From NCBI GenBank assembly GCA_023664685.1, contig JAMPFC010000006.1, positions 1-55,641 of the forward strand: a stretch of DNA of 55,641 bases, written 5' to 3'. This document shows positions 1 through 55,641 of the stretch, piece after piece. Positions within the stretch are counted from its first letter, which is position 1, and every line of letters starts with the position of its first letter. This DNA comes from Roseburia sp. Lineage in GTDB: Bacteria; Bacillota; Clostridia; Lachnospirales; Lachnospiraceae. The position numbers and the translations under genes were made by a program. Below the pieces are notes generated by a model. It saw only the letters and a program-made list of their open reading frames with translations. It had not been told where the DNA came from and ran no database searches.

Positions 1-1123
1 GCGCAGCCCGTCCGTACCCATTCTTTACGATATGCTCCCATTTTTCCCTGTTTTCAAGAACCTCACGGACTTTTTCGGGAAGTTTTTCCAACTCTGCCAG
101 ATCATACCTGACGTAATCCCTCCCGTCCGTTAAAATCTCATCGAGATATCTCGAACCGTCGCTCACACAGACCGCACCATTCAGCATGGAATTAAACACC
201 CGGTCATGCGCCCCGTCCTTAAACCACGGCATCACATTCAGCGAAATCTTTGCCTTGCTGATCTGCTGCAAGCATCCAAGCGAATCCAGAACATTTCCAT
301 GTATGATATTCTCCGGGTGTCTGCACGGAAGCTCCTTCCACCCGGCACCAAAGCAATGTACTTTAAGCCCGCTGTCCACAAGCGTCTTGACCACCTCAGC
401 ACGAAAATAATGCCTCACATACAGGTCGATGAAGATCATATTGGGCATCACCGCCTTGATCCCCTCCTCGTTGATATCCTCTACATCCCGTGCCAGATGC
501 TCCATGATCGCCGCATCCATTGACTTCCACGGATGCTCCTTCAGATCGTCAATGATATCATAATAAAATGCCGCATACTCCGGCCCATGCCGGTTGATCG
601 CCTCCTCAAAAATCGAAGGCGGATTATAATTTCCCGTAAACACAATATCATATTCCCTGTCGTCCCATCCCGGAAGCTTCTTTTTGTCCCAAAGCCCGGT
701 TCCGCCAAGCGGCATAAAAGGCCCACGCTTGATCTGTGGAAAAAACCGTTTCAGATACGCCTCATGCTCCCGGTCGATCGAAATCTGAGTATAATTTTTC
801 GGCAGATACGGGAGAAATTTATGATAATAAAAGGGATGGTCAACGACAATGTTCAAAAACAAAACCTCTCTTGCGTCAAAAAAGGAGACACCGTCCGAGT
901 CGATAAAATAATCCTCCCCCGAACAGCCATCAAAATTAAAGCTGATCGCCGCTGTGACACCCGGTTCACAAAACCAGATCAGGTCGCTCAGGCTTCTATA
1001 TTCTTTGCACTGGTCAAAATAAAACACCTCATAGCCAAGCAGCTCAAATGTCTTCCCCATCTGTTCGGAAAAAAACCAAAGGGTCTCAATCCCTTTCGTA
1101 AACAATATAATCTTTTTGATCAA
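1..1123 (-). CDS. CgeB-like glycosyltransferase, 3' end cut by window
   Basis: Reading the minus strand from a TTG codon at 1123 gives an open frame of about 374 codons that runs off the left edge. The TTG is preceded by a good GGGAGG ribosome site about 8 bases away, and no in-frame ATG lies at a sensible distance. The product begins LIKKIILFTKG and carries segments such as YDIVFTGNYNPP and HCFGAGWKELP, followed by KISLNVMPWFKDGAHDR and VFNSMLNGAVCVSDG. These match the layout of CgeB/DUF3880-type glycosyltransferases with a C-terminal GT1-like fold, where the late F-N-S-M-x-x-G segment binds the nucleotide sugar. The acceptor is unknown. The neighbouring sigma-D-controlled gene makes flagellin or another surface protein a possible target, but that is only inference. 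Truncation is by the window, not by mutation. Confidence 0.75.
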   Translation of the reverse strand, partial: MIKKIILFTKGIETLWFFSEQMGKTFELLGYEVFYFDQCKEYRSLSDLIWFCEPGVTAAISFNFDGCSGEDYFIDSDGVSFFDAREVLFLNIVVDHPFYYHKFLPYLPKNYTQISIDREHEAYLKRFFPQIKRGPFMPLGGTGLWDKKKLPGWDDREYDIVFTGNYNPPSIFEEAINRHGPEYAAFYYDIIDDLKEHPWKSMDAAIMEHLARDVEDINEEGIKAVMPNMIFIDLYVRHYFRAEVVKTLVDSGLKVHCFGAGWKELPCRHPENIIHGNVLDSLGCLQQISKAKISLNVMPWFKDGAHDRVFNSMLNGAVCVSDGSRYLDEILTDGRDYVRYDLAELEKLPEKVREVLENREKWEHIVKNGYGRAA

Positions 1124-1199
1124 GCCGCACACCTCCCATCATGTAATCTGCTTCTTCCATCAGAACTTATTTTAACTCGAAATTTCCACAATCTCAAGG

Positions 1200-1226
1200 T
1201 AAAGTTTTCCGGATTTGCTCCGATAT
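1200..1226 (+). promoter_or_regulatory. Sigma-D (FliA-type) flagellar promoter
   Basis: TAAA at 1200-1203, 15 bases, then TCCGATAT at 1219-1226. The known sigma-D consensus of Firmicutes is TAAA-N15-GCCGATAT, so only one base of the -10 box differs. It lies about 50 bases upstream of the gene at 1279 and suggests co-expression with late flagellar genes. Confidence 0.75.
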
Positions 1227-1278
1227 ATAAGTTAGATAAAGACTTGTATCCATATTTTTAATCCAAGGAGGGGAAAAA

Positions 1279-1884
1279 ATGAGTGTAAACGGAATTTCAA
1301 ATTCTCAGGCTGCTACATACAGTCAGACTTCATCTGTTACAACAAAGACAGAGGACAAAAAGCAGTCGGAAGCAGTTTCATCTGCTGAGAGCACAGGCGT
1401 TGTTTATGAGCCTTCAGGCACTAAGGATAGCACGGATGCTAATTCTAAGGTTCAGGATTACTCAAGTGTTGTAAAAAAACTGAAATCAGGGCTGAGTTCT
1501 AAAAACCAGCAGCTTCAGAATCTGGTTGACCAGCTTTTAAGTAAGCAGGCAAAGAAATATACTTCACTGTCACAGTTATTCACTGACATTAAGAATGGTA
1601 ACGTAAGTGTAGATCCGAGCGTCGTATCACAGGCTCAGAAGGACATTGCCGATGATGGTTACTGGGGCGTTGAGCAGACCAGTGACAGAATGGTATCTAT
1701 GGCTCAGGCATTGAGCGAAGGAGACCCAGAGAAAGCTGATAAGATGATCGCCGCAATCAAAAAAGGTTATGAGCAGGCTGCAAAGGCTTGGGGCGGTGAA
1801 CTTCCTGACATCTGCCAGAAAACGATCGACGCTGCTACAAAGAAATTGGAAAGTTGGCGTGACGGTCTTTCAGCAGAAGATTAA
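1279..1884 (+). CDS. Sigma-D-controlled protein of unknown function
   Basis: This 201-residue protein starts at an ATG with an AAGGAGGGG ribosome site. Residues 1-60 are rich in Ser, Thr and Gln and look disordered. Residues 60-200 are predicted mostly helical and end in a conserved-looking stretch with WGGELPDICQKTIDAA near the C-terminus. There is no signal peptide, no membrane segment and no cysteine before that final stretch. I do not recognise the family. The sigma-D promoter, the Ser/Thr/Gln-rich start and the absence of a secretion signal would fit a protein exported by the flagellar apparatus or a regulator of it, but the sequence alone does not decide this. It is monocistronic, with a terminator 40 bases after its stop. 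Confidence 0.8.
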   Translation: MSVNGISNSQAATYSQTSSVTTKTEDKKQSEAVSSAESTGVVYEPSGTKDSTDANSKVQDYSSVVKKLKSGLSSKNQQLQNLVDQLLSKQAKKYTSLSQLFTDIKNGNVSVDPSVVSQAQKDIADDGYWGVEQTSDRMVSMAQALSEGDPEKADKMIAAIKKGYEQAAKAWGGELPDICQKTIDAATKKLESWRDGLSAED

Positions 1885-1923
1885 GTGATCAGCGATATGC
1901 AGTAGATTTTATAAGAAACTTTT

Positions 1924-1959
1924 AAGAGACCAACTGGAAGCCGGCTGGTCTCTTATTTT
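1924..1959. terminator. Bidirectional terminator
   Basis: Arms AAGAGACCA at 1924-1932 and TGGTCTCTT at 1946-1954 form a perfect 9-bp stem followed by ATTTT. It lies between the convergent genes 1279-1884 and 1962-6065 and can serve both. Confidence 0.7.
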
Positions 1960-1961
1960 GC

Positions 1962-4900
1962 TTACTTTACCTTATATTTTTTTGTCTTTGTCCGGTATCC
2001 GGCTTTTGATACTGTAATCTTTATTTTCATTCCGCGTTTCAGTTTCTTTTTTAGACGCAACGTAAATCTTCCTTTGGAATCCGCCTTTACTGTATTATTT
2101 GTTTTACCAACTTGGATTTTTACTTTCGCACCCTTAAGGGTCTTTCCCGTTATTTTCCTCGTTCCCTTTTTATATTTTACCTTAGATAGCGAAATCGTCT
2201 TTTTCTTTTTATTTGTCTTTTTGTCATCCTTTGACACTTCCTCCTCTGAATCCTCCTGATCAGGCGCCACGTCCTGTCTTCCGTCAGTTGACGCCGGTTG
2301 GTCAGCGGTGCTGCCCGCTCCCTCCGGTTTTGCTGACTGCCCTGCCGCCGGAGAAGTTTCTGCCGGTTTTGCAGAATTTTCTGGTGCAGCCGAAGGTTCC
2401 GGTGTGCTGAGGTTTTCTCCGGGCGTTTCAGAAGGCGTCGGGGGATTCGGAACTTCCTCTGATCTATTCGCCTGTGTATAATCTGTCACATATTTGATGA
2501 CGATCTCTTCGCCGCCATAAAGTTCCTGCGCATTCATATATGAATTTACATACACCCCGCCGACCGTGTACATCCAGCCGGAATTATCACCATCTGAAAA
2601 TTCCGAAAGGTCATTGATCGACACGATATAACTGCCTTTTGCTGTATAAGGGATCTGACGCTCATTCATTACCTTTTGAAATACGTCAAAAACCGTAGCC
2701 CCTTTTGAAAAAGACTCCTCTGTCATTTGCGGGATGATCTCTTCACCTTCCCTGCCAAGTACGCAAAACGTCACAGATATCGGCTGCTCGATCTCTTTTT
2801 TGTAAGCAGAAAGTCTTTGGCTGTACGCAGCTTCTTTGGCAGATACATCCATCGCAGAAAATTCCGAAGTATAATTTCCCTCTCCTAGCACAGCCACATA
2901 TGCGCTTACCGGCTGTTTGTAAAGCTGTTTAAACTTCGCCAGCGCTTCCGCATCATACCCTTCACTCTTCTGAAATTTTATGTAATATTTCCCAAACACC
3001 TCATCCGTCAGCACGCTGTTTATTTTGACGAAAGTATCCTCTGCCGGCGTTTTGTTCAAAATCAGGGTTTCATTTGCGATCAGTTCCTTGTCATTGGAAT
3101 GGAACAGCCTCCAGTCCTCCTGTGACTCCCATCCCGGAAGCTCATCGACAATAATACCATTATTTTTCATATCCGCATGGCGGTATATGTATTCAATGCC
3201 CGACTGGTCTTTATTCCAGATAATTTCCTTATATGGTTTCAAATTGTCAATGACACTATAAAGATCTGTATTTTCACCGAGCAGTCCGTCTGCATAACCA
3301 CTCTTTGCCTGATCCATAAGGGCAAGCGCCTGATTGATCTCTGCCCTTCCCAAATGAGCCACTGAAACTTTGATTTTTTTCGTCACAAACAAATTCGGGT
3401 TCTTCTTGCTTGCCATTTTGACTTCCAGCGTCACCTCTTTGTCCGCAGATGCATCCTCACCCAACGGACGGTAAACATATGCACGGAAGCCATTGATTTC
3501 GATCACATCCGGGTCTGAACTTGTCACACTGAATTTATAATTCCAGTAATCCCAATATTCTCCGTAATTCAGTCCCGCAAGCTCTTTTTTAGTCACTACG
3601 TTCCCCGGAATAACTAAACCAATATCATGCCTAACCGCCGCGCAGTCAAGCGTTGCCTTTGTTGTATAATCCGTCAGTTTATCCGGTGTATAACAGGCAA
3701 GAATCCGATTCATCTTATCCATCGTCTGTTCCATCTGCTCCTCAGACATCGGCAGGATCGTAACCTCAAAAGTTCTTGATACCACAGTATCTGTCGACGG
3801 ATTTTTTACGGTCGCTGTCAGAGAAACGGTATGCTTTTCACTGTCCTGATAGATTTTCCCAACATACGGATTATAAAAAGCGTCCGCACTTCCCGTTCTA
3901 TTTTCATCGCTGATCGCAAGATGGGACTCATCCGAAGAACTCCATGTGATCTGGGCAAAGGAAAATTTGTCCCCATCAATGTAGGATGGCAGGGTTAAAT
4001 CCGAGCTGACAGCAGAAAGCTCCGGATTCTCACCACAAAGCGCCGACTCTGTCAAAACAGCGTCCGCCGACTGTTCCAACGACGACGTAATATCCTCCGT
4101 ATCCCACGGAATCAACAACGCATAATTATCCGTCGTAGGATAGGTAACGGTCTGGTCACCCATTGTCAGATTAAAAAACACCTTTACCTGTCTGCCATCT
4201 GCAAAACTGCCGGCTTCCGGTGCCGGATAAGATATCCTTCCGTTTTTGGAAACCAGTCTTTCATCTGCGGTCGACTGAACCGTAACTGCCACACCATAAT
4301 ACCCTTTATTTTTCAATATTCTGCTGAATTTTGACAGGATATTCGTGTCCTCACCACAAACCGGCTGCAACAGCTTAAAATCCCATTTCATGGCGTCGAG
4401 TACCTTTTGCAAATACATTCGTTCGTCAATGTCCTTTGCCCATACGTCCACAGAAAATGTTTTATGATCGGTCTCTTCTCCACATATGATCTCTGCTGTC
4501 AGGGTAACTTCCACAACTCCCTCATCCGGCAGGACAACATCCCCTGTATCATGAATGATCTCCGGACGGCTGCTCGTCCAGCGAATCTGGCAATCTCCCG
4601 ATACGTTCGGCAGTTCCAATTTCTCTTCCTTCGTGATCACCGTCTGATCAAGGGAAAGGGATTTTTTTGCTTCCTGTACTTTCTCACTGTTTTCTTTTCT
4701 TAAAAGAGTATCGGATTTAGCGATCGGCCCCTTTACATTAGAAGCAGTCGAACCTTCCTCGCCTGTCACAGTGACCCGTATATATGTTCCGACATACTCC
4801 GCCTCATCCGGAACCGCAAAGTTCCTCGTTGTAGCGCCACTGATATCTGTAAATGTAATGCCATCCGCAGATAACGCCCACTGGTATTTCACATTTGTAG

Positions 4901-6065
4901 CCATCTCATCTTCCTGACCGGTCGCTTCTGCGATCCACTCAGAACCCGTTTTCGCCTCGCCGGATATCATCACCTTCTCTACCGGAACAGATAACACCCC
5001 GGTGACAGACTGCCAATTTAAAACCGGATAACCTTGATTTACATTTTTTGTACCCTCGCAAAACGCCTTTTCACTTCCATCTGCATTCAGAGCCGCTAAC
5101 AGAGCAGACGAATCTGTAATTGTTTGATAACCGGTCGCTGTACCAGATGGCTTTGAAACTTCATCCTGTGTTTTCTCCGCAAGATAATAACAATTTACAA
5201 TGCTCGCATTACTAGATCCGCAAATTCCATTTTTACTTTCACCAATGCTATAGCAATAACTAATCGTTCCAGAAGAATTCGTATGTCGACCGGCAATTCC
5301 GCCGCAATAAAGCGTACCGCTATGTCCTTCCGGATTCGTGATTTTCCCGGTATTATAACAGTTCGTGATCGTCACATCTTTCTTCGTATTATCACCAATA
5401 ATTCCGCCGGCACAGTCACCACTTACCTGTGCATTGTTGCAACAGCCATTTACTACAACATCCGGATTATAAGCCGTCCCGATGATTCCCCCAGCGCATC
5501 CGCTTCCGGTGCCGGTTCCGGTTGTTGTAACAGAGCCGCTCATTGAGCAGTTCAGTATTTGACCGCTCTGTATCGTGCCTACGATTCCCCCAATCTTTTT
5601 CTCAGACGTTACATTTCCTTCTACGTTTACGTTTTTTATCGTCGCACCATTGACTAGGGCAAATAGTCCTTGATTCTGTTTATCCGTATTGATCTTCAGG
5701 TCGCTTATTGTATGGTTTTGTCCGTCAAATGTCCCACTATATGCCTGCTTAATAGAGCCCGCATCACTGATTGGAGTCCACGTCCGGTTTGCAAGATCTA
5801 TATCTTCTGTCAGGACAGCATCCACCTCTACCAGACCTGTCAGACTTTGGTCATTACACAGCGAGTTCACATGCTCTGCAAACCATGCAAGCTCTTCCGG
5901 ACTACCGATCTGGTAAACGCCCTCTTTTTCCTCTGGTTCTGTTTTCGTTGTACCATCCCATATAACAAGCGTCTTTGCCTCTGAGCGGATCGCTCCTTTC
6001 ATCTCAGGAACGATTGAGCCTGTCATCACAAGTATAAGCACAAGTGCCACAATTCTTTTCCTCAT
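1962..6065 (-). CDS. Large surface protein with GLUG repeats, Ig-like domains and transcobalamin-like DUF4430 domain
   Basis: A 1367-residue secreted protein. Residues 1-30 form a signal peptide. About 130-285 hold GLUG-type repeats (GGIVG, GGIIG, GGIAG modules, each followed by a strand-forming N-C-x motif). About 360-445 is Ig-like, and 455-1050 holds several atrophied-Ig (BIg_5) segments with W-S-S-x-P/D signatures. Residues about 1095-1200 match DUF4430, which is related to the C-terminal domain of transcobalamin and intrinsic factor: GATVFDVFQKVM, then SGWMYTVGGVYVN, then YGGEEIVIKYV. A Pro/Ser/Thr/Glu linker follows (1200-1277), then a very lysine-rich beta domain (1278-1367). No LPXTG motif is visible, so anchoring is probably non-covalent through the basic end. 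The ATG overlaps the stop of the upstream gene (ATGA). Both lie behind a cobalamin riboswitch, which supports capture of B12 or another corrinoid at the cell surface. Binding itself is inferred. Confidence 0.85.
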   Translation of the reverse strand: MRKRIVALVLILVMTGSIVPEMKGAIRSEAKTLVIWDGTTKTEPEEKEGVYQIGSPEELAWFAEHVNSLCNDQSLTGLVEVDAVLTEDIDLANRTWTPISDAGSIKQAYSGTFDGQNHTISDLKINTDKQNQGLFALVNGATIKNVNVEGNVTSEKKIGGIVGTIQSGQILNCSMSGSVTTTGTGTGSGCAGGIIGTAYNPDVVVNGCCNNAQVSGDCAGGIIGDNTKKDVTITNCYNTGKITNPEGHSGTLYCGGIAGRHTNSSGTISYCYSIGESKNGICGSSNASIVNCYYLAEKTQDEVSKPSGTATGYQTITDSSALLAALNADGSEKAFCEGTKNVNQGYPVLNWQSVTGVLSVPVEKVMISGEAKTGSEWIAEATGQEDEMATNVKYQWALSADGITFTDISGATTRNFAVPDEAEYVGTYIRVTVTGEEGSTASNVKGPIAKSDTLLRKENSEKVQEAKKSLSLDQTVITKEEKLELPNVSGDCQIRWTSSRPEIIHDTGDVVLPDEGVVEVTLTAEIICGEETDHKTFSVDVWAKDIDERMYLQKVLDAMKWDFKLLQPVCGEDTNILSKFSRILKNKGYYGVAVTVQSTADERLVSKNGRISYPAPEAGSFADGRQVKVFFNLTMGDQTVTYPTTDNYALLIPWDTEDITSSLEQSADAVLTESALCGENPELSAVSSDLTLPSYIDGDKFSFAQITWSSSDESHLAISDENRTGSADAFYNPYVGKIYQDSEKHTVSLTATVKNPSTDTVVSRTFEVTILPMSEEQMEQTMDKMNRILACYTPDKLTDYTTKATLDCAAVRHDIGLVIPGNVVTKKELAGLNYGEYWDYWNYKFSVTSSDPDVIEINGFRAYVYRPLGEDASADKEVTLEVKMASKKNPNLFVTKKIKVSVAHLGRAEINQALALMDQAKSGYADGLLGENTDLYSVIDNLKPYKEIIWNKDQSGIEYIYRHADMKNNGIIVDELPGWESQEDWRLFHSNDKELIANETLILNKTPAEDTFVKINSVLTDEVFGKYYIKFQKSEGYDAEALAKFKQLYKQPVSAYVAVLGEGNYTSEFSAMDVSAKEAAYSQRLSAYKKEIEQPISVTFCVLGREGEEIIPQMTEESFSKGATVFDVFQKVMNERQIPYTAKGSYIVSINDLSEFSDGDNSGWMYTVGGVYVNSYMNAQELYGGEEIVIKYVTDYTQANRSEEVPNPPTPSETPGENLSTPEPSAAPENSAKPAETSPAAGQSAKPEGAGSTADQPASTDGRQDVAPDQEDSEEEVSKDDKKTNKKKKTISLSKVKYKKGTRKITGKTLKGAKVKIQVGKTNNTVKADSKGRFTLRLKKKLKRGMKIKITVSKAGYRTKTKKYKVK

Positions 6066-6346
6066 TCTAATCCTCCATTTTCTTTCAAAAGATTTTTGGG
6101 ATGTTCCCTCCGGTATCTTTTCTGGTTTTCTCTGGCTCTCTGGCGTTTTTCCTTTTTCTTTAAAATCCGTTCCGGATTTGGTTCTTTAATTCCGGCAGTC
6201 TCCAATGCTCTTGGCCACGGCCCTAAATGAGCCTTGATCATAGCGGTCACTTCTTCTTCAAAATCTGATTTTTTCGGCAGACGCCCAAGTTCCTCCGCCT
6301 TCTGCCTCAAACAACAAATACAATCTTTTTTTGTGAGTTTGTTCAT
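6062..6346 (-). CDS. Small HNH-repeat (homing endonuclease-associated repeat) protein
   Basis: A 94-residue protein with the pattern CLRQKAEELGRLPKKSDF followed by GPWPRALETAG. This matches the homing-endonuclease-associated repeat family (PF18780, HNH_repeat), a small helical DNA-binding repeat with the signature G-R-x-P-x-x-x-D-F ... W-x-x-A-L-x-x-A-G. The C-terminal third is strongly basic (KKKEKRQRARENQKRYR). There is no HNH nuclease domain, so it is more likely a DNA-binding protein than an enzyme. It is the first gene after the cobalamin riboswitch. Its TGA overlaps the ATG of the surface-protein gene, so the two are translationally coupled. Why a DNA-binding repeat should be B12-controlled is not evident. 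A regulatory role is possible. Confidence 0.7.
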   Translation of the reverse strand: MNKLTKKDCICCLRQKAEELGRLPKKSDFEEEVTAMIKAHLGPWPRALETAGIKEPNPERILKKKEKRQRARENQKRYRREHPKNLLKENGGLE

Positions 6347-6398
6347 ACATTACCTCGCTTCTCTGGGACGCATTTCACAAAAGCCGGAAAATAAAAAG

Positions 6399-6432
6399 CA
6401 CATCTCTACTATGAATAAAAGTAAAAATGTGC
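6399..6432 (-). terminator. Possible riboswitch expression-platform terminator
   Basis: On the minus strand GCACAT (6432-6427) pairs with ATGTGC (6404-6399), with an inner TACT/AGTA pairing, and a TTTTTATTTT tract follows. It sits between the aptamer and the first gene, as expected for transcriptional control. The stem has an internal loop and is modest. Confidence 0.45.
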
Positions 6433-6459
6433 AACGATGTTTTCGCAAGCCAAAAAGCC

Positions 6460-6645
6460 AAAAGAATGCAGCCATTCCTCTGGTACTTACGTCAAACGGT
6501 TGCACTCTTCCTTACCCAAAAGTGTTTGTATGGGATTTTCCCTGTTAACCCTGTTTTTCAGCAGGAATCCCGACTTTTACGGTAATGGTGGTTGCGACGG
6601 ATTCTCACCGAACTTCCCCTTTAATGTTTCTTTGAAACAACACTG
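6460..6645 (-). promoter_or_regulatory. Cobalamin riboswitch
   Basis: On the minus strand the leader has AAAGGGGAA, then GGTGAGAATCC, then an ACC-rich stretch ending in ACCGTAA (about 6625-6565). This is the conserved core of the cobalamin aptamer (GGGAA ... GGTGxAAxTCC ... CxACTGTAA). About 85 bases later comes GACGTAAGTACCAGAGG-AATGGC (complement of 6470-6492), in the position and form of the B12 box (AAGxCAGGAxACCTGCC), though divergent. A sigma-A promoter lies just upstream and a gene encoding a transcobalamin-like protein lies downstream, so context agrees. High B12 is expected to shut the operon off. Confidence 0.85.
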
Positions 6646-6672
6646 AAAAACAGACATATCAATTTTCAAATA

Positions 6673-6701
6673 ATATTATCATCATCTGAATCTCTTGTCA
6701 A
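6673..6701 (-). promoter_or_regulatory. Sigma-A promoter of the riboswitch operon
   Basis: TTGACA (6701-6696) and TAATAT (6678-6673) are separated by exactly 17 bases, about 30 bases upstream of the riboswitch. Confidence 0.75.
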
Positions 6702-6728
6702 GTTTGCTGCGGATCACGGAAATCAATT

Positions 6729-6758
6729 TTGCCAAAACCGATCGTTTTATGATAGAAT
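6729..6758 (+). promoter_or_regulatory. Sigma-A-like promoter upstream of the LuxR-type gene
   Basis: TTGCCA at 6729-6734, 18 bases, then TAGAAT at 6753-6758. The transcript would have a leader of about 100 bases before the gene at 6862. Confidence 0.5.
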
Positions 6759-6861
6759 AGTCTCAGCAGAGCTGAGCCATTGCAAGTTGCTATCGCAACT
6801 TAAGATGCACAGAAAGCGTGTGCAAAAAATATGATAAATAGTCTCAAACATCAGGAAGAAG

Positions 6862-7620
6862 GTGTATTCATTGAAAGAACTCAGGACAAAAGACTGGATG
6901 CTCTTAAATGATATCATATATAAAATATATACGACAGAGGATCTGACTGCGATGCGTCAGGAATTTCTGGAACAGGTGAAGCTTCTCATCCATTTTGACA
7001 GCGCGGATTTCTTTCTTGCCGGACAGGGAGAGCCGGGCGGTCTGGAAATACCAGTGGCGGTCAACTGTGACGCTTCGCAAAACGTAGGATATGAAAAGAC
7101 GGAACAGGGCAGGAAAATTTTGTATGGCGAAAGGAGCATCGTATGCCGGGAGAGCGACCTGATTTCGGCTCAGGAACAAACCGAGAGCGAATACTATAAG
7201 AAAGTTTTTGTTCCAAACAACTGGGAGCATGCGCTTCATATGGCTGTCTGCGAAGAAAAGCGGTGTCTGGGGATCGCAACTTTTTACCGGACGGTGGGAA
7301 AAGCTGATTTTAGCGGCGACGATATCTTTCTTCTTGATCTTTTGAAGGAACATATGGCGTATCGGCTAGGGATTTTTGCACAGGAGAAGATGGCGGGAAT
7401 GGATAAGATTACGATCAGCGAGGCGGTCAAAACATATGACCTGACCGGGAGAGAGGCAACGATTCTCCGTCTTTTACTGGCGGGATGCGATAATGAAGCG
7501 ATATGTGAAAAGCTCGTGATCAGCATTAACACATTAAAAAAGCATGTACTAAATATCTACCGAAAGCTTGGCATCAAAAACCGTGTGCAGATGTTTAAGA
7601 TGATACGTGAAAGAGAGTGA
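6862..7620 (+). CDS. LuxR-family transcriptional regulator with GAF-like sensor region
   Basis: A 252-residue protein. The C-terminal 65 residues are a LuxR/GerE helix-turn-helix: TGREATILRLLLAGCDNEAI, then NTLKKHVLNIYRKLGIKNRV. Residues 10-170 look like a degenerate GAF-type sensor (DSADFFLAG ... GIATFYRTVG ... LDLLKEHM). No receiver domain or phosphorylatable aspartate is visible. The start is uncertain: GTG at 6862, or TTG at 6871, which has a better spaced AAGG. The next gene starts at or just after its stop, so the two are probably co-transcribed. The ligand and target genes cannot be told from sequence. Confidence 0.85.
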   Translation: MYSLKELRTKDWMLLNDIIYKIYTTEDLTAMRQEFLEQVKLLIHFDSADFFLAGQGEPGGLEIPVAVNCDASQNVGYEKTEQGRKILYGERSIVCRESDLISAQEQTESEYYKKVFVPNNWEHALHMAVCEEKRCLGIATFYRTVGKADFSGDDIFLLDLLKEHMAYRLGIFAQEKMAGMDKITISEAVKTYDLTGREATILRLLLAGCDNEAICEKLVISINTLKKHVLNIYRKLGIKNRVQMFKMIRERE

Positions 7621-8120
7621 TCCGTATGGATGGAAAATTATTATACCGGGGAAAATGGTATCTGGTCTGTCTGGACATGGACACGCACCGAAGACGCATA
7701 AGAGTGGAACTTGAAGAAGACAGGATACTCCTCCATACGCCGAAGACAGACCGGGCATTTTTGCAGGAGGGGCTTGAGCAGTGGTACAGCAGGCAGGCGC
7801 ATATGATATTTCCTGTGCGGGTCATGCATTATCAGCAGCTCACCGGTGGACGGGTAAACCAGATCCACATCCGCGACCAGAAGACCCGGTGGGGAAGCTG
7901 CAGCAGTCTCAAAAATCTGAACTTTAACTGGCGGCTTGTCATGGCTCCGCCGGAGGTACTGGATTATGTGGTGGTACATGAACTCTGTCATCTGACTCAC
8001 ATGAACCACAGCCGGGAGTTTTGGGAGATGGTGGGGCGCGTGATGCCGGAGTACCGGAAGTGGAAGCAGTGGCTTAAGGAAAATGAGAAGCTTTTGGCGA
8101 ACATGACTATATTTGCCTGA
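7617..8120 (+). CDS. YgjP-like (DUF45/WLM-type) zinc metallopeptidase
   Basis: A 167-residue protein with the YgjP/SprT-like signature: TRWGSCSS, then LNFNWRLVMAPPEVLDYVVV, then the zinc motif HELCH (HExxH) with the third ligand in HMNHSREFW. This is the standard PF01863 arrangement. The length is short because most family members have a longer N-terminal beta region. The first possible start is GTG 7617, overlapping the previous stop. ATG 7626 is also possible and fits the spacing from GAGAG. The substrate is unknown. It is probably translationally coupled to the LuxR-type regulator. Confidence 0.85.
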   Translation: MIRMDGKLLYRGKWYLVCLDMDTHRRRIRVELEEDRILLHTPKTDRAFLQEGLEQWYSRQAHMIFPVRVMHYQQLTGGRVNQIHIRDQKTRWGSCSSLKNLNFNWRLVMAPPEVLDYVVVHELCHLTHMNHSREFWEMVGRVMPEYRKWKQWLKENEKLLANMTIFA

Positions 8121-8133
8121 AGCAGACCAAAGG

Positions 8134-8168
8134 AAAGAGAGCTGAACCTATTCGGAACAGCCCTCTTT
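8134..8168 (+). terminator. Probable terminator
   Basis: AAAGAGAGCTG (8134-8144) pairs with CAGCCCTCTTT (8158-8168) with one mismatch across a 13-base loop. There is no strong T tract after it beyond the arm itself. Confidence 0.45.
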
Positions 8169-8271
8169 ACCCGATATTCAATTATTTCCCTGTCCCATCC
8201 CTCGTTACCCATACAGTTTTATTCCACCGTATATTTGCACCTTAGTTCTGCACGGACAACCATAATACGCG

Positions 8272-8487
8272 TCAGGAAAAATCCTTTTCATTCACTTTGT
8301 CAAAGCAAATGCCTGTGATCCTTCCCTCATCATCACTTACATAGTCAAGCATGTAAACCGGTTCTTCAAGTACATAAAAAAATTTTTCAGGATCATGGTA
8401 GTTACATTCCCTGCCTTCAATCTGTACCTTAAGTCCCTGTTTTACAGCTCTTTTAAGCTCATCTTGGAGCCACGAAGCCTCTGTCAT
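8272..8487 (-). CDS. Small conserved-type hypothetical protein
   Basis: The start is placed at ATG 8487 because AAGGAGG lies 6 bases upstream. The longer frame starting at 8550 lacks a ribosome site. The 71-residue product begins MTEASWLQDELKRAV, is acidic and has no signal or membrane segment. It contains a beta-rich middle (LKVQIEGREC, FFYVLEEPVYMLDYV) with a single cysteine. I do not recognise the family. It stands alone, with convergent genes on its downstream side and a long AT-rich gap upstream. Confidence 0.65.
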   Translation of the reverse strand: MTEASWLQDELKRAVKQGLKVQIEGRECNYHDPEKFFYVLEEPVYMLDYVSDDEGRITGICFDKVNEKDFS

Positions 8488-8891
8488 TGTATCCCTCCTT
8501 GTGTCATACTGCATCAAAAAGGAAGTGTATACCGTGATGTAAAATTCCAATCCTCTGCATCGTTCAGATAAAAAATATTCATTTTATAAAAATCCATTAC
8601 TGATTTTGTTTGTTGCTGAAAATTGAGCGACTTTGCTGCTTAGAAAAATTAAGATCGTTATTTTGGAAAGATGTCAGATAAATTCTTCTCTGCCCCAAGT
8701 TTATTACATTCCCCCTTTCATGAATATTTTCTATCTTGATATATATTATAATATCGGCACCCTTAAAAAATCAAGTGTCGTTTATACGCAAAAAGTGTCG
8801 TTTGAACGTGAAAAATGTCGCCAAATTTCCAAAATTCGTCTTTCATTACAAAACTCTTCATAATTTTCCAATATTTTTTCGCTTTAAGATG
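8488..8891. other. AT-rich intergenic region
   Basis: About 400 bases with no credible coding frame: frames here lack ribosome sites and are very rich in Ile, Lys, Ser and Phe. The only structured element I see is the short repeat cluster at 8772-8822, described separately. The mecA promoter begins at 8892. Confidence 0.5.
8772..8822. repeat. Cluster of GTGTCGTTT direct repeats, possible IS21-type end remnant
   Basis: Two copies of AAGTGTCGTTTxxACGxx (8773-8790 and 8793-8810) are followed by a partial third, AAAAATGTCGCC (8811-8822). Multiple short TGTC-containing terminal repeats are typical of IS21-family ends. No IstA or IstB gene is present, so this would be a solo end or relic. Low certainty. 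Confidence 0.35.
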
Positions 8892-8920
8892 TTGACTTTA
8901 TTTGTGTAATATTTTATACT
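8892..8920 (+). promoter_or_regulatory. Sigma-A promoter of mecA
   Basis: TTGACT (8892-8897), 17 bases, TATACT (8915-8920), 40 bases upstream of the mecA start. Confidence 0.75.
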
Positions 8921-8960
8921 TTTCATACACCAGTAAATAATTCGGAAAGGAAGTGGGCTT

Positions 8961-9782
8961 GTGAAAATCGAACGTATTAACGAAAATCAAATTCGTTGCA
9001 CACTTAACAAACATGATTTACTTGAGCGCCATTTAAAGATCAGTGAATTAGCATATGGTTCTGACAAAGCAAAAGAGCTTTTTCGTGATATGATGGAACG
9101 AGCAAATATGGATTTCGGATTTCAGACCGAGGATATCCCTCTTATGATAGAGGCGATCCCAACCTCCAAAGAATCCATTGTCCTCGTCATTACAAAAGTG
9201 GATAGTCCGGAGGAATTGGAGGAAAAATTTGCCGATCTTGGAATCGTTACCAATAAATTTATTGAGGATCCCATAGAGTACGAGGAGTTTTTTGACGATG
9301 AGTTCGAGGATGAGTTTGAAGACGATTACGAAGGTGATCTGATCAACTGTTTTGAACAATTAAATGAGATCATTGAACATGCTTCTGAAGTAGACCAGAC
9401 CAGTTCAGAGTTTATTCCTTTACATGAACTTCTGAAAAAAGGAAAAAAGGCAACGGAAAAACTCAGCACAAAGAGAAATTTGCCTTTAAGCGACTTTGCA
9501 AGGCTTTACTCGTTCTCTTCCCTGAATTTTGTCGTGGACGCCTCCAAAGCGGTGTACCAGATTTATTCCGGGAAGAACAGTGTATGGAAAGACGAGGTAA
9601 GCAGCCGCTATTATCTTCTCCTCAACAGAAATGAAAACAAATCCTCTTTTAATAAGATTTGTTCCATTATCAATGAGTTTGGAAGAAAAGAGACCTTGAC
9701 TTATGCTACGCAGGATTTCTTTAATGAACACTATAAATTGATCCTCAAGGATGACGCGATCACCAAGTTATCCCTGCTCTAG
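8961..9782 (+). CDS. mecA: Adaptor protein MecA
   Basis: A 273-residue protein starting at GTG 8961 with AAAGGAAG upstream. The N-terminal domain begins MKIERINENQIRCTLNKHDL, the usual MecA start. The middle is a very acidic linker (EEFFDDEFEDEFEDDYEGD, about residues 113-131). The C-terminal domain (about 170-273) has YSFSSLNFVVDASKAVY and RYYLLLNR, the conserved ClpC-binding MecA domain. In this family MecA delivers substrates to the ClpCP protease and helps assemble ClpC hexamers. In Bacillus it controls competence. Here it has its own promoter and terminator. Length and domain order are normal, although the C-terminal region is somewhat longer than in Bacillus. Confidence 0.95.
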   Translation: MKIERINENQIRCTLNKHDLLERHLKISELAYGSDKAKELFRDMMERANMDFGFQTEDIPLMIEAIPTSKESIVLVITKVDSPEELEEKFADLGIVTNKFIEDPIEYEEFFDDEFEDEFEDDYEGDLINCFEQLNEIIEHASEVDQTSSEFIPLHELLKKGKKATEKLSTKRNLPLSDFARLYSFSSLNFVVDASKAVYQIYSGKNSVWKDEVSSRYYLLLNRNENKSSFNKICSIINEFGRKETLTYATQDFFNEHYKLILKDDAITKLSLL

Positions 9783-9849
9783 TGCGACGCTGATCCGGTT
9801 TTATGATACCTGTCGTACGGAAGAAGGAGAAATTATCTGAAAAACACAC

Positions 9850-9892
9850 AAACCAGTTCATTCCGCTTTCGGGAAGAACTGGTTTTTCTTTT
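9850..9892 (+). terminator. mecA terminator
   Basis: Perfect 10-bp stem AAACCAGTTC (9850-9859) / GAACTGGTTT (9876-9885) followed by TTCTTTTCTT. Confidence 0.85.
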
Positions 9893-9914
9893 CTTCTGCT
9901 TTGGCATCGGCAAA

Positions 9915-10124
9915 TCATGCATTTGCCTTTGTCGTTAAATACTCATTTATTTTAGATACTAATTCATCGCAGTCTAAACCGTGAACCATAGCTGCTTCTT
10001 CCAAACTCTCATTCTGGGACGCCGGGCAGCCTACACAATGCATTCCGGATGCCATAAGAATCGCCGCAATCGTCTGATCCTTTGTGAGAATTTCTCCAAT
10101 CAGCATGTCCTTTGTAACTTCCAT
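9915..10124 (-). CDS. DUF1858 domain protein
   Basis: The start is set at ATG 10124, which has AAAGGAGG 9 bases upstream. The longer frame to 10223 crosses the promoter. The 69-residue product begins [13 protein letters not shown] and carries the DUF1858 signature with a cysteine pair, [17 protein letters not shown]. These small proteins have a helical fold with a CxxC-like redox or metal site. Their biochemical role is not settled, but in anaerobes they often sit near hybrid-cluster or ferredoxin-type genes. Here the gene is divergent from a ferredoxin and has a perfect consensus sigma-A promoter, which suggests strong constitutive expression. Confidence 0.85.
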
Positions 10125-10161
10125 AGTTCCAAATCCTCCTTTCAAAAACAGTACCACTTCG

Positions 10162-10190
10162 ATTATATTCACTGAATGCGCAAATGTCAA
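10162..10190 (-). promoter_or_regulatory. Consensus sigma-A promoter of the DUF1858 gene
   Basis: TTGACA (10190-10185), 17 bases, TATAAT (10167-10162): a perfect match to the consensus hexamers and spacing. Confidence 0.85.
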
Positions 10191-10240
10191 GCAAATAAAC
10201 GGATTCCCTGTTAGGATATACAAAATTTTTATTGTTATAC

Positions 10241-10269
10241 TTGTATTTTTCGCCGATTTGTATTAGAAT
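10241..10269 (+). promoter_or_regulatory. Sigma-A promoter of the ferredoxin gene
   Basis: TTGTAT (10241-10246), 17 bases, TAGAAT (10264-10269), 33 bases upstream of the ferredoxin start. Confidence 0.7.
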
Positions 10270-10302
10270 GATGATATCTACTAGAAAAAGGAGGATATTA
10301 TC

Positions 10303-10470
10303 ATGGCATACACTATTACAGATGCTTGCATCAGTTGTGGTTCATGTGCAGCTGATTGTCCGGCTGGCGCCATTTCAGAAGGCTCCGCACATTTCGAGAT
10401 TGATGCGGATGCATGTTTGGATTGTGGAGCTTGTGCTTCTACATGTCCTACAGGCGCTATCGAAAACTAG
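10303..10470 (+). CDS. Clostridial-type 2[4Fe-4S] ferredoxin
   Basis: A 55-residue protein starting at ATG 10303 behind AAAGGAGG. It has two CxxCxxCxxxC(P) motifs, CISCGSCAADCPAGAI and CLDCGACASTCPTGAI, so all eight cluster ligands are present. This is the classic small bacterial ferredoxin of anaerobes, a soluble low-potential electron carrier for pyruvate:ferredoxin oxidoreductase, hydrogenase and similar enzymes. Length is normal. It is monocistronic, with its own promoter and a strong terminator, as expected for an abundant electron carrier. Confidence 0.96.
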   Translation: MAYTITDACISCGSCAADCPAGAISEGSAHFEIDADACLDCGACASTCPTGAIEN

Positions 10471-10522
10471 TATAGAGTCCTACATAACTTAGTAACTTCT
10501 ATACTGACATGTAAGGTTTGAA

Positions 10523-10544
10523 TCACCAGATGCAGGGCTGGTGA
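10523..10544 (+). other. Small hairpin after the ferredoxin gene
   Basis: TCACCAG (10523-10529) and CTGGTGA (10538-10544) form a 7-bp stem. There is no T tract. It lies between the stop codon and the main terminator and could stabilise the mRNA end. Confidence 0.4.
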
Positions 10545-10549
10545 AACAA

Positions 10550-10598
10550 AACAGACAGGATGCCGTCTCTACGGTGACATTCCTGTCTGTTTTTACTT
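10550..10598. terminator. Bidirectional terminator (ferredoxin / pgi)
   Basis: AACAGACAGGA (10550-10560) pairs with TCCTGTCTGTT (10581-10591), with an inner CCGT/ACGG stem, followed by TTTT. The opposite strand also carries a T-rich exit for the convergent pgi gene ending at 10605. Confidence 0.85.
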
Positions 10599-10604
10599 TA
10601 TTTT

Positions 10605-11954
10605 TTACAATCTGCCAAGAAGCTCCTCGCGCTGTGCCTCAAAGCCCGGTTTCCCAAGCAGGGCAAACATATTTTTCTTATAACTCTCAACACCCGGCTG
10701 GTTAAACGGATTTACTCCGAGGATATATCCGCTTATGCCGCACGCAAACTCGAAAAAGTAAAATAACTCGCCGAGATAAAACTCGTTCTGTTCCGGCACC
10801 TTTACGACAAGATTCGGGACATTTCCGTCGGTATGCGCAAGCTGTGTACCCTTCATCGCATTTTTATTTACAAAATCAAGCGTTTTTCCCGCCAGATAAT
10901 TCAAGCCATCCAAATCCACAGGCTCTTCCTTTAAGGTAATGTCTGCCGCCGGACTCTCAAGCTCCATAACGGTCTCAAACATGATCCGGGAACCATCCTG
11001 TATGAACTGTCCCATCGAGTGAAGATCCGTCGTAAGATCCACGCTCGCCGGGAAAATACCCTTCTGGTCTTTTCCTTCACTCTCTCCATAGAGCTGCTTC
11101 CACCACTCGCTCACATAATGGAAAAATGGCTCATAATTGGCAAGCACCTCTACCGCTTTTCCTTTTCTATGCAAAATATTGCGCACTGCCGCATACATCG
11201 CAGCCGCACTGTCACAAACATCACTCTCGATGCAGAGCTTTCTCATGCTCTGTGCGCCCTCCATCAGCTTGTCCAGTTCTGCCCCGCTGACTGCGATCGG
11301 AAGAAGGCCAACCGCTGTGAGAACGGAAAATCTTCCGCCCACGTCATCCGGCACGACAAAACTCTCATACCCCTCTTCGGTTGCAAGGCTCTTTAATGCA
11401 CCTTTTGCCTTATCTGTCGTCGCATAAATCCTCTTAGCGGCCCCGTCTTTTCCATACTTTTTCTCAAGCATTTCCTTAAAGATCCGGAAAGCGATCGCCG
11501 GTTCCGTCGTCGTTCCCGACTTACTGATCACATTTACGGAAAAATCCCTGTCTCCGATCGTCTCGATCAACTGGGAAAGGTATGTCCCGCTTATGCTGTT
11601 TCCGGCATAATAAATCTCCGGTGTCTTCCGGACTGATTTGTCAACACAGTTGTAAAAACCATGTCTCAAAAACTCGATCGCAGCCCTTGCTCCCAGATAA
11701 GAACCACCGATCCCGATCACGATCAGAACTTCGGAATCGGATTGTATTTTTTCTGCTGCCTTTTTGATCCTTGCAAATTCGTCCTTGTCATAATTTTCCG
11801 GAAGATCGATCCATCCAAGAAAATCATTTCCCGCACCATTTCTGCCCAGAAGCGTATCCTTTGCTGTCTGCACAATGCTTGTCATAGACTTTACTTCGTC
11901 ATCACTGATAAATTTCTTTGCCAGTGAATAATCAAATGTAACATGCTTACTCAT
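10605..11954 (-). CDS. pgi: Glucose-6-phosphate isomerase
   Basis: A 449-residue protein of the short bacterial Pgi type. It interconverts glucose 6-phosphate and fructose 6-phosphate in the cytoplasm. Visible motifs are [18 protein letters not shown] (about residue 80), [14 protein letters not shown] in the phosphate-binding SIS fold, and the Pgi signature [20 protein letters not shown] (about 205-225). A catalytic-loop segment, [12 protein letters not shown], follows. ATG 11954 has GGAAAGGATAGG upstream. The gene has its own TTGTCT-N17-TATAAT promoter and a shared terminator, so it is probably monocistronic. No abnormalities are seen. Confidence 0.97.
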
Positions 11955-12000
11955 TTTCCTATCCTTTCCTTTCGCTTCAATTTTGTATATTGCTATCCTT

Positions 12001-12029
12001 ATTATACCAAATCAGTATTTAAAAGACAA
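12001..12029 (-). promoter_or_regulatory. Sigma-A promoter of pgi
   Basis: TTGTCT (12029-12024), 17 bases, TATAAT (12006-12001). Confidence 0.75.
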
Positions 12030-12031
12030 GA

Positions 12032-12697
12032 CTACGCCATGTATTCTTTCAGCACCTCTTCAATGACCGCTTCCTCCTCCTTTGTAAACTGGAGGTTCAC
12101 CTGCGGCTCCTCCTGACGTTCTGATAAGAGTTCATCTAGCTGCGCCCTCTCCTCCTCAAAATACTCATGGTGGTATTCTTCCATTTCTTCTTTCCGGAAT
12201 GTCTGGTTTTCCAGTCTCGGCTTGCAGATATTTTCCAGATAATCCCGAATCTCTACCATGAGCCGCCTTCTGCAAAACCTCAGATTCAAAATAATGTCCT
12301 CGAGGATGATAATCCCGCAGACAGCAATCCCTGTAAATAAAAATTCTGTCATCATAAGCCGGCTGCCGCCCATCACTGCGATATACAGATTGCAGAGAAG
12401 ACTCGTGATCAGCGTGATGCCAAATGCCACATCACTTATCGCCTCCCATGTGTTCAGGTGAAGCCCCGCCGCCCGATAGGCATTCAGATACTTGTCCACA
12501 AAAACCTCTACATTTTCAACTCCCATTTTTAACTGATAACAGGTCTCGAATTTTTTCAAAAGCATCTTCATCAGCGGATGGTCTGATTTGCCCATCTGCC
12601 CCGCTGAGCGGATGAGCTGCCTGTAAATCCCCTTCACGACCAGTTTCCCCAGAAAGCAGAACACCCCAAGCCCTATTATGACATATAACATACCCAT
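12032..12697 (-). CDS. Membrane protein of unknown function
   Basis: The start is placed at ATG 12697, nine bases after GAGGG. The 221-residue product has a TM helix at residues 3-20, a cytoplasmic-looking helical part to about 85, and two further TM helices at about 88-108 and 115-135 (ITLITSLLCNLYIAVMGG, TGIAVCGIIILEDIIL). A long, highly charged C-terminal tail follows (EEMEEYHHEYFEEERAQLDEL ...). No catalytic motif is seen. I do not recognise a named family, though this layout is common in Lachnospiraceae genomes upstream of housekeeping genes. It is separated from murG by about 195 bases with no gene. Confidence 0.7.
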   Translation of the reverse strand: MGMLYVIIGLGVFCFLGKLVVKGIYRQLIRSAGQMGKSDHPLMKMLLKKFETCYQLKMGVENVEVFVDKYLNAYRAAGLHLNTWEAISDVAFGITLITSLLCNLYIAVMGGSRLMMTEFLFTGIAVCGIIILEDIILNLRFCRRRLMVEIRDYLENICKPRLENQTFRKEEMEEYHHEYFEEERAQLDELLSERQEEPQVNLQFTKEEEAVIEEVLKEYMA

Positions 12698-12893
12698 CAA
12701 AGATATCCCTCACTTTCTGTAAATAATTCTTCTGTTACCCATATAGTATAGCAGAGTTCCAAAGCCTCTGTACAGATGTGAGTGATAAAATCTGACATTT
12801 TCGTGCGACGGACTTCGACACGCTTTTATGTTTCCCGAACAAAATCGCCAAGAAAAAACAAAAATCGTGAAAACTGCCGCCGCTCTGGTTTTA

Positions 12894-13958
12894 TTATTTT
12901 GCGATTTCGTCTATGATGTCTGCAACCTTCAACACTGCATTGTGCTGATTGCTAGCCTCCATCGCATTGATGTACGTATTTTTGTTGTTATAAACCTCTT
13001 TCACCGCCTCGAGGAGTTTTTCACTGGAAAGTTCCTCCTCACGGATCACATAGCTGAATCCCTGCTTTTCAAACGATTCCGCATTCAAAATCTGATCCCC
13101 CCTACTTGCCTCTAAGGAAAGCGGGATTAAGATATTCGGCTTATGGAGTGCCAGAAGTTCACAGATCGCATTGGCGCCTGCCCTTGATATCACAAGGTCT
13201 GCCGCACTCAAAAGGTCGCACAGTTCCTTCTGGATGTATTCAAACTGAGCGTATCCCTCTACGTCCGAAAGACTCTCATCCACCTTATCCTTGCCGCACA
13301 GATGGATCACTTGGTATTTTTCAAGCAGCTCTGGCAAAATATCCCGTACCGCCTCGTTCACACGGACGGAGCCAAGGCTTCCGCCTATGACAAGGATAAC
13401 CGGCTTATCCGCCGAAAATCCGCAAAAATCCAAGCCATTCAAACGATTTCCGGAAAACAGTTCCTTTCGGATCGGAGAACCCGTAAGATGCGCCTTTTCC
13501 TCCGGAAGATGGGACAGCGTCTCTGGAAAATTTGCACAGACTGCCCGTGCCGACGGGATGCACAAACGATTGGCAAGTCCCGGGGAAATATCGGATTCGT
13601 GAAGCACACACGGCACCTTTTTCCTCTTTGCCGCAAGCACTACCGGCACCGTCACAAACCCGCCTTTGGAAAATATAACGTCCGGCTTCACCCTTTTGAT
13701 GATCTTAGCCGCCTCGGTGTATCCCTTTATGATCCTTGCCGGGTCTGTAAAATTTTTAACGTCAAAATATCTGCGGAGTTTTCCCGATGAAATTCCATAA
13801 TATGGTATCTCAAACTCCGACATGAGTTTCGTCTCGATCCCATCCTTTGAACCGATATAATGAATTTCATAACCTCTCTTTTGAAGCTCCGGTATCAGCG
13901 CAATATTCGGTGTGACATGCCCTGCTGTTCCCCCACCGGTAAGAATGATTTTTTTCAA
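12894..13958 (-). CDS. murG: UDP-GlcNAc:undecaprenyl-pyrophosphoryl-MurNAc-pentapeptide GlcNAc transferase
   Basis: A 354-residue GT28 enzyme that adds GlcNAc to lipid I to give lipid II at the inner face of the membrane. The N-terminus has GGGTAGHVTPNIAL, the first glycine-rich motif. FSKGGFVTVPVVLAA and VIGGSLGSVRVNEAV follow, and the donor-binding segment SRAGANAICELLAL lies near residue 265. All match MurG. The start codon is TTG at 13958; a GGGGG lies somewhat far upstream. The gene stands apart from a dcw cluster and is followed in the same orientation, after a gap, by the membrane protein at 12032. Confidence 0.95.
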   Translation of the reverse strand: MKKIILTGGGTAGHVTPNIALIPELQKRGYEIHYIGSKDGIETKLMSEFEIPYYGISSGKLRRYFDVKNFTDPARIIKGYTEAAKIIKRVKPDVIFSKGGFVTVPVVLAAKRKKVPCVLHESDISPGLANRLCIPSARAVCANFPETLSHLPEEKAHLTGSPIRKELFSGNRLNGLDFCGFSADKPVILVIGGSLGSVRVNEAVRDILPELLEKYQVIHLCGKDKVDESLSDVEGYAQFEYIQKELCDLLSAADLVISRAGANAICELLALHKPNILIPLSLEASRGDQILNAESFEKQGFSYVIREEELSSEKLLEAVKEVYNNKNTYINAMEASNQHNAVLKVADIIDEIAK

Positions 13959-13975
13959 TTTCGTAAAACCCCCAG

Positions 13976-14386
13976 TTATAAATTCTTTTTAATTTCCTCT
14001 GCTACCTTTTCCAAATCCGGCGTCTCGCCCGGTTTCCACATGATATTTACACCATCGTCATAATATCTTGGTATCACATGCACATGAAGATGAAATACGG
14101 TCTGGCCTGCCGCCTCTCCATTGTTCTGCAAAACATTGACGCCATCGCAGTTATACGTCTTCATAAGCGCAGAGGCGATTTTTTTTGCCACTGGAAAAAT
14201 CTTCGCCGCATCCTCTTCTTCCAACTCAAAAATGTTTGCTGCATGTTTTTTCGGAAGTATGATCACATGTCCCCTCGCTGCCGGATTCACATCCAAGATC
14301 GCGCGGAAATCATCATCCTCATATACCGCGGTCGACGGAATTTCTCCTGCTATGATCTTACAAAATATACAATTTTCATCTGCCAT
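13976..14386 (-). CDS. HIT family protein
   Basis: A 136-residue histidine-triad protein from ATG 14386 (AGAGAGG, 8 bases upstream). It starts MADENCIFCKIIAGEIPS, with the CxxC often seen in this group, and has the HIT motif in GQTVFHLHVHVIPR (H-x-H-x-H). Such enzymes hydrolyse nucleoside phosphoramidates or related adenylated compounds. The physiological substrate cannot be told from sequence. It lies 17 bases upstream of murG on the same strand, so the two are probably co-transcribed. Confidence 0.93.
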   Translation of the reverse strand: MADENCIFCKIIAGEIPSTAVYEDDDFRAILDVNPAARGHVIILPKKHAANIFELEEEDAAKIFPVAKKIASALMKTYNCDGVNVLQNNGEAAGQTVFHLHVHVIPRYYDDGVNIMWKPGETPDLEKVAEEIKKNL

Positions 14387-14421
14387 CACAAATACCTCTC
14401 TTTTCTTAATATAAATGAATT

Positions 14422-15408
14422 TTAAAACCGGAATACGGTATCAAAGTTCCTAAGTACCTTAAAATTGCCCTGTGCCGATAAATCCCCTGACATAAACGCA
14501 TTCTGGAATGGTTTATCTCCGGATAAGATTTCATTAAAAATCGCACTTTTCGTCTTTGCAGTCACATCCGGATTCTGCACACTGCCAAAATAGCAGTTTA
14601 ATTTATCATTTTTGATATCGATGACCAGACTTCTGTTTTCGTCCGTAATGTCGATCTGGAACACCATCCTCATATCATCGCTTGGCACAAAATGCTCTTT
14701 CAGCGCAAGGATGTATTTGTCTGAATCCTCTTCGCCGCCGAGCATCCCTTTGAACAGGCTTGCCAGTTCTTCAATATCCTCTTTCTGCTTTTTCACATAA
14801 TTATCATCGGACACATACGCCGACAACTGCTCACTCTCCTGCGGAGTGAGTGAAAGCGTACTGCTTCGGAGTACCGTCTTTTTCACCTGTGAGCTGCTAT
14901 TTGGAAAGGCTGCCATTTTCTTGGAGATCGTGCGGTAAAAATTCTCGGCGCACTTCTCGATCATAAGATTATAGTCCGGATTTGTCTCAAATTCCACATG
15001 GTTATCCACATATGCACAGACTCCCTCACAGGGAACTCCTCCCAACATCTCCCATGCCCGGATCAGCGAATGCTGCGCCTCTCTTTCTCCATACGTCGTA
15101 GCCATAACGACCGGAAGCATATAAATATGCTGTATATGTTCTTTGTCCCCATAGAGCCAGCAGGCATCCAAAAATTGCTGAAGATATCCGCCGATACCAA
15201 GCCATTCGACCGAAGCGGCAAGAATGACCCCATCTGCCTCTTTCAGCGTCTTGGGCAATACCGAAATACTGCTCTTATCCTCATACAGATTATATCGTTC
15301 CACATTTACACGGAGTTCATCCAAAACCTGTGCTATTTTATCGATTGTAAATAATGTCGGATCATCGATCAGTCCCCTGCCTCCATAATAAATATTTACT
15401 CTCATCAT
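14422..15408 (-). CDS. Flavodoxin-fold NAD(P)H oxidoreductase fused to SCP2-like domain
   Basis: A 328-residue fusion. Residues 1-180 have a flavodoxin-like fold: MRVNIYYGGRG, then ADGVILAASVEWLGIGG, then MLPVVMATTYGEREAQ. This resembles NADPH-dependent FMN reductases. Residues about 225-328 match an SCP2-type sterol-carrier fold (VFQIDITDENRSLVIDI ... FMSGDLSAQGNFKVLRNF). The combination is common in Lachnospiraceae. The SCP2 half probably binds a hydrophobic ligand, and the flavin half may act on it, but the substrate is unknown. The ATG overlaps the rhomboid gene stop by 4 bases, so it is translationally coupled to it. Confidence 0.85.
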   Translation of the reverse strand: MMRVNIYYGGRGLIDDPTLFTIDKIAQVLDELRVNVERYNLYEDKSSISVLPKTLKEADGVILAASVEWLGIGGYLQQFLDACWLYGDKEHIQHIYMLPVVMATTYGEREAQHSLIRAWEMLGGVPCEGVCAYVDNHVEFETNPDYNLMIEKCAENFYRTISKKMAAFPNSSSQVKKTVLRSSTLSLTPQESEQLSAYVSDDNYVKKQKEDIEELASLFKGMLGGEEDSDKYILALKEHFVPSDDMRMVFQIDITDENRSLVIDIKNDKLNCYFGSVQNPDVTAKTKSAIFNEILSGDKPFQNAFMSGDLSAQGNFKVLRNFDTVFRF

Positions 15409-16088
15409 AATCCCTGTTCCTTTCCATCCGTAAACATCTTTTTCTTAATGCACATGACCACACACACCAGAAAGCCTCCCAAAAACCCTCCCACATGAGC
15501 TGTATTGTCGATTCCGGAATCCTGCATCCCGCTGTACAGAATAAGTACAATATACAACAGGAAACGGAATGCTTCTTTTTGCAGATTATTTCTTCTATTT
15601 ATGATAAGTACGACAAAAAGCGCACCCATCAAGCCATAGATCGCACCCGACGCACCGCATGATACCCGTTCTTGATAAGCGCTCAGGTTGTAAAAAACCG
15701 ATACTAGTCCTGCAAAAATACCCGAAAACAAATAAATAAAACAATACCAACCCCGTCCGATCCGGTTCTCAAGAGCATAACCAAGTACAAGAAGGGAGAC
15801 CATATTACTCGCAAGATGCTCTAACCCAAAATGAAGAAAAAAATGGGTAAAGACCCGGTAATACTCGTGTCCATCCAGAAAAGCCGGGCCATACATCGCT
15901 CCGGCACTTATCATATAATTCGCGTCCAGACTCGACCCATTCATTTCCGTATAGAAAAATGCGATTACATTTGCTGCGACAAAAATCAGCGTAATAAACG
16001 GAATTTTCTCATTTCCGGCATTCTCATCCAACCCTGCGGCCACCTCCAGACTTGTCTCTCCTTGCAAAATATGATAGTATTGTACCAT
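15405..16088 (-). CDS. Rhomboid-family intramembrane serine protease
   Basis: Up to 227 residues with six predicted TM helices. The catalytic serine lies in GASGAIYG (about residue 150) and the histidine in NTAHVGGFLGG near the C-terminal end. HFFLHFGLEHLASNMVSL is the typical H-x-x-x-N segment of helix 2. It cleaves membrane-spanning substrates within the bilayer. The start is uncertain: ATG 16088 has no ribosome site, whereas TTG 16031 lies 10 bases after GGAGG and would begin at LDENAGNEK. The downstream SCP2 flavoprotein gene overlaps its stop codon. Confidence 0.9.
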   Translation of the reverse strand: MVQYYHILQGETSLEVAAGLDENAGNEKIPFITLIFVAANVIAFFYTEMNGSSLDANYMISAGAMYGPAFLDGHEYYRVFTHFFLHFGLEHLASNMVSLLVLGYALENRIGRGWYCFIYLFSGIFAGLVSVFYNLSAYQERVSCGASGAIYGLMGALFVVLIINRRNNLQKEAFRFLLYIVLILYSGMQDSGIDNTAHVGGFLGGFLVCVVMCIKKKMFTDGKEQGL

Positions 16089-16137
16089 ATTTTATGAAAT
16101 TAGTCCACAGCATATCTGTGTTCGGAAAGGAGTTCTC

Positions 16138-17550
16138 ATGGAAATAACGGTTCATGCAGCACCCGGGAACAAAACGAATATTCTCGACCTGATCGAAAAG
16201 CAGCACCAGATCGCCCTTCCCTGCAACTGTCACGGTGCCAATACCTGCGGCGGAAAGCAGTATGATTTTCCATGCTCTCTGATCCCAAAAGAAGATATGA
16301 CCGTATCGATTCCCGAGCAAAAAAATTTCTCCGGTCTATCTTTGGAAACCACACAAACTTCAGCGCATCTGCCGGATGCCCTCTTGATCGATCTCGGAAC
16401 GACGACGGTCGCAATGGTCTGGTATAACACCGAACACCAGACGGTCTTTTACTCAGAAGTATTTCCAAATCCGCAGCTTCCTTTTGGCGCCGATGTCATA
16501 AGCCGCATCAAATACGATGTCGAACCGGCTCATAAGCACACATTAAAAAATATCATCTGCGAGGAACTCTCCGGACGATATGATGCTGTCGTTGCCAGAC
16601 ACAAAAACATCTGCCTCCGGACGTGTCTCATCGGTGGAAATACAACGATGCTCCATCTGCTTTGCGGCCTTTCCCTAAAAGGTATGACAGGCGTGCCATT
16701 TTCCCCCTGTTCTGACCTCTCTATGAGCTTTGAGAGAAAATCCGGTGACACAGAGGTCATTCTGCTTCCGTGGCTGTCAGCTTTTATCGGCGGCGATATC
16801 CTCTCCGGGATGCTTTATCTGGATTTTGACAAACGCTCCGATACATGTCTCCTCGCTGACCTCGGAACAAATGGCGAGTTAGCCCTTTTATACAAAAACC
16901 AAATTTATACTGCCGGAACAGCTGCCGGGCCGGCTTTTGAAGGCGGCGGTCTGACAGACGGTTCTCCCGCTGTACCGGGCGCTGTCTGTGACGTCACGCT
17001 CAGCCGAGGCATACCACGTCTCCAGACGATCGGAAATAAACTGCCTACAGGAATCTGCGGAAGCGGCGCCATCAGCATCCTCTCTGAACTGCTGTCCGGC
17101 GGCTATATGGACTCCGCCGGCATTCTCACCTCAAAATTTCCGGAAGAAGGGCTTGTGATCTGCAAGCGCATGGGACAAAAAGACGTCATTTTTACCGCTG
17201 ATGACGTGCGCCAGATGCAGCTTGCCATCGCCGCCATCGGTGCCGGAATCGATACCCTCTGCCACAAAGCCGGAATCCAGCCAGCACAGATCGGACACCT
17301 GTATCTAGCCGGTGGTCTGGGTCATCATATCAATATCCAAAAAGCCGCTCTGACCGGATTATTCTCGGATACCAGTCTTTCAAACGTGACCTCTGTCGGA
17401 AACAGCTGCCTCCACGGGCTCGCCGCCCTAAGCAGTTCTACGCATCTTCTCTGGGAACGCACAAAAAGTATTCGGCAGATTTCAAAAGAGATCACCCTCG
17501 CCGATGATAATTTCTTTCAAAAACAGTTTATCCGCCATATGACTTACTGA
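16138..17550 (+). CDS. RACE-type ASKHA ATPase (DUF4445, corrinoid activation) with degenerate ferredoxin domain
   Basis: A 470-residue protein. The C-terminal 350 residues match DUF4445/ASKHA proteins that reductively activate corrinoid enzymes: LIDLGTTTVAMVW, CLADLGTNGELALLY, ICGSGAISILSELL and YLAGGLGHHINIQKA, the phosphate and adenosine loops of the fold. The N-terminal 75 residues resemble the beta-grasp [2Fe-2S] domain but have LPCNCHGANTCGGKQ, where the family normally has C-x5-C-x2-C. One usual cluster ligand therefore seems to be missing, so electron delivery may differ. The start is at ATG 16138 with AAAGGAG. No corrinoid methyltransferase is in the window, so the partner is unknown. 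The stop overlaps the convergent FHA gene by 7 bases. Confidence 0.85.
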   Translation: MEITVHAAPGNKTNILDLIEKQHQIALPCNCHGANTCGGKQYDFPCSLIPKEDMTVSIPEQKNFSGLSLETTQTSAHLPDALLIDLGTTTVAMVWYNTEHQTVFYSEVFPNPQLPFGADVISRIKYDVEPAHKHTLKNIICEELSGRYDAVVARHKNICLRTCLIGGNTTMLHLLCGLSLKGMTGVPFSPCSDLSMSFERKSGDTEVILLPWLSAFIGGDILSGMLYLDFDKRSDTCLLADLGTNGELALLYKNQIYTAGTAAGPAFEGGGLTDGSPAVPGAVCDVTLSRGIPRLQTIGNKLPTGICGSGAISILSELLSGGYMDSAGILTSKFPEEGLVICKRMGQKDVIFTADDVRQMQLAIAAIGAGIDTLCHKAGIQPAQIGHLYLAGGLGHHINIQKAALTGLFSDTSLSNVTSVGNSCLHGLAALSSSTHLLWERTKSIRQISKEITLADDNFFQKQFIRHMTY

Positions 17551-18833
17551 TATAACTCTGCTCTATAGTATATGGAAGAAATCCCGATCATATCCCCATT
17601 TTCGACCCGGCATCTCTCCCACGGAACCAACTGTTTTTCATTCAAAAATGTTCCATTTGTCGAGTCCTGATCAATCAAAAATACACCGTTCTCTTCCATT
17701 ACGATTTTGGCATGCAGCCTGCTCACCTCTCCGTCTCCTATGATTCCATCCGCTTTCGCCGGATTTTTTCCAATGAAAAATGGACTGCTCCTGACCTTGA
17801 TCTCCTCCCTCTGCCAGTCATCCGGTACGAGATTCAGATGCCACGCGTCATGTCCCTGCTTTTCCAATACCACCGTCTCATCCGAATCCGAAGCGGCGCC
17901 GATAAGTACCTCCGTCTTATCCAGATCGTCTTCCAAAACTTCTTCTTTCTGTTCTGCTTTTTCCCTTCTGATCAGATATCCCTCTGCCGTGGCAAGAACA
18001 AGCGCAAACACAACAACCCGCTTCACATCCCACTCGCCTGTCAGCGGCTTTACAAGCAGACCCGATTTCACCATGACAACCGTCAGAAAAAATCCGGCCG
18101 CCAGAAAGAGAATCGTTTTTCCCGGTGCTTTTACCGGTTTCTGCCGGCTTTCCTGCTTGCCATCCGGCATATACGTTTCCTGTTTCTTCCGCTCTTCTTG
18201 TGCTTCCTTCTTCTGGTCTGCTGTTTTTCTTTCTTCTATATAATGTGGCGGCTTATCCTCTCTATGCCCGCTGTACTGCTGCCTGCCCGAAGCCTTTGTA
18301 TTTTCCCCGACAAAATCGGATAACTTTTTGAGGTTAAAATGACCATCTCGGGTAAGCCGGTGCATTTCATACACAAGAAAGACCAATTCTCTGTCCCGGT
18401 GATTCATCGTATCCATAAAACCTTCAAGCAGCTTGGAAATCCCATCCGCCACATCCGAATCAAAACCATCCAGATAGATCACCTTAAGCTTCTTTTTTTC
18501 CTCGTCATAAAACATATAATCATTTCTAAGAAGCAGATTTCTCCCATCCAAAAAGTACTCTGCGCACCGGTTTAAAATATCCGTGAGCTGCCTGATCAAC
18601 TCCAGAAATTCCTGCGATGTAAAAACTTTTCTTTCAAACAGTTCCGAAACAGACATCATATCCCCCGCCTGATACATCAGTCGGGTCTCGCTGTCTACAT
18701 GATGTATTTCCGCCCCCATGATTCCCTCTACCTCGTTGTATTTGAGCATCTCCGTCCCAAAATACCCACTGTCTTTTTCTACCATGATCCTCACAAATCT
18801 TCCGGTAAGCTCCTGCACGACATCAACTCTCAT
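17544..18833 (-). CDS. DUF6382 and FHA domain membrane protein, last gene of the Tad locus
   Basis: A 429-residue protein. Residues 1-175 match the DUF6382 type found in Clostridia (LTGRFVRIMVEKD, SEDSxLMYQAGD-like, LRNDYMFYDEEKKKL). A basic linker follows, then two TM helices at about 235-285. The C-terminal 90 residues are an FHA domain: FFIGKNPAKADGIIGDGEVS, RLHAKI and DQDSTNGTFLN, the phosphothreonine-binding loops. It most likely reads a phosphorylation signal at the membrane and links it to pilus assembly. The kinase is not in the window. The ribosome site is TGGAGG. It follows the TadE-like gene by 12 bases and ends the operon. Confidence 0.85.
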   Translation of the reverse strand: MRVDVVQELTGRFVRIMVEKDSGYFGTEMLKYNEVEGIMGAEIHHVDSETRLMYQAGDMMSVSELFERKVFTSQEFLELIRQLTDILNRCAEYFLDGRNLLLRNDYMFYDEEKKKLKVIYLDGFDSDVADGISKLLEGFMDTMNHRDRELVFLVYEMHRLTRDGHFNLKKLSDFVGENTKASGRQQYSGHREDKPPHYIEERKTADQKKEAQEERKKQETYMPDGKQESRQKPVKAPGKTILFLAAGFFLTVVMVKSGLLVKPLTGEWDVKRVVVFALVLATAEGYLIRREKAEQKEEVLEDDLDKTEVLIGAASDSDETVVLEKQGHDAWHLNLVPDDWQREEIKVRSSPFFIGKNPAKADGIIGDGEVSRLHAKIVMEENGVFLIDQDSTNGTFLNEKQLVPWERCRVENGDMIGISSIYYRAELYQ

Positions 18834-18845
18834 ACTGTTCCTCCA

Positions 18846-19289
18846 TTATTTTAATATATCTTCCGCCGCTTCGCTGTCCCACATGTAATACGACGGAAAA
18901 ATCTTTTCATGCGATAAATGCACCTGTTTTCCGTCCTCACCTGTCAGCATCTTTTTGAGAAAGGGAATCTGGATATCCACACAGAACAAAACCTCTGCCG
19001 AGACAGATAAAAGGCTCTTTTTGACAGACACCTCCCTGACCTGCGAAATCATCAGATGTTCCTCCAGATAATCCCTGAGTCGGGAAGCGGTCTCCCTCTC
19101 CTCCCAATCTTTTCCATTTTCCACGGTCTTCTCCAAAAAACTCTCCCCGAGCGAATAAACCGCAGTCCGGTCATGCGCATACAGCGACAGATAGCACACA
19201 GCAAAAAGAACCCATACCGTAATACTCATAACAAACACTGCCTCCACGGTAAAAGATGCAGTCTGATTTTTTAACTGAATAATTTCCAT
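18846..19289 (-). CDS. TadE-like pilus protein
   Basis: A 147-residue protein from ATG 19289 (GGAG, 9 bases upstream). The N-terminus, NQTASFTVEAVFVMSITVW, has the TadE pattern: a prepilin-like site with a hydrophobic helix and glutamate at +5 (A-S-F-T-V-E-A). The remainder is a soluble domain with charged helices and SAEVLFCVDIQIPFLKKML. TadE-family pseudopilins are processed by the prepilin peptidase and help assemble the Flp pilus. It overlaps the end of the upstream prepilin peptidase gene by about 19 bases. Confidence 0.75.
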   Translation of the reverse strand: MEIIQLKNQTASFTVEAVFVMSITVWVLFAVCYLSLYAHDRTAVYSLGESFLEKTVENGKDWEERETASRLRDYLEEHLMISQVREVSVKKSLLSVSAEVLFCVDIQIPFLKKMLTGEDGKQVHLSHEKIFPSYYMWDSEAAEDILK

Positions 19290-19720
19290 AAGCACATCAC
19301 TCCATATCCGGCAAAGATAAACGGGACAAATGGCATCGTATCCTTTCTTCCCACACGCCGGAATAGTATCAGGCAGACGCCTGTCACCGCCGCAAAAATA
19401 AGCGAAAGAAATAAAAGAATACTATTTTCAAAAAAGCCAAGCACCGTTCCGCTCACGATAAATACAATTCCGTCGCCAGTTCCAATCTGGCCACGTGTTA
19501 TTTTACTTAAGCCGGTCAGAAAAAGCCCGACCGTCACACCGCTAAACGCCAGATACCAAACCTCCTCCCCGCACAAGATCCGGCATGTCTGACATACCGC
19601 TAGCACTGCGAGCGTCAACAGGGAAATTCCCATCTGTATTTCCCTGTTCCGGATATCATAAACTGCCATCAATAAAAGATAAATCCCCAATATAACACCA
19701 CCTGCTGTTTTTATCGTCAT
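19271..19720 (-). CDS. A24-type prepilin peptidase (TadV/CpaA-like)
   Basis: A 149-residue polytopic membrane protein. ATG 19720 is chosen because it forms an ATGA overlap with the stop of the upstream gene and has AAAGGA before it. Catalytic aspartates of A24 peptidases are visible: LLLMAVYDIRNREIQMG (D about residue 17) and GQIGTGDGIVF, the G-x-G-D motif. It has five to six TM helices and is of the short type that lacks the methylase domain. It would cleave and possibly mature Flp and TadE-like prepilins. A second A24 gene lies at the 5' end of the same operon, so the locus has two. Confidence 0.85.
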   Translation of the reverse strand: MTIKTAGGVILGIYLLLMAVYDIRNREIQMGISLLTLAVLAVCQTCRILCGEEVWYLAFSGVTVGLFLTGLSKITRGQIGTGDGIVFIVSGTVLGFFENSILLFLSLIFAAVTGVCLILFRRVGRKDTMPFVPFIFAGYGVMCLWKLFS

Positions 19721-20472
19721 CCCTGATCCTTTCCGCATTTTGAGCAGGGCAGTCTGCCCCCTGCCTCCGCTAACGTCGTTTCCTGTATACTCCTTTTTAT
19801 TTTTTTACATGTCCGGCTGAGATGAAAGCGATCCCCGTAATTGCAGATAAATACCGTTTGCGCATCCGTCAAAATGCCCTCTCCGGCGCAGCTTTCACAC
19901 GCATAATACTTCGCCCCGCTCTCACTTCTTATATGCTCCAGATCGCCATATGTGGTCTGCGATATACTAAGTTTTAGATACGGACACTCCAGATTCGCGT
20001 GATACACCCGCCCTGTTTTGGTGATGTACACAATCTTCTCACCATCCACGTCTTCCTCTTCCATTCTTGTCTCTACTCCGGTAAATGCCCTCGTCCGGTA
20101 TCTGTGGCTGAAAGAAAACGCTTTGTGGGAAATGACAGGAAACGGAATCCGGATGCTGTAATCCGCGATCAGATCGATCTCATCTGTCTCCGAATCAAAC
20201 CGTGAGCGCATCATGCTGATCATTGCTCCGCTCTCCCCTGCATACTGCATTATTTTAGCTGTCATATACCCCCTGCTCACCACCGCCTCTGCTCGGGATG
20301 CCGCATATTCCACAGATATTTCTCGTCCCGTCCTTATAAGTGCCTGCTCGGTCTCCTCTTCATATAAAAGCAGCTTATTGATATAAATTATACAAAGCGC
20401 TGCAAAGAGAAATAATGGGAGGACAAGTGATGCCTCTACCGTAAGGGACGCTGTACGATATCCTTTTCTCAA
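19717..20472 (-). CDS. TadE-like pilus protein with two HC-CxxC metal-binding modules
   Basis: A 251-residue protein starting at TTG 20472 (AAGGG, 6 bases upstream). The N-terminus, RTASLTVEASLVLPLFLF, is a TadE-type pseudopilin start with Glu at +5. The C-terminal 110 residues hold two successive modules of the pattern H-x4/5-C ... C-x2-C: VYHANLECPYL with YYACESCAG, and RFHLSRTCKKI with LPCSKCG. This is like the Ada/ComE-type zinc-binding motif seen in secreted proteins. It is therefore probably an exported, metal-binding minor pilin. A 194-base non-coding gap with a large inverted repeat precedes it. Confidence 0.8.
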   Translation of the reverse strand: MRKGYRTASLTVEASLVLPLFLFAALCIIYINKLLLYEEETEQALIRTGREISVEYAASRAEAVVSRGYMTAKIMQYAGESGAMISMMRSRFDSETDEIDLIADYSIRIPFPVISHKAFSFSHRYRTRAFTGVETRMEEEDVDGEKIVYITKTGRVYHANLECPYLKLSISQTTYGDLEHIRSESGAKYYACESCAGEGILTDAQTVFICNYGDRFHLSRTCKKIKRSIQETTLAEAGGRLPCSKCGKDQG

Positions 20473-20541
20473 AATATCCCTTCTTTCCCGGCCGTAACCG
20501 TTTTTGTCTGTTTCGTTCCAAAGCTTCGTTTAAAAAGGAGG

Positions 20542-20643
20542 CTCGGGATGGGAAAGGGTATTCTATTAAATATGTATGATCGGCGGTTTCCTCCTGACTT
20601 TGGTAGTTATTTTTTTGCATAGAATACCCTTTCTCACCCCGAT
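20542..20643. repeat. 25-bp inverted repeat in the Tad operon
   Basis: Arms 20542-20566 and 20619-20643 match at 22 of 25 positions when one is reverse-complemented, sharing AGAAAGGGTATTCTAT-type cores. The loop is 52 bases. In the minus-strand mRNA it would form a long hairpin between the DUF5702 gene and the TadE-like gene, where it may control processing or relative expression. Confidence 0.65.
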
Positions 20644-20666
20644 ATCGCTTGATGACGCTAATCTTC

Positions 20667-22664
20667 TCATTCACTGACATAGCCAGCCTGCAGAATCACC
20701 TCCTGCCCAAACCACTCCTTCTCCCGTTTAAGCACATTTTGGATAAAAGGGAGTTGGAAAAATTTGGTTGGAAAGAAAAATTCCCCTCTGACACAAAATG
20801 AACTCACACAGACCCCCAGATTGAAGCCTTTAAAATAATTATCTTTTATGTTCCACTCCATAAGATCCATCATCCGGCAGCACACAGTCTGGCTCTGGTT
20901 TCCAAGCATAAACAACATTAAATACTGCTCATAATCAAGTCCGCCCCCGACGGAATCCGAAAGCTTCTTTGCCTTCTCCATAACAAATTGGTGGCTGATC
21001 CGGTAAAGCTCCGGAAACTCCACAACCATATCCTTCTCTGTTTTCAGGATCGGCACTTTCTTATTCTGGAGAAGCGCCGCCACATCTACTAGTGATTCCG
21101 TCATTCCCCACAACACGATGAACAACGTCTGGGTAAACCGGATAAGAGGTTCCATCCCCGTAAATCCGACTACTGCCAGTGCCGCCGCATGCGCTGTCTC
21201 CCTTTTGGAAGAAGACGAAAAGATCAAAGCTGTATTTACTACCGTCCGCATCAGCACCAACCGGTTTATGACCTGTTCGAGATTCTCCCGGTCACTTTCG
21301 CCCCCGCACACGATATATTCCCACTCATAATCCAGACGTTTTTCCATCTTCCCTGTCGGATGACTGACGCTTGAAAAAAATTTTTTGAGATACTCAAAAA
21401 GCAGATAATCCGTCATAGATGCTGTGGCGAAATCCTTTACTGCCCCTTGAAGGTCAAGCTCTTCGTTTTCTGCAAAATCCTGCACATCTTTTGCATAGTC
21501 ATTGTCCTCTTCCTTACTTCCATACAGTTTTTTATAATTATCTGCATGTTTAGTTTTCTTTTTTGATATTTTTTCCGTGTCCTCTACGACAAGCCGGGAC
21601 AAGCCCCCCGAAATCGCATCCTTAAAGGAGTCCATCGGGTTAGGGGCGCCACCCTCCTCTCCGATTCCCGAATAGGAAAACCGGACGCCAGATGTGTCGT
21701 ATCCCTTCCAGAGCTGTTTTAACTCGGATACATGCTCTTTGGTCAGAGATTCTCCAAGTATCTTCTCCGTCTCTCGGAATATCCGCAGATTCGATGCCAA
21801 AAAGGCTGCCGCATCACCGCCCAGATTTTGCTTTGATAGATTTTCTCCACAATCCTTTACGGCCTGTAATGCCTGTTCTGCCTTGTTCACCGCCTGTTTT
21901 ACCTGCGTCAGAAACTTATTTTTTTGTGCCGGGTTCTGCGCTGCCTGTTCGATCATTTCCTCCGCATTGACCAGACGTTTTTTTACCACACGCCAGACAG
22001 AAGCCTCTGTTATTCCAAAATCTTCTGCCCGGCACTCTCCAAAGTAAAACATTTTTACAAAATATGTACTTGCGGAAATCTCTCCTCCGGAATACTTCAC
22101 CCCATCGATCCATTTCATAAGTTGGAGCATTTTCCCATCCTGAGCTGCCGCCTCTTTTTCCTCTTTCACCTTCTGGTCAAGCTCACTGGCAGACTCCCCG
22201 ATTTGTTCCGCCGGTTCCGTACTTCCCCGAAACTTGTCAAAAGCATCGGAGGCAATACTCCTTTTCATATAGTCTGCGATCTGGCGTTTTAACTCTTCCC
22301 CGCCATCATCTCCCATATATTTTTTCTGCTCCGCCACAACATTCGTGAGCGCCCCGTCATACAGGTCTGTCCCTCTTCCGGCTATCCCCTCTGTCTCCAA
22401 CGCATCCGCCGCATATTCTGCGATACTTTTCTCAAACGATTTTCCGGCGTCTTCGATAAAAAACAGATGATACTCTTCATAGAGCGGCCTGCTGTACTCT
22501 GTCAAAAGGCTGTCTGTCGCAGCGCGCAACGTATGCCTCCCATAAACCCGGCACACCTTTCCTCTTGTCACCTCAACCATCGTGCCTAAAAGCGCCATGA
22601 TGATAAGCAGTGTCAAGGACAGAAAAACGGTAATTCCCGCCGGTTGGTTATTTTTCTTTGTCAT
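20667..22664 (-). CDS. DUF5702-type Tad locus protein (TadG-like)
   Basis: The start is placed at ATG 22664, which gives MTKKNNQPAGITVFLSLTLL, a hydrophobic N-terminal helix of the kind shared by DUF5702/TadG proteins. The longer frame to 22751 overlaps the Flp gene and lacks this sense. The 665-residue product has a single N-terminal TM helix and a long helical extracellular part rich in Ala, Glu and Lys (AAQNPAQKNKFLTQ, LSKQNLGGDAAAF), with a second hydrophobic segment at about 545-575. In the Tad family such proteins are secreted or envelope-spanning and needed for pilus biogenesis. The exact role is not known. It starts 17 bases inside the end of the Flp gene. Confidence 0.75.
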   Translation of the reverse strand: MTKKNNQPAGITVFLSLTLLIIMALLGTMVEVTRGKVCRVYGRHTLRAATDSLLTEYSRPLYEEYHLFFIEDAGKSFEKSIAEYAADALETEGIAGRGTDLYDGALTNVVAEQKKYMGDDGGEELKRQIADYMKRSIASDAFDKFRGSTEPAEQIGESASELDQKVKEEKEAAAQDGKMLQLMKWIDGVKYSGGEISASTYFVKMFYFGECRAEDFGITEASVWRVVKKRLVNAEEMIEQAAQNPAQKNKFLTQVKQAVNKAEQALQAVKDCGENLSKQNLGGDAAAFLASNLRIFRETEKILGESLTKEHVSELKQLWKGYDTSGVRFSYSGIGEEGGAPNPMDSFKDAISGGLSRLVVEDTEKISKKKTKHADNYKKLYGSKEEDNDYAKDVQDFAENEELDLQGAVKDFATASMTDYLLFEYLKKFFSSVSHPTGKMEKRLDYEWEYIVCGGESDRENLEQVINRLVLMRTVVNTALIFSSSSKRETAHAAALAVVGFTGMEPLIRFTQTLFIVLWGMTESLVDVAALLQNKKVPILKTEKDMVVEFPELYRISHQFVMEKAKKLSDSVGGGLDYEQYLMLFMLGNQSQTVCCRMMDLMEWNIKDNYFKGFNLGVCVSSFCVRGEFFFPTKFFQLPFIQNVLKREKEWFGQEVILQAGYVSE

Positions 22665-22836
22665 TTCCAATAATACTCCCCGAGTCCGCATCAAATGTTT
22701 GAAATGCCTTTTCCACCACACCTGTAATCTTGTCCTTAAACAATAAGACAAGTGCGATCAGAACGACAAGGATTAATATGATCTCCACAACTCCGATTCC
22801 GTCTTCCTCCTGCCAAAATTCAACAAAATACTTCAT
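22648..22836 (-). CDS. Flp1-type IVb pilin
   Basis: A 62-residue prepilin with AAGGAGG before ATG 22836. A short leader (MKYFVEFWQEEDG) ends in a glycine, followed by IGVVEIILILVVLIALVLLF, with glutamate at +5 and a 20-residue hydrophobic helix. A short polar tail follows. This matches the putative Flagellin/Flp1-like (PF16982) pilin group and should be the main subunit of the Flp pilus. It is flanked by TadC-like and DUF5702 genes. Confidence 0.9.
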   Translation of the reverse strand: MKYFVEFWQEEDGIGVVEIILILVVLIALVLLFKDKITGVVEKAFQTFDADSGSIIGNDKEK

Positions 22837-22851
22837 ACTCTTTTTTCCTCC

Positions 22852-23940
22852 TTACATTGTCATAAATGCCGGGACGATAATGATCGCCATTACGACCCCG
22901 AGCATCAGCACCATCGGAAGAAGCAGTTTTGTCCCTGCTGTCTCTCCCATGATCTTTACGGTTTCCTTGCGTTTCTCAAATGCTTCCATCGCCTCGATTT
23001 CAAGCAGTCTGGTCATATCTCCGGAGCCTTTCCGGATATTCTGGTTGATGATCGAGGAAAATCTAAGATAAGGAAGCTGCCGGCATCTTCTGCCAAAGGC
23101 TTCTACCGCCTCTGACTCCGATACCCCATGTTTCATTTCCTGAAACGAAACACTGATTTCCTCATATGCATATCTGCACTCACCCCCTTTCCCGAGCCGG
23201 TTTTTGTACTCTTCACAGAGCCGCTCAAAGCATCCTCGGATCGTAAGTCCGGCACTCAGAAGAAGCATGATCTTATTTACCAGTTCCGGATAATCAAGAA
23301 GAAGCTGATTCTCCCTCTCGCAAAGTTTCTCCTTCTGTTTCTTTTTCCATAAAAAAGGCAACAGGACAATTATAAGCAGCGACAGGTAAAACGCTGAAAA
23401 ATCTTTCTGATACTCTGGATCACAGTATTCTACCTTCTGCCCGGACACCATATCCGGAAGCTCGATCCGTTCCGCCCCGTTCTGGGACAAAACAGCCTCC
23501 TCCACCGCCTCCCTGATCTCCTCCAGAAGAAGTTCTCTTGGATCCGGTTCCTCTTCCTCTTGTACCTCATCCTCTGCCTCCCCTTCTTCTTCCCCAAGCT
23601 GCAGCGTCAACTCCTCCTCCGCAGCCCCCTCTTCGGTCTGCGCCTTTACCTCGAATGTAACCTGTTCTCGTTCGCCTGTATTCCGGATATACCTGCCTTC
23701 TGTGATCACTTTTTCCGGCGTCTCCCCGAAAAAACAGGCAAGAAACATCAGTCCCGAAGCGCAAACCGCCACAAGCAGTACAAAAACCCTCTGGCACCAG
23801 ATCTCTTCAAAAATTTTCTTTCTGTCCTGACGTCGGTAAAGGACTTCTACCGCCTCCTTCGTCCCCGAATCCCCCGCGATCAGTTTTTCCAGACGAAGCC
23901 ACCGGATCAGCTTTTTCATATATGGATAATATTTCTCCAT
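22852..23940 (-). CDS. tadC: TadC-like type II secretion F-domain protein
   Basis: A 362-residue inner-membrane platform protein. TM helices lie at about residues 48-66 and 178-196, and two more at the C-terminus (LLLPMVLMLGVVMAIIIVP). The cytoplasmic F-domain has LLLLDYPELVNKIMLLLSAG, then TIRGCFERL, then FSSIINQNIRKGSGDM and LLEIEAMEAFEKRKE, typical of T2SSF. An unusual insertion of about 70 very acidic residues (EEELTLQLGEEEGEAEDE and following) lies between the first two helices and would face outside. The ribosome site is TAGGAGG. It is preceded by TadB. Confidence 0.88.
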   Translation of the reverse strand: MEKYYPYMKKLIRWLRLEKLIAGDSGTKEAVEVLYRRQDRKKIFEEIWCQRVFVLLVAVCASGLMFLACFFGETPEKVITEGRYIRNTGEREQVTFEVKAQTEEGAAEEELTLQLGEEEGEAEDEVQEEEEPDPRELLLEEIREAVEEAVLSQNGAERIELPDMVSGQKVEYCDPEYQKDFSAFYLSLLIIVLLPFLWKKKQKEKLCERENQLLLDYPELVNKIMLLLSAGLTIRGCFERLCEEYKNRLGKGGECRYAYEEISVSFQEMKHGVSESEAVEAFGRRCRQLPYLRFSSIINQNIRKGSGDMTRLLEIEAMEAFEKRKETVKIMGETAGTKLLLPMVLMLGVVMAIIIVPAFMTM

Positions 23941-23952
23941 GCATCCTGCCTC

Positions 23953-24696
23953 CTAAAAATCAATCTTCATAATCCTCTGCCCCCACAGAAAAGCTCCCGC
24001 GTAAACGAGCAGCGCTCCCGTCATGACTGCGGCTCCTGCCGGATTCCGGTACAGCGGATCAAGAAATCCCGGAGAAAAAATCCGCAGATACACGATCATC
24101 AAAAGAGGAACCGCTGTCATACACCTTGATTCCATCTTTTTTCCAGACACTAGCGCATCGATCTCCCGTTTCATCTCAATCTTCTCTGAAATATTCGCCG
24201 AAGTCCGCCGCATGACTTGGACGATATTTCCTCCGGTCTTTTTCGCTGTCACCAGTATTTCTCCAAACAAAATGATATCCTCCACCCCACTCCTCATCCC
24301 CAGATCGCCGAGAAGTTTTTCGACCGGCACTTTTAGTTCCAGTTTGCGCACCAGATGCTCAAATTCTTTCCGGATGATATCGTCCTCCGAATACATGAGC
24401 GCCAAATCCTTTTTCGCCTGTCCCACAGCATTTTCCAGAGAATATCCTGCCGCCATCGCTGACACAAGGCTCTCCATCGCATCCTTAAACTGTACGGTCA
24501 GCTGCCATCTTCGTTTTTCGATCAGGGAGTGTTTGAATATTTTCAGAAAAAGGACTGCTGCCGGAACTGCCAGAAGCATACAGACAAGCGCATGGTCATA
24601 AAACAGCATCAGTATGACAAAACTTATGATTCCCCCGCCAAGCCCGTATTTCACAAGCTCTCTTTTCGTATACACATATCTGTTATAATCAATCAT
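23953..24696 (-). CDS. tadB: TadB-like type II secretion F-domain protein
   Basis: The start is placed at ATG 24696 (GGAG, 7 bases upstream), which gives MIDYNRYVYTKRELVKYGL. The 247-residue product has TM helices at about 20-60, then the F-domain (DAMESLVSAMAAGYSLENAV, GVEDIILFGEILVTAKKTGG), and C-terminal helices (AVPLLMIVYLRIFSP, AVMTGALLVYAGAFLW). TadB and TadC form the membrane platform for Flp export. It starts 26 bases after the CpaF ATPase stop. Confidence 0.88.
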   Translation of the reverse strand: MIDYNRYVYTKRELVKYGLGGGIISFVILMLFYDHALVCMLLAVPAAVLFLKIFKHSLIEKRRWQLTVQFKDAMESLVSAMAAGYSLENAVGQAKKDLALMYSEDDIIRKEFEHLVRKLELKVPVEKLLGDLGMRSGVEDIILFGEILVTAKKTGGNIVQVMRRTSANISEKIEMKREIDALVSGKKMESRCMTAVPLLMIVYLRIFSPGFLDPLYRNPAGAAVMTGALLVYAGAFLWGQRIMKIDF

Positions 24697-24721
24697 AGTA
24701 ATCTCCATTTTGAACAATTTT

Positions 24722-25951
24722 TCACAGTGATATCCCCGCCCTTATACATTTGTCAGCATTGATCAGCCGGTGTCCCATGTTTTTCAGACTCCCGATGACC
24801 CGCCCCTCTTCCTCTCTCTCCTCGACAAACTGAAACAATGGATAGAGACAAATTTTTCCATTTTTCACTCCGCCCACCTCACAGATTTTCAATACCTTCC
24901 TGCTCTTGTCGCGGAGTCTCCCAAGATGCACCACGATATCGATCGCCGAAGCGATCTGTTGCCGGATCGCCTCCAGTGGAATATCCATCCCCATAAGCAC
25001 AAGCGTTTCAAGCCGGTTCAACATATCCTCCGGACTGTTGGCATGGCCGGTCGAAAGACTTCCGTCATGCCCGGTATTCATCGCTGTGAGCATGTCGATC
25101 GCGGTTGCATCTCGGATTTCTCCTACCACGATCCGGTCTGGCCGCATACGGAGCGCACTCTTGATCAAATCTCGGATTGTAATCTGGTTCTTTCCCTCTG
25201 CGTTGGCATTGCGGGCTTCCAACCTGACTAAGTTTTCGATCCCCTGTATCTGGAGTTCTGCCGAGTCCTCTATCGTTATGATCCGCTCATCCGGCGGTAT
25301 GTAGTTTGACAAAATATTTAAAAATGTGGTCTTTCCGGCACCGGTTCCGCCGGATATGAAGATGTTGTATCTTGCCTCCACTAGTTTCCGCAAAACCGTG
25401 TCCGCCTCCCTTGTGACAGCACCCATCCGGATCAGTTTTTCCATCGTCAGCGGTTCTTTGGGAAATTTGCGGATCGTGATGACCGGCCCTGTGATCGCTG
25501 CCGGATGCATCACGATATTGACCCGGGAGCCATCCGAAAGCCTCACATCAAGGATTGGATTGGTCTCGTTTACGATACGGTTTCCACCAGAAGCAATCTG
25601 CTGTGCAATGTCGTTCAGACGCTCTTCTGACTCAAATTCCAAGCCAGTCTCCATAAGTCTTCCGCCCTTTTCGATAAAAATATGCTCCGGCCCATTCACC
25701 ATGATTTCTGTGATTTCTTCATCCTCGATCAACTCCTGAAGCACATCCAGTTTCCTCATCGAGTTGTAGATTTCCCTGCGAAGCCGCTTTCTCTCCCCAA
25801 AGCGGATATAGCTGTCCCCCGCCGCTTTTCCGATGCTCTCATCAATGATCCCTAACAGCCGGTCTTCATCAATCTCCGAATCCACCGGCACCTGTTCCAG
25901 TACCATATGCCGGATCTGTTCTTTTTGCTCGCCAGCCTCTCTTTTGCTCAT
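24722..25951 (-). CDS. cpaF: CpaF/TadA-type secretion ATPase
   Basis: A 409-residue ATPase from ATG 25951. The Walker A, ISGGTGAGKTTFLNIL, is near residue 205; the Asp box and Walker B segment is MRPDRIVVGEIRDATAI; and the His box is GHDGSLSTGHANSPEDM. The N-terminal domain has VNGPEHIFIEKGGRL, the usual CpaF signature. It powers Flp pilus assembly at the inner membrane. It starts within the last 80-90 bases of the TadZ-like gene, an unusually long overlap for the operon. Confidence 0.94.
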   Translation of the reverse strand: MSKREAGEQKEQIRHMVLEQVPVDSEIDEDRLLGIIDESIGKAAGDSYIRFGERKRLRREIYNSMRKLDVLQELIEDEEITEIMVNGPEHIFIEKGGRLMETGLEFESEERLNDIAQQIASGGNRIVNETNPILDVRLSDGSRVNIVMHPAAITGPVITIRKFPKEPLTMEKLIRMGAVTREADTVLRKLVEARYNIFISGGTGAGKTTFLNILSNYIPPDERIITIEDSAELQIQGIENLVRLEARNANAEGKNQITIRDLIKSALRMRPDRIVVGEIRDATAIDMLTAMNTGHDGSLSTGHANSPEDMLNRLETLVLMGMDIPLEAIRQQIASAIDIVVHLGRLRDKSRKVLKICEVGGVKNGKICLYPLFQFVEEREEEGRVIGSLKNMGHRLINADKCIRAGISL

Positions 25952-26897
25952 ATGTTCCACCTCCATCTTCTCCGTATACCAGTTTTTTTATTTCCTCTTT
26001 CTCTTCGTCCCGCCACACTGTGCCTGCAGAGCGGATGCGTTCCCTGAGCTGTGCATGTCCCTCCTCGGCGCAATATTCTTCAAATTGTGCGTTTCGGATT
26101 TTTGCAAAAATGCCTGTGTCCTCTGGAACGATCACCTCATCCGCACCTGCCAGAAATTCCAGTGTGTACTCAAACAATTCCCCGATTTCAAAAATCACTA
26201 CGTCAAACTGTCCCTGCTCTTTCATTCTTTTGGCAAACTGCATCATCTCCTGCTGCGGATAATCCAGTAAATCCTTATAATGTCCCGCCGGCGGAACTGT
26301 CCAAATCTTCCCCATCGGAACCGCCAGTTCTTCTAACTTTTCATGAAAAGCATCGCTCTGGGCACACAAGATCAACTCCGAAAGCCCCGGCTTTCCTGCG
26401 CCCGCTTCCCCATCAGTCCTTTGCCCCGAAAGTACCGGAAATTCGCACAAACTGATATACAGCACCTTTTTCTCTTCGGCATATTCCAACGCCTTATGCA
26501 GCGCCAGAGACGTCCTGACATCCCCGCCTCCCGGCGAAAAGACACATATACTCCTGACATCTGTATGTTCTTTTGTTTCCTGTTTTTTCCATTCCCCTGC
26601 CCCTGTCATTTCAAGTAGTTTTTGATAAATCTGTTCTCTGCTCTGGTACATAAAAAGCGTTCCATCCGCCTCCGCATCCGGCCTCTTTACAAGTTGAATC
26701 CGACTGCACCCGGGATCTTTCATATCCCCGCAATCATCAACCACCAAAAAATCACCTTGTTTGCACTCTGTTTTTTCTCCTGTTTTTGTCAAAAGCTCCA
26801 CTTCGATATACGGATTTTTCTGCGCGGCAATAAACCGCATCAGCTTCTCCCCATACCCTTTTTCCTTTACACAAATGTATAATTTTATCTTTTCCAA
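25869..26897 (-). CDS. TadZ/CpaE-like protein with degenerate P-loop
   Basis: A 342-residue protein from TTG 26897 (GAAAGGG upstream). The N-terminal 110 residues resemble an atypical receiver domain (QGDFLVVDDCGD). The middle has the ParA/MinD-like start CVFSPGGGDVRTSLALHKAL, where the deviant Walker A normally reads KGGxGKT. Here the lysines are lost and Arg-Thr-Ser remains. FDVVIFEIGE is the expected Walker B strand. TadZ proteins localise the pilus machine. Loss of the P-loop lysines suggests that nucleotide binding is weak or absent. The tail (about 30 Gly-rich residues) overlaps the next gene and may not be conserved. Confidence 0.8.
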   Translation of the reverse strand: MEKIKLYICVKEKGYGEKLMRFIAAQKNPYIEVELLTKTGEKTECKQGDFLVVDDCGDMKDPGCSRIQLVKRPDAEADGTLFMYQSREQIYQKLLEMTGAGEWKKQETKEHTDVRSICVFSPGGGDVRTSLALHKALEYAEEKKVLYISLCEFPVLSGQRTDGEAGAGKPGLSELILCAQSDAFHEKLEELAVPMGKIWTVPPAGHYKDLLDYPQQEMMQFAKRMKEQGQFDVVIFEIGELFEYTLEFLAGADEVIVPEDTGIFAKIRNAQFEEYCAEEGHAQLRERIRSAGTVWRDEEKEEIKKLVYGEDGGGTYEQKRGWRAKRTDPAYGTGTGAGGFGD

Positions 26898-26926
26898 TCA
26901 ATCACCCTTTCTCTCCAAACGCAATT

Positions 26927-27412
26927 TTACATGCATATTATGAACGCCATTGAAATACATATAGTAAAGGGAATCACACCCCCATCACCACCTGTATCCA
27001 GATCGTAATACGGCGCCGGCTTGTTTCCCGCCGCCAGATTTTTCATATACTCGGAAAAATACCGAAAACGGTAGATAAAATTTTTTCTCCGGATCATTTT
27101 GATCACGGAAAATACAGCTCCGAACAGTAATGACACAAGCATTACACGGACGCAAAATTTGAAATTGTAATAACTACTGATAATGGAAAATAATTTGATA
27201 TCGCCTGCCCCGCACATGCGGAGCAAATAAAAGAAAAAACAGACAACAAACGGAAACAAGGCATTTAATACAAAGTGTCCGAGACCGGCCACACCATATG
27301 TCCACAGGTTTTTGTAAAAACTCAGTATGAGTCCGGTGCAAACAATAACATTTGGTACACGGTAGCGCCACAGATCACAGACAGATGCTGGAATCAGAAC
27401 AAGGAAAACAAT
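26927..27412 (-). CDS. A24-type prepilin peptidase with apparent ATT start
   Basis: GTG 27292 gives only 121 residues and lacks the first catalytic aspartate. Reading upstream in frame extends the protein through PASVCDLWRYRVPNVIV, which contains that aspartate (D-x-x-x-x-x-V-P-N), to ATT 27412, seven bases after AGGAGG. An in-frame stop lies farther up, with no ATG, GTG or TTG between it and the catalytic site. The second aspartate is in MCGAGDIKLFS. The product would have 161 residues and four to six TM helices and be the first gene of the Tad operon. ATT is known as a rare start codon. A sequencing error or frameshift is the alternative. Confidence 0.65.
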   Translation of the reverse strand: MVFLVLIPASVCDLWRYRVPNVIVCTGLILSFYKNLWTYGVAGLGHFVLNALFPFVVCFFFYLLRMCGAGDIKLFSIISSYYNFKFCVRVMLVSLLFGAVFSVIKMIRRKNFIYRFRYFSEYMKNLAAGNKPAPYYDLDTGGDGGVIPFTICISMAFIICM

Positions 27413-27458
27413 CTCCTGACCTCCTATACTGCCACCTCCTGATTTTGTTGTGATTCAT

Positions 27459-27488
27459 ATACTAGCACGCCACCCTGCTTTTTGTCAA
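27459..27488 (-). promoter_or_regulatory. Sigma-A promoter of the Tad/Flp operon
   Basis: TTGACA (27488-27483), 18 bases, TAGTAT (27464-27459). Transcription would begin near 27450, just ahead of two AGGAGG boxes and the first gene. Confidence 0.75.
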
Positions 27489-27668
27489 CCATAATTTTGT
27501 AAAAAATGGAATATTTTTATACAGCATGGCAATACTCTTACTGGAAAATATAAGATAAATAGAAAAATAGTACTTACAATAATCACGGTTTTTCGACATA
27601 TTTTAGGATTCAATACAAGGATAATATAAAAATAAAAGTGAATTTATCATGCGAAAACGGGGGTAGCC

Positions 27669-27884
27669 ATGAAAAAGAAAACGGACAACCTCCTCTTGGC
27701 TAGAGAGGAGCTTATGAGCGAGATCGAAGAGATCAAACTTCTTTTGGAGATCGCTCACTCAAACTTTGACAATGCCAGTGATCCTGACCTTGTCGACAGC
27801 TGCATTTATGAAATGAATGCGATCCAGTACAAGTATAAGTACCTGCTCAAGCAAATGCGCAAAATGGAAAGTCTCAGCAGTTAA
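27669..27884 (+). CDS. DUF2508 (YaaL-like) protein
   Basis: A 71-residue helical protein starting at ATG 27669. Its central stretch, SNFDNASDPDLVDSCIYEMN, matches DUF2508, where the pattern D-P-D-L-V-D-x-x-I-Y-E is conserved, and the C-terminal YKYLLKQMRK is also typical. No enzymatic motif is present. In Firmicutes the family lies near recR and bofA, but here it stands alone between the divergent Tad operon and the convergent FliS-like gene. Function unknown. Confidence 0.85.
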   Translation: MKKKTDNLLLAREELMSEIEEIKLLLEIAHSNFDNASDPDLVDSCIYEMNAIQYKYKYLLKQMRKMESLSS

Positions 27885-27911
27885 AAACAGGCATGAGTCC
27901 CCTCATGCCTG
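27883..27911 (-). terminator. Terminator of the flagellin operon
   Basis: Perfect 10-bp stem CAGGCATGAG (27888-27897) / CTCATGCCTG (27902-27911). On the minus strand it is followed by TTTTT. The stop codon of the FliS-like gene lies inside the hairpin. Confidence 0.85.
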
Positions 27912-28391
27912 AAAACCACGATTTGCACTTACATCTACACCGATGCTCTCATTTAAATGATTCCTTCCATACGTAAGTCCTGCATAGATCGGCTGTGCAT
28001 TCTGCATCACCGCACTGGAATCATCCTGCGCCGCCACCTCTTTAAAGGCGGGAAGTAATTTCTCTATGATATAGACAGCATGTTCAAAGCGTTCACTGTC
28101 ACGAAGAGCCACCCCGTGGCAAAGCTCATGATACGAATATACATAAAGCCTCCGCAGATAGTGGGAAATCTCATAACTGAAATCAAGGCTTCCCATAAGC
28201 TCTGTGAGAAATCCTTTTGCCCGGTCGATCTCCCGCCTGCACTCTGCGATATTTCCCTCTGTGAGAAGCTTCGTCCCCTCAGAAACGCTGTCCAGAAATG
28301 CCTCATAAATGATCACTACAAGTTCACTCCGGTTCGCCTGCGCCACTCTTGCCGCATAGGCATTTAATTTTTCTTTATCCAATATCGACAC
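27903..28391 (-). CDS. FliS-like flagellin export chaperone
   Basis: About 162 residues. The start is ambiguous: GTG 28391 after AGAAAGG, TTG 28382, or TTG 28415. I use GTG 28391. The core is an all-helical FliS-type domain: NAYAARVAQANRSELVVIIY, then EAFLDSVSEGTKLL, then YEISHYLRRLYVYSYHELC. FliS binds the C-terminal helix of flagellin in the cytoplasm and prevents early polymerisation. The protein is longer than Bacillus FliS (133 residues) and has an extra C-terminal tail. It directly follows the flagellin gene, as expected. Confidence 0.8.
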   Translation of the reverse strand: MSILDKEKLNAYAARVAQANRSELVVIIYEAFLDSVSEGTKLLTEGNIAECRREIDRAKGFLTELMGSLDFSYEISHYLRRLYVYSYHELCHGVALRDSERFEHAVYIIEKLLPAFKEVAAQDDSSAVMQNAQPIYAGLTYGRNHLNESIGVDVSANRGFQA

Positions 28392-28433
28392 ACCTTTCTT
28401 CCCTGATCTGGTCAAATCTTTCGGCTGCCATCA

Positions 28434-29852
28434 TTAACCCTGAAGAAGCTGTAAGATCGTCTGCGGCCTGTTGTTCGCCTGTGCTAACATCGACGTTCCC
28501 GCCTGACTGAGTACACTGAGCTGTGTAAACTCGGTCATCTCTTCCGACATATCCACATCCTCGATCCTCGAGCATGCCTCTGTAAGATTCTGGGACGTTA
28601 CATCAAGACTGGCTGTCGCCGAATCCAGACGGTTCTCATAAGCACCGAGTTTGGCACGGATTGCCGATACCTCCTCGATCGCCGAATTAAATTTGCTGAT
28701 AGAATCGCTTGCTCCCTCCTGCGTACACACGTTGCAGTACTGGATATTAAGGGACTGGCACGTTACCGGTGGAATCGAAATATCGATCGTCTGTCCTTCG
28801 TTCGAGCCGATCTGGATCGCTACGAATCCGGCATCCAGTACCGTCACATCGGCATCCGAGCCCGCTGTCGCACCAGACACATCAAAGATCATGCAGAAAC
28901 CGTCACGGTCGGATACAGTCACACGCCCTCCCTCGATAAAGGTCGTCGCTGTCTTGGAAAATCCAGAGTCGGTGTCGATCGTAACTTTGGCATCCTGTCC
29001 CTGTACAACCGTTCCGCCATCTACGCCAAGCTTAGCTGCCAGTACCGGATTATCTGTCGTCACCTGTATATTATACTGTGTTCCATATAACTTTGACTCA
29101 AAGTAAAGAGAAGTCGCATTTGCAAGTTCTTCTTCATTTCCCCCAGCATCTACTGGAATCACATCGATATTCATGCTCTCACAGCAGTCACGGATCTTCG
29201 CATATACATCCTCTAGTGTCTCTCCCTCATTTACATCAATGATCTCGCCATTGATCTGCACTTTCCCCGGCTCAGTAAACGTATCCGAAGCCGCCATTCC
29301 AAGCGCACCTGTCGTAAATGTCGTCTGCGTCGCGATCTGGTCAACGCTCATGCTGTACGTCGTAAGTGGTACATAGTCGGTCATAGATATGACTTTTACA
29401 CCAATATTATTGGAGGACGTCTGCCGACAGCAGGAACCGTCAAGGATACTTTTTGTATTAAACTCGGTATCTGTCGAAAGCCGGTCGATCTCTTCTCTCA
29501 GCGCATCGATCTCTTTCTGGATCGCCTCTCTGTCCTCCATCGCATAGACACCTGTATTCGCCGCCTGTACGGAAAGCTCGCGGCATCTCTGGAGCATATT
29601 TTCCACCTCGGAAAGCGCACCCTCTGCTGTCTGGATAAATGAAATTCCATCCGCACCGTTTCTGGAGGCTCTCTGAAGACCGCGGATCTGCGCCTTCATT
29701 TTAGAGGAAATCGCCATACCCGCCGCATCATCTGCCGCCTTATTGATACGGTAGCCAGAGGAAAGTCTCTCAAGGCTTGTCGTAATCCTGTCCTGTGTCC
29801 GGTTCAAATGACCACTCGCTGTAATCGCTGCAATATTTGTGTTTATCTTCAT
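28434..29852 (-). CDS. Cysteine-containing flagellin
   Basis: A 472-residue flagellin. The conserved D0/D1 N-terminus has MKINTNIAAITASGHLNRTQ, then SSGYRINKAADDAAGMAIS, and the C-terminus ends in SQAGTSMLAQANNRPQTILQ, all standard. The D1 segment LQRCRELSVQAANTG with DREAIQKEI matches the region recognised by TLR5, so it may stimulate that receptor. The variable middle (about 140-370) holds a domain of unknown fold. Ten cysteines are present (C90, 141, 142, 223, 224, 320, 365, 373, 376, 427), which is unusual, since most flagellins have none. Its start overlaps the stop of the DUF6240 gene by 4 bases (ATGA), so the two are coupled. Confidence 0.93.
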   Translation of the reverse strand: MKINTNIAAITASGHLNRTQDRITTSLERLSSGYRINKAADDAAGMAISSKMKAQIRGLQRASRNGADGISFIQTAEGALSEVENMLQRCRELSVQAANTGVYAMEDREAIQKEIDALREEIDRLSTDTEFNTKSILDGSCCRQTSSNNIGVKVISMTDYVPLTTYSMSVDQIATQTTFTTGALGMAASDTFTEPGKVQINGEIIDVNEGETLEDVYAKIRDCCESMNIDVIPVDAGGNEEELANATSLYFESKLYGTQYNIQVTTDNPVLAAKLGVDGGTVVQGQDAKVTIDTDSGFSKTATTFIEGGRVTVSDRDGFCMIFDVSGATAGSDADVTVLDAGFVAIQIGSNEGQTIDISIPPVTCQSLNIQYCNVCTQEGASDSISKFNSAIEEVSAIRAKLGAYENRLDSATASLDVTSQNLTEACSRIEDVDMSEEMTEFTQLSVLSQAGTSMLAQANNRPQTILQLLQG

Positions 29853-32671
29853 CTCTCATCTTCCCTTCTCTGCACATTTTGGATAAAAAGTTTTGCCACC
29901 AGATACAATCTGTCATTTGTGGCTGTTTCATCTATTTTATTTCCTAAATGAAATGAATTTCTTTTGCCTTTTGCAAAATCTCCACGCTCCATCGTAAAGC
30001 CATTCATTTCCAAATCCTTTTCAAATTCTGTGAAAATTTCCTCAGCTGCTTTTCCGGCATCCTCTTCCTCGCTGGTCATAAAGCCGGAAACCCGCTCGCC
30101 ACTCACCTTGAAGGTTGCCTGCACCTTTCCAAACCGGGGCGAATCGATCGAAACCTCCACGGTTCCCTTCTCTGACTCTTTTCCCTGTCTGACCGTAATG
30201 CTGCAGGCTGTGACGCCATGCTCGGTAACGATCGGAACCTCATATCTCTGAAAGTTCCTGATCTGGTGATAAAAGGAAATGCTGCCCGCCATGACTGCGA
30301 TATCCCGGATGCTTTCATAATGTACATCGTCCGCTTCTTTTTGCTCTTGAAGCTCTTCTTCGTGAACCTCGTCCAGTTCCTCGTACACCTCATTCAGCTT
30401 CTCCGGATCCTCCATGCTGTCGATCAGCTTTTCACTCTCTTCTCTGGAATAAAGCTTTAGAAAATCTTTGCTTCCCTGTTCCAGATAGGCTTTCATAAGA
30501 TGGATATTGATCATGCTGTCCGGCAGTTCCAGTTCCTTCAAAAGTTCCATCACCGGATCGCTTCCCTCGGACGCCATCCCGCGGATTTCTCTGGCAAGCT
30601 CCTCATAATAAGCTGCTGTCTCCTCCGCCGCCTCTTCGCTGTTTACGCACTCGTCAAGAATGACCTCTAAGGATTCGCCCATATATGTATCCGACCGCTC
30701 CTTTAAAACAGCCGGCGAGAGTTCTTTCTGAAGCTTTGCCACCACACTGCCGCCAAATGCCGCGCTGATCTGGTCGCTAATGCTCTCCCCGGAGGAAACG
30801 ACTTCTTTTAATCCTCCAAACTCATCATCAATCTTTCGGTCAACCCCATTTACCCGACGGGTTCGCACCGCTGAGAGCAGAGATGAAAATGACAGCTCTC
30901 TTCCTTCCTTTACTAACTGTCCGATCACCGCACCGTCACTTTTTTCAACCTTATCCAAAAGACGGTAAATACCGATCATACTCTTTCTCTCTTCGCTTGT
31001 GATCGCACCGCTGTGATCCAGTTTCCATAGGTATTTGCGGAAAGAAATGTCTTCCTGTTGTATTTCCCCGCTGATCTCCGTTACCTTATCCCCCAATTCG
31101 TCCAGATTCATCTCCAACGGATTTTCCTGTCTCCGTATCAGTTCTGAAACCACCTTCGGGGTGAGGCTCTTGACAAGCGTCGTTACCTTATCATCGTATT
31201 CTTTCATCGATAAGATGTTTTCCTTCGTGAGCGGCATCCGGTTATATGCCAAGATCCGCACCGCGCGCTCATTCGCCGCTGTCGTATCCAGTTTCAGATC
31301 AAGCAAAATATCATCCACATTGGAAAATGCTTTCGTGATCGAATCCCCCAAGTCCTTTCTGACTTCTGTCCCGACGGTCTCGTACGATTCCGACGCCGCC
31401 TCCATTTGGGTTCGAAGATTATTTCCCTCTTCTGCGATCTCTTGTATCGTATTCGTGTCTGCGGCAGCGATCGTTCTTCCATACACTGCTGCCGGCGCCG
31501 CCAAAATATCCGCTCCGGCACGAAGTGTCTGCGCCGCAAGCTCTGTATTCGCAAGGTCAGCCTCCACTCCGTTTTCCGTCAAAAACTTCTGGCATGCCTC
31601 CTGCTCCATCTTTTTTAACTCTTCCACAATCTCTATGAGATTCTGCACCTCCAGATGGATTCCTTTGTTTTCCATCGTACGGGCAGCATCGATCGTCATC
31701 GTCAGCCGGATTTCCTCAAGCTGTCTCTTCGCAGTTATGAAATCCGCCTCCGTGACAAATGTTTTCCGCAAGGCAGCGTCGTCTGTCTGCTTTAATGCCT
31801 CCAGTTTACGTCCGGCTTCCTCACGGGATATATTTTCAAGCTCCGCTTCCTCCGGAAGAATCCCATCCATTACCTCGTCTGCGATCCTCTCCGCAAGAAC
31901 CTCCGGCGGAACATCCTTTAACTCCTCCAACGTCTGGTACGCCCGAATATTCTCCCCTGTCACCGGCACATCATTTTCATAGAGCCACTGAGCAGTTTCC
32001 AGATTTTTCTCATCCGCTTCCATTTCGCTGTTTTCCAGTATCGCCTCTGCCTGCTTCTGCACCGCATCAAAAGAAGCACGGTTCGCTGTATATGTACTCG
32101 TAGCAGTCACCGCGCTGCTGTTGTTTATATCTGCAGGCGTAAAGGAAAGATCATTTTCAAGAAAATACCGGATCGAAGCATCCGACATTCCCGCCACTTG
32201 GGACGCCATCTGTGCCGCCTCCATGATGCGGTTCTCGATCTCATCAAAATATTCTCTTTCCTCTTTGCCCTTTTCAACCTGTCTCTGGACAGACTCCTCC
32301 CTCTCATGACGCTGGCTTTTTACCCTCTCCACCGCACGCTCTAACGAAGAAGCAACATACTCTTCCAAAAGAGAACCATCCTCTTCGATATCATGAGCAT
32401 CTTTTCCTGTCATGCTCTTGCTGATAAAGTCCGCCGGATCAAATTCCTCCGCCGGAAGGGTTTCCCTTACTTCTTCCAATATGTCGTTCTTTTCTGCACC
32501 GGTATATACGATACGGTTCTCCATTTCCTTTTGTACCGTACAATCCTTTGTATACTCAATCCCCACATGGGAGATACTGCCTTCCGTGGCATTCTGTACC
32601 GACACCCCTAAGCCCTTTGCATAGTCCGTGTCTTTAAAGTCAATGGAAATCTTGTTTGCATTGATGATCAT
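29849..32671 (-). CDS. DUF6240-type flagellar-associated protein with FliK-like C-terminus
   Basis: A 940-residue protein. ATG 32671 or GTG 32686 could be the start, and neither has an ideal ribosome site. No signal peptide is visible. Much of it is charged helix, with repeated segments of the kind LxxxDVPVTxENIRAYxxLxE (for example about residues 225-245, 330-350 and 470-490), typical of the DUF6240 proteins of motile Lachnospiraceae. The last 160 residues (VEVSIDSPRFGKVQATFKV ... EFEKDLEMNGFTM) resemble the C-terminal domain of the hook-length protein FliK. It may therefore be a secreted ruler-like or hook-associated protein. That is inference. It is the first gene of the sigma-D unit with flagellin and FliS. 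Confidence 0.75.
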   Translation of the reverse strand: MIINANKISIDFKDTDYAKGLGVSVQNATEGSISHVGIEYTKDCTVQKEMENRIVYTGAEKNDILEEVRETLPAEEFDPADFISKSMTGKDAHDIEEDGSLLEEYVASSLERAVERVKSQRHEREESVQRQVEKGKEEREYFDEIENRIMEAAQMASQVAGMSDASIRYFLENDLSFTPADINNSSAVTATSTYTANRASFDAVQKQAEAILENSEMEADEKNLETAQWLYENDVPVTGENIRAYQTLEELKDVPPEVLAERIADEVMDGILPEEAELENISREEAGRKLEALKQTDDAALRKTFVTEADFITAKRQLEEIRLTMTIDAARTMENKGIHLEVQNLIEIVEELKKMEQEACQKFLTENGVEADLANTELAAQTLRAGADILAAPAAVYGRTIAAADTNTIQEIAEEGNNLRTQMEAASESYETVGTEVRKDLGDSITKAFSNVDDILLDLKLDTTAANERAVRILAYNRMPLTKENILSMKEYDDKVTTLVKSLTPKVVSELIRRQENPLEMNLDELGDKVTEISGEIQQEDISFRKYLWKLDHSGAITSEERKSMIGIYRLLDKVEKSDGAVIGQLVKEGRELSFSSLLSAVRTRRVNGVDRKIDDEFGGLKEVVSSGESISDQISAAFGGSVVAKLQKELSPAVLKERSDTYMGESLEVILDECVNSEEAAEETAAYYEELAREIRGMASEGSDPVMELLKELELPDSMINIHLMKAYLEQGSKDFLKLYSREESEKLIDSMEDPEKLNEVYEELDEVHEEELQEQKEADDVHYESIRDIAVMAGSISFYHQIRNFQRYEVPIVTEHGVTACSITVRQGKESEKGTVEVSIDSPRFGKVQATFKVSGERVSGFMTSEEEDAGKAAEEIFTEFEKDLEMNGFTMERGDFAKGKRNSFHLGNKIDETATNDRLYLVAKLFIQNVQRREDER

Positions 32672-32711
32672 AGATTTCTCACTCACTCTCCGAAAAAATT
32701 AGCTACTATAT

Positions 32712-32738
32712 ATTTCGGATGATTCGCAAAAACCTTTA
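32712..32738 (-). promoter_or_regulatory. Sigma-D (FliA-type) promoter of the DUF6240-flagellin operon
   Basis: TAAA (32738-32735), 15 bases, TCCGAAAT (32719-32712), six of eight bases as in the GCCGATAT consensus. It lies about 40 bases upstream of the gene, overlapping the end of spoIIR's downstream region. Confidence 0.65.
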
Positions 32739-33383
32739 GTCCCACAAACCAGATAAAAAATCCAAAAACCATGACCCATACCGGACATCGTCCCCGCCGG
32801 TGAGCAGCGATTCGTACTCCTCTTCCGTAAGATTTTCCTTAAGTTTCTCTTTGGAATCCTCCGGTACTACCTGATAGGTACTGTCCACTAGGCACAGCGT
32901 CGGATACATGATGCACCACCAGTTTTTTCCCTCGGATTTTCCAATATTTACCTTTAAGGCTTTGTACTCGCCTGCCGGAAATGTCATATCCCCATACTCT
33001 TTCACCGGAAAATAGCAGGTTCCCAACTCGGCGTTTACCTCATAGTCATAACCCCGTTCTTTTATGTAACGGTCTGCTTTCTCTTCAATCTCCCTGAGAT
33101 GATTCCGCAGGGTCTGCTGTGCCATTACCACAGATGTATCCCCCCGCAGCTCCTCCCGCAGAAGATCTACGATTTCCTCTTTTACTTCCAGTTTTAATTC
33201 CTGATCATCCTCGCTGTCACTATTTGCCACCACATGCAGGCGGATCACCTGATCGGCAATGTCTTTTTGCATCTCCTGCTGCTCCATTTTCTTTCCATAA
33301 AAATGCATCAGTACACAAACGGATATCACCGCCGCTGCAAATGCAGCCTTTTTTATCATGTCTTTCCATGTCTGCTTTTCCAC
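32736..33383 (-). CDS. spoIIR: Stage II sporulation protein R
   Basis: A 215-residue secreted or membrane-anchored signalling protein. A TM/signal helix lies at residues 12-30 (AAFAAAVISVCVLMHFY). The SpoIIR signature follows: VIRLHVVANSDSEDDQELKL, then AGEYKALKVNIGKSEGKNWW, then CIMYPTLCLVD. In sporulating Firmicutes it is made in the forespore under sigma-F and triggers processing of pro-sigma-E in the mother cell through SpoIIGA. Its presence suggests that the organism can sporulate. It is transcribed away from ispE and overlaps the -35 region of the flagellar operon. Confidence 0.95.
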   Translation of the reverse strand: MEKQTWKDMIKKAAFAAAVISVCVLMHFYGKKMEQQEMQKDIADQVIRLHVVANSDSEDDQELKLEVKEEIVDLLREELRGDTSVVMAQQTLRNHLREIEEKADRYIKERGYDYEVNAELGTCYFPVKEYGDMTFPAGEYKALKVNIGKSEGKNWWCIMYPTLCLVDSTYQVVPEDSKEKLKENLTEEEYESLLTGGDDVRYGSWFLDFLSGLWD

Positions 33384-33515
33384 TTTTTTACCTCCTCAGA
33401 TGCTTTTCTTACATTTTTTCCAAATATCTCTTTTTTATTCACAAAATCTTTGCTATAATGAACGAAAAGCATGAATGCAGCACCAAATCTGCCCATGCGA
33501 AAGGATGTGCAAAGT

Positions 33516-34379
33516 ATGGACTCATTATGGATCAATGCTCCGGCAAAGATCAATCTCGGTCTGGATGTTCTCCGAAGACGGGAAGACGGTTATCATGAAG
33601 TAAAAATGATCATGCAGAGTATCCGGCTTTTTGACCGCCTGACTCTGACAAAGACGGGAAAACCCGGGATACACCTTCATACCAACCTGAAATTTCTCCC
33701 CGTAAATGAGGACAATCTTGTGTACAAAAGCGCAAAACTTCTGATGGATGAATTTGAAATCCATGACGGACTTGATATCCGTCTGGACAAACGCATCCCT
33801 GTCGCCGCCGGTATGGCGGGCGGAAGTACGGACGCCGCCTCCTGTATGCTCGCCCTGAACCAGTTGTTTCATCTGAGACTGTCCGACCGCGAGTTAATGA
33901 AACGAGGCGTTGCCTTGGGCGCTGATATTCCGTATTGCATCATGAAGGGAACTGCCCTGTCGGAAGGAATCGGAGAAATCCTGTCACCCCTCCCGCAAGC
34001 TCCCGACTGTTTTATCCTGATCGCAAAACCAAGCTTTCACATATCGACCAAATTTGTTTATTCAAACCTAAAACTTGATGAGGAAACCGTACATCCCGAC
34101 GTCGATCTCATGATCGACTGCATCCGCCGGAAAGACTTGTACGGTCTGTGCAACAATATGGCAAATATACTTGAAACCGTGACGATCCCGAAACACCCGG
34201 AGATCAATGACATTAAAAAAACCATGCTTGATCACGGCGCCGCCGGCTCACTTATGAGTGGAAGCGGCCCAACGGTTTTTGGTATTTTTGACGATCTGGA
34301 CAAAGCCAAAAAAGCGAAAGAGGCGTGCCGAAAACTGCCTTACCGCTGTTTTGTATTTGTGACAGATCTATACAGATAA
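33516..34379 (+). CDS. ispE: 4-diphosphocytidyl-2-C-methyl-D-erythritol kinase
   Basis: The start is at ATG 33516 behind GAAAGGA, giving 287 residues, the usual IspE length. It begins MDSLWINAPAKINLGLDVLR, the first GHMP-kinase motif, then PVAAGMAGGSTDAASCMLAL, the ATP-binding glycine loop, and LMSGSGPTVFGIFDD near the C-terminus. IspE phosphorylates CDP-methylerythritol in the MEP isoprenoid pathway. It precedes the leucine-rich-repeat gene by 26 bases and may be co-transcribed with it, although the genes are unrelated in function. Confidence 0.96.
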   Translation: MDSLWINAPAKINLGLDVLRRREDGYHEVKMIMQSIRLFDRLTLTKTGKPGIHLHTNLKFLPVNEDNLVYKSAKLLMDEFEIHDGLDIRLDKRIPVAAGMAGGSTDAASCMLALNQLFHLRLSDRELMKRGVALGADIPYCIMKGTALSEGIGEILSPLPQAPDCFILIAKPSFHISTKFVYSNLKLDEETVHPDVDLMIDCIRRKDLYGLCNNMANILETVTIPKHPEINDIKKTMLDHGAAGSLMSGSGPTVFGIFDDLDKAKKAKEACRKLPYRCFVFVTDLYR

Positions 34380-34405
34380 AAATATTTATTAAAAAGGAGG
34401 ATACT

Positions 34406-36064
34406 ATGATTTTTAAAGACACAAGGAAATTACTTATTATCACTCTGGCTCTTCTTGCACTTTCCGTTAGCGCTGTCTTATCAGGAGATAAAGTGCCGAA
34501 TGCACAGGCAGAAGAAACAGAGCCATTGACAATCACGGACGAGTCACTTTTTGAGACAGAGTATGTGGACAACCTCTTGACGATTACAGGTTTCCATCAG
34601 CCGGAAAGCGGAAACAACCTGACACAGATCGTTGTTCCAGCCGCCATCAACGGACAAAAGATTCGTGCCATCGGATCAAGAGCTTTTGCCAATGCCGGAA
34701 CCAACATCCACAACCTGTATTTGCCAGATACTCTGGAAAAAATCAATGACGAAGCATTTTGCTCCTGTACGCTGTTGCAGATTGGCAGCTACACATATGA
34801 TATTATCGGGGAGACCTTTGCTACAGTAGAATCCGCCAGTGCGGAAATACCATTTGTCGAAACACCAACGATCGACGCCAGCTCGCTAAAAAAGACGGAG
34901 TCTCAACTTCCATCAAGTCTAAAGGTAATCGGACAGAAAGCATTTTATGAATCTTCCGTAAACAATATCATAATCAATAGTCAGGATCTTATCATCGGCG
35001 AAGAAGCTTTTGCCAGCACTGGAAATCTGGACAGTATTATAGTAAATGAAGGGGCATCTGTCATAGAAATCAAAGAACGTGCATTCCAGAACAGTGGAAA
35101 TCTCCATCGTTTTTTGGTAAATGGCACCGTCGCCAAAATTGGAGTACGTGCTTTTGAAGGAGCCGGAAACTTAAACGAGTTAATCGTATCGAATACCGGA
35201 AGCATCTCCGTTATTGAAGAATATGCGTTCCAGAACTGTAATAATCTCCATATAGTAACTTTGCGGGGATCGCTTTCTTCAATTGGAAAAAATGCTTTCT
35301 GCCAGTGCGGAAATATGAATGATCTGGTCATTGATTCAACCACACCGTACACCATTGGCGAATATGCATTCCAAAATAATGCCAATCTTCACAATGTTAC
35401 GCTCTCCAATGGAATCGAGACGATCGAAAAGGGAACATTTGAAAACTGTACCAACATGGAATATGTATACCTTCCTGATTCTTTGAAAACTATTGAAGAA
35501 GACGCTTTTAAAAATCTTCCGAATCTTAAGGAAATCACGATCAATGAAAATGTAGAACTTGCGCCAAATGCTTTTGCCGGTGCAAGCGGTTCTACACTGG
35601 GCGCTCTTGCAAGCACAAACAATGCAAGCGCAAAAGCTCTGGCAGGCGTGACGTCAACACCTGAACCTGAACCGGTTGTCACTACACCCGTTCTCTCGAT
35701 CGCCCCTCCTCCCACAGTACCTCCTGTAACTACGGTCAAGGTTTCCGCCGTCAAACTGAAAAAGGCGAAGGTGAACAAGAAGAAAAAGAAGGTAACTCTG
35801 ACTTGGAGTAAAAACAAAAAGGCAAGCGGCTATACGATCTACAAAAAAGTTGTGAAAAAGGGAACAAAGGCTAAGAAAGCAAAAAAGATCAAATTTGTGA
35901 AAGTTAAGAACGTGAATAAAAAGACGTTAAAACTGACCCTTAAACTGGCAAAAAAATCCACGACATGGTTTTACGTAAAAGCATTTGTAAAAACAAAAAC
36001 CGGCGGTAAAACTGTAACCACTTACAGCAAGGCCTCCAATACAAAAAAAGTTGTGGTAAAATAA
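34406..36064 (+). CDS. Secreted BspA-type leucine-rich-repeat protein
   Basis: The start is at ATG 34406, with AAAAAGGAGG. The 552-residue product has a signal peptide (LLIITLALLALSVSAVLSG), then about ten LRR_5/BspA repeats (for example LNELIVSNTGSISVIEEYAF and LHNVTLSNGIETIEKGTFEN, about residues 50-390). A Pro/Thr linker (about 410-450) is followed by a very lysine-rich, fibronectin-like domain (WSKNKKASGYTIYKK). BspA-type repeats in gut anaerobes bind host or bacterial ligands, and the basic tail probably holds the protein to the cell wall. The same kind of basic C-terminus occurs on the large surface protein at 1962, which suggests a shared anchoring mode. Confidence 0.9.
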   Translation: MIFKDTRKLLIITLALLALSVSAVLSGDKVPNAQAEETEPLTITDESLFETEYVDNLLTITGFHQPESGNNLTQIVVPAAINGQKIRAIGSRAFANAGTNIHNLYLPDTLEKINDEAFCSCTLLQIGSYTYDIIGETFATVESASAEIPFVETPTIDASSLKKTESQLPSSLKVIGQKAFYESSVNNIIINSQDLIIGEEAFASTGNLDSIIVNEGASVIEIKERAFQNSGNLHRFLVNGTVAKIGVRAFEGAGNLNELIVSNTGSISVIEEYAFQNCNNLHIVTLRGSLSSIGKNAFCQCGNMNDLVIDSTTPYTIGEYAFQNNANLHNVTLSNGIETIEKGTFENCTNMEYVYLPDSLKTIEEDAFKNLPNLKEITINENVELAPNAFAGASGSTLGALASTNNASAKALAGVTSTPEPEPVVTTPVLSIAPPPTVPPVTTVKVSAVKLKKAKVNKKKKKVTLTWSKNKKASGYTIYKKVVKKGTKAKKAKKIKFVKVKNVNKKTLKLTLKLAKKSTTWFYVKAFVKTKTGGKTVTTYSKASNTKKVVVK

Positions 36065-36136
36065 GTTTTTACAAACTTATTAGCGAGTTGCTACGCAACA
36101 TCGGTATGTGCAAAAAAATATCAATCAAATAAATAC

Positions 36137-36192
36137 AGCCAGAATCCGTGAAAACACCGGCAAAATATTTTCATGGTTCTGGCTTGTTTTTT
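36137..36192. terminator. Strong terminator after the LRR gene
   Basis: AGCCAGAA (36137-36144) pairs with TTCTGGCT (36177-36184), extended by CCGTGAAAA/TTTTCATGG, about 17 bp in all. TGTTTTTT follows on the plus strand. The GH3 gene converges from the other side and may also use it. Confidence 0.8.
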
Positions 36193-36202
36193 CGTTCATA
36201 TT

Positions 36203-39028
36203 CTAGCGGAATCCCATATCATACTCCCCTTCCACATCAAGAGGCACACCTTCATCCTTTACTTTCTCGACCAGACGGAACTTCATCTCCTTTAACTCCG
36301 CGCCGCTCTGGGCAAAGTGCAATCTTACCACGACATATTTCGTCGCCATGCACACCCTTTTTGTGATCTGGCTCCACTGCCCGCCTGTCCCGTTAAATGT
36401 AATAACCCCAATCGGGACACTCTGTGTAAACACCGTCACCGGAATCTGCGCCATCGCTTCAAGTTCTGACCGAAATACGATTTCCATCTCATAAATTCCC
36501 TGATTCCCGATCGACAGGGCAAACACATAGTTAGAATCCTTAGACGGGTCGACATCTGCAAGCGGTATCGTCGTATTTTCGCTGACGTCAAAATACACAA
36601 TATCCTCCAGTTGAAAATCCTCCGCCTCCTGCGGCCGGTTCACCACATCAACTATAATTTCCTCCCCGATACTCCGCAGATATGCCGGAGTGCTGATGAG
36701 CTGCCTGCAAATATTTATTGCATTCCGCTGTAATTCACCTCTCGTAAGCCGGCACGCCGCCAACTCCTCAAGCGTGTTGTCTGATGTACAATTTTTACTT
36801 CCGTCCGGACAGACCATATACAAATCGTTCTGGGCTTTCGCCATCGCCGCAAAATCATTTCCTTTTGCCTCCCCGCTCTGCCCCTGACTGCTGATCTTTG
36901 CCCACCAGTCGGTCATGACGATTCCGGTAAATCCCCATTCTTCCCGCAGGATTGATGTGTTTAGTTCGTACCGCCCGGCAGTCCACACTCCGTTCAGTGC
37001 CCCATACGTCGTCATGATGGAATCCGCGCCACCCTCTCTGACTGCAATCTCAAACCCCTTGAGATAAATTTCCCGCAGCGCCCGTTCCGAAATTACCGAA
37101 TCCGTCTCCGTCCGCTTTGTCTCCTGATTGTTGCCGGCAAAATGTTTGATCGTCCCGGTCACTCCGGCACGCCTTAGTCCCCTGATCTGGGCGGCGGCCA
37201 TTTTCCCTGTGAGATACGGATCTTCAGAAAAATATTCAAAATTCCGTCCGTTTAATGGGTGTCTGTGAATGTTCATTCCCGGCCCCAGAAGGTTATCGAT
37301 TTTATTGCTTATCATCTCTCGTCCGGTAAAGGAATATAACTCCTCAATAAGCGGCAGATTAAATGTACACGCCATCAATGTCCCATTTGGCAGGCTAAAT
37401 GCCTTTAATCCACAGTCGATCCGCATTCCGGATGGGCCATCCGAGCAGCATCCACACGGTATCCCCATTTGCTGCAAATGCTTCGACACCCCGCCATAAG
37501 CTGCGGCTGTCCCCGGCGTAACCTTCGGGCTTCCCATGCCCTCGCCCCGGATGATACAAGAGAGATCGTCGTCGTCAAACTGCATGACAAACTGCTCCAT
37601 TGTGATCTTCTGCTCTGCCGCATCTTTTAATTTATACCCGCGGTCGCCTGTATAAGAAAGCTCTTTCGGAAGATTCTCTTTTCTTTTCTCGGCGTCCCGC
37701 TCCCGCCCCGTCGGCACAGGCTCGGAATCCATAAAAACAGAACCGTCTGCATTCAGGCGGGGTCGCATCCTCTCAAAAGGAAGTACCGGCGCCATCTGTT
37801 GCGCGTACTTTTTCACAATGACAAGCTCTTTTAATTCATATGACCCTGCCGGCACTGCATCACACACATTTTTTCCCACGTAAACGGTGTATTTTCCGAC
37901 TTCCAGTACATAGCAGTATGGATTTCCTGTCACCCCGGAATCGTCATACGATGCATACTGATAAGAAGAAATGTTGAATTTCAATCGTTCCGTTTCCCCG
38001 GGCTTTATCTCGCCTGTCTTGGCAAATCCGGCCAGCACTCTTGACGCCTTTCCCAATTTTCCCTGCGGTGCCTCCACATAAATCTGCACTACCTGTTTGC
38101 CCGCCCTAGTTCCGGTATTTTCTACCATTGTAGACAGCATGATTTCCCCACCCTCTGCACGAAAATCCACCACCCGCTCTGTAAAATCCGTATAAGATAA
38201 TCCGTACCCAAACGGAAAAAGCACCTTTTCCTTTGCTGCCGTCTCAAAATAACGATACCCAACATAAATATCCTCTTTGTAAAAATTCCTGACCTCGTCG
38301 CCAAAATTTTCCGTGGATGGATAATCCTCGATCCCTGCGGCGATCGTGTCTGCAAGATGCCCTGACGGATTTACCCGTCCGGTCAGCACATCGGCTACGC
38401 CATAACCACCGATCATCCCGCCCTGCCAACAGTAAAGCAACGCCTGACATTTTGACAGGCTAGGATGCGACATGTCCATAATCCCCCCGGTATTAAAAAG
38501 TACGATAACCTTTCCGAAACCCGAAGTCACTTTCTCGATCAAATCCGCCTCAATATCCGACAGCCGGTACGCCCCCTTTTCATCGACATTATCCCTGTCC
38601 TCGCCGGCTGTTCTCCCGATGATGATAAGCGCGATATCGTTTCTGGCACTGCACTCTCGGATCAACTCTTCTGTCACCGGCATTTCCGCCTGCGACCACG
38701 GTTCTGCCGCCCATCCAAGCCCCTCATCAAAGGGGTTCTCTTCCTCCCATTTGTCGTAGACCGCCAGAAGTTCCGGATCAACGGTCACATCCTTTTCTTC
38801 TAAAAGGGCATCCAAAATTCCTATCACTTTTGAGACATTTACCATCCCCCCGGAACCGGTTCCGCTCTTATAATAATGGCGCTGAATCCGCCCAAACACC
38901 GCCGCCTTGCTTCCTTTCGCAAGCGGCAGGACATTTTCCTCATTTTTTAACAAAACACAGCCTTCCGCCGCCACCTGCCTCGCTGTATCCGTGTATTCGT
39001 TCCAGTCCAATACCATCTTTGCACTCAT
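36203..39028 (-). CDS. Glycoside hydrolase family 3 beta-glucosidase, permuted domain order
   Basis: The start is placed at ATG 39028 because CAAAGGAGG lies 9 bases upstream. The 941-residue product has the GH3 domains in swapped order. Residues about 10-290 are the GH3 C-terminal alpha/beta domain (VAAEGCVLLKNEENVLPL, VIVLFNTGGIMDM, FPFGYGLSYTDF). About 300-390 is a fibronectin-like domain. The TIM-barrel domain comes last (SDGPSGMRIDCG, TIKHFAGNNQETKRTETD), with the catalytic nucleophile in GIVMTDWW near residue 705. Such inversions are known from Ruminococcus beta-glucosidases. No signal peptide is visible, so it probably acts on imported oligosaccharides. Its exact sugar specificity is not deducible. 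Confidence 0.92.
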   Translation of the reverse strand: MSAKMVLDWNEYTDTARQVAAEGCVLLKNEENVLPLAKGSKAAVFGRIQRHYYKSGTGSGGMVNVSKVIGILDALLEEKDVTVDPELLAVYDKWEEENPFDEGLGWAAEPWSQAEMPVTEELIRECSARNDIALIIIGRTAGEDRDNVDEKGAYRLSDIEADLIEKVTSGFGKVIVLFNTGGIMDMSHPSLSKCQALLYCWQGGMIGGYGVADVLTGRVNPSGHLADTIAAGIEDYPSTENFGDEVRNFYKEDIYVGYRYFETAAKEKVLFPFGYGLSYTDFTERVVDFRAEGGEIMLSTMVENTGTRAGKQVVQIYVEAPQGKLGKASRVLAGFAKTGEIKPGETERLKFNISSYQYASYDDSGVTGNPYCYVLEVGKYTVYVGKNVCDAVPAGSYELKELVIVKKYAQQMAPVLPFERMRPRLNADGSVFMDSEPVPTGRERDAEKRKENLPKELSYTGDRGYKLKDAAEQKITMEQFVMQFDDDDLSCIIRGEGMGSPKVTPGTAAAYGGVSKHLQQMGIPCGCCSDGPSGMRIDCGLKAFSLPNGTLMACTFNLPLIEELYSFTGREMISNKIDNLLGPGMNIHRHPLNGRNFEYFSEDPYLTGKMAAAQIRGLRRAGVTGTIKHFAGNNQETKRTETDSVISERALREIYLKGFEIAVREGGADSIMTTYGALNGVWTAGRYELNTSILREEWGFTGIVMTDWWAKISSQGQSGEAKGNDFAAMAKAQNDLYMVCPDGSKNCTSDNTLEELAACRLTRGELQRNAINICRQLISTPAYLRSIGEEIIVDVVNRPQEAEDFQLEDIVYFDVSENTTIPLADVDPSKDSNYVFALSIGNQGIYEMEIVFRSELEAMAQIPVTVFTQSVPIGVITFNGTGGQWSQITKRVCMATKYVVVRLHFAQSGAELKEMKFRLVEKVKDEGVPLDVEGEYDMGFR

Positions 39029-39218
39029 GCTTTGGGCCTCCTTTGCGAGCAATTTCCTGATACGTCTATTTTCGCTATATATTCTACCTAAAATATAGCA
39101 TATTTTTATCAAATCTTAAAGCTTTTATTCCAAATCTCCATTTATGTCGACAACATTCGACACACTGCTAACGCATTTTATGTTATACTTTAAAAAAGCT
39201 ATCGGGAGGTAAAAACTA

Positions 39219-39641
39219 ATGAAACAGTTATGGAAAAAAATCATACTTTTTACAATGATGTTTTCTCTTATTTTACAAGGTACGATCAGCAACGCCCATT
39301 CCGGAAGAACTGATGCCTCGGGAGGGCATCATGATTACAAAAACGCAAGCGGACTAGGCAGTTACCACTACCATCACGGTTATGGCCCCCACCTTCACCC
39401 AAACGGATCTTGCCCCTATGAGACCACTTCCAAACCAAATAAGTCACGACAGGAAACAAAAAAATATCAAAAAATGTTAAATGCACTTGGGTATACATGC
39501 GGTACTCCTGATGGCATACTTGGTTCTAAGAGCAAAAGCGCAATACGAAAATTTCAAAAAAAATATAATCTTGCGGTAACAGGAACTTTTAATAAGAAAA
39601 CGAAGAAAAAGATAAAAGAACAGTATACTTCCAAATATTAA
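39219..39641 (+). CDS. Secreted YHYH and peptidoglycan-binding protein
   Basis: A 140-residue secreted protein. A signal peptide (IILFTMMFSLILQGTISNA) is followed by a short YHYH-type domain, HSGRTDASGGHHDY with GSYHYHHGYGPHLHPNG, which is rich in histidine and has a conserved Cys in SCPY. Residues 75-140 form a PG_binding_1 domain (YQKMLNALGYTCGTPDGILG, KSAIRKFQKKYNL). It should bind the cell wall, and the His cluster may bind a metal. The RBS is GGGAGG. The family is often found with phage-type nucleases, but no nuclease is seen here. Confidence 0.88.
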   Translation: MKQLWKKIILFTMMFSLILQGTISNAHSGRTDASGGHHDYKNASGLGSYHYHHGYGPHLHPNGSCPYETTSKPNKSRQETKKYQKMLNALGYTCGTPDGILGSKSKSAIRKFQKKYNLAVTGTFNKKTKKKIKEQYTSKY

Positions 39642-39756
39642 CCACGTTCCGCATAATATAGGAATCAGCATTGCCAAATGCACCACTAAGAATAATTTTT
39701 ACGATCTTTATTAAAAATCTTGATTTTTTCAATAATTATGGTAGAATAGGATGTGT

Positions 39757-39827
39757 GCAGATATAGTTCATTGGTAGAATGCTAGCTTCCCAAGCTGGAG
39801 AGGCGGGTTCGATTCCCGTTATCTGCT
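39757..39827 (+). tRNA. tRNA-Gly (CCC)
   Basis: 71 bases. The acceptor arms are GCAGATA/TATCTGC, the T arm is GCGGG-TTCGATT-CCCGT, and the anticodon loop TTCCCAA gives anticodon CCC. The discriminator is T and CCA is not encoded. It marks the left border of the AT-rich accessory segment. Confidence 0.95.
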
Positions 39828-39831
39828 TTTT

Positions 39832-39876
39832 AAAAGACTGAAAGCATGAAATATGTTGTTTTCAGTCTTTTTTTAT
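39832..39876 (+). terminator. tRNA-Gly terminator
   Basis: AAAAGACTGAAA (39832-39843) pairs with TTTCAGTCTTTT (39860-39871), followed by TTTTATTTT. Confidence 0.8.
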
Positions 39877-40068
39877 TTTCTGTGGTACTAATTGGGGACT
39901 TATTATAGAGTGCGGTAATTTTTTGAAAAGTTTCGATTGAACCTTTTGCATAAATATGATAGTATTTTTATACGGAAAAGCCTTATGACAGGGTGGTAGC
40001 CTCCCAAGCTGTCACTGTAGATTTAGCCAGTGCAACCATTGGTTCACTAGACTTACAACAGATGGGAG

Positions 40069-40453
40069 GTGGCGCTGATGACGGATCTTCCTGATACGGT
40101 TGCCACAAAAGAATTAGCAAGCTTATATTATCAGAGATGGAAAAATGTCATACCTTAAAAAATAAAATGAAATTTGAGGGCGTGACAGGGAAAGCGTCCG
40201 TGTACGTGTACCAAGATTTCCGGGCACAGGTTTTAGTGTACAACATGGTACAAGACATCCGAAACAGTACAGACGAGGAGGCTGCAGCAGGGGACGTGAA
40301 AATGGAAATAAATATTCCATGCACATGAATGAAAATGTGGCGATCGGTCTTTTCAAAAAGGCCATGCTGAAAATCCTTCTAGAACCGAAAGAAAAAAACC
40401 GCATCCAAAAATTAGACGAACTGCAGGAGGAAATGGAACGATGTGTCCTGTGA
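40069..40453 (+). pseudogene. IS4-like transposase C-terminal remnant with frameshifts
   Basis: Three short frames together spell the C-terminus of an IS4-type transposase. Frame 1 gives VALMTDLPDTVATKELASLY and YQRWKN and ends in TAA at 40156. The next frame continues HTLKNKMKFEGVTGKASVY and VYQDFRAQVLVYNM to a stop at 40326. A third frame gives MNENVAIGLFKKAMLKILLE and ends at 40453. The order (Y-x-x-R-W, L-K-N-K-x-x-x-E-x-x-T-G-K, Y-Q-D-F) is characteristic. At least two frameshifts and the loss of the N-terminal half make it non-functional. It shows that this accessory segment carried an insertion sequence. Confidence 0.8.
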
Positions 40454-40865
40454 ACAAGGGAACTGCCTAGCAAAGAACGCAGAAAAAATACATCCAATAA
40501 ATATAAAAATAATCAAAAAAAGCCATTTTTAAAATACCCATACTTCTTCTAAGGCGAGATTATGGACATTTTTTATGAGCTGTTTAAAAAAGATTTTATA
40601 AAATGATCTAGATGTGCAGCAGAGATTCTTAAGTTTATGATGTTGGGCATAGCGGTGGTTTATTTGTTTCCCAAAGTTCCGTTTCTCTGTTGAGAAACTC
40701 CACAATGTGAAACAGGCTAAGGCCTAACAAAAATAAGCCGAGGGATTTTCATTGTGAAAACCTCTCGGCTATGTAAAATATTATAATTAAGGGATACTGA
40801 AAAACTGAAGTTTGTAGATGTGATTATGCTCGTCCCCAAATCCAAAATAGAATATTTCTTCAAAG
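40454..40865. other. Non-coding relic region downstream of the transposase remnant
   Basis: AT-rich with no credible frame. It contains a hairpin GTTTCTC/GAGAAAC (40681-40698) and a longer one at 40736-40770. It is probably decayed insertion-sequence DNA. Confidence 0.5.
40736..40770. terminator. Hairpin, possible terminator of the HEPN gene
   Basis: AGCCGAGGGATTTTCA pairs with TGAAAACCTCTCGGCT across a 3-base loop (40736-40770), 13 or more bp. The T tract is weak on both strands. Confidence 0.5.
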
Positions 40866-41864
40866 CTATTTATGTTCCTCATATAATCTTTTCATGCAGT
40901 CTCTACAATCAAATTCATCATCAAATGGATAAAACAACTCACCGCAGAAAGTACACTCACGTAAATCTTCCAATTTATACTTCATTCCACAATTAAAACA
41001 AAAATATGAATCGTTTGCTTTAACCATACTCTCACAACCACAATCTGGGCATGTGTATAACGGAAATTCTCCTCCATGATGACCTACTTCATATTCTGAT
41101 ATATGCAAAACATTTTCGATATATTTCTTAGCAACATTCATTGAATCATCAGAATACCCACAAAAATAACATTCACATTTTGCATCATCATCTCCATGTC
41201 TTAGAAGTTTCTCTCCACATTCTGGGCATTCAATTAAATTTTCTTCCAAAGTAATATTCAACGCTCTTGAAAGTGCTAGTTTTACAGCATCATCATGATG
41301 ACTTTTCAACCCTTTTATCATCACTGTTAACTCCTTGTAATATTCTCTTTCTCTATCTGTCAAACCCTCATTATCTTCTAATAAGTTTATGTTTGATGGA
41401 ATTTCAAACTCTTCATAATTCTTTCCAAGAAAATCTACAATAACTTCAACCGCTTTATTTATTATATTTTCGATAGCCTTTGGATTATTGTTAATAAATC
41501 CATGTTCAAATCTGTTTCTTGCATCTCGTAACCCCTTTAAATGCTCCTTCTGTTTTGCATCAAATAAATAACCACACATTTTTTCTAATCTATCTATTGC
41601 TGTATTGCTATCTACAGTTTTCAACGAACCATCTTTATAGCTCTTTTTTGATGCCTTATTCATGTCATCAAAAATATACGTCCAATGTTCAATATTTAAT
41701 CGACTCTTGAAAACTAATTCAATCCCAGATGATAAATGCAATAATGCATACTTTAACTCTCTGTCTTGTATACTTTCTTCAATATTCCCCTTCTCTGCTT
41801 TTTGAAGATGTGAAATTCCTGATATAATAAAATCCATTCCATTCTCTAACATTGAATACTGCAT
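40866..41864 (-). CDS. HEPN-domain protein with three zinc-ribbon motifs
   Basis: A 332-residue protein. The N-terminal 150 residues are helical and resemble a HEPN domain: KYALLHLSSGIELVFKSRL, then LRDARNRFEHGF, whose R116-N117-x3-H121 fits the RNxxxH active site of HEPN ribonucleases. Residues about 215-327 have three Cys-pair motifs (CPECGEKLL/CYFCG, CPDCGCESM/CFNCG, CTFCGEL/CRDC), which may bind zinc and nucleic acid. The start has AATGGAGG. Family members are scattered and poorly characterised, and HEPN toxins in defence or toxin-antitoxin systems are the closest analogy. No antitoxin is seen next to it. The gene is AT-rich compared with the core genome. Confidence 0.7.
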   Translation of the reverse strand: MQYSMLENGMDFIISGISHLQKAEKGNIEESIQDRELKYALLHLSSGIELVFKSRLNIEHWTYIFDDMNKASKKSYKDGSLKTVDSNTAIDRLEKMCGYLFDAKQKEHLKGLRDARNRFEHGFINNNPKAIENIINKAVEVIVDFLGKNYEEFEIPSNINLLEDNEGLTDREREYYKELTVMIKGLKSHHDDAVKLALSRALNITLEENLIECPECGEKLLRHGDDDAKCECYFCGYSDDSMNVAKKYIENVLHISEYEVGHHGGEFPLYTCPDCGCESMVKANDSYFCFNCGMKYKLEDLRECTFCGELFYPFDDEFDCRDCMKRLYEEHK

Positions 41865-42250
41865 CTTATCTCCTCCATTTATCCTACAGCCTATTCCACT
41901 CTATTTATTTCTAACATTCTATTTACACAAGCCTTTTCGATAGCGTAAATTTACTGTAGGAAAACAAAAGGCCAACTGCACCTGAGATGTGTTCCAGACT
42001 GATTCACTATCTTTACTATATCACATTTTTCTTTTTTTACAAGTCCCAAATATGATTGAGATAACGATAAAGTAAAATTCTGTAAGTAAAAGTAATTTTC
42101 TCATAAATATGCTGACTTTATTATAAAAAAGATTCCAAATGTTTTCTGAATCACGATCTGCTCCAAAACTTCTAAATTAAGGAAGTCCTTTTGTAACAAT
42201 GCAATGGGGCTTTAAATGGTTTATCATTACTTAAGTAGGAGGAGATGTAG
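41865..42250. other. Intergenic region between divergent HEPN and recombinase genes
   Basis: 386 AT-rich bases carrying divergent promoters that I cannot place with certainty. No gene, tRNA or strong hairpin is seen. Confidence 0.5.
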
Positions 42251-42868
<618 letters not shown>

Positions 42869-42890
42869 ATATAGGATTTAGAATAGTTTT

Positions 42891-42922
42891 AGAGTGTCAA
42901 AATGTGTACCTTTTGACACTCT
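42891..42922. repeat. 32-bp palindrome, possible left recombination site
   Basis: AGAGTGTCAAAA (42891-42902), centre TGTGTACC, TTTTGACACTCT (42911-42922): perfect 12-bp arms with no T tract after it. Its right half, GTGTACCTTTTGACA (42904-42918), is the exact reverse complement of 43063-43077. The whole site resembles the palindromic dimer sites of serine recombinases. Confidence 0.6.
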
Positions 42923-42951
42923 AGTTACGTGGAATATTTTACTATATTTTT

Positions 42952-42980
42952 TTGACATATGCAACAAATTTTTACATATT
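42952..42980 (+). promoter_or_regulatory. Promoter-like sequence inside the putative invertible segment
   Basis: TTGACA (42952-42957), 17 bases, CATATT (42975-42980), pointing at the HTH gene and the surface protein genes downstream. The -10 box is imperfect. Confidence 0.45.
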
Positions 42981-43062
42981 TTGAGTGATTTTTGAGTGAT
43001 TCTGAATGAAATATTGTCTAAATTTGATATTTTTATGCACAAATAGGTGTGTAGAGGGATAC

Positions 43063-43077
43063 TGTCAAAAGGTACAC
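43063..43077. repeat. Right inverted repeat, possible recombination site
   Basis: TGTCAAAAGGTACAC is the exact reverse complement of 42904-42918. Over 26 bases the two sites match at about 21 positions. It lies 23 bases upstream of the HTH gene start. Confidence 0.6.
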
Positions 43078-43100
43078 TTTATGAAACAAGGAGGGAAAGG

Positions 43101-43256
43101 ATGGGTGATATAGGAACAAAAGAAGCGGCAAAAAGATGGAATGTGACTCAGCAGACAGTACAAATTTGGTGTCGAGAAGGAAAGATATCTGGTGCAACTC
43201 AAGACAAAAAAGGTAGTCCGTGGCACATTCCTCGTGATGCACAAAGGCCTAATTAA
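43101..43256 (+). CDS. Small excisionase/MerR-like HTH protein
   Basis: A 51-residue protein at ATG 43101, with AAGGAGGGAAAGG before it. It begins MGDIGTKEAAKRWNVTQQTV and continues QIWCREGKISGATQ, then PWHIPRDAQRP. The pattern T-x-x-E-A-A-x-x-x-x-V-x-x-x-T-V-x-x-W-x-x-x-G is the winged-helix of excisionase/MerR-like DNA-binding domains. In mobile elements such proteins direct a recombinase or control its gene. The longer frame to 43047 includes the inverted repeat and has no ribosome site. It may be an accessory factor of the serine recombinase. Confidence 0.8.
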   Translation: MGDIGTKEAAKRWNVTQQTVQIWCREGKISGATQDKKGSPWHIPRDAQRPN

Positions 43257-43317
43257 AGGAACAAATGGCAAAAAGTTAATTCTGAGAATAACAAACAATA
43301 AAAAGGAGACAAAGTTT

Positions 43318-44223
43318 ATGAATAAGAAAAAAAGATTATTTGCAGTATTGTTAATTGGTGCTTTAGTTTTATCAATGTTCGCAGGAATGGAAACAGAAGC
43401 AAAAAAGAAAAAGAAATTAAAGTTCAATAAGACTAAAATTACAATGAAAGTGGGAAATGAGAAATTTCTAAAAATTAAAAATAATACTGAAGTAAAAAGC
43501 GTGAAATGGCGTAGTAGCAATAAAAAAGTAGTAAATTTCGTAACTAAATCCGAGCAGGATTGTTGGCTAGTTGCAAATAAGGTTGGAACTGCTAAAATTA
43601 CAGCTAAAATAGGAAAAGTGAAATTGAAATGCAAGGTGAAAGTGAAAGCTAGGTCTAAAACATCTAAGGATTCAACTGCTAGAAGACCAATAGTAACAGC
43701 AACGCCCGTACCTACTGAAAGTCCATTAACAGAAGCTGATATAAAAGAAAATAGAAATGCATTGAAAAATTATTTGTTAGCATCAGAATTTACACATGAT
43801 GATGGCTCAAAATATATACTGAGATTGGGACGAACAATATTAGGAGATATGATTACGACTACTATTACATATAAACCACAAGAACAAGTATATGAGTTTC
43901 AATATCATGTAACGGGAAGTGGGATAATTAGGACTTCAGAAATTTTGACAATGAAAATAAATGAACAAGATTGGTTAAATGCAGAACTTACTTTTTACTA
44001 TTATTCTAGCTCAAGGTTTACCAATCAGTATGTTAATTGTAATGCTGTTGCAATAATTTCCAATACAGGTAAAGATTCCACACTTGCTTGGACAGAAACA
44101 GAAAGTAATAACATTAATTTAGCTAATAACTGTTTTACAAACAGTTATCAAGAATGGGAAGAGTTACTAAAAACGGCAGGTTTATCTATGGAAAAAATCG
44201 GGTTCCTGCGAACATCTGTCTGA
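43318..44223 (+). CDS. Secreted Ig-like (BIG2-type) surface protein A
   Basis: Start at ATG 43318, with AAAAAGGAG. The 301-residue product has a signal peptide (RLFAVLLIGALVLSMFAGM) and a lysine-rich N-terminal Ig-like group 2 (BIG2) domain: FNKTKITMKVGNEKFLKIKN, then VKWRSSNKKVVNF, then AKITAKIGKVKLKCKV. A short Thr/Pro linker (TATPVPTESP) precedes a unique C-terminal domain of about 160 residues with no recognised fold (IRTSEILTMKINEQDW, LTFYYYSSSRF). The BIG2 part is nearly the same as that of the next gene. The unique end may bind a ligand at the cell surface. It lies downstream of the HTH gene, in the same orientation. Confidence 0.85.
   Translation: MNKKKRLFAVLLIGALVLSMFAGMETEAKKKKKLKFNKTKITMKVGNEKFLKIKNNTEVKSVKWRSSNKKVVNFVTKSEQDCWLVANKVGTAKITAKIGKVKLKCKVKVKARSKTSKDSTARRPIVTATPVPTESPLTEADIKENRNALKNYLLASEFTHDDGSKYILRLGRTILGDMITTTITYKPQEQVYEFQYHVTGSGIIRTSEILTMKINEQDWLNAELTFYYYSSSRFTNQYVNCNAVAIISNTGKDSTLAWTETESNNINLANNCFTNSYQEWEELLKTAGLSMEKIGFLRTSV
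43417..43647 (+). repeat. BIG2-coding repeat, copy 1
   Basis: DNA encoding the Ig-like domain. It is about 85-90 percent identical by eye to 44354-44588, including shared stretches such as CTAAAATTACAATGAAAGTG. It points to a recent tandem duplication with different 3' ends. Confidence 0.75.
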
Positions 44224-44260
44224 AAAATAAAAGTAAATTCTAATTGGAGGAAATAACATT

Positions 44261-45103
44261 ATGAAGCAAGGAAAACGATTAATTGCAATACTGTTAATTG
44301 GAAGCTTGGTATTATCTGCGTTTGGAGGAACAAGAACAGCAGAGGCAAAAAAGAAGTTAAAATTTAATAAGACTAAAATTACAATGAAAGTGGGGAAAGA
44401 AAAACTTCTAAAAATTAAAAATAATACTGAAGTAAAAAGTGTGAAATGGCACAGTAGTAATAAAAAAGTAGTAAATTTTATAACCAAGTCAGAGCAGGAT
44501 TGTTGGCTACGCGCACGTAAGACAGGAATTGCTAAAATTACAGCTAAAATTGGGAAAGTAAAACTAACGTGTAAAGTGACAGTAAAGAAAACTTCTGATT
44601 CTTCCTCTGGCAACAAAAAGGAAGTTGTAAAAAAATATGGCAGTGTGTCCGGAAATGTCACATATTATTATAATAAATATCGAGGAGATGTGGCAGATAC
44701 AAGAGCATATGTTGCACTGCTACCCTTATCGGGGAGTGCTAAAAACATACCATCCGTTCCTTGGGGAGATCCATCGTATGTAAAGCAATATAACGCTGAT
44801 GGTGTTTACATGACGCAAGTCGATGGAACAGGACACTATACAGTGAACAGTGTGCTTGAAGGTGATTATATAATTGTAATTGTTTCTCGTCATACAATAG
44901 CGGAAGAAGGATGGCATGATAGAGAAACTTATATATCTAGATTTGCTAATCTTATATCACCGTATCTTAGTGTTGAAAATGTAAAAATATTATGTGATGT
45001 TTTCTTTTCGATATCAGGATATAAATATATAACCGATACCGTTAGTGTTAGAGAAAATGAAAACTATGTGTATGGATATGATTTTGGAATAACATATATA
45101 TAA
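44261..45103 (+). CDS. Secreted Ig-like (BIG2-type) surface protein B
   Basis: A 280-residue paralogue starting at ATG 44261 (TTGGAGG). The signal peptide (RLIAILLIGSLVLSAFGG) and BIG2 domain (about 28-110) are nearly identical to protein A. The C-terminal half differs and starts with GSVSGNVTYYYNKYRGDVAD, then GTGHYTVNSVLEGDYIIVIV, the pattern of a carboxypeptidase-regulatory-like (transthyretin-type) beta domain. Proteins A and B therefore share one anchoring or display domain and have exchanged their distal domains. No LPXTG or transmembrane end is present, so the lysine-rich part may bind the wall. Confidence 0.85.
   Translation: MKQGKRLIAILLIGSLVLSAFGGTRTAEAKKKLKFNKTKITMKVGKEKLLKIKNNTEVKSVKWHSSNKKVVNFITKSEQDCWLRARKTGIAKITAKIGKVKLTCKVTVKKTSDSSSGNKKEVVKKYGSVSGNVTYYYNKYRGDVADTRAYVALLPLSGSAKNIPSVPWGDPSYVKQYNADGVYMTQVDGTGHYTVNSVLEGDYIIVIVSRHTIAEEGWHDRETYISRFANLISPYLSVENVKILCDVFFSISGYKYITDTVSVRENENYVYGYDFGITYI
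44354..44588 (+). repeat. BIG2-coding repeat, copy 2
   Basis: Second copy of the repeat at 43417-43647; see there. Confidence 0.75.
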
Positions 45104-45147
45104 GAAGTTTATTGAAATAGGCTTGAAAATTTATGTTTTCAATCACA

Positions 45148-45181
45148 AGATTTGTGTCTATGCGCTGTTTGACACAAATCT
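45148..45181. repeat. 11-bp-arm palindrome between surface gene B and the DUF1413 gene
   Basis: AGATTTGTGTC (45148-45158) and GACACAAATCT (45171-45181) are perfect arms around 12 bases. No T tract follows. It may be a weak terminator or a binding site; its GTGTC/GACAC arms recall the palindrome at 42891. Confidence 0.5.
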
Positions 45182-45219
45182 CGTTACTACGAAAAAGCAG
45201 CGCAGAAACAGAGCAAAAC

Positions 45220-45456
45220 ATGGATCATGAGAAATGGTTTGAGGAGGCCTTAAGTCACATAGATAAAGAGATAAAGACTGGACAGGTGTTTGAAGTAAAG
45301 GAATTATTTACCGGAAATAAATGGAATCAGTTGCAACGAGGAGAAAAGCAAAGCTTTGGCAGATATTTTTCCTCTAAAGTTAAAGATGGCGCTTTGACAT
45401 CTGTTTCACTTCAAGGAGAAAGTAAAAGTCGACATAACATGTATGTAAAAGTATAG
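45220..45456 (+). CDS. DUF1413 domain protein
   Basis: The start at ATG 45220 is chosen because it gives the compact 78-residue form (MDHEKWFEEALSHIDKEIKT). The longer frame to 45133 passes through the palindrome. The body, GQVFEVKELFTGNKWNQLQR then GEKQSFGRYFSSKV, matches DUF1413, whose pattern is F-x-V-K-x-L-F-x-G-x-x-W ... L-G-R-x-F. No ribosome site is clear, so expression is uncertain. The family is small and of unknown function and often found on mobile elements. Confidence 0.7.
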   Translation: MDHEKWFEEALSHIDKEIKTGQVFEVKELFTGNKWNQLQRGEKQSFGRYFSSKVKDGALTSVSLQGESKSRHNMYVKV

Positions 45457-45596
45457 CGTCTTTTTAAAATCTTGAAAATTCAAGGGCAGAGCGTTACAGT
45501 TTTCTGCCTTTGATTGTCCTTATAGAAACTATTTCAAATACTTTCAATCGTATATTATTAGTGGTTGTGCTGCGTTGCTTGCGAGGCGCGCAGCCG

Positions 45597-45627
45597 GTGG
45601 AGTTCCATGCGTGGACTCCACTTTTTT
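45597..45627 (+). terminator. Terminator after the accessory segment
   Basis: GTGGAGT(T)CCA pairs with TGGACTCCAC (45597-45621, one bulge), followed by TTTTTT. Confidence 0.75.
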
Positions 45628-45644
45628 ATATCACTACACAGCAA

Positions 45645-45674
45645 AAAAATAGCGCCCCGCAAGGCGCTATTTTT
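45645..45674. terminator. Bidirectional terminator before fucO
   Basis: AAAAATAGCGCC (45645-45656) pairs with GGCGCTATTTTT (45663-45674), a strong hairpin with a T-rich exit on both strands. It ends the convergent fucO-like gene as well. Confidence 0.85.
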
Positions 45675-45714
45675 CATCATCCCATCAAACAATTTCATTC
45701 ACTGGCACATCACC

Positions 45715-46863
45715 CTAAATCAACGACTCATACAATTTCGTGATCTCCTCCACGCTCGTTTCTTTCGGATTTCCGGGGCGGCAGGCGTCATCGTATGCCG
45801 ACTGTGCCAAGAACGGAATATCCTCTTTCTTTACGATTTCCTTCAAATCTGCCGGGATTCCGACATCTTCGGAAAGCTGTTTTACCGCATCGACTGCTGC
45901 CTTGCGGTACTCCGCCTGAGACATTTCATCGACGCCCTTCACGCCCATTGCTCTGGCGATCTCGCGGTATTTTTCACCGGTTGCGTCTGCATTGTACTCC
46001 ATTACCGTCGGAAGAATGATCGCATTTGCCACGCCATGCGGTGTGTCATACAGCGCCCCCAGCGGATGTGCCATCGAGTGTACGATTCCGAGGCCTACGT
46101 TGGAGAAGCCCATTCCTGCGACATACTGTCCGAGCGCCATATCCTCTCTGCCCTCTTTTGTATTTTCAACCGCTCCACGCAGACTTCTTGCGATGATCTC
46201 GATCGCCTTAAGGTGGAACATATCTGACAACTCCCACGCGCCCGCTGTAATGTAGCCTTCGATCGCATGCGTCAGCGCATCCATTCCTGTCGCCGCAGTC
46301 AATCCTTTTGGCATCGTAGACATCATCTCAGAATCCACAAACGCCACGACCGGAATATCTTTCGGATCGACACATACCATTTTCCGGTTTTTCTCCACAT
46401 CCGTAATGACATAGTTTATCGTAACTTCTGCAGCAGTACCCGCTGTCGTCGGAACTGCGAAAATTGGTACGGATTTATTTTTCGTCGGCGCTACGCCCTC
46501 CAGACTGCGGATATCCGCAAACTCCGGATTGGCAATGACGATTCCGATTCCCTTTGCTGTATCCATCGAAGAACCGCCGCCGATCGCAATGAGATAATCC
46601 GCATCTGCCTTTTTAAATGCCTCCACACCGTTCTGAACATTTTCAATCGACGGATTTGCTTTGATATCGGAATAAATCTCATAGCTAAGCCCCGCCTTGT
46701 CAAGCACGTCTGTCACCTTTTTTGTCACCCCAAACTTGATCAAGTCGGGATCCGAGCAGATCAATGCTTTCTTAAATCCGCGCCCCTGTGCTTCTGGTGC
46801 AATCTCCTGAATTGCCCCCGCCCCATGATAAGAGGTCTCGTTTAGTACAAATCTGTTTGCCAT
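45715..46863 (-). CDS. fucO: Iron-containing alcohol dehydrogenase, lactaldehyde reductase type
   Basis: The start is at ATG 46863, which gives MANRFVLNETSYHGAGAIQE and 382 residues, the same length as E. coli FucO. Visible features are the NAD-binding AIGGGSSMDTAKGIGI, VPTTAGTAAEVTINYVITD, and the metal-binding histidines in GMDALTHAIEGY, GIVHSMAHPLGALYDTPHG. The family reduces L-lactaldehyde to 1,2-propanediol during fucose or rhamnose fermentation, or other short aldehydes. No sugar operon is next to it, so the physiological substrate is open. It has its own promoter and terminator. Confidence 0.9.
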   Translation of the reverse strand: MANRFVLNETSYHGAGAIQEIAPEAQGRGFKKALICSDPDLIKFGVTKKVTDVLDKAGLSYEIYSDIKANPSIENVQNGVEAFKKADADYLIAIGGGSSMDTAKGIGIVIANPEFADIRSLEGVAPTKNKSVPIFAVPTTAGTAAEVTINYVITDVEKNRKMVCVDPKDIPVVAFVDSEMMSTMPKGLTAATGMDALTHAIEGYITAGAWELSDMFHLKAIEIIARSLRGAVENTKEGREDMALGQYVAGMGFSNVGLGIVHSMAHPLGALYDTPHGVANAIILPTVMEYNADATGEKYREIARAMGVKGVDEMSQAEYRKAAVDAVKQLSEDVGIPADLKEIVKKEDIPFLAQSAYDDACRPGNPKETSVEEITKLYESLI

Positions 46864-46923
46864 AATCATCTTCTCCTTACTCTATTCTATTTTCTGCTTC
46901 CCGCAGAATGATCTTATAGCATT

Positions 46924-46952
46924 ATTATCGCTTATTTTTCTTTTATTTTCAA
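46924..46952 (-). promoter_or_regulatory. Sigma-A promoter of the fucO-like gene
   Basis: TTGAAA (46952-46947), 17 bases, GATAAT (46929-46924). Confidence 0.65.
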
Positions 46953-46998
46953 CCAGATTTTGCTTGATTTTTCCAAAATGTCCTCCACTGCACACTCA

Positions 46999-48447
46999 CT
47001 AATACCAAAATGACCTCAGATCTTCTTCATCCATCGTACTCCTTACAATCTTCCAATCCGATTCCTTTGTCTCCCGGGCGAGCAAAAATTCCTCCTCCGA
47101 ATACCTATACCGGATTTTACTTCTTTCCATCTCATCCTCTGTGTCATCCACACGTTTCCTAATATTTACTTTTAAGCGGCACACATCATAAGCCTCTTCC
47201 CCTGCCTCCAACACACTCCCCGCCTCATCCAGAGAAATATCCGAATCCTCTTCATTTCCACATTTTGAAACGGAATTGATCGAAACCGGGTCTTGGCTCC
47301 TGATATCATACTGGATCATCTGAAAGCGCAGCCCCGCCATCCCGTCTGCATAATCCAGATTCCGATAATAAATATACTGCTGCACCGTTTCTTCCGGAGA
47401 CAGCCCCCTCAGATCTGCCCGGGTCACAAAACTCGTCATGCATGCTGCGACAACAGTCAGCACTACTACTGCGCCGCTAACCAAAAACCGGCTCTTTCCA
47501 TCTGCGATCCGCCGCACCCGCCGGGCAAGCTCCTTTCTGCTGCAGCTCATCGTCGTAGCAGTAAAAAAGATATTCTTTCTCACTGCAGTGTCCGCGACAA
47601 GATCGACCAATATCTTTCCATAGCGCAGCCTTTTCGCCTCTCCTAGCCTGCGGACAGCCCTTTCATCACACGCCATCTCGGCATCCTGTTTTGACAATAC
47701 CGCCGCCAGCCAGATCAGGGGATTAAACCAATTTAATGCAAGCACGATACAGCGGATATTTCCCCAGAACAGATCCCGGTGCTTCAAGTGGCACAGTTCA
47801 TGTACGAGAACATATTCCCGCATTTCCTCATCTTCCGCAGCCTCTTCCGTCAGGTAAATGCCAGCCTTTCCCCTCACCCGCATCACGCATGGGGAAATGA
47901 TCCCCGGAACTTTATACACCGGATATGGGCATTCACTTTCCGGCACTTGCACCGTGATCCGGTTGTCAAAAAGCTGACGCCGAAATTTTTCATTTACATA
48001 GACCGACCACAGGTACACGACGATCACCCCTGCGATCCACAAAACAAAAAACCACACCGGCAACGACAGGGCAAATAAGTCGATCCGCACCGGACTGCTG
48101 CCATCTATGACCGAAAGCTGTTCCGGAGCAGTCCACCCACGGACGGCATTTACTCCGGAATTGATCGTGTTTACCGCACTGGTCGGGAAAAGTTTCTGAA
48201 AGCTCCCTCCCCTTCTTCCAAGATGCAGCCAAAGCGGAGCCGCAAGATATCGCAATACAACAAGCCCCCACAAAGAATTGATTGCGCAGGCGCTCACCTT
48301 TCCCCGGAAGAGCCGGCGGACAAGGCAGATCAAGATAACAAGAATGCTCGTATCAATGATCATGCTCGTCATATTACCGATCATACTGAGTACCCAAAGT
48401 ACACATAGCATAAATGCTGCAAAAATTGCTACGATCAAAGTCTCCAT
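46999..48447 (-). CDS. BlaR1-type M56 membrane metallopeptidase (orphan)
   Basis: A 482-residue protein. Four TM helices occur in the N-terminal 320 residues. The cytoplasmic zinc site is VHELCHLKHRD (HExxH), followed by ALNWFNPLIWLAA and the glutamate ligand in EMACDERAVRRLG, as in BlaR1/MecR1 (M56). The C-terminal 130 residues lie outside the membrane and are acidic, with no penicillin-binding transpeptidase domain, so it should sense something else. M56 proteins usually work with a BlaI/MecI repressor encoded upstream; here no BlaI is seen, and a Dcd-like membrane gene lies upstream instead. The ribosome site GGGGAA is weak. Confidence 0.88.
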   Translation of the reverse strand: METLIVAIFAAFMLCVLWVLSMIGNMTSMIIDTSILVILICLVRRLFRGKVSACAINSLWGLVVLRYLAAPLWLHLGRRGGSFQKLFPTSAVNTINSGVNAVRGWTAPEQLSVIDGSSPVRIDLFALSLPVWFFVLWIAGVIVVYLWSVYVNEKFRRQLFDNRITVQVPESECPYPVYKVPGIISPCVMRVRGKAGIYLTEEAAEDEEMREYVLVHELCHLKHRDLFWGNIRCIVLALNWFNPLIWLAAVLSKQDAEMACDERAVRRLGEAKRLRYGKILVDLVADTAVRKNIFFTATTMSCSRKELARRVRRIADGKSRFLVSGAVVVLTVVAACMTSFVTRADLRGLSPEETVQQYIYYRNLDYADGMAGLRFQMIQYDIRSQDPVSINSVSKCGNEEDSDISLDEAGSVLEAGEEAYDVCRLKVNIRKRVDDTEDEMERSKIRYRYSEEEFLLARETKESDWKIVRSTMDEEDLRSFWY

Positions 48448-48526
48448 CTTGTGATTCCCCTTCCGCCCAGACTGTTTTAAAATCTGATGGTACAGACAAC
48501 CTTTTCATTACCTACTAACTCAAAAA

Positions 48527-49324
48527 TCAGCAAAAACATAATAGCACGGTAGCAATACCTAATAATAACAGAACAATCGAATAAATAATTGTGAAAATCT
48601 TATTCTTTGGTTTATTCAAAAATAAAAGTACTAACCCAAGCATAACAGTAATGCAAAAACAAAGAGAGGCATTCATTGTTAAAATAAATTTAGCATCTAC
48701 TGTTACATTAGAAAATACCTGAAAATTTATACTGATCAAAGAAAATATTGCCACAAAAATTCCCATAAAAGTTAAAATATTGGAATAAATCTGTTGCTCT
48801 TTATTTTCGATATCATCCTTCACTTTATGAAAAGATTTAATCCTCTCCCCATATTCATTTTTATACTGACCAAACCCAACATACTGTGTCTCCCCCTGAA
48901 AAGATGCGGAATAAGGTTTCTCTGGAATACCTGTCAGCTGCTCAAAAATAATCTGTGCGATCTTATCACCAGACCGAATCGTTATGACATTATTGGAAAT
49001 ATTATGTACTCTCAAATAAGCCCTCGTAGATTCATGCCCCGGATGATAATGCGGGCCATCTACTTTCAAACCCAGACGCATTTTGGAATTTTTCTCAGCA
49101 ATCCGCCCCATGATATCTTTTGGTATGGATAAAATCTCTTTTGTCTGAATAATAACATATTCACTTGGCGCAAGATCACAAGAGTTTGTTGGTTCATTAT
49201 CAGAAAGAATGGACTGTATTGTCAGATCATAAGATATCGAATTAACATTTTCTTCATCATATCCTTCCACAATCAGTTCATTTCTTCCTATCCGTTCTTT
49301 TATGTCCTTATCTACTAATATCAT
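48527..49324 (-). CDS. Dcd/dUTPase-like domain fused to three membrane helices
   Basis: A 265-residue protein. Residues 1-155 resemble the dCTP deaminase/dUTPase trimeric fold (ISYDLTIQSIL, IAEKNSKMRLGLKVDGPHYH, IRSGDKIAQIIFEQLTG). Dcd enzymes carry a catalytic Glu after the pyrimidine-binding strand (V-L-E-x-x-N); here the position reads AYLRVHN, and the R-S-S motif is changed to K-N-S, so catalysis is doubtful. Residues 178-264 form three TM helices (ILTFMGIFVAIFSLISINFQ, FCITVMLGLVLLFL, IVLLLLGIATVLLCF), preceded by a charged linker. The layout (a nucleotide-binding sensor plus a membrane module) recalls defence effectors. The start has TGGAGG. Confidence 0.7.
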   Translation of the reverse strand: MILVDKDIKERIGRNELIVEGYDEENVNSISYDLTIQSILSDNEPTNSCDLAPSEYVIIQTKEILSIPKDIMGRIAEKNSKMRLGLKVDGPHYHPGHESTRAYLRVHNISNNVITIRSGDKIAQIIFEQLTGIPEKPYSASFQGETQYVGFGQYKNEYGERIKSFHKVKDDIENKEQQIYSNILTFMGIFVAIFSLISINFQVFSNVTVDAKFILTMNASLCFCITVMLGLVLLFLNKPKNKIFTIIYSIVLLLLGIATVLLCFC

Positions 49325-49453
49325 ACGCTGACCTCCATATGTAATAAAACCAAATGCTATATGTTTATAATATAAAGTATATCATTCTTTATTTCTTTTT
49401 CAAGGATTATTTTTGTGAACTTATCCGCCCCATTCTTTCCAATTCGATATATG

Positions 49454-49482
49454 GTGACAAACCGCTCGATTTATGTTAGAAT
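49454..49482 (+). promoter_or_regulatory. Sigma-A promoter of the hybrid kinase gene
   Basis: GTGACA (49454-49459), 17 bases, TAGAAT (49477-49482), about 32 bases before the start. Confidence 0.65.
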
Positions 49483-49513
49483 CTAATTGAATTCTTTTAG
49501 GGGGAATCTTACT

Positions 49514-51769
49514 ATGAGTACAAATGGCGCAGACCATACCTTGATCAAAAATATTTTAATCCTGTTGGAGCTTCTTGAGAAAAATCATATAGATATCGAC
49601 CATCTGACAGAAAGCGAGTGGCCGGATGACATTTCTTTGTCTTCGGATCCGCACAGCATCCGCTCTGCCTATGAAGTGATCAATTTTATGAACGAAATGC
49701 CCGGTGGATTTTTTATATACCGTGCCGATGGCGATGAAGAAATTATTTATGCAAATCAAGCGCTTCTCCGCATTTTTAAATGCGAAACCCGCAAAGATTT
49801 TGAAGAGTTAACCGGAAATTCTTTTAAGGGAATCGTACACCCGGACGATTTAGAAGAAGTCGAGAAAAGTATTTTGGAACAGATCGCTAACAGCAAATAC
49901 GATCTGGATTATGTGGAATACCGGATCATCCGCAAAGACGGAAGCATCCGTTGGGCAGAGGATTATGGCCATTTTGTACGGTGCGGCTCCATCGGCGATA
50001 TTTTTTATGTGTTTCTGGGGGATGCGACAGAAAAGAAAGAGCGCCAATTATCAGAGCGGGCAGTCCTGATCAACGCACATGAGAAAAAAGAAGAGCAGCT
50101 TCAAATTCTGATCGAAGAATATGATAAAGAGAAAAAACTGATCAATCAGGAACATTTGCGGCGTCTTGAGGTAATCGAAGGACTTAGCGTAAATTACGAA
50201 TCCATTTTGTATGCCGATCTCGACACCAATAAAATCCTGCCTTACCGTTTAAGCAGCCGGACGGAGCGCCAATTTGAAAAAAAATACCAGCTCTGCGACT
50301 TCACTTGGTATGTCTCGGATTATGTAAACACATGGGTTCATCCGGAAGACCGCGAAAGCGTAGCCAATGTCACTGACCCAGAATATATCCGCGCAAAATT
50401 ATCCGAATGCAAAACGTATTACATCAACTACCGGGCTGTTTATCACGAGGAAGTCCAGTATTTGCAACTGCGTATCGTAAATGTCGGAACGAATGACCAT
50501 GTCTCCCAGATCGTTATGGGATATCAGAGAATCGACTCTGAAATACAGACTGAAATCGAGCAAAAAGAAATTTTGAAAGAAGCCCTGAATACTGCCAATC
50601 TGGCGATCACTGCCAAAAACACATTCCTTTCCAATATGTCCCATGACATAAGAACACCCCTGAATGCGATTTTTGGCTATACTTCGCTCGCCAAAAAACA
50701 TATTGCCAGCCATGACACCACCACTGTCGCAGATTATCTGGATAAAATCGAGACAGCCAGCAATCAGCTCCTTGATCTTATCGATAAGGTGTTGGAAATA
50801 TCATGGACGGAATCCGATGACATTCACATTGAGGAAAATGAGTGCCATTTACCTTCTATATTAGAAGAAGTTCAGGCAGTATTACTCCCCCAAGCTTCTG
50901 AAAAAAATATTTCCATCTCACTCGACACCAACAAACTCCGGCATCCCAATGTATATAGTGACAGGGACAAGCTCAAACAAATTCTTTTGTATGTAGCCGA
51001 CAACGCCATCACATATACAAAAAATGACGGAACTGTCACACTTGCCGTCTCGGAATTGGAAAAACTTCCCAACAATTATGTCGTCTGCCAGTTTGAGATC
51101 AAAGACACGGGAATTGGAATCAAAAAAGAATTTCTTTCACATATTTTTGAACCATTTGAAAGAGAAAAAAATACCACTTTCAGCGGTATCTATGGTACAG
51201 GTCTTGGCCTCACGATTGCAAAAAACATTGTAGAAATGATGGGTGGGGACATCAACGCAAAAAGTACCGTCGGCAAAGGAAGTACTTTTACGTTCACACT
51301 CCGCTTCCGCATACAAAACCACTCGCTATCCTCTCCTGAAAGCACAGAGGATCCCGCCGCGCTCCTCGGCGAAAAGAAAATCCTGCTCGTAGAGGACAAT
51401 GAAATCAATCTGGAGATCGAGACAGAAATTTTCCATGAGTTAGGATTCCACGTCGATACCGCTACAGACGGTGCGATCGCTGTCGACAAGATCGAGCATT
51501 CCACCCCCGGCGAATACGCCTTGATCCTAATGGATATCCAGATGCCGGTCATGAATGGGTGGGATGCCACAAAGAAAATCCGGCAGTTAGAGAATCCCGA
51601 ATTGTCACACATCCCGATCATCGCTCTGTCCGCAAATGCTCTGGAAAACGACAAACGGATTTCCATTGAATGCGGCATGAACGCCCATCTGACAAAACCG
51701 CTTAACGTCCCACAGCTTCTTGAAAATATTGAAAAAGCGATGCAGATTTACAAAGAACACAAGACTTGA
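49514..51769 (+). CDS. Soluble PAS-containing hybrid histidine kinase
   Basis: The start is at ATG 49514, preceded by TAGGGGGAA. The 751-residue product has no TM helix. Residues about 60-190 form a PAS domain with a PAC-like end (FMNEMPGGFFIYRADG, IIRKDGSIRWAEDYG). A coiled coil and a second degenerate PAS follow (about 195-345). The HisKA domain has SNMSHDIRTPLNAIFGYTSL with H377 as phosphorylation site, followed by a HATPase domain (DKLKQILLYVADNAITYTKN, DTGIGIKKEFL, GTGLGLTIAKNIVEMMGG). A C-terminal receiver follows, with D674 in MDIQMPVMNGWDA. Signals are probably cytoplasmic. No output regulator is encoded nearby. Confidence 0.92.
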   Translation: MSTNGADHTLIKNILILLELLEKNHIDIDHLTESEWPDDISLSSDPHSIRSAYEVINFMNEMPGGFFIYRADGDEEIIYANQALLRIFKCETRKDFEELTGNSFKGIVHPDDLEEVEKSILEQIANSKYDLDYVEYRIIRKDGSIRWAEDYGHFVRCGSIGDIFYVFLGDATEKKERQLSERAVLINAHEKKEEQLQILIEEYDKEKKLINQEHLRRLEVIEGLSVNYESILYADLDTNKILPYRLSSRTERQFEKKYQLCDFTWYVSDYVNTWVHPEDRESVANVTDPEYIRAKLSECKTYYINYRAVYHEEVQYLQLRIVNVGTNDHVSQIVMGYQRIDSEIQTEIEQKEILKEALNTANLAITAKNTFLSNMSHDIRTPLNAIFGYTSLAKKHIASHDTTTVADYLDKIETASNQLLDLIDKVLEISWTESDDIHIEENECHLPSILEEVQAVLLPQASEKNISISLDTNKLRHPNVYSDRDKLKQILLYVADNAITYTKNDGTVTLAVSELEKLPNNYVVCQFEIKDTGIGIKKEFLSHIFEPFEREKNTTFSGIYGTGLGLTIAKNIVEMMGGDINAKSTVGKGSTFTFTLRFRIQNHSLSSPESTEDPAALLGEKKILLVEDNEINLEIETEIFHELGFHVDTATDGAIAVDKIEHSTPGEYALILMDIQMPVMNGWDATKKIRQLENPELSHIPIIALSANALENDKRISIECGMNAHLTKPLNVPQLLENIEKAMQIYKEHKT

Positions 51770-51813
51770 ACCTCGTTTCGTCCGTTTTATCTGCGCCGGC
51801 TATTTTGCCGCCA

Positions 51814-52767
51814 TCACAATCCAGTATATCCCGTCTCCTCAATGATCCTCTGCCCCTCCTCCGAACACATCCAGTCGATCAGAAGCGGAATGTTTTGATT
51901 TTCATTATCCTTGCGGTAAATCGCATAAAAATGATCCACGATAGGGTATGTGCCTTTTTGGATATTTTCCTTGTCTGGGTAGACACCGTTCAGGGAAAGA
52001 AGCTTCACACCCCCGTCGGCAACCACTCCCTCTACATAAAACCGAAAAGAATATCCGATCGCACTTCCCAGAAAACTGTCGTAGTCCGTCTTGATCTCTT
52101 CGCCCTCCATAAACCGGAGCATCGCTGTCTGGCTTCCACTCCCCTCATTTCTCTGCAGGGCGCCAATCCTTTTATTTTCTCCGCCAAGCTGTGACCAGTT
52201 TGTATATTTTCCCGTATAAATTCCCTTAACCTGCTCGACACTCAGATCGTCCACAGGATTTTTTGCATTTACTACAAATACAAACGCCTCACTCCCGATC
52301 GGAACCATTTCCAACTCTACCCCTTTTTCCTCCGCATACGCAAGCTGCTCCTCCGATGGCGCGGCGCAGACGATAACATCCGAAGTCCCGTCTACCACCG
52401 CCTGATAGGCTCCCCTTGTATTGTTCATCTGGAGGACGCTGTCCGGGGAAAAATTTTCTCCGTCAAAAATACTACTCCCCTCGGGATATACTGCATTTAC
52501 AAAAGCGGAAAAAACCGGATACAGTGCCGCCGCCCCATCAAGCACCGGCAGATCACCGGATAGCTGCAGTTCCGAGCGGATTTTAACGATCTGGGAATCC
52601 TCCTCAAAAGGAAGATATTTATCCAATTCAACAGACTTCGCCTGCATCCCTTCACTGTAATCACTGACACAACGTCTGGTAAATACCGCATAAATCCCGA
52701 TATCAAACAGCACAAATAAAAAAATAATAATTCCGATCACCATAAACTGCCGGTATTTCTTTTTCAT
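51814..52767 (-). CDS. PstS-like extracellular substrate-binding protein
   Basis: A 317-residue protein with an N-terminal membrane anchor (FMVIGIIIFLFVLFDIGIYA) and a periplasmic-binding-protein fold of the phosphate type: LPVLDGAAALYPVFSAFVNA, then VDGTSDVIVCAAPSEEQLAY, FVVNAKNPVDDLSVEQVKGI and RNEGSGSQTAM, the anion-binding loop (G-S-G-S-x). It differs from true PstS in being tethered by a long helix, with no lipobox, and no PstCAB genes are present. It is the last gene of a four-gene operon with three membrane proteins, so it may act as a sensor rather than a transporter subunit. The ligand is inferred only from the fold. Confidence 0.8.
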   Translation of the reverse strand: MKKKYRQFMVIGIIIFLFVLFDIGIYAVFTRRCVSDYSEGMQAKSVELDKYLPFEEDSQIVKIRSELQLSGDLPVLDGAAALYPVFSAFVNAVYPEGSSIFDGENFSPDSVLQMNNTRGAYQAVVDGTSDVIVCAAPSEEQLAYAEEKGVELEMVPIGSEAFVFVVNAKNPVDDLSVEQVKGIYTGKYTNWSQLGGENKRIGALQRNEGSGSQTAMLRFMEGEEIKTDYDSFLGSAIGYSFRFYVEGVVADGGVKLLSLNGVYPDKENIQKGTYPIVDHFYAIYRKDNENQNIPLLIDWMCSEEGQRIIEETGYTGL

Positions 52768-52770
52768 ACT

Positions 52771-52908
52771 CTACCTCTCGTTTGCGATATAATTTAAAAT
52801 CGAACATTGACCGTACAAATGGATCGTATACCCGATCAGTGCCGCGGAACTGATGACTCCCGCTGCAAGTAGGATCACCACAACCCTTTTAAACAATTTA
52901 TCATCCAT
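52771..52908 (-). CDS. 45-residue single-helix membrane protein
   Basis: A short gene with GGGAGG before ATG 52908 and a stop 3 bases before the next start. The product begins MDDKLFKRVVVILLAAGVIS and continues SAALIGYTIHLYGQC, so one TM helix spans about residues 9-30, with a short outside tail containing one Cys. I do not recognise it. Its tight spacing within the operon and its good ribosome site support it as a real gene. It may be a small partner subunit of its neighbours. Confidence 0.65.
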   Translation of the reverse strand: MDDKLFKRVVVILLAAGVISSAALIGYTIHLYGQCSILNYIANER

Positions 52909-52943
52909 TTTCTGTCCTCCCATTAAACCAGAATCAACCTAAT

Positions 52944-53195
52944 TTACATATGTTCCATCGCCCGGCTGAACGCCACGAGCAGCCCTATAAATACTGATAT
53001 AAGAACCACCGTTACGATACCGGACAGGATCATTTTTTTCTTTCTTGATTTTTTTCTTTCCACGGAATCTTTGGGACATACGATAAAAAGAATCATACTT
53101 GTCAAGAACCACAAAACCGAAACAAATGGTGCAATCAATATAAATAGCGTCCCGATTTCCAATAAAAGCGGCACTATCAATTCTGATAATTCCAT
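52944..53195 (-). CDS. Two-helix small membrane protein
   Basis: An 83-residue protein from ATG 53195, with GGAGGAGG upstream. Two TM helices (LLLEIGTLFILIAPFVSVLWF at about 10-40, and MILSGIVTVVLISVFIGLLV) are separated by a strongly basic loop (ERKKSRKKK). It lies between the 472-residue-type membrane protein and the small single-helix protein. Family unknown. The alternative frame at 53211 is a shadow. Confidence 0.7.
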   Translation of the reverse strand: MELSELIVPLLLEIGTLFILIAPFVSVLWFLTSMILFIVCPKDSVERKKSRKKKMILSGIVTVVLISVFIGLLVAFSRAMEHM

Positions 53196-53198
53196 TTT

Positions 53199-54611
53199 TT
53201 ACCTCCTCCACTTCACTCTTATTTCTTCATCCTCGTCGATCACCAGATACTTTCCGCAGATTTGGAGATCCATATACGCAGAGTCAAAAAGTTCCGCCAG
53301 TTTCTTTTTTTCTTTCCCGGAACGATCTTCCCGCCACACTTCCTTACCCTTCTGATAAAGAATGCAGTCCTCTGTCGCTGCGATCATAAAAACATCCTCC
53401 GTCTCGCAAAGCACTTCAATCCTCTTACTTTTACACAAAATGCGGTATGCCAGCGCATGTTTTATTTTTTTGTCCGGTATCCCCAAAACAGAATCCCACG
53501 CATTCACCACACCGTATATTACATTTCCCTCCTGATATTCATCCACATCACAAGTCAAACCCCGCAGACCCTTTTGCTCCAGCATTTTCCCAACAATCCT
53601 TGTCCACTCCGTCTGCACCTTCGCATCTAATTCTTTTCCCGCCTCCAGCCGGTAACTATTTTCCTCATCATAATCAGGGATAACCGGATTTGTAGAAAAA
53701 TATCCCTCGTGTTCATACAGCACCTCTCCTCCCACATGGCAGACCCCGCTCTCATCCGCCTTGCAGGTCTGTATTTCCCCACTTTCAAAATCACGCTCTG
53801 CAATATACCGGTTTGCATAATACCCATCGATCACCCCCGGCTCATTTCCCTCCGTTTCATTTCCGAAAAATAAAATCCCATCCCGGCAGGTCATCAACCC
53901 AACCATCCCAACCGCCTTTCTCCCAACAACCTTGGCATGATAATCCACCTTTACGATCCTGACGCCATCATCGCCAAGCACATAAAAGAAATCATCCCCA
54001 AGCGCGATCTGCTCCGGATCAACTCCCAACTCCTTACTTGTGAGCCGGACGGTTTCCTTTCCATCATATGTACGTATCACAACCGCTTCGGAATAAAAAT
54101 CAACCATCCCCTCATACTTATCATTACAGGCACACTGCGCATCATTATATATTATCGCGCTGCTGTCTTCATACGAAAACGGAACGACGATAAGATAAAT
54201 AAATACAAATACACAAAGAAATGCAGCCGCCAAGATTCCGCCCGTCACGATTGCCTGCTTCTTCTTTTTCTTTACAGCAAACGCCCATACCATCACCGCC
54301 ATGATCAGGAAAATGCTGATGATCAAATCTACAATATTGATCATTCCCATGATCGTCGGGCCGACATCCTCGGAATTGGTTCTATGGAGTTCCTCGACAT
54401 ACATACGGTATCCGATCCAGCTTTTTACCTGTGTGCTGACGACCAGAACACCATCCAGCACAAGCATTTTTTTCATGCCAGAGGTAAACTTGTAATTCGC
54501 GCCAATAAGAAGAAACGTCGCAATCATTCCCCATGTCCATCCATAAAGAATGCCCACGCCCAGATTGACTGCAAGCAAAAACCAAAAACTATATTTTTTC
54601 CATCTTTTCAT
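53199..54611 (-). CDS. Membrane protein with five N-terminal helices and a large outside domain
   Basis: The start is placed at ATG 54611 (GGGAG, about 10 bases upstream). The 470-residue product has about four to five TM helices in the first 175 residues (FWFLLAVNLGVGILYGWTWG, GMINIVDLIISIFLIMAVMV, AAAFLCVFVFIYLIVVPFSY). About 290 residues follow, probably extracytoplasmic, whose repeated beta-like strands (VRLTSKELGVDPEQIALGDD, FFYVLGDDGVRIV, ILFFGNETEGN) suggest a beta-propeller. It is the first gene of the operon that ends with the PstS-like protein. Function unknown. Confidence 0.75.
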   Translation of the reverse strand: MKRWKKYSFWFLLAVNLGVGILYGWTWGMIATFLLIGANYKFTSGMKKMLVLDGVLVVSTQVKSWIGYRMYVEELHRTNSEDVGPTIMGMINIVDLIISIFLIMAVMVWAFAVKKKKKQAIVTGGILAAAFLCVFVFIYLIVVPFSYEDSSAIIYNDAQCACNDKYEGMVDFYSEAVVIRTYDGKETVRLTSKELGVDPEQIALGDDFFYVLGDDGVRIVKVDYHAKVVGRKAVGMVGLMTCRDGILFFGNETEGNEPGVIDGYYANRYIAERDFESGEIQTCKADESGVCHVGGEVLYEHEGYFSTNPVIPDYDEENSYRLEAGKELDAKVQTEWTRIVGKMLEQKGLRGLTCDVDEYQEGNVIYGVVNAWDSVLGIPDKKIKHALAYRILCKSKRIEVLCETEDVFMIAATEDCILYQKGKEVWREDRSGKEKKKLAELFDSAYMDLQICGKYLVIDEDEEIRVKWRR

Positions 54612-54673
54612 AGGCACTCATCTCCCAAAAACTATTATAGTAGATTTCACGCCAGAAGTCTATTCCTATATAA

Positions 54674-54704
54674 AAAAGCCCGAAACCTTCCGTTCCGGAC
54701 TTTT
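54674..54704 (-). terminator. Terminator of the RecA-like gene
   Basis: On the minus strand AAAAGTCCGGAAC pairs with GTTTCGGGCTTTT (two G.U pairs) and TTTTTT follows. It lies between the RecA-like gene and the operon starting at 54611. Confidence 0.75.
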
Positions 54705-54731
54705 CCCGCCAACACAGGTTATGCATTGGCA

Positions 54732-55073
54732 CTAAATAATTAATACAGCAACTTTTGATTTCTTGGCGTCTTTTAAAAGACTGTTCAAAAAATCAGAAAT
54801 CTCGCTGCTACTCATATTTTTAGCAAAACCAGATTCATTGATTGAGTCAACAATGATCAATTCCGAATTTTCCGAATTGACAAACTTCTTAGCGGCAATC
54901 AGGGCATCGCCCGAATTACATTCCACAACCGTAAGATAGTCATGAATGATATCATGTGCTTTTGCCTGCGTCCGGGTGTATGCATTTCCACCGTCAAGAT
55001 ACATAATGTTGGCTCCGATTATTTCTTTCTGTAGGGAAGAAATAACCGTGAACGCTAACTGTCTGCTATTCAT
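54732..55073 (-). CDS. RecA-fold protein without Walker A
   Basis: The start is placed at ATG 55073, six bases after GGAAGGAGAG. The 113-residue product begins MNSRQLAFTVISSLQKEIIG and continues ANIMYLDGGNAYTRTQAKAH, then SENSELIIVDSINESG, then KKSKVAVLII. The order matches the part of the RecA/RadA core just after the P-loop up to the strand before the N-Q-V motif: an A-type helix, the strand with D at MYLDGG, and the Walker B-like LIIVDS. The P-loop GxxGxGKT that should precede it is absent, and the gene has its own promoter and ribosome site. It cannot hydrolyse ATP by itself in the usual way. Confidence 0.7.
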   Translation of the reverse strand: MNSRQLAFTVISSLQKEIIGANIMYLDGGNAYTRTQAKAHDIIHDYLTVVECNSGDALIAAKKFVNSENSELIIVDSINESGFAKNMSSSEISDFLNSLLKDAKKSKVAVLII

Positions 55074-55097
55074 ACGCATCTCTCCTTCCTGTTTTTT

Positions 55098-55126
55098 ATC
55101 ATACTCCCGGTTTTTTAAATCGTCAA
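55098..55126 (-). promoter_or_regulatory. Sigma-A promoter of the RecA-like gene
   Basis: TTGACG (55126-55121), 17 bases, TATGAT (55103-55098), about 20 bases before the start. Confidence 0.7.
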
Positions 55127-55220
55127 TAAAAAGAAAATAAAATTTTAGTTAAGAATGGTAAATAGTTTGGCATAGAAAAAAGGAAGTACTATCTTTCGGT
55201 ACTTCCCATGCTTACAAAAA

Positions 55221-55293
55221 TGAGGCATCGGGGACTCGAACCCCGGACAACTTGATTAAAAGTCAAGTGCTCTACCACCTGAGCTAATGCCCC
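55221..55293 (-). tRNA. tRNA-Lys (TTT)
   Basis: 73 bases. The acceptor is GGGGCAT/ATGCCTC with one G.U pair, the anticodon loop CTTTTAA gives TTT, and the discriminator is A. CCA is not encoded. It is the last gene of a minus-strand tRNA cluster. Confidence 0.96.
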
Positions 55294-55334
55294 GTTTAAA
55301 TTAAATCATGTCTCTTAATATAAAAAACATACAA

Positions 55335-55407
55335 TGCCCAGAGCCGGAATCGAACCAGCGACACAGGGATTTTCAGTCCCTTGCTCTACCAACTGAGCTA
55401 TCTGGGC
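55335..55407 (-). tRNA. tRNA-Phe (GAA)
   Basis: 73 bases. The acceptor GCCCAGA pairs with TCTGGGC, and the anticodon loop CTGAAAA gives GAA. The T arm is CTGG-TTCGATT-CCGG. CCA is not encoded. Confidence 0.95.
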
Positions 55408-55419
55408 TTTTCGGATAAA

Positions 55420-55493
<74 letters not shown>

Positions 55494-55581
55494 ACAAAAT
55501 TAAGATTTGTATGAAACCTTCATCCATCGTATGGTGACACAAATCACACCCGGTTTAACCGGCGGAATTTTCATTCCGTAA

Positions 55582-55641
55582 TGGGCGGAGAAGGATTCGA
55601 ACCTTCGAAAGCGTAGCTAACAGATTTACAGTCTGCCCCCT
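55582..55641 (-). tRNA. tRNA-Tyr (GTA), partial
   Basis: The 3' 60 bases are present: the anticodon loop CTGTAAA gives GTA, a long variable arm typical of bacterial tRNA-Tyr follows, then the T arm and the 3' acceptor strand TCCGCCCA. The 5' part lies beyond the right edge. Confidence 0.9.

Follow-up and report, generated by a model that had tools for sequence, protein, structure and literature searches.

Our results indicate that an operon in the analysed stretch of Roseburia sp. DNA (55,641 nucleotides, hereafter the window) probably encodes a surface corrinoid trap of a Gram-positive cell, that is, a putative protein that has the beta domain only of the transcobalamin architecture, would be repressed by cobalamin and would feed an ECF importer. 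The B12-sensing riboswitch and the modelled fold together suggest that gut bacteria like this one may use a surface protein resembling the animal B12 carriers to catch the vitamin. The first-pass annotation had read the locus as B12-linked surface capture, and the riboswitch match (RF00174), the DUF4430 match (PF14478) and the transcobalamin/intrinsic-factor fold reported below support this reading. The features of the operon, in the direction of transcription, are:

6673..6701, minus strand: sigma-70-type promoter (TTGACA-17-TAATAT, with a TG preceding the -10; 10/12 matches)
6543..6662, minus strand: cobalamin riboswitch aptamer (RF00174; 52.5 bits vs. a gathering score of 31.5)
6503..6524, minus strand: anti-antiterminator hairpin CACUUU/AGAGUG (predicted role)
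6429..6505, minus strand: antiterminator pairing of GUGCAAC (6505-6499) with GUUGCAC (6435-6429) (putative role)
6393..6432, minus strand: intrinsic terminator (13-pair stem, 6432-6420 with 6410-6398, then UUUUU at 6397-6393)
6062..6346, minus strand: first gene, a 94-aa basic protein with an HNH_repeat (PF18780; 43.3 bits)
1962..6065, minus strand: main product, a 1,367-aa secreted protein (open reading frame and Pfam matches)
5526..5594, minus strand: GLUG-like motif, aa 158-180 (14.4 bits, under the Pfam cut-off of 20.5)
4437..4670, minus strand: aBig_2 atrophied Ig domain, aa 466-543 (62 bits)
2466..2810, minus strand: transcobalamin-beta-fold domain, aa 1086-1200, with the DUF4430 core at 2487-2702 (PF14478 and model)
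1965..2219, minus strand: cationic Ig-like C-terminus (net charge of +33 over the last 85 residues)

The aptamer was recovered in a search of the whole window (E 2.9e-10), inside the interval in which it had been proposed (6380-6700), and is a short form without about 70 positions of the RF00174 model; we take the missing arm to be the peripheral one. The promoter had likewise been called clean, as its match to consensus confirms; the promoter stretch contains five promoter-like sites vs. 1.4 in shuffles, and the -35 hexamer is unchanged across five orthologous leaders. Between the riboswitch and the 94-aa ORF, a distance of 196 nt, lies a conserved, covarying terminator, part of a terminator/antiterminator leader that the first-pass annotation did not mention. 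The terminator helix is 96.3% paired across 13 sequences, with four pairs changed on both sides. The anti-antiterminator hairpin has 6/6 standard pairs in 13/13 sequences, and 5/6 of these pairs are invariant, so covariation has no bearing there; similarly, the antiterminator pairing holds in 96.7% of the cells of the orthologous leader alignment, and no covariation was found in it, its sequence being too conserved for covariation to show. The riboswitch is upstream in all 13 orthologous loci gathered, which represent one inheritance rather than independent cases. Because the leader carries a covarying terminator, B12 most likely switches the operon genes off, to judge from the sequence. Specifically, we infer from the conserved alternative hairpins that, at low cellular cobalamin, the empty aptamer would allow the antiterminator to form and the operon to be transcribed, and that bound cobalamin would cause the terminator to form and transcription to stop.

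The two genes overlap through ATGA, consistent with the two-gene unit originally proposed. A similar small ORF was found by motif search at 12/13 orthologous loci (the Pfam scan covered the window and L036 only), and the 94-aa ORF is the sole PF18780 match in its genome. Its HNH-repeat identity had not been given in the first-pass annotation; a role as a defence gene was rejected (no PADLOC match), and our best guess is a putative small nucleic-acid-binding regulator.

The 1,367-aa protein consists of an N-terminal export signal, a GLUG-like region, an Ig-like stalk, the DUF4430 domain, a Pro-rich linker and a cationic Big_6 C-terminus (aa 1296-1354; 27.8 bits vs. a cut-off of 27.6). The stalk of GLUG and Ig-like repeats described earlier thus stands for its Ig-like part (aBig_2 and Big_6), while the GLUG part is weak in this copy. 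Among six orthologues scanned, GLUG was above cut-off in two (L038, 41.9 bits; L078, 25.2 bits), slightly under it in L036 and L082, and without a match in L079 and L085. The cationic C-terminus presumably retains the protein at the surface, and more distant orthologues have a transmembrane helix at the end in its place. The main product would be exported, and its cationic Ig-like module would hold it at the surface of the Gram-positive cell, with the GLUG/Ig-like stalk presenting a single domain of the transcobalamin/haptocorrin/intrinsic-factor beta fold, which may bind the corrin.

The presence of DUF4430, claimed previously, was borne out by PF14478 (43.6 bits vs. a cut-off of 23.8, aa 1122-1193). 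The model of the domain (pLDDT 91.1) found haptocorrin, intrinsic factor and transcobalamin as its best fold matches, including the isolated transcobalamin beta domain in a crystal structure with cyanocobalamin, and the modelled domain has the beta-domain fold of these three carriers. Therefore, the description of the protein as transcobalamin-like holds for the beta half and fails for the alpha half, for which the toroid gave no match. The tie to the animal carriers rests on fold because sequence profiles did not reach them: profile A1, run on the PDB sequences with an E limit of 10, gave six hits, none of them transcobalamin, intrinsic factor or haptocorrin. Nor were these reached by sequence searches with A2, the L053 lipoprotein or the toroid plus DUF4430 stretch of L053, the last of which matched squalene-hopene cyclases and prenyltransferases. 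No alpha/alpha toroid family was among the Pfam matches of the 1,367-aa protein, and no toroid partner was found in the window genome or four sister genomes by a search that matched 3/3 order-relative controls (one of them, G044, under cut-off); an earlier toroid search of the window genome was also negative, and so were its control genomes. The alpha half contributes to the affinity of transcobalamin.

The window operon belongs to a wider regulon as one of its arms, and the first-pass annotation did not cover the rest. The second cobalamin riboswitch of the window genome drives another protein of the transcobalamin-beta fold; the genome thus has more than one such secreted protein, and in the genus the fold is common to riboswitch-controlled proteins of two different builds. 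Downstream of this second riboswitch is also a 615-aa propeller protein (PQQ_2), for which a BtuG-like identity was rejected since the matches over cut-off were to generic PQQ propellers only, with no specific BtuG match. The alpha-toroid half of transcobalamin also occurs in riboswitch operons of more distant relatives, in one case as a fusion with DUF4430 and SLH anchors, and the order relative L053 has toroid and DUF4430 in a single chain. In the cultured strain Clostridium aminobutyricum DSM 2634, two cobalamin riboswitches precede a protein that combines DUF4430 with SLH (L087). The other DUF4430 protein of the window genome heads an ECF-transporter operon, on a contig that begins 314 bases before the gene and on which no riboswitch was found. 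This DUF4430-headed operon is back to back with the transcobalamin-beta-fold riboswitch operon in eight sister genomes, and in L053 the transcobalamin-beta-fold gene is inside the ECF operon. A riboswitch at all A2/DUF4430-ECF loci was ruled out by L011, L023, L024 and L027 (in G006, G033, G034 and G036, respectively), where the A2 gene is divergent from the DUF4430 gene and no riboswitch reached the gathering score; a window-type riboswitch locus is found elsewhere in G006, G034 and G036, and no match to one in G033.

More broadly, a DUF4430 match lies within 6 kb of 14/18 riboswitches in the genus and of 20/42 in 61 genomes. Chance co-occurrence was rejected (20/42 vs. about 0.7% per site, P about 5e-32), although this P value assumes uniform placement and is too extreme, as it takes no account of relatedness. 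Conversely, 41/64 DUF4430 matches in the 61 genomes, and 11/21 of those in frames of at least 400 aa, have no riboswitch within 6 kb in either orientation, both counts coming from a riboswitch search with stricter filters. One of the 18 riboswitches of the genus (in G022) leads to a chelatase gene start, an ordinary kind of target, which we take, by its look, to be CbiK-like. Order-wide, DUF4430 was found in at least 120, and RF00174 in at least 187, of 295 genomes. Among the matches listed, there are further riboswitch/DUF4430 neighbours with downstream placement (G105:C49, G166:C1, G191:C82, G151:C2, G212:C1, G117:C31 and G261:C8) and an eighth such place with divergent placement (G194:C251), as well as DUF4430 without a riboswitch (e.g., G063, G069 and G070).

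With respect to import, the proposal that capture operates outside the BtuF/BtuCD path is upheld: the window genome (G000, 98.75% complete) gave no match to PF01497 (BtuF-type), whose control matched in 13/14 genomes, and the DUF4430-headed ECF operon is there in its place. The genome has MetH and no match to CbiD, and the bacterium seems unable to make vitamin B12. The ECF locus L006 encodes a 502-aa double ATPase (PF00005, 132 bits; among NCBIfam models the top match is TIGR04520 ECF ATPase, 269 bits, under the cut-off of 315) and an S component (PF12822, 36.2 vs. 30.7 bits) with broad-family and weak folate-family matches only. A 288-aa ORF between the DUF4430 and ATPase genes had no Pfam match and is presumably EcfT-like, by position only, the Ecf names being given by look. 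The trapped ligand would be handed to the DUF4430 protein heading the ECF operon and then imported, and it may serve MetH at a minimum, the cell having no BtuF-type or CbiD match.

Alternatively, the protein might be a B12-responsive adhesin that attaches to host, food or neighbours, with cobalamin as a location cue and DUF4430 inert or protein-binding. The repeat stalk makes up most of its length (with the GLUG and aBig_2 matches), surface proteins, aligned across the GLUG-like region, account for all of its PDB sequence matches, and DUF4430 is found away from riboswitches too. However, the two differently built riboswitch-controlled proteins share the transcobalamin-beta fold, a third DUF4430 protein heads the ECF operon, and L085 has an altered N-terminal part and yet retains DUF4430; hence, we regard the adhesin as quite unlikely. 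A scavenger of precursor or cobalt under cobalamin control, its ligand being cobinamide or a different precursor, or else cobalt or some other metal chelate, is also unlikely. Such a ligand would fit the binding of cobinamide by the transcobalamin beta domain (PMC5599065), the cobalt and precursor transporters that are usual cobalamin-riboswitch targets (PMC3766115) and the DUF4430 protein RUMGNA_00854 (PDB 3u7z), a 96-97-residue chain of the same domain fold titled 'putative metal binding protein', which we also counted against the corrinoid trap. Free cobalt, however, would be of little help because the genome has no CbiD match, and the proteins matched by fold carry complete cobalamin.

It is also conceivable, albeit very unlikely, that cobamide is bound at the surface mainly for hoarding or depriving competitors (a corrinoid sink) and not for the cell's own import. 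The window operon itself has no transporter gene, and the presence of more than one secreted protein of this fold in the genome would suit a sink, but the adjacency of transcobalamin-beta-fold genes to the ECF operon in eight sister genomes, and their inclusion in it in L053, argue otherwise. We also counted against the corrinoid trap the DUF4430 proteins away from riboswitches, the four riboswitch-free sister loci, the profile search that did not reach the animal carriers, the missing alpha half, the G022 chelatase target, the riboswitch-free ECF contig and the S component matches. Nonetheless, we favor the surface corrinoid trap.

Going beyond this operon, we lean towards the existence of a clostridial transcobalamin system of modular, riboswitch-controlled, surface-anchored corrinoid traps, whose alpha and beta halves would be fused or separately encoded or, in the case of this genus, reduced to the beta half alone on a 1,367-aa stalk, with hand-over to a DUF4430-headed ECF importer, an ancestry shared with the animal carriers, and a conserved cobalamin-controlled HNH-repeat protein as a possible dedicated regulator. 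Among the open-licence papers searched, we recognised none that describes this operon or assigns cobalamin binding to a bacterial DUF4430. The locus can be put to a direct test through one 115-residue domain, one leader RNA and a similarly arranged cultured strain, and it bears on the origin of the animal B12 carriers and on microbe-host competition for B12.

Compared to known systems, the window protein resembles animal transcobalamin, intrinsic factor and haptocorrin in its modelled beta-domain fold, extracellular location and presumed cobalamin ligand, but is 1,367 aa long, stalked and riboswitch-controlled, and has neither a toroid match nor detected sequence similarity to them. BtuG and BtuH, surface B12-binding lipoproteins of Bacteroides, would work similarly, in that cobalamin controls the capture of corrinoids at the cell surface before a membrane importer takes over; the capturing domain of the window protein has a different fold, and its envelope is Gram-positive. 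BtuFCD shares the functional sequence of extracytoplasmic capture followed by ATP-driven import, as opposed to the window genome's lack of a PF01497 match. Finally, ECF-CbrT provides ECF-type cobalamin import in genomes without BtuCDF and with a B12-dependent enzyme to supply (PMC5997447). ECF-type ATPases and an S component are likewise encoded together here, although this S component gave broad-family and weak folate-family matches and is accompanied by DUF4430 proteins.

The presumably cobalamin-controlled operon of the window is read from the minus strand and comprises the following parts.

6701-6673, minus strand: promoter, ahead of the riboswitch aptamer
6662-6543, minus strand: cobalamin riboswitch aptamer (RF00174; 52.5 bits, gathering score 31.5)
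6432-6393, minus strand: terminator, the last of the alternative hairpins of the leader
6346-6062, minus strand: 94-aa ORF, HNH_repeat (PF18780) with a basic tail, between riboswitch and surface gene
6065-1962, minus strand: 1,367-aa ORF, joined to the 94-aa ORF by an ATGA overlap

The 1,367-aa protein begins with a hydrophobic stretch suited to export and carries an aBig_2 domain (Pfam), a GLUG-like region under the Pfam cut-off (two of the six orthologues examined exceed it) and, at residues 1122-1193, a DUF4430 domain (Pfam, 43.6 bits, cut-off 23.8), which is followed by a proline-rich linker and a Big_6 domain. The 94-aa protein was the sole match to PF18780 in a search of the whole genome, and a similar ORF is present in 12 of the 13 orthologous loci (i.e., the window; L036-L039, the same as L084, L077, L076 and L075; L078-L083; L085; and L086).

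An upstream RF00174 match above the gathering score was found in all 13 loci, marginally so in L085 (32.0). When the 13 leaders were aligned, the terminator helix was 96.3% paired and had four pairs in which both sides had changed, the putative anti-antiterminator kept all its pairs and was almost invariant, and the antiterminator was 96.7% paired without covariation. The best reading of the window leader is that of an OFF switch that would act by termination. Its aptamer is of the short form (about 70 model positions are absent), and the second riboswitch of the genome is of the long form.

A strongly cationic Ig-like module (net +33 to +40 over 85 residues) forms the C-terminus of the window protein and of its four nearest orthologues. 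Of the seven more distant orthologues, six (L078-L083) have a transmembrane-type helix and a basic tail there, and the seventh, L085, carries neither device; LPxTG was absent from the last 60 residues of all 12 proteins searched (L086, cut by its contig, was left out). That different devices occupy the same protein end suggests that staying on the cell matters. The orthologues of named origin point to a Gram-positive cell of Lachnospiraceae-like type. A BspA-type LRR secreted protein elsewhere in the window (34325-36064, plus strand) has a lysine-rich, fn3-like C-terminal module that closely resembles, by eye, the cationic ends of the proteins under riboswitch control, and such ends are perhaps a general surface-retention device of this genome.

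The genome (3.0 Mb, 98.75% complete) encodes a MetH-like protein, in which a homocysteine-transferase and a pterin domain accompany two B12-binding domains, and gave no match to CbiD or to PF01497 (control matches in 6 and 13 of 14 genomes, respectively). With the former present and the latter two unmatched, its gene content looks like that of a corrinoid user for which import without BtuF would be necessary. A second corrinoid-linked gene lies in the window itself (16138-17550, plus strand). It encodes a RACo-type reductive activator for corrinoid proteins, matched by RACo_C_ter at 199 bits and by Raco_middle at 112 bits.

Two RF00174 and two PF14478 matches were found in this genome. The operon headed by the second PF14478 protein also contains an ORF that is EcfT-like by position, and genes for a double ECF-type ATPase and an S component; the contig starts 314 bases before the DUF4430 gene, whose neighbour falls outside it. 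The second riboswitch (contig C127, locus L005) leads into genes for two secreted proteins, one of 434 aa and one of 615 aa.

L005, 2162-4009, plus strand: 615-aa PQQ-type propeller protein, following the transcobalamin-like gene

The 434-aa protein gets no DUF4430 call from Pfam; profile comparison nevertheless aligns its family (A2) with DUF4430 (96.9%, E 1.9e-10), and its structural model, of modest confidence (pLDDT 71.8), has transcobalamin-type chains and the DUF4430 protein 3u7z as matches ranked 1-19 (E 2.5e-4 to 6.7e-3). The propeller is reminiscent of BtuG of Bacteroides; a specific BtuG match was looked for in it and none was found. A like propeller ORF was seen by eye in 10 of the 12 A2 loci of the genus, and the other two, L045 and L051, are truncated by contig ends.

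Across the genus (37 genomes, the window's own included), 18 riboswitches were found, of which 5 precede window-type proteins, 12 precede A2-type proteins, and one (in G022) precedes the start of a gene that is CbiK-like by eye. At eight riboswitch loci (L040, L042-L048), the A2 operon and a DUF4430 gene are read away from each other, and an ECF ATPase gene lies past the DUF4430 gene. No riboswitch reaches the gathering score in L011, L023, L024 and L027, though A2 and DUF4430 genes are divergent there, and these loci speak against strict coupling. Three genomes (G006, G034, G036) lack a riboswitch at their A2/DUF4430-ECF loci (L011, L024, L027) and have one at their window-type loci (L039, L037, L036); between the two arms, the riboswitch has apparently been lost or relocated. 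In the DUF4430 alignment, a DCG cysteine and a second cysteine near the first strand occur in most ECF-linked domains and are absent from the stalked window type; they might form a disulfide or act as a ligand for cobalt.

Across 61 genomes, the genus included, 20 of 42 riboswitches have a DUF4430 hit within 6 kb (13 of 42 downstream on the same strand), and many of the 18 order-relative riboswitches without a nearby DUF4430 precede, by eye, cob/cbi-like or ABC-transporter-like genes. One riboswitch operon, in L053, combines a DUF4430 lipoprotein, ECF-like genes (by eye), a toroid protein (the alpha half of transcobalamin) and a protein of 918 aa in which toroid, DUF4430 and SLH are all matched. 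DUF4430 is anchored by SLH in L053-L056, and a toroid protein also lies near a DUF4430 protein in L052 and L056 (the latter below Pfam cut-offs). The toroid search matched G059, G041 and G044 (sub-cut-off), all at the loci just named, and none of the five genus members searched, the window's genome among them. Since the toroid was matched in these relatives and in none of the five, the genus seems to rely on the beta half only. A clear orthologue of the window operon (49% identity) occurs in L081, a record titled 'Bacteroides sp.' that is probably mislabelled or misbinned. Clostridium aminobutyricum DSM 2634 (L087) has tandem cobalamin riboswitches (106.8 and 102.8 bits, ~435 nt apart).

L087, 4707-5575: tandem cobalamin riboswitches, ahead of the 3,264-aa ORF
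L087, 5689-15483: 3,264-aa ORF with DUF4430, transglutaminase-like and SLH matches in its second half

From the operon's parts, fold, conservation and genomic company, all of them observed, we infer how capture and import might proceed. Low cobalamin would allow read-through of the leader, the 1,367-aa protein would then be displayed, its beta domain would hold a corrinoid, and the ECF-linked DUF4430 protein would take it over for import. A lone beta domain without the toroid should bind more weakly than the complete transcobalamin does, and weaker binding would favour hand-over.

No account of a window-type operon was found in the open-licence papers searched. The proposed system would work like transcobalamin and like the surface B12 lipoproteins of Bacteroides. 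Two features of the animal transcobalamin family, the toroid within the chain and sequence similarity, were not detected in the window protein; hence, we term it a transcobalamin-beta-fold protein, not a transcobalamin. Riboswitch-controlled surface capture of B12 is known, and would be realised here with another protein family and another envelope type.
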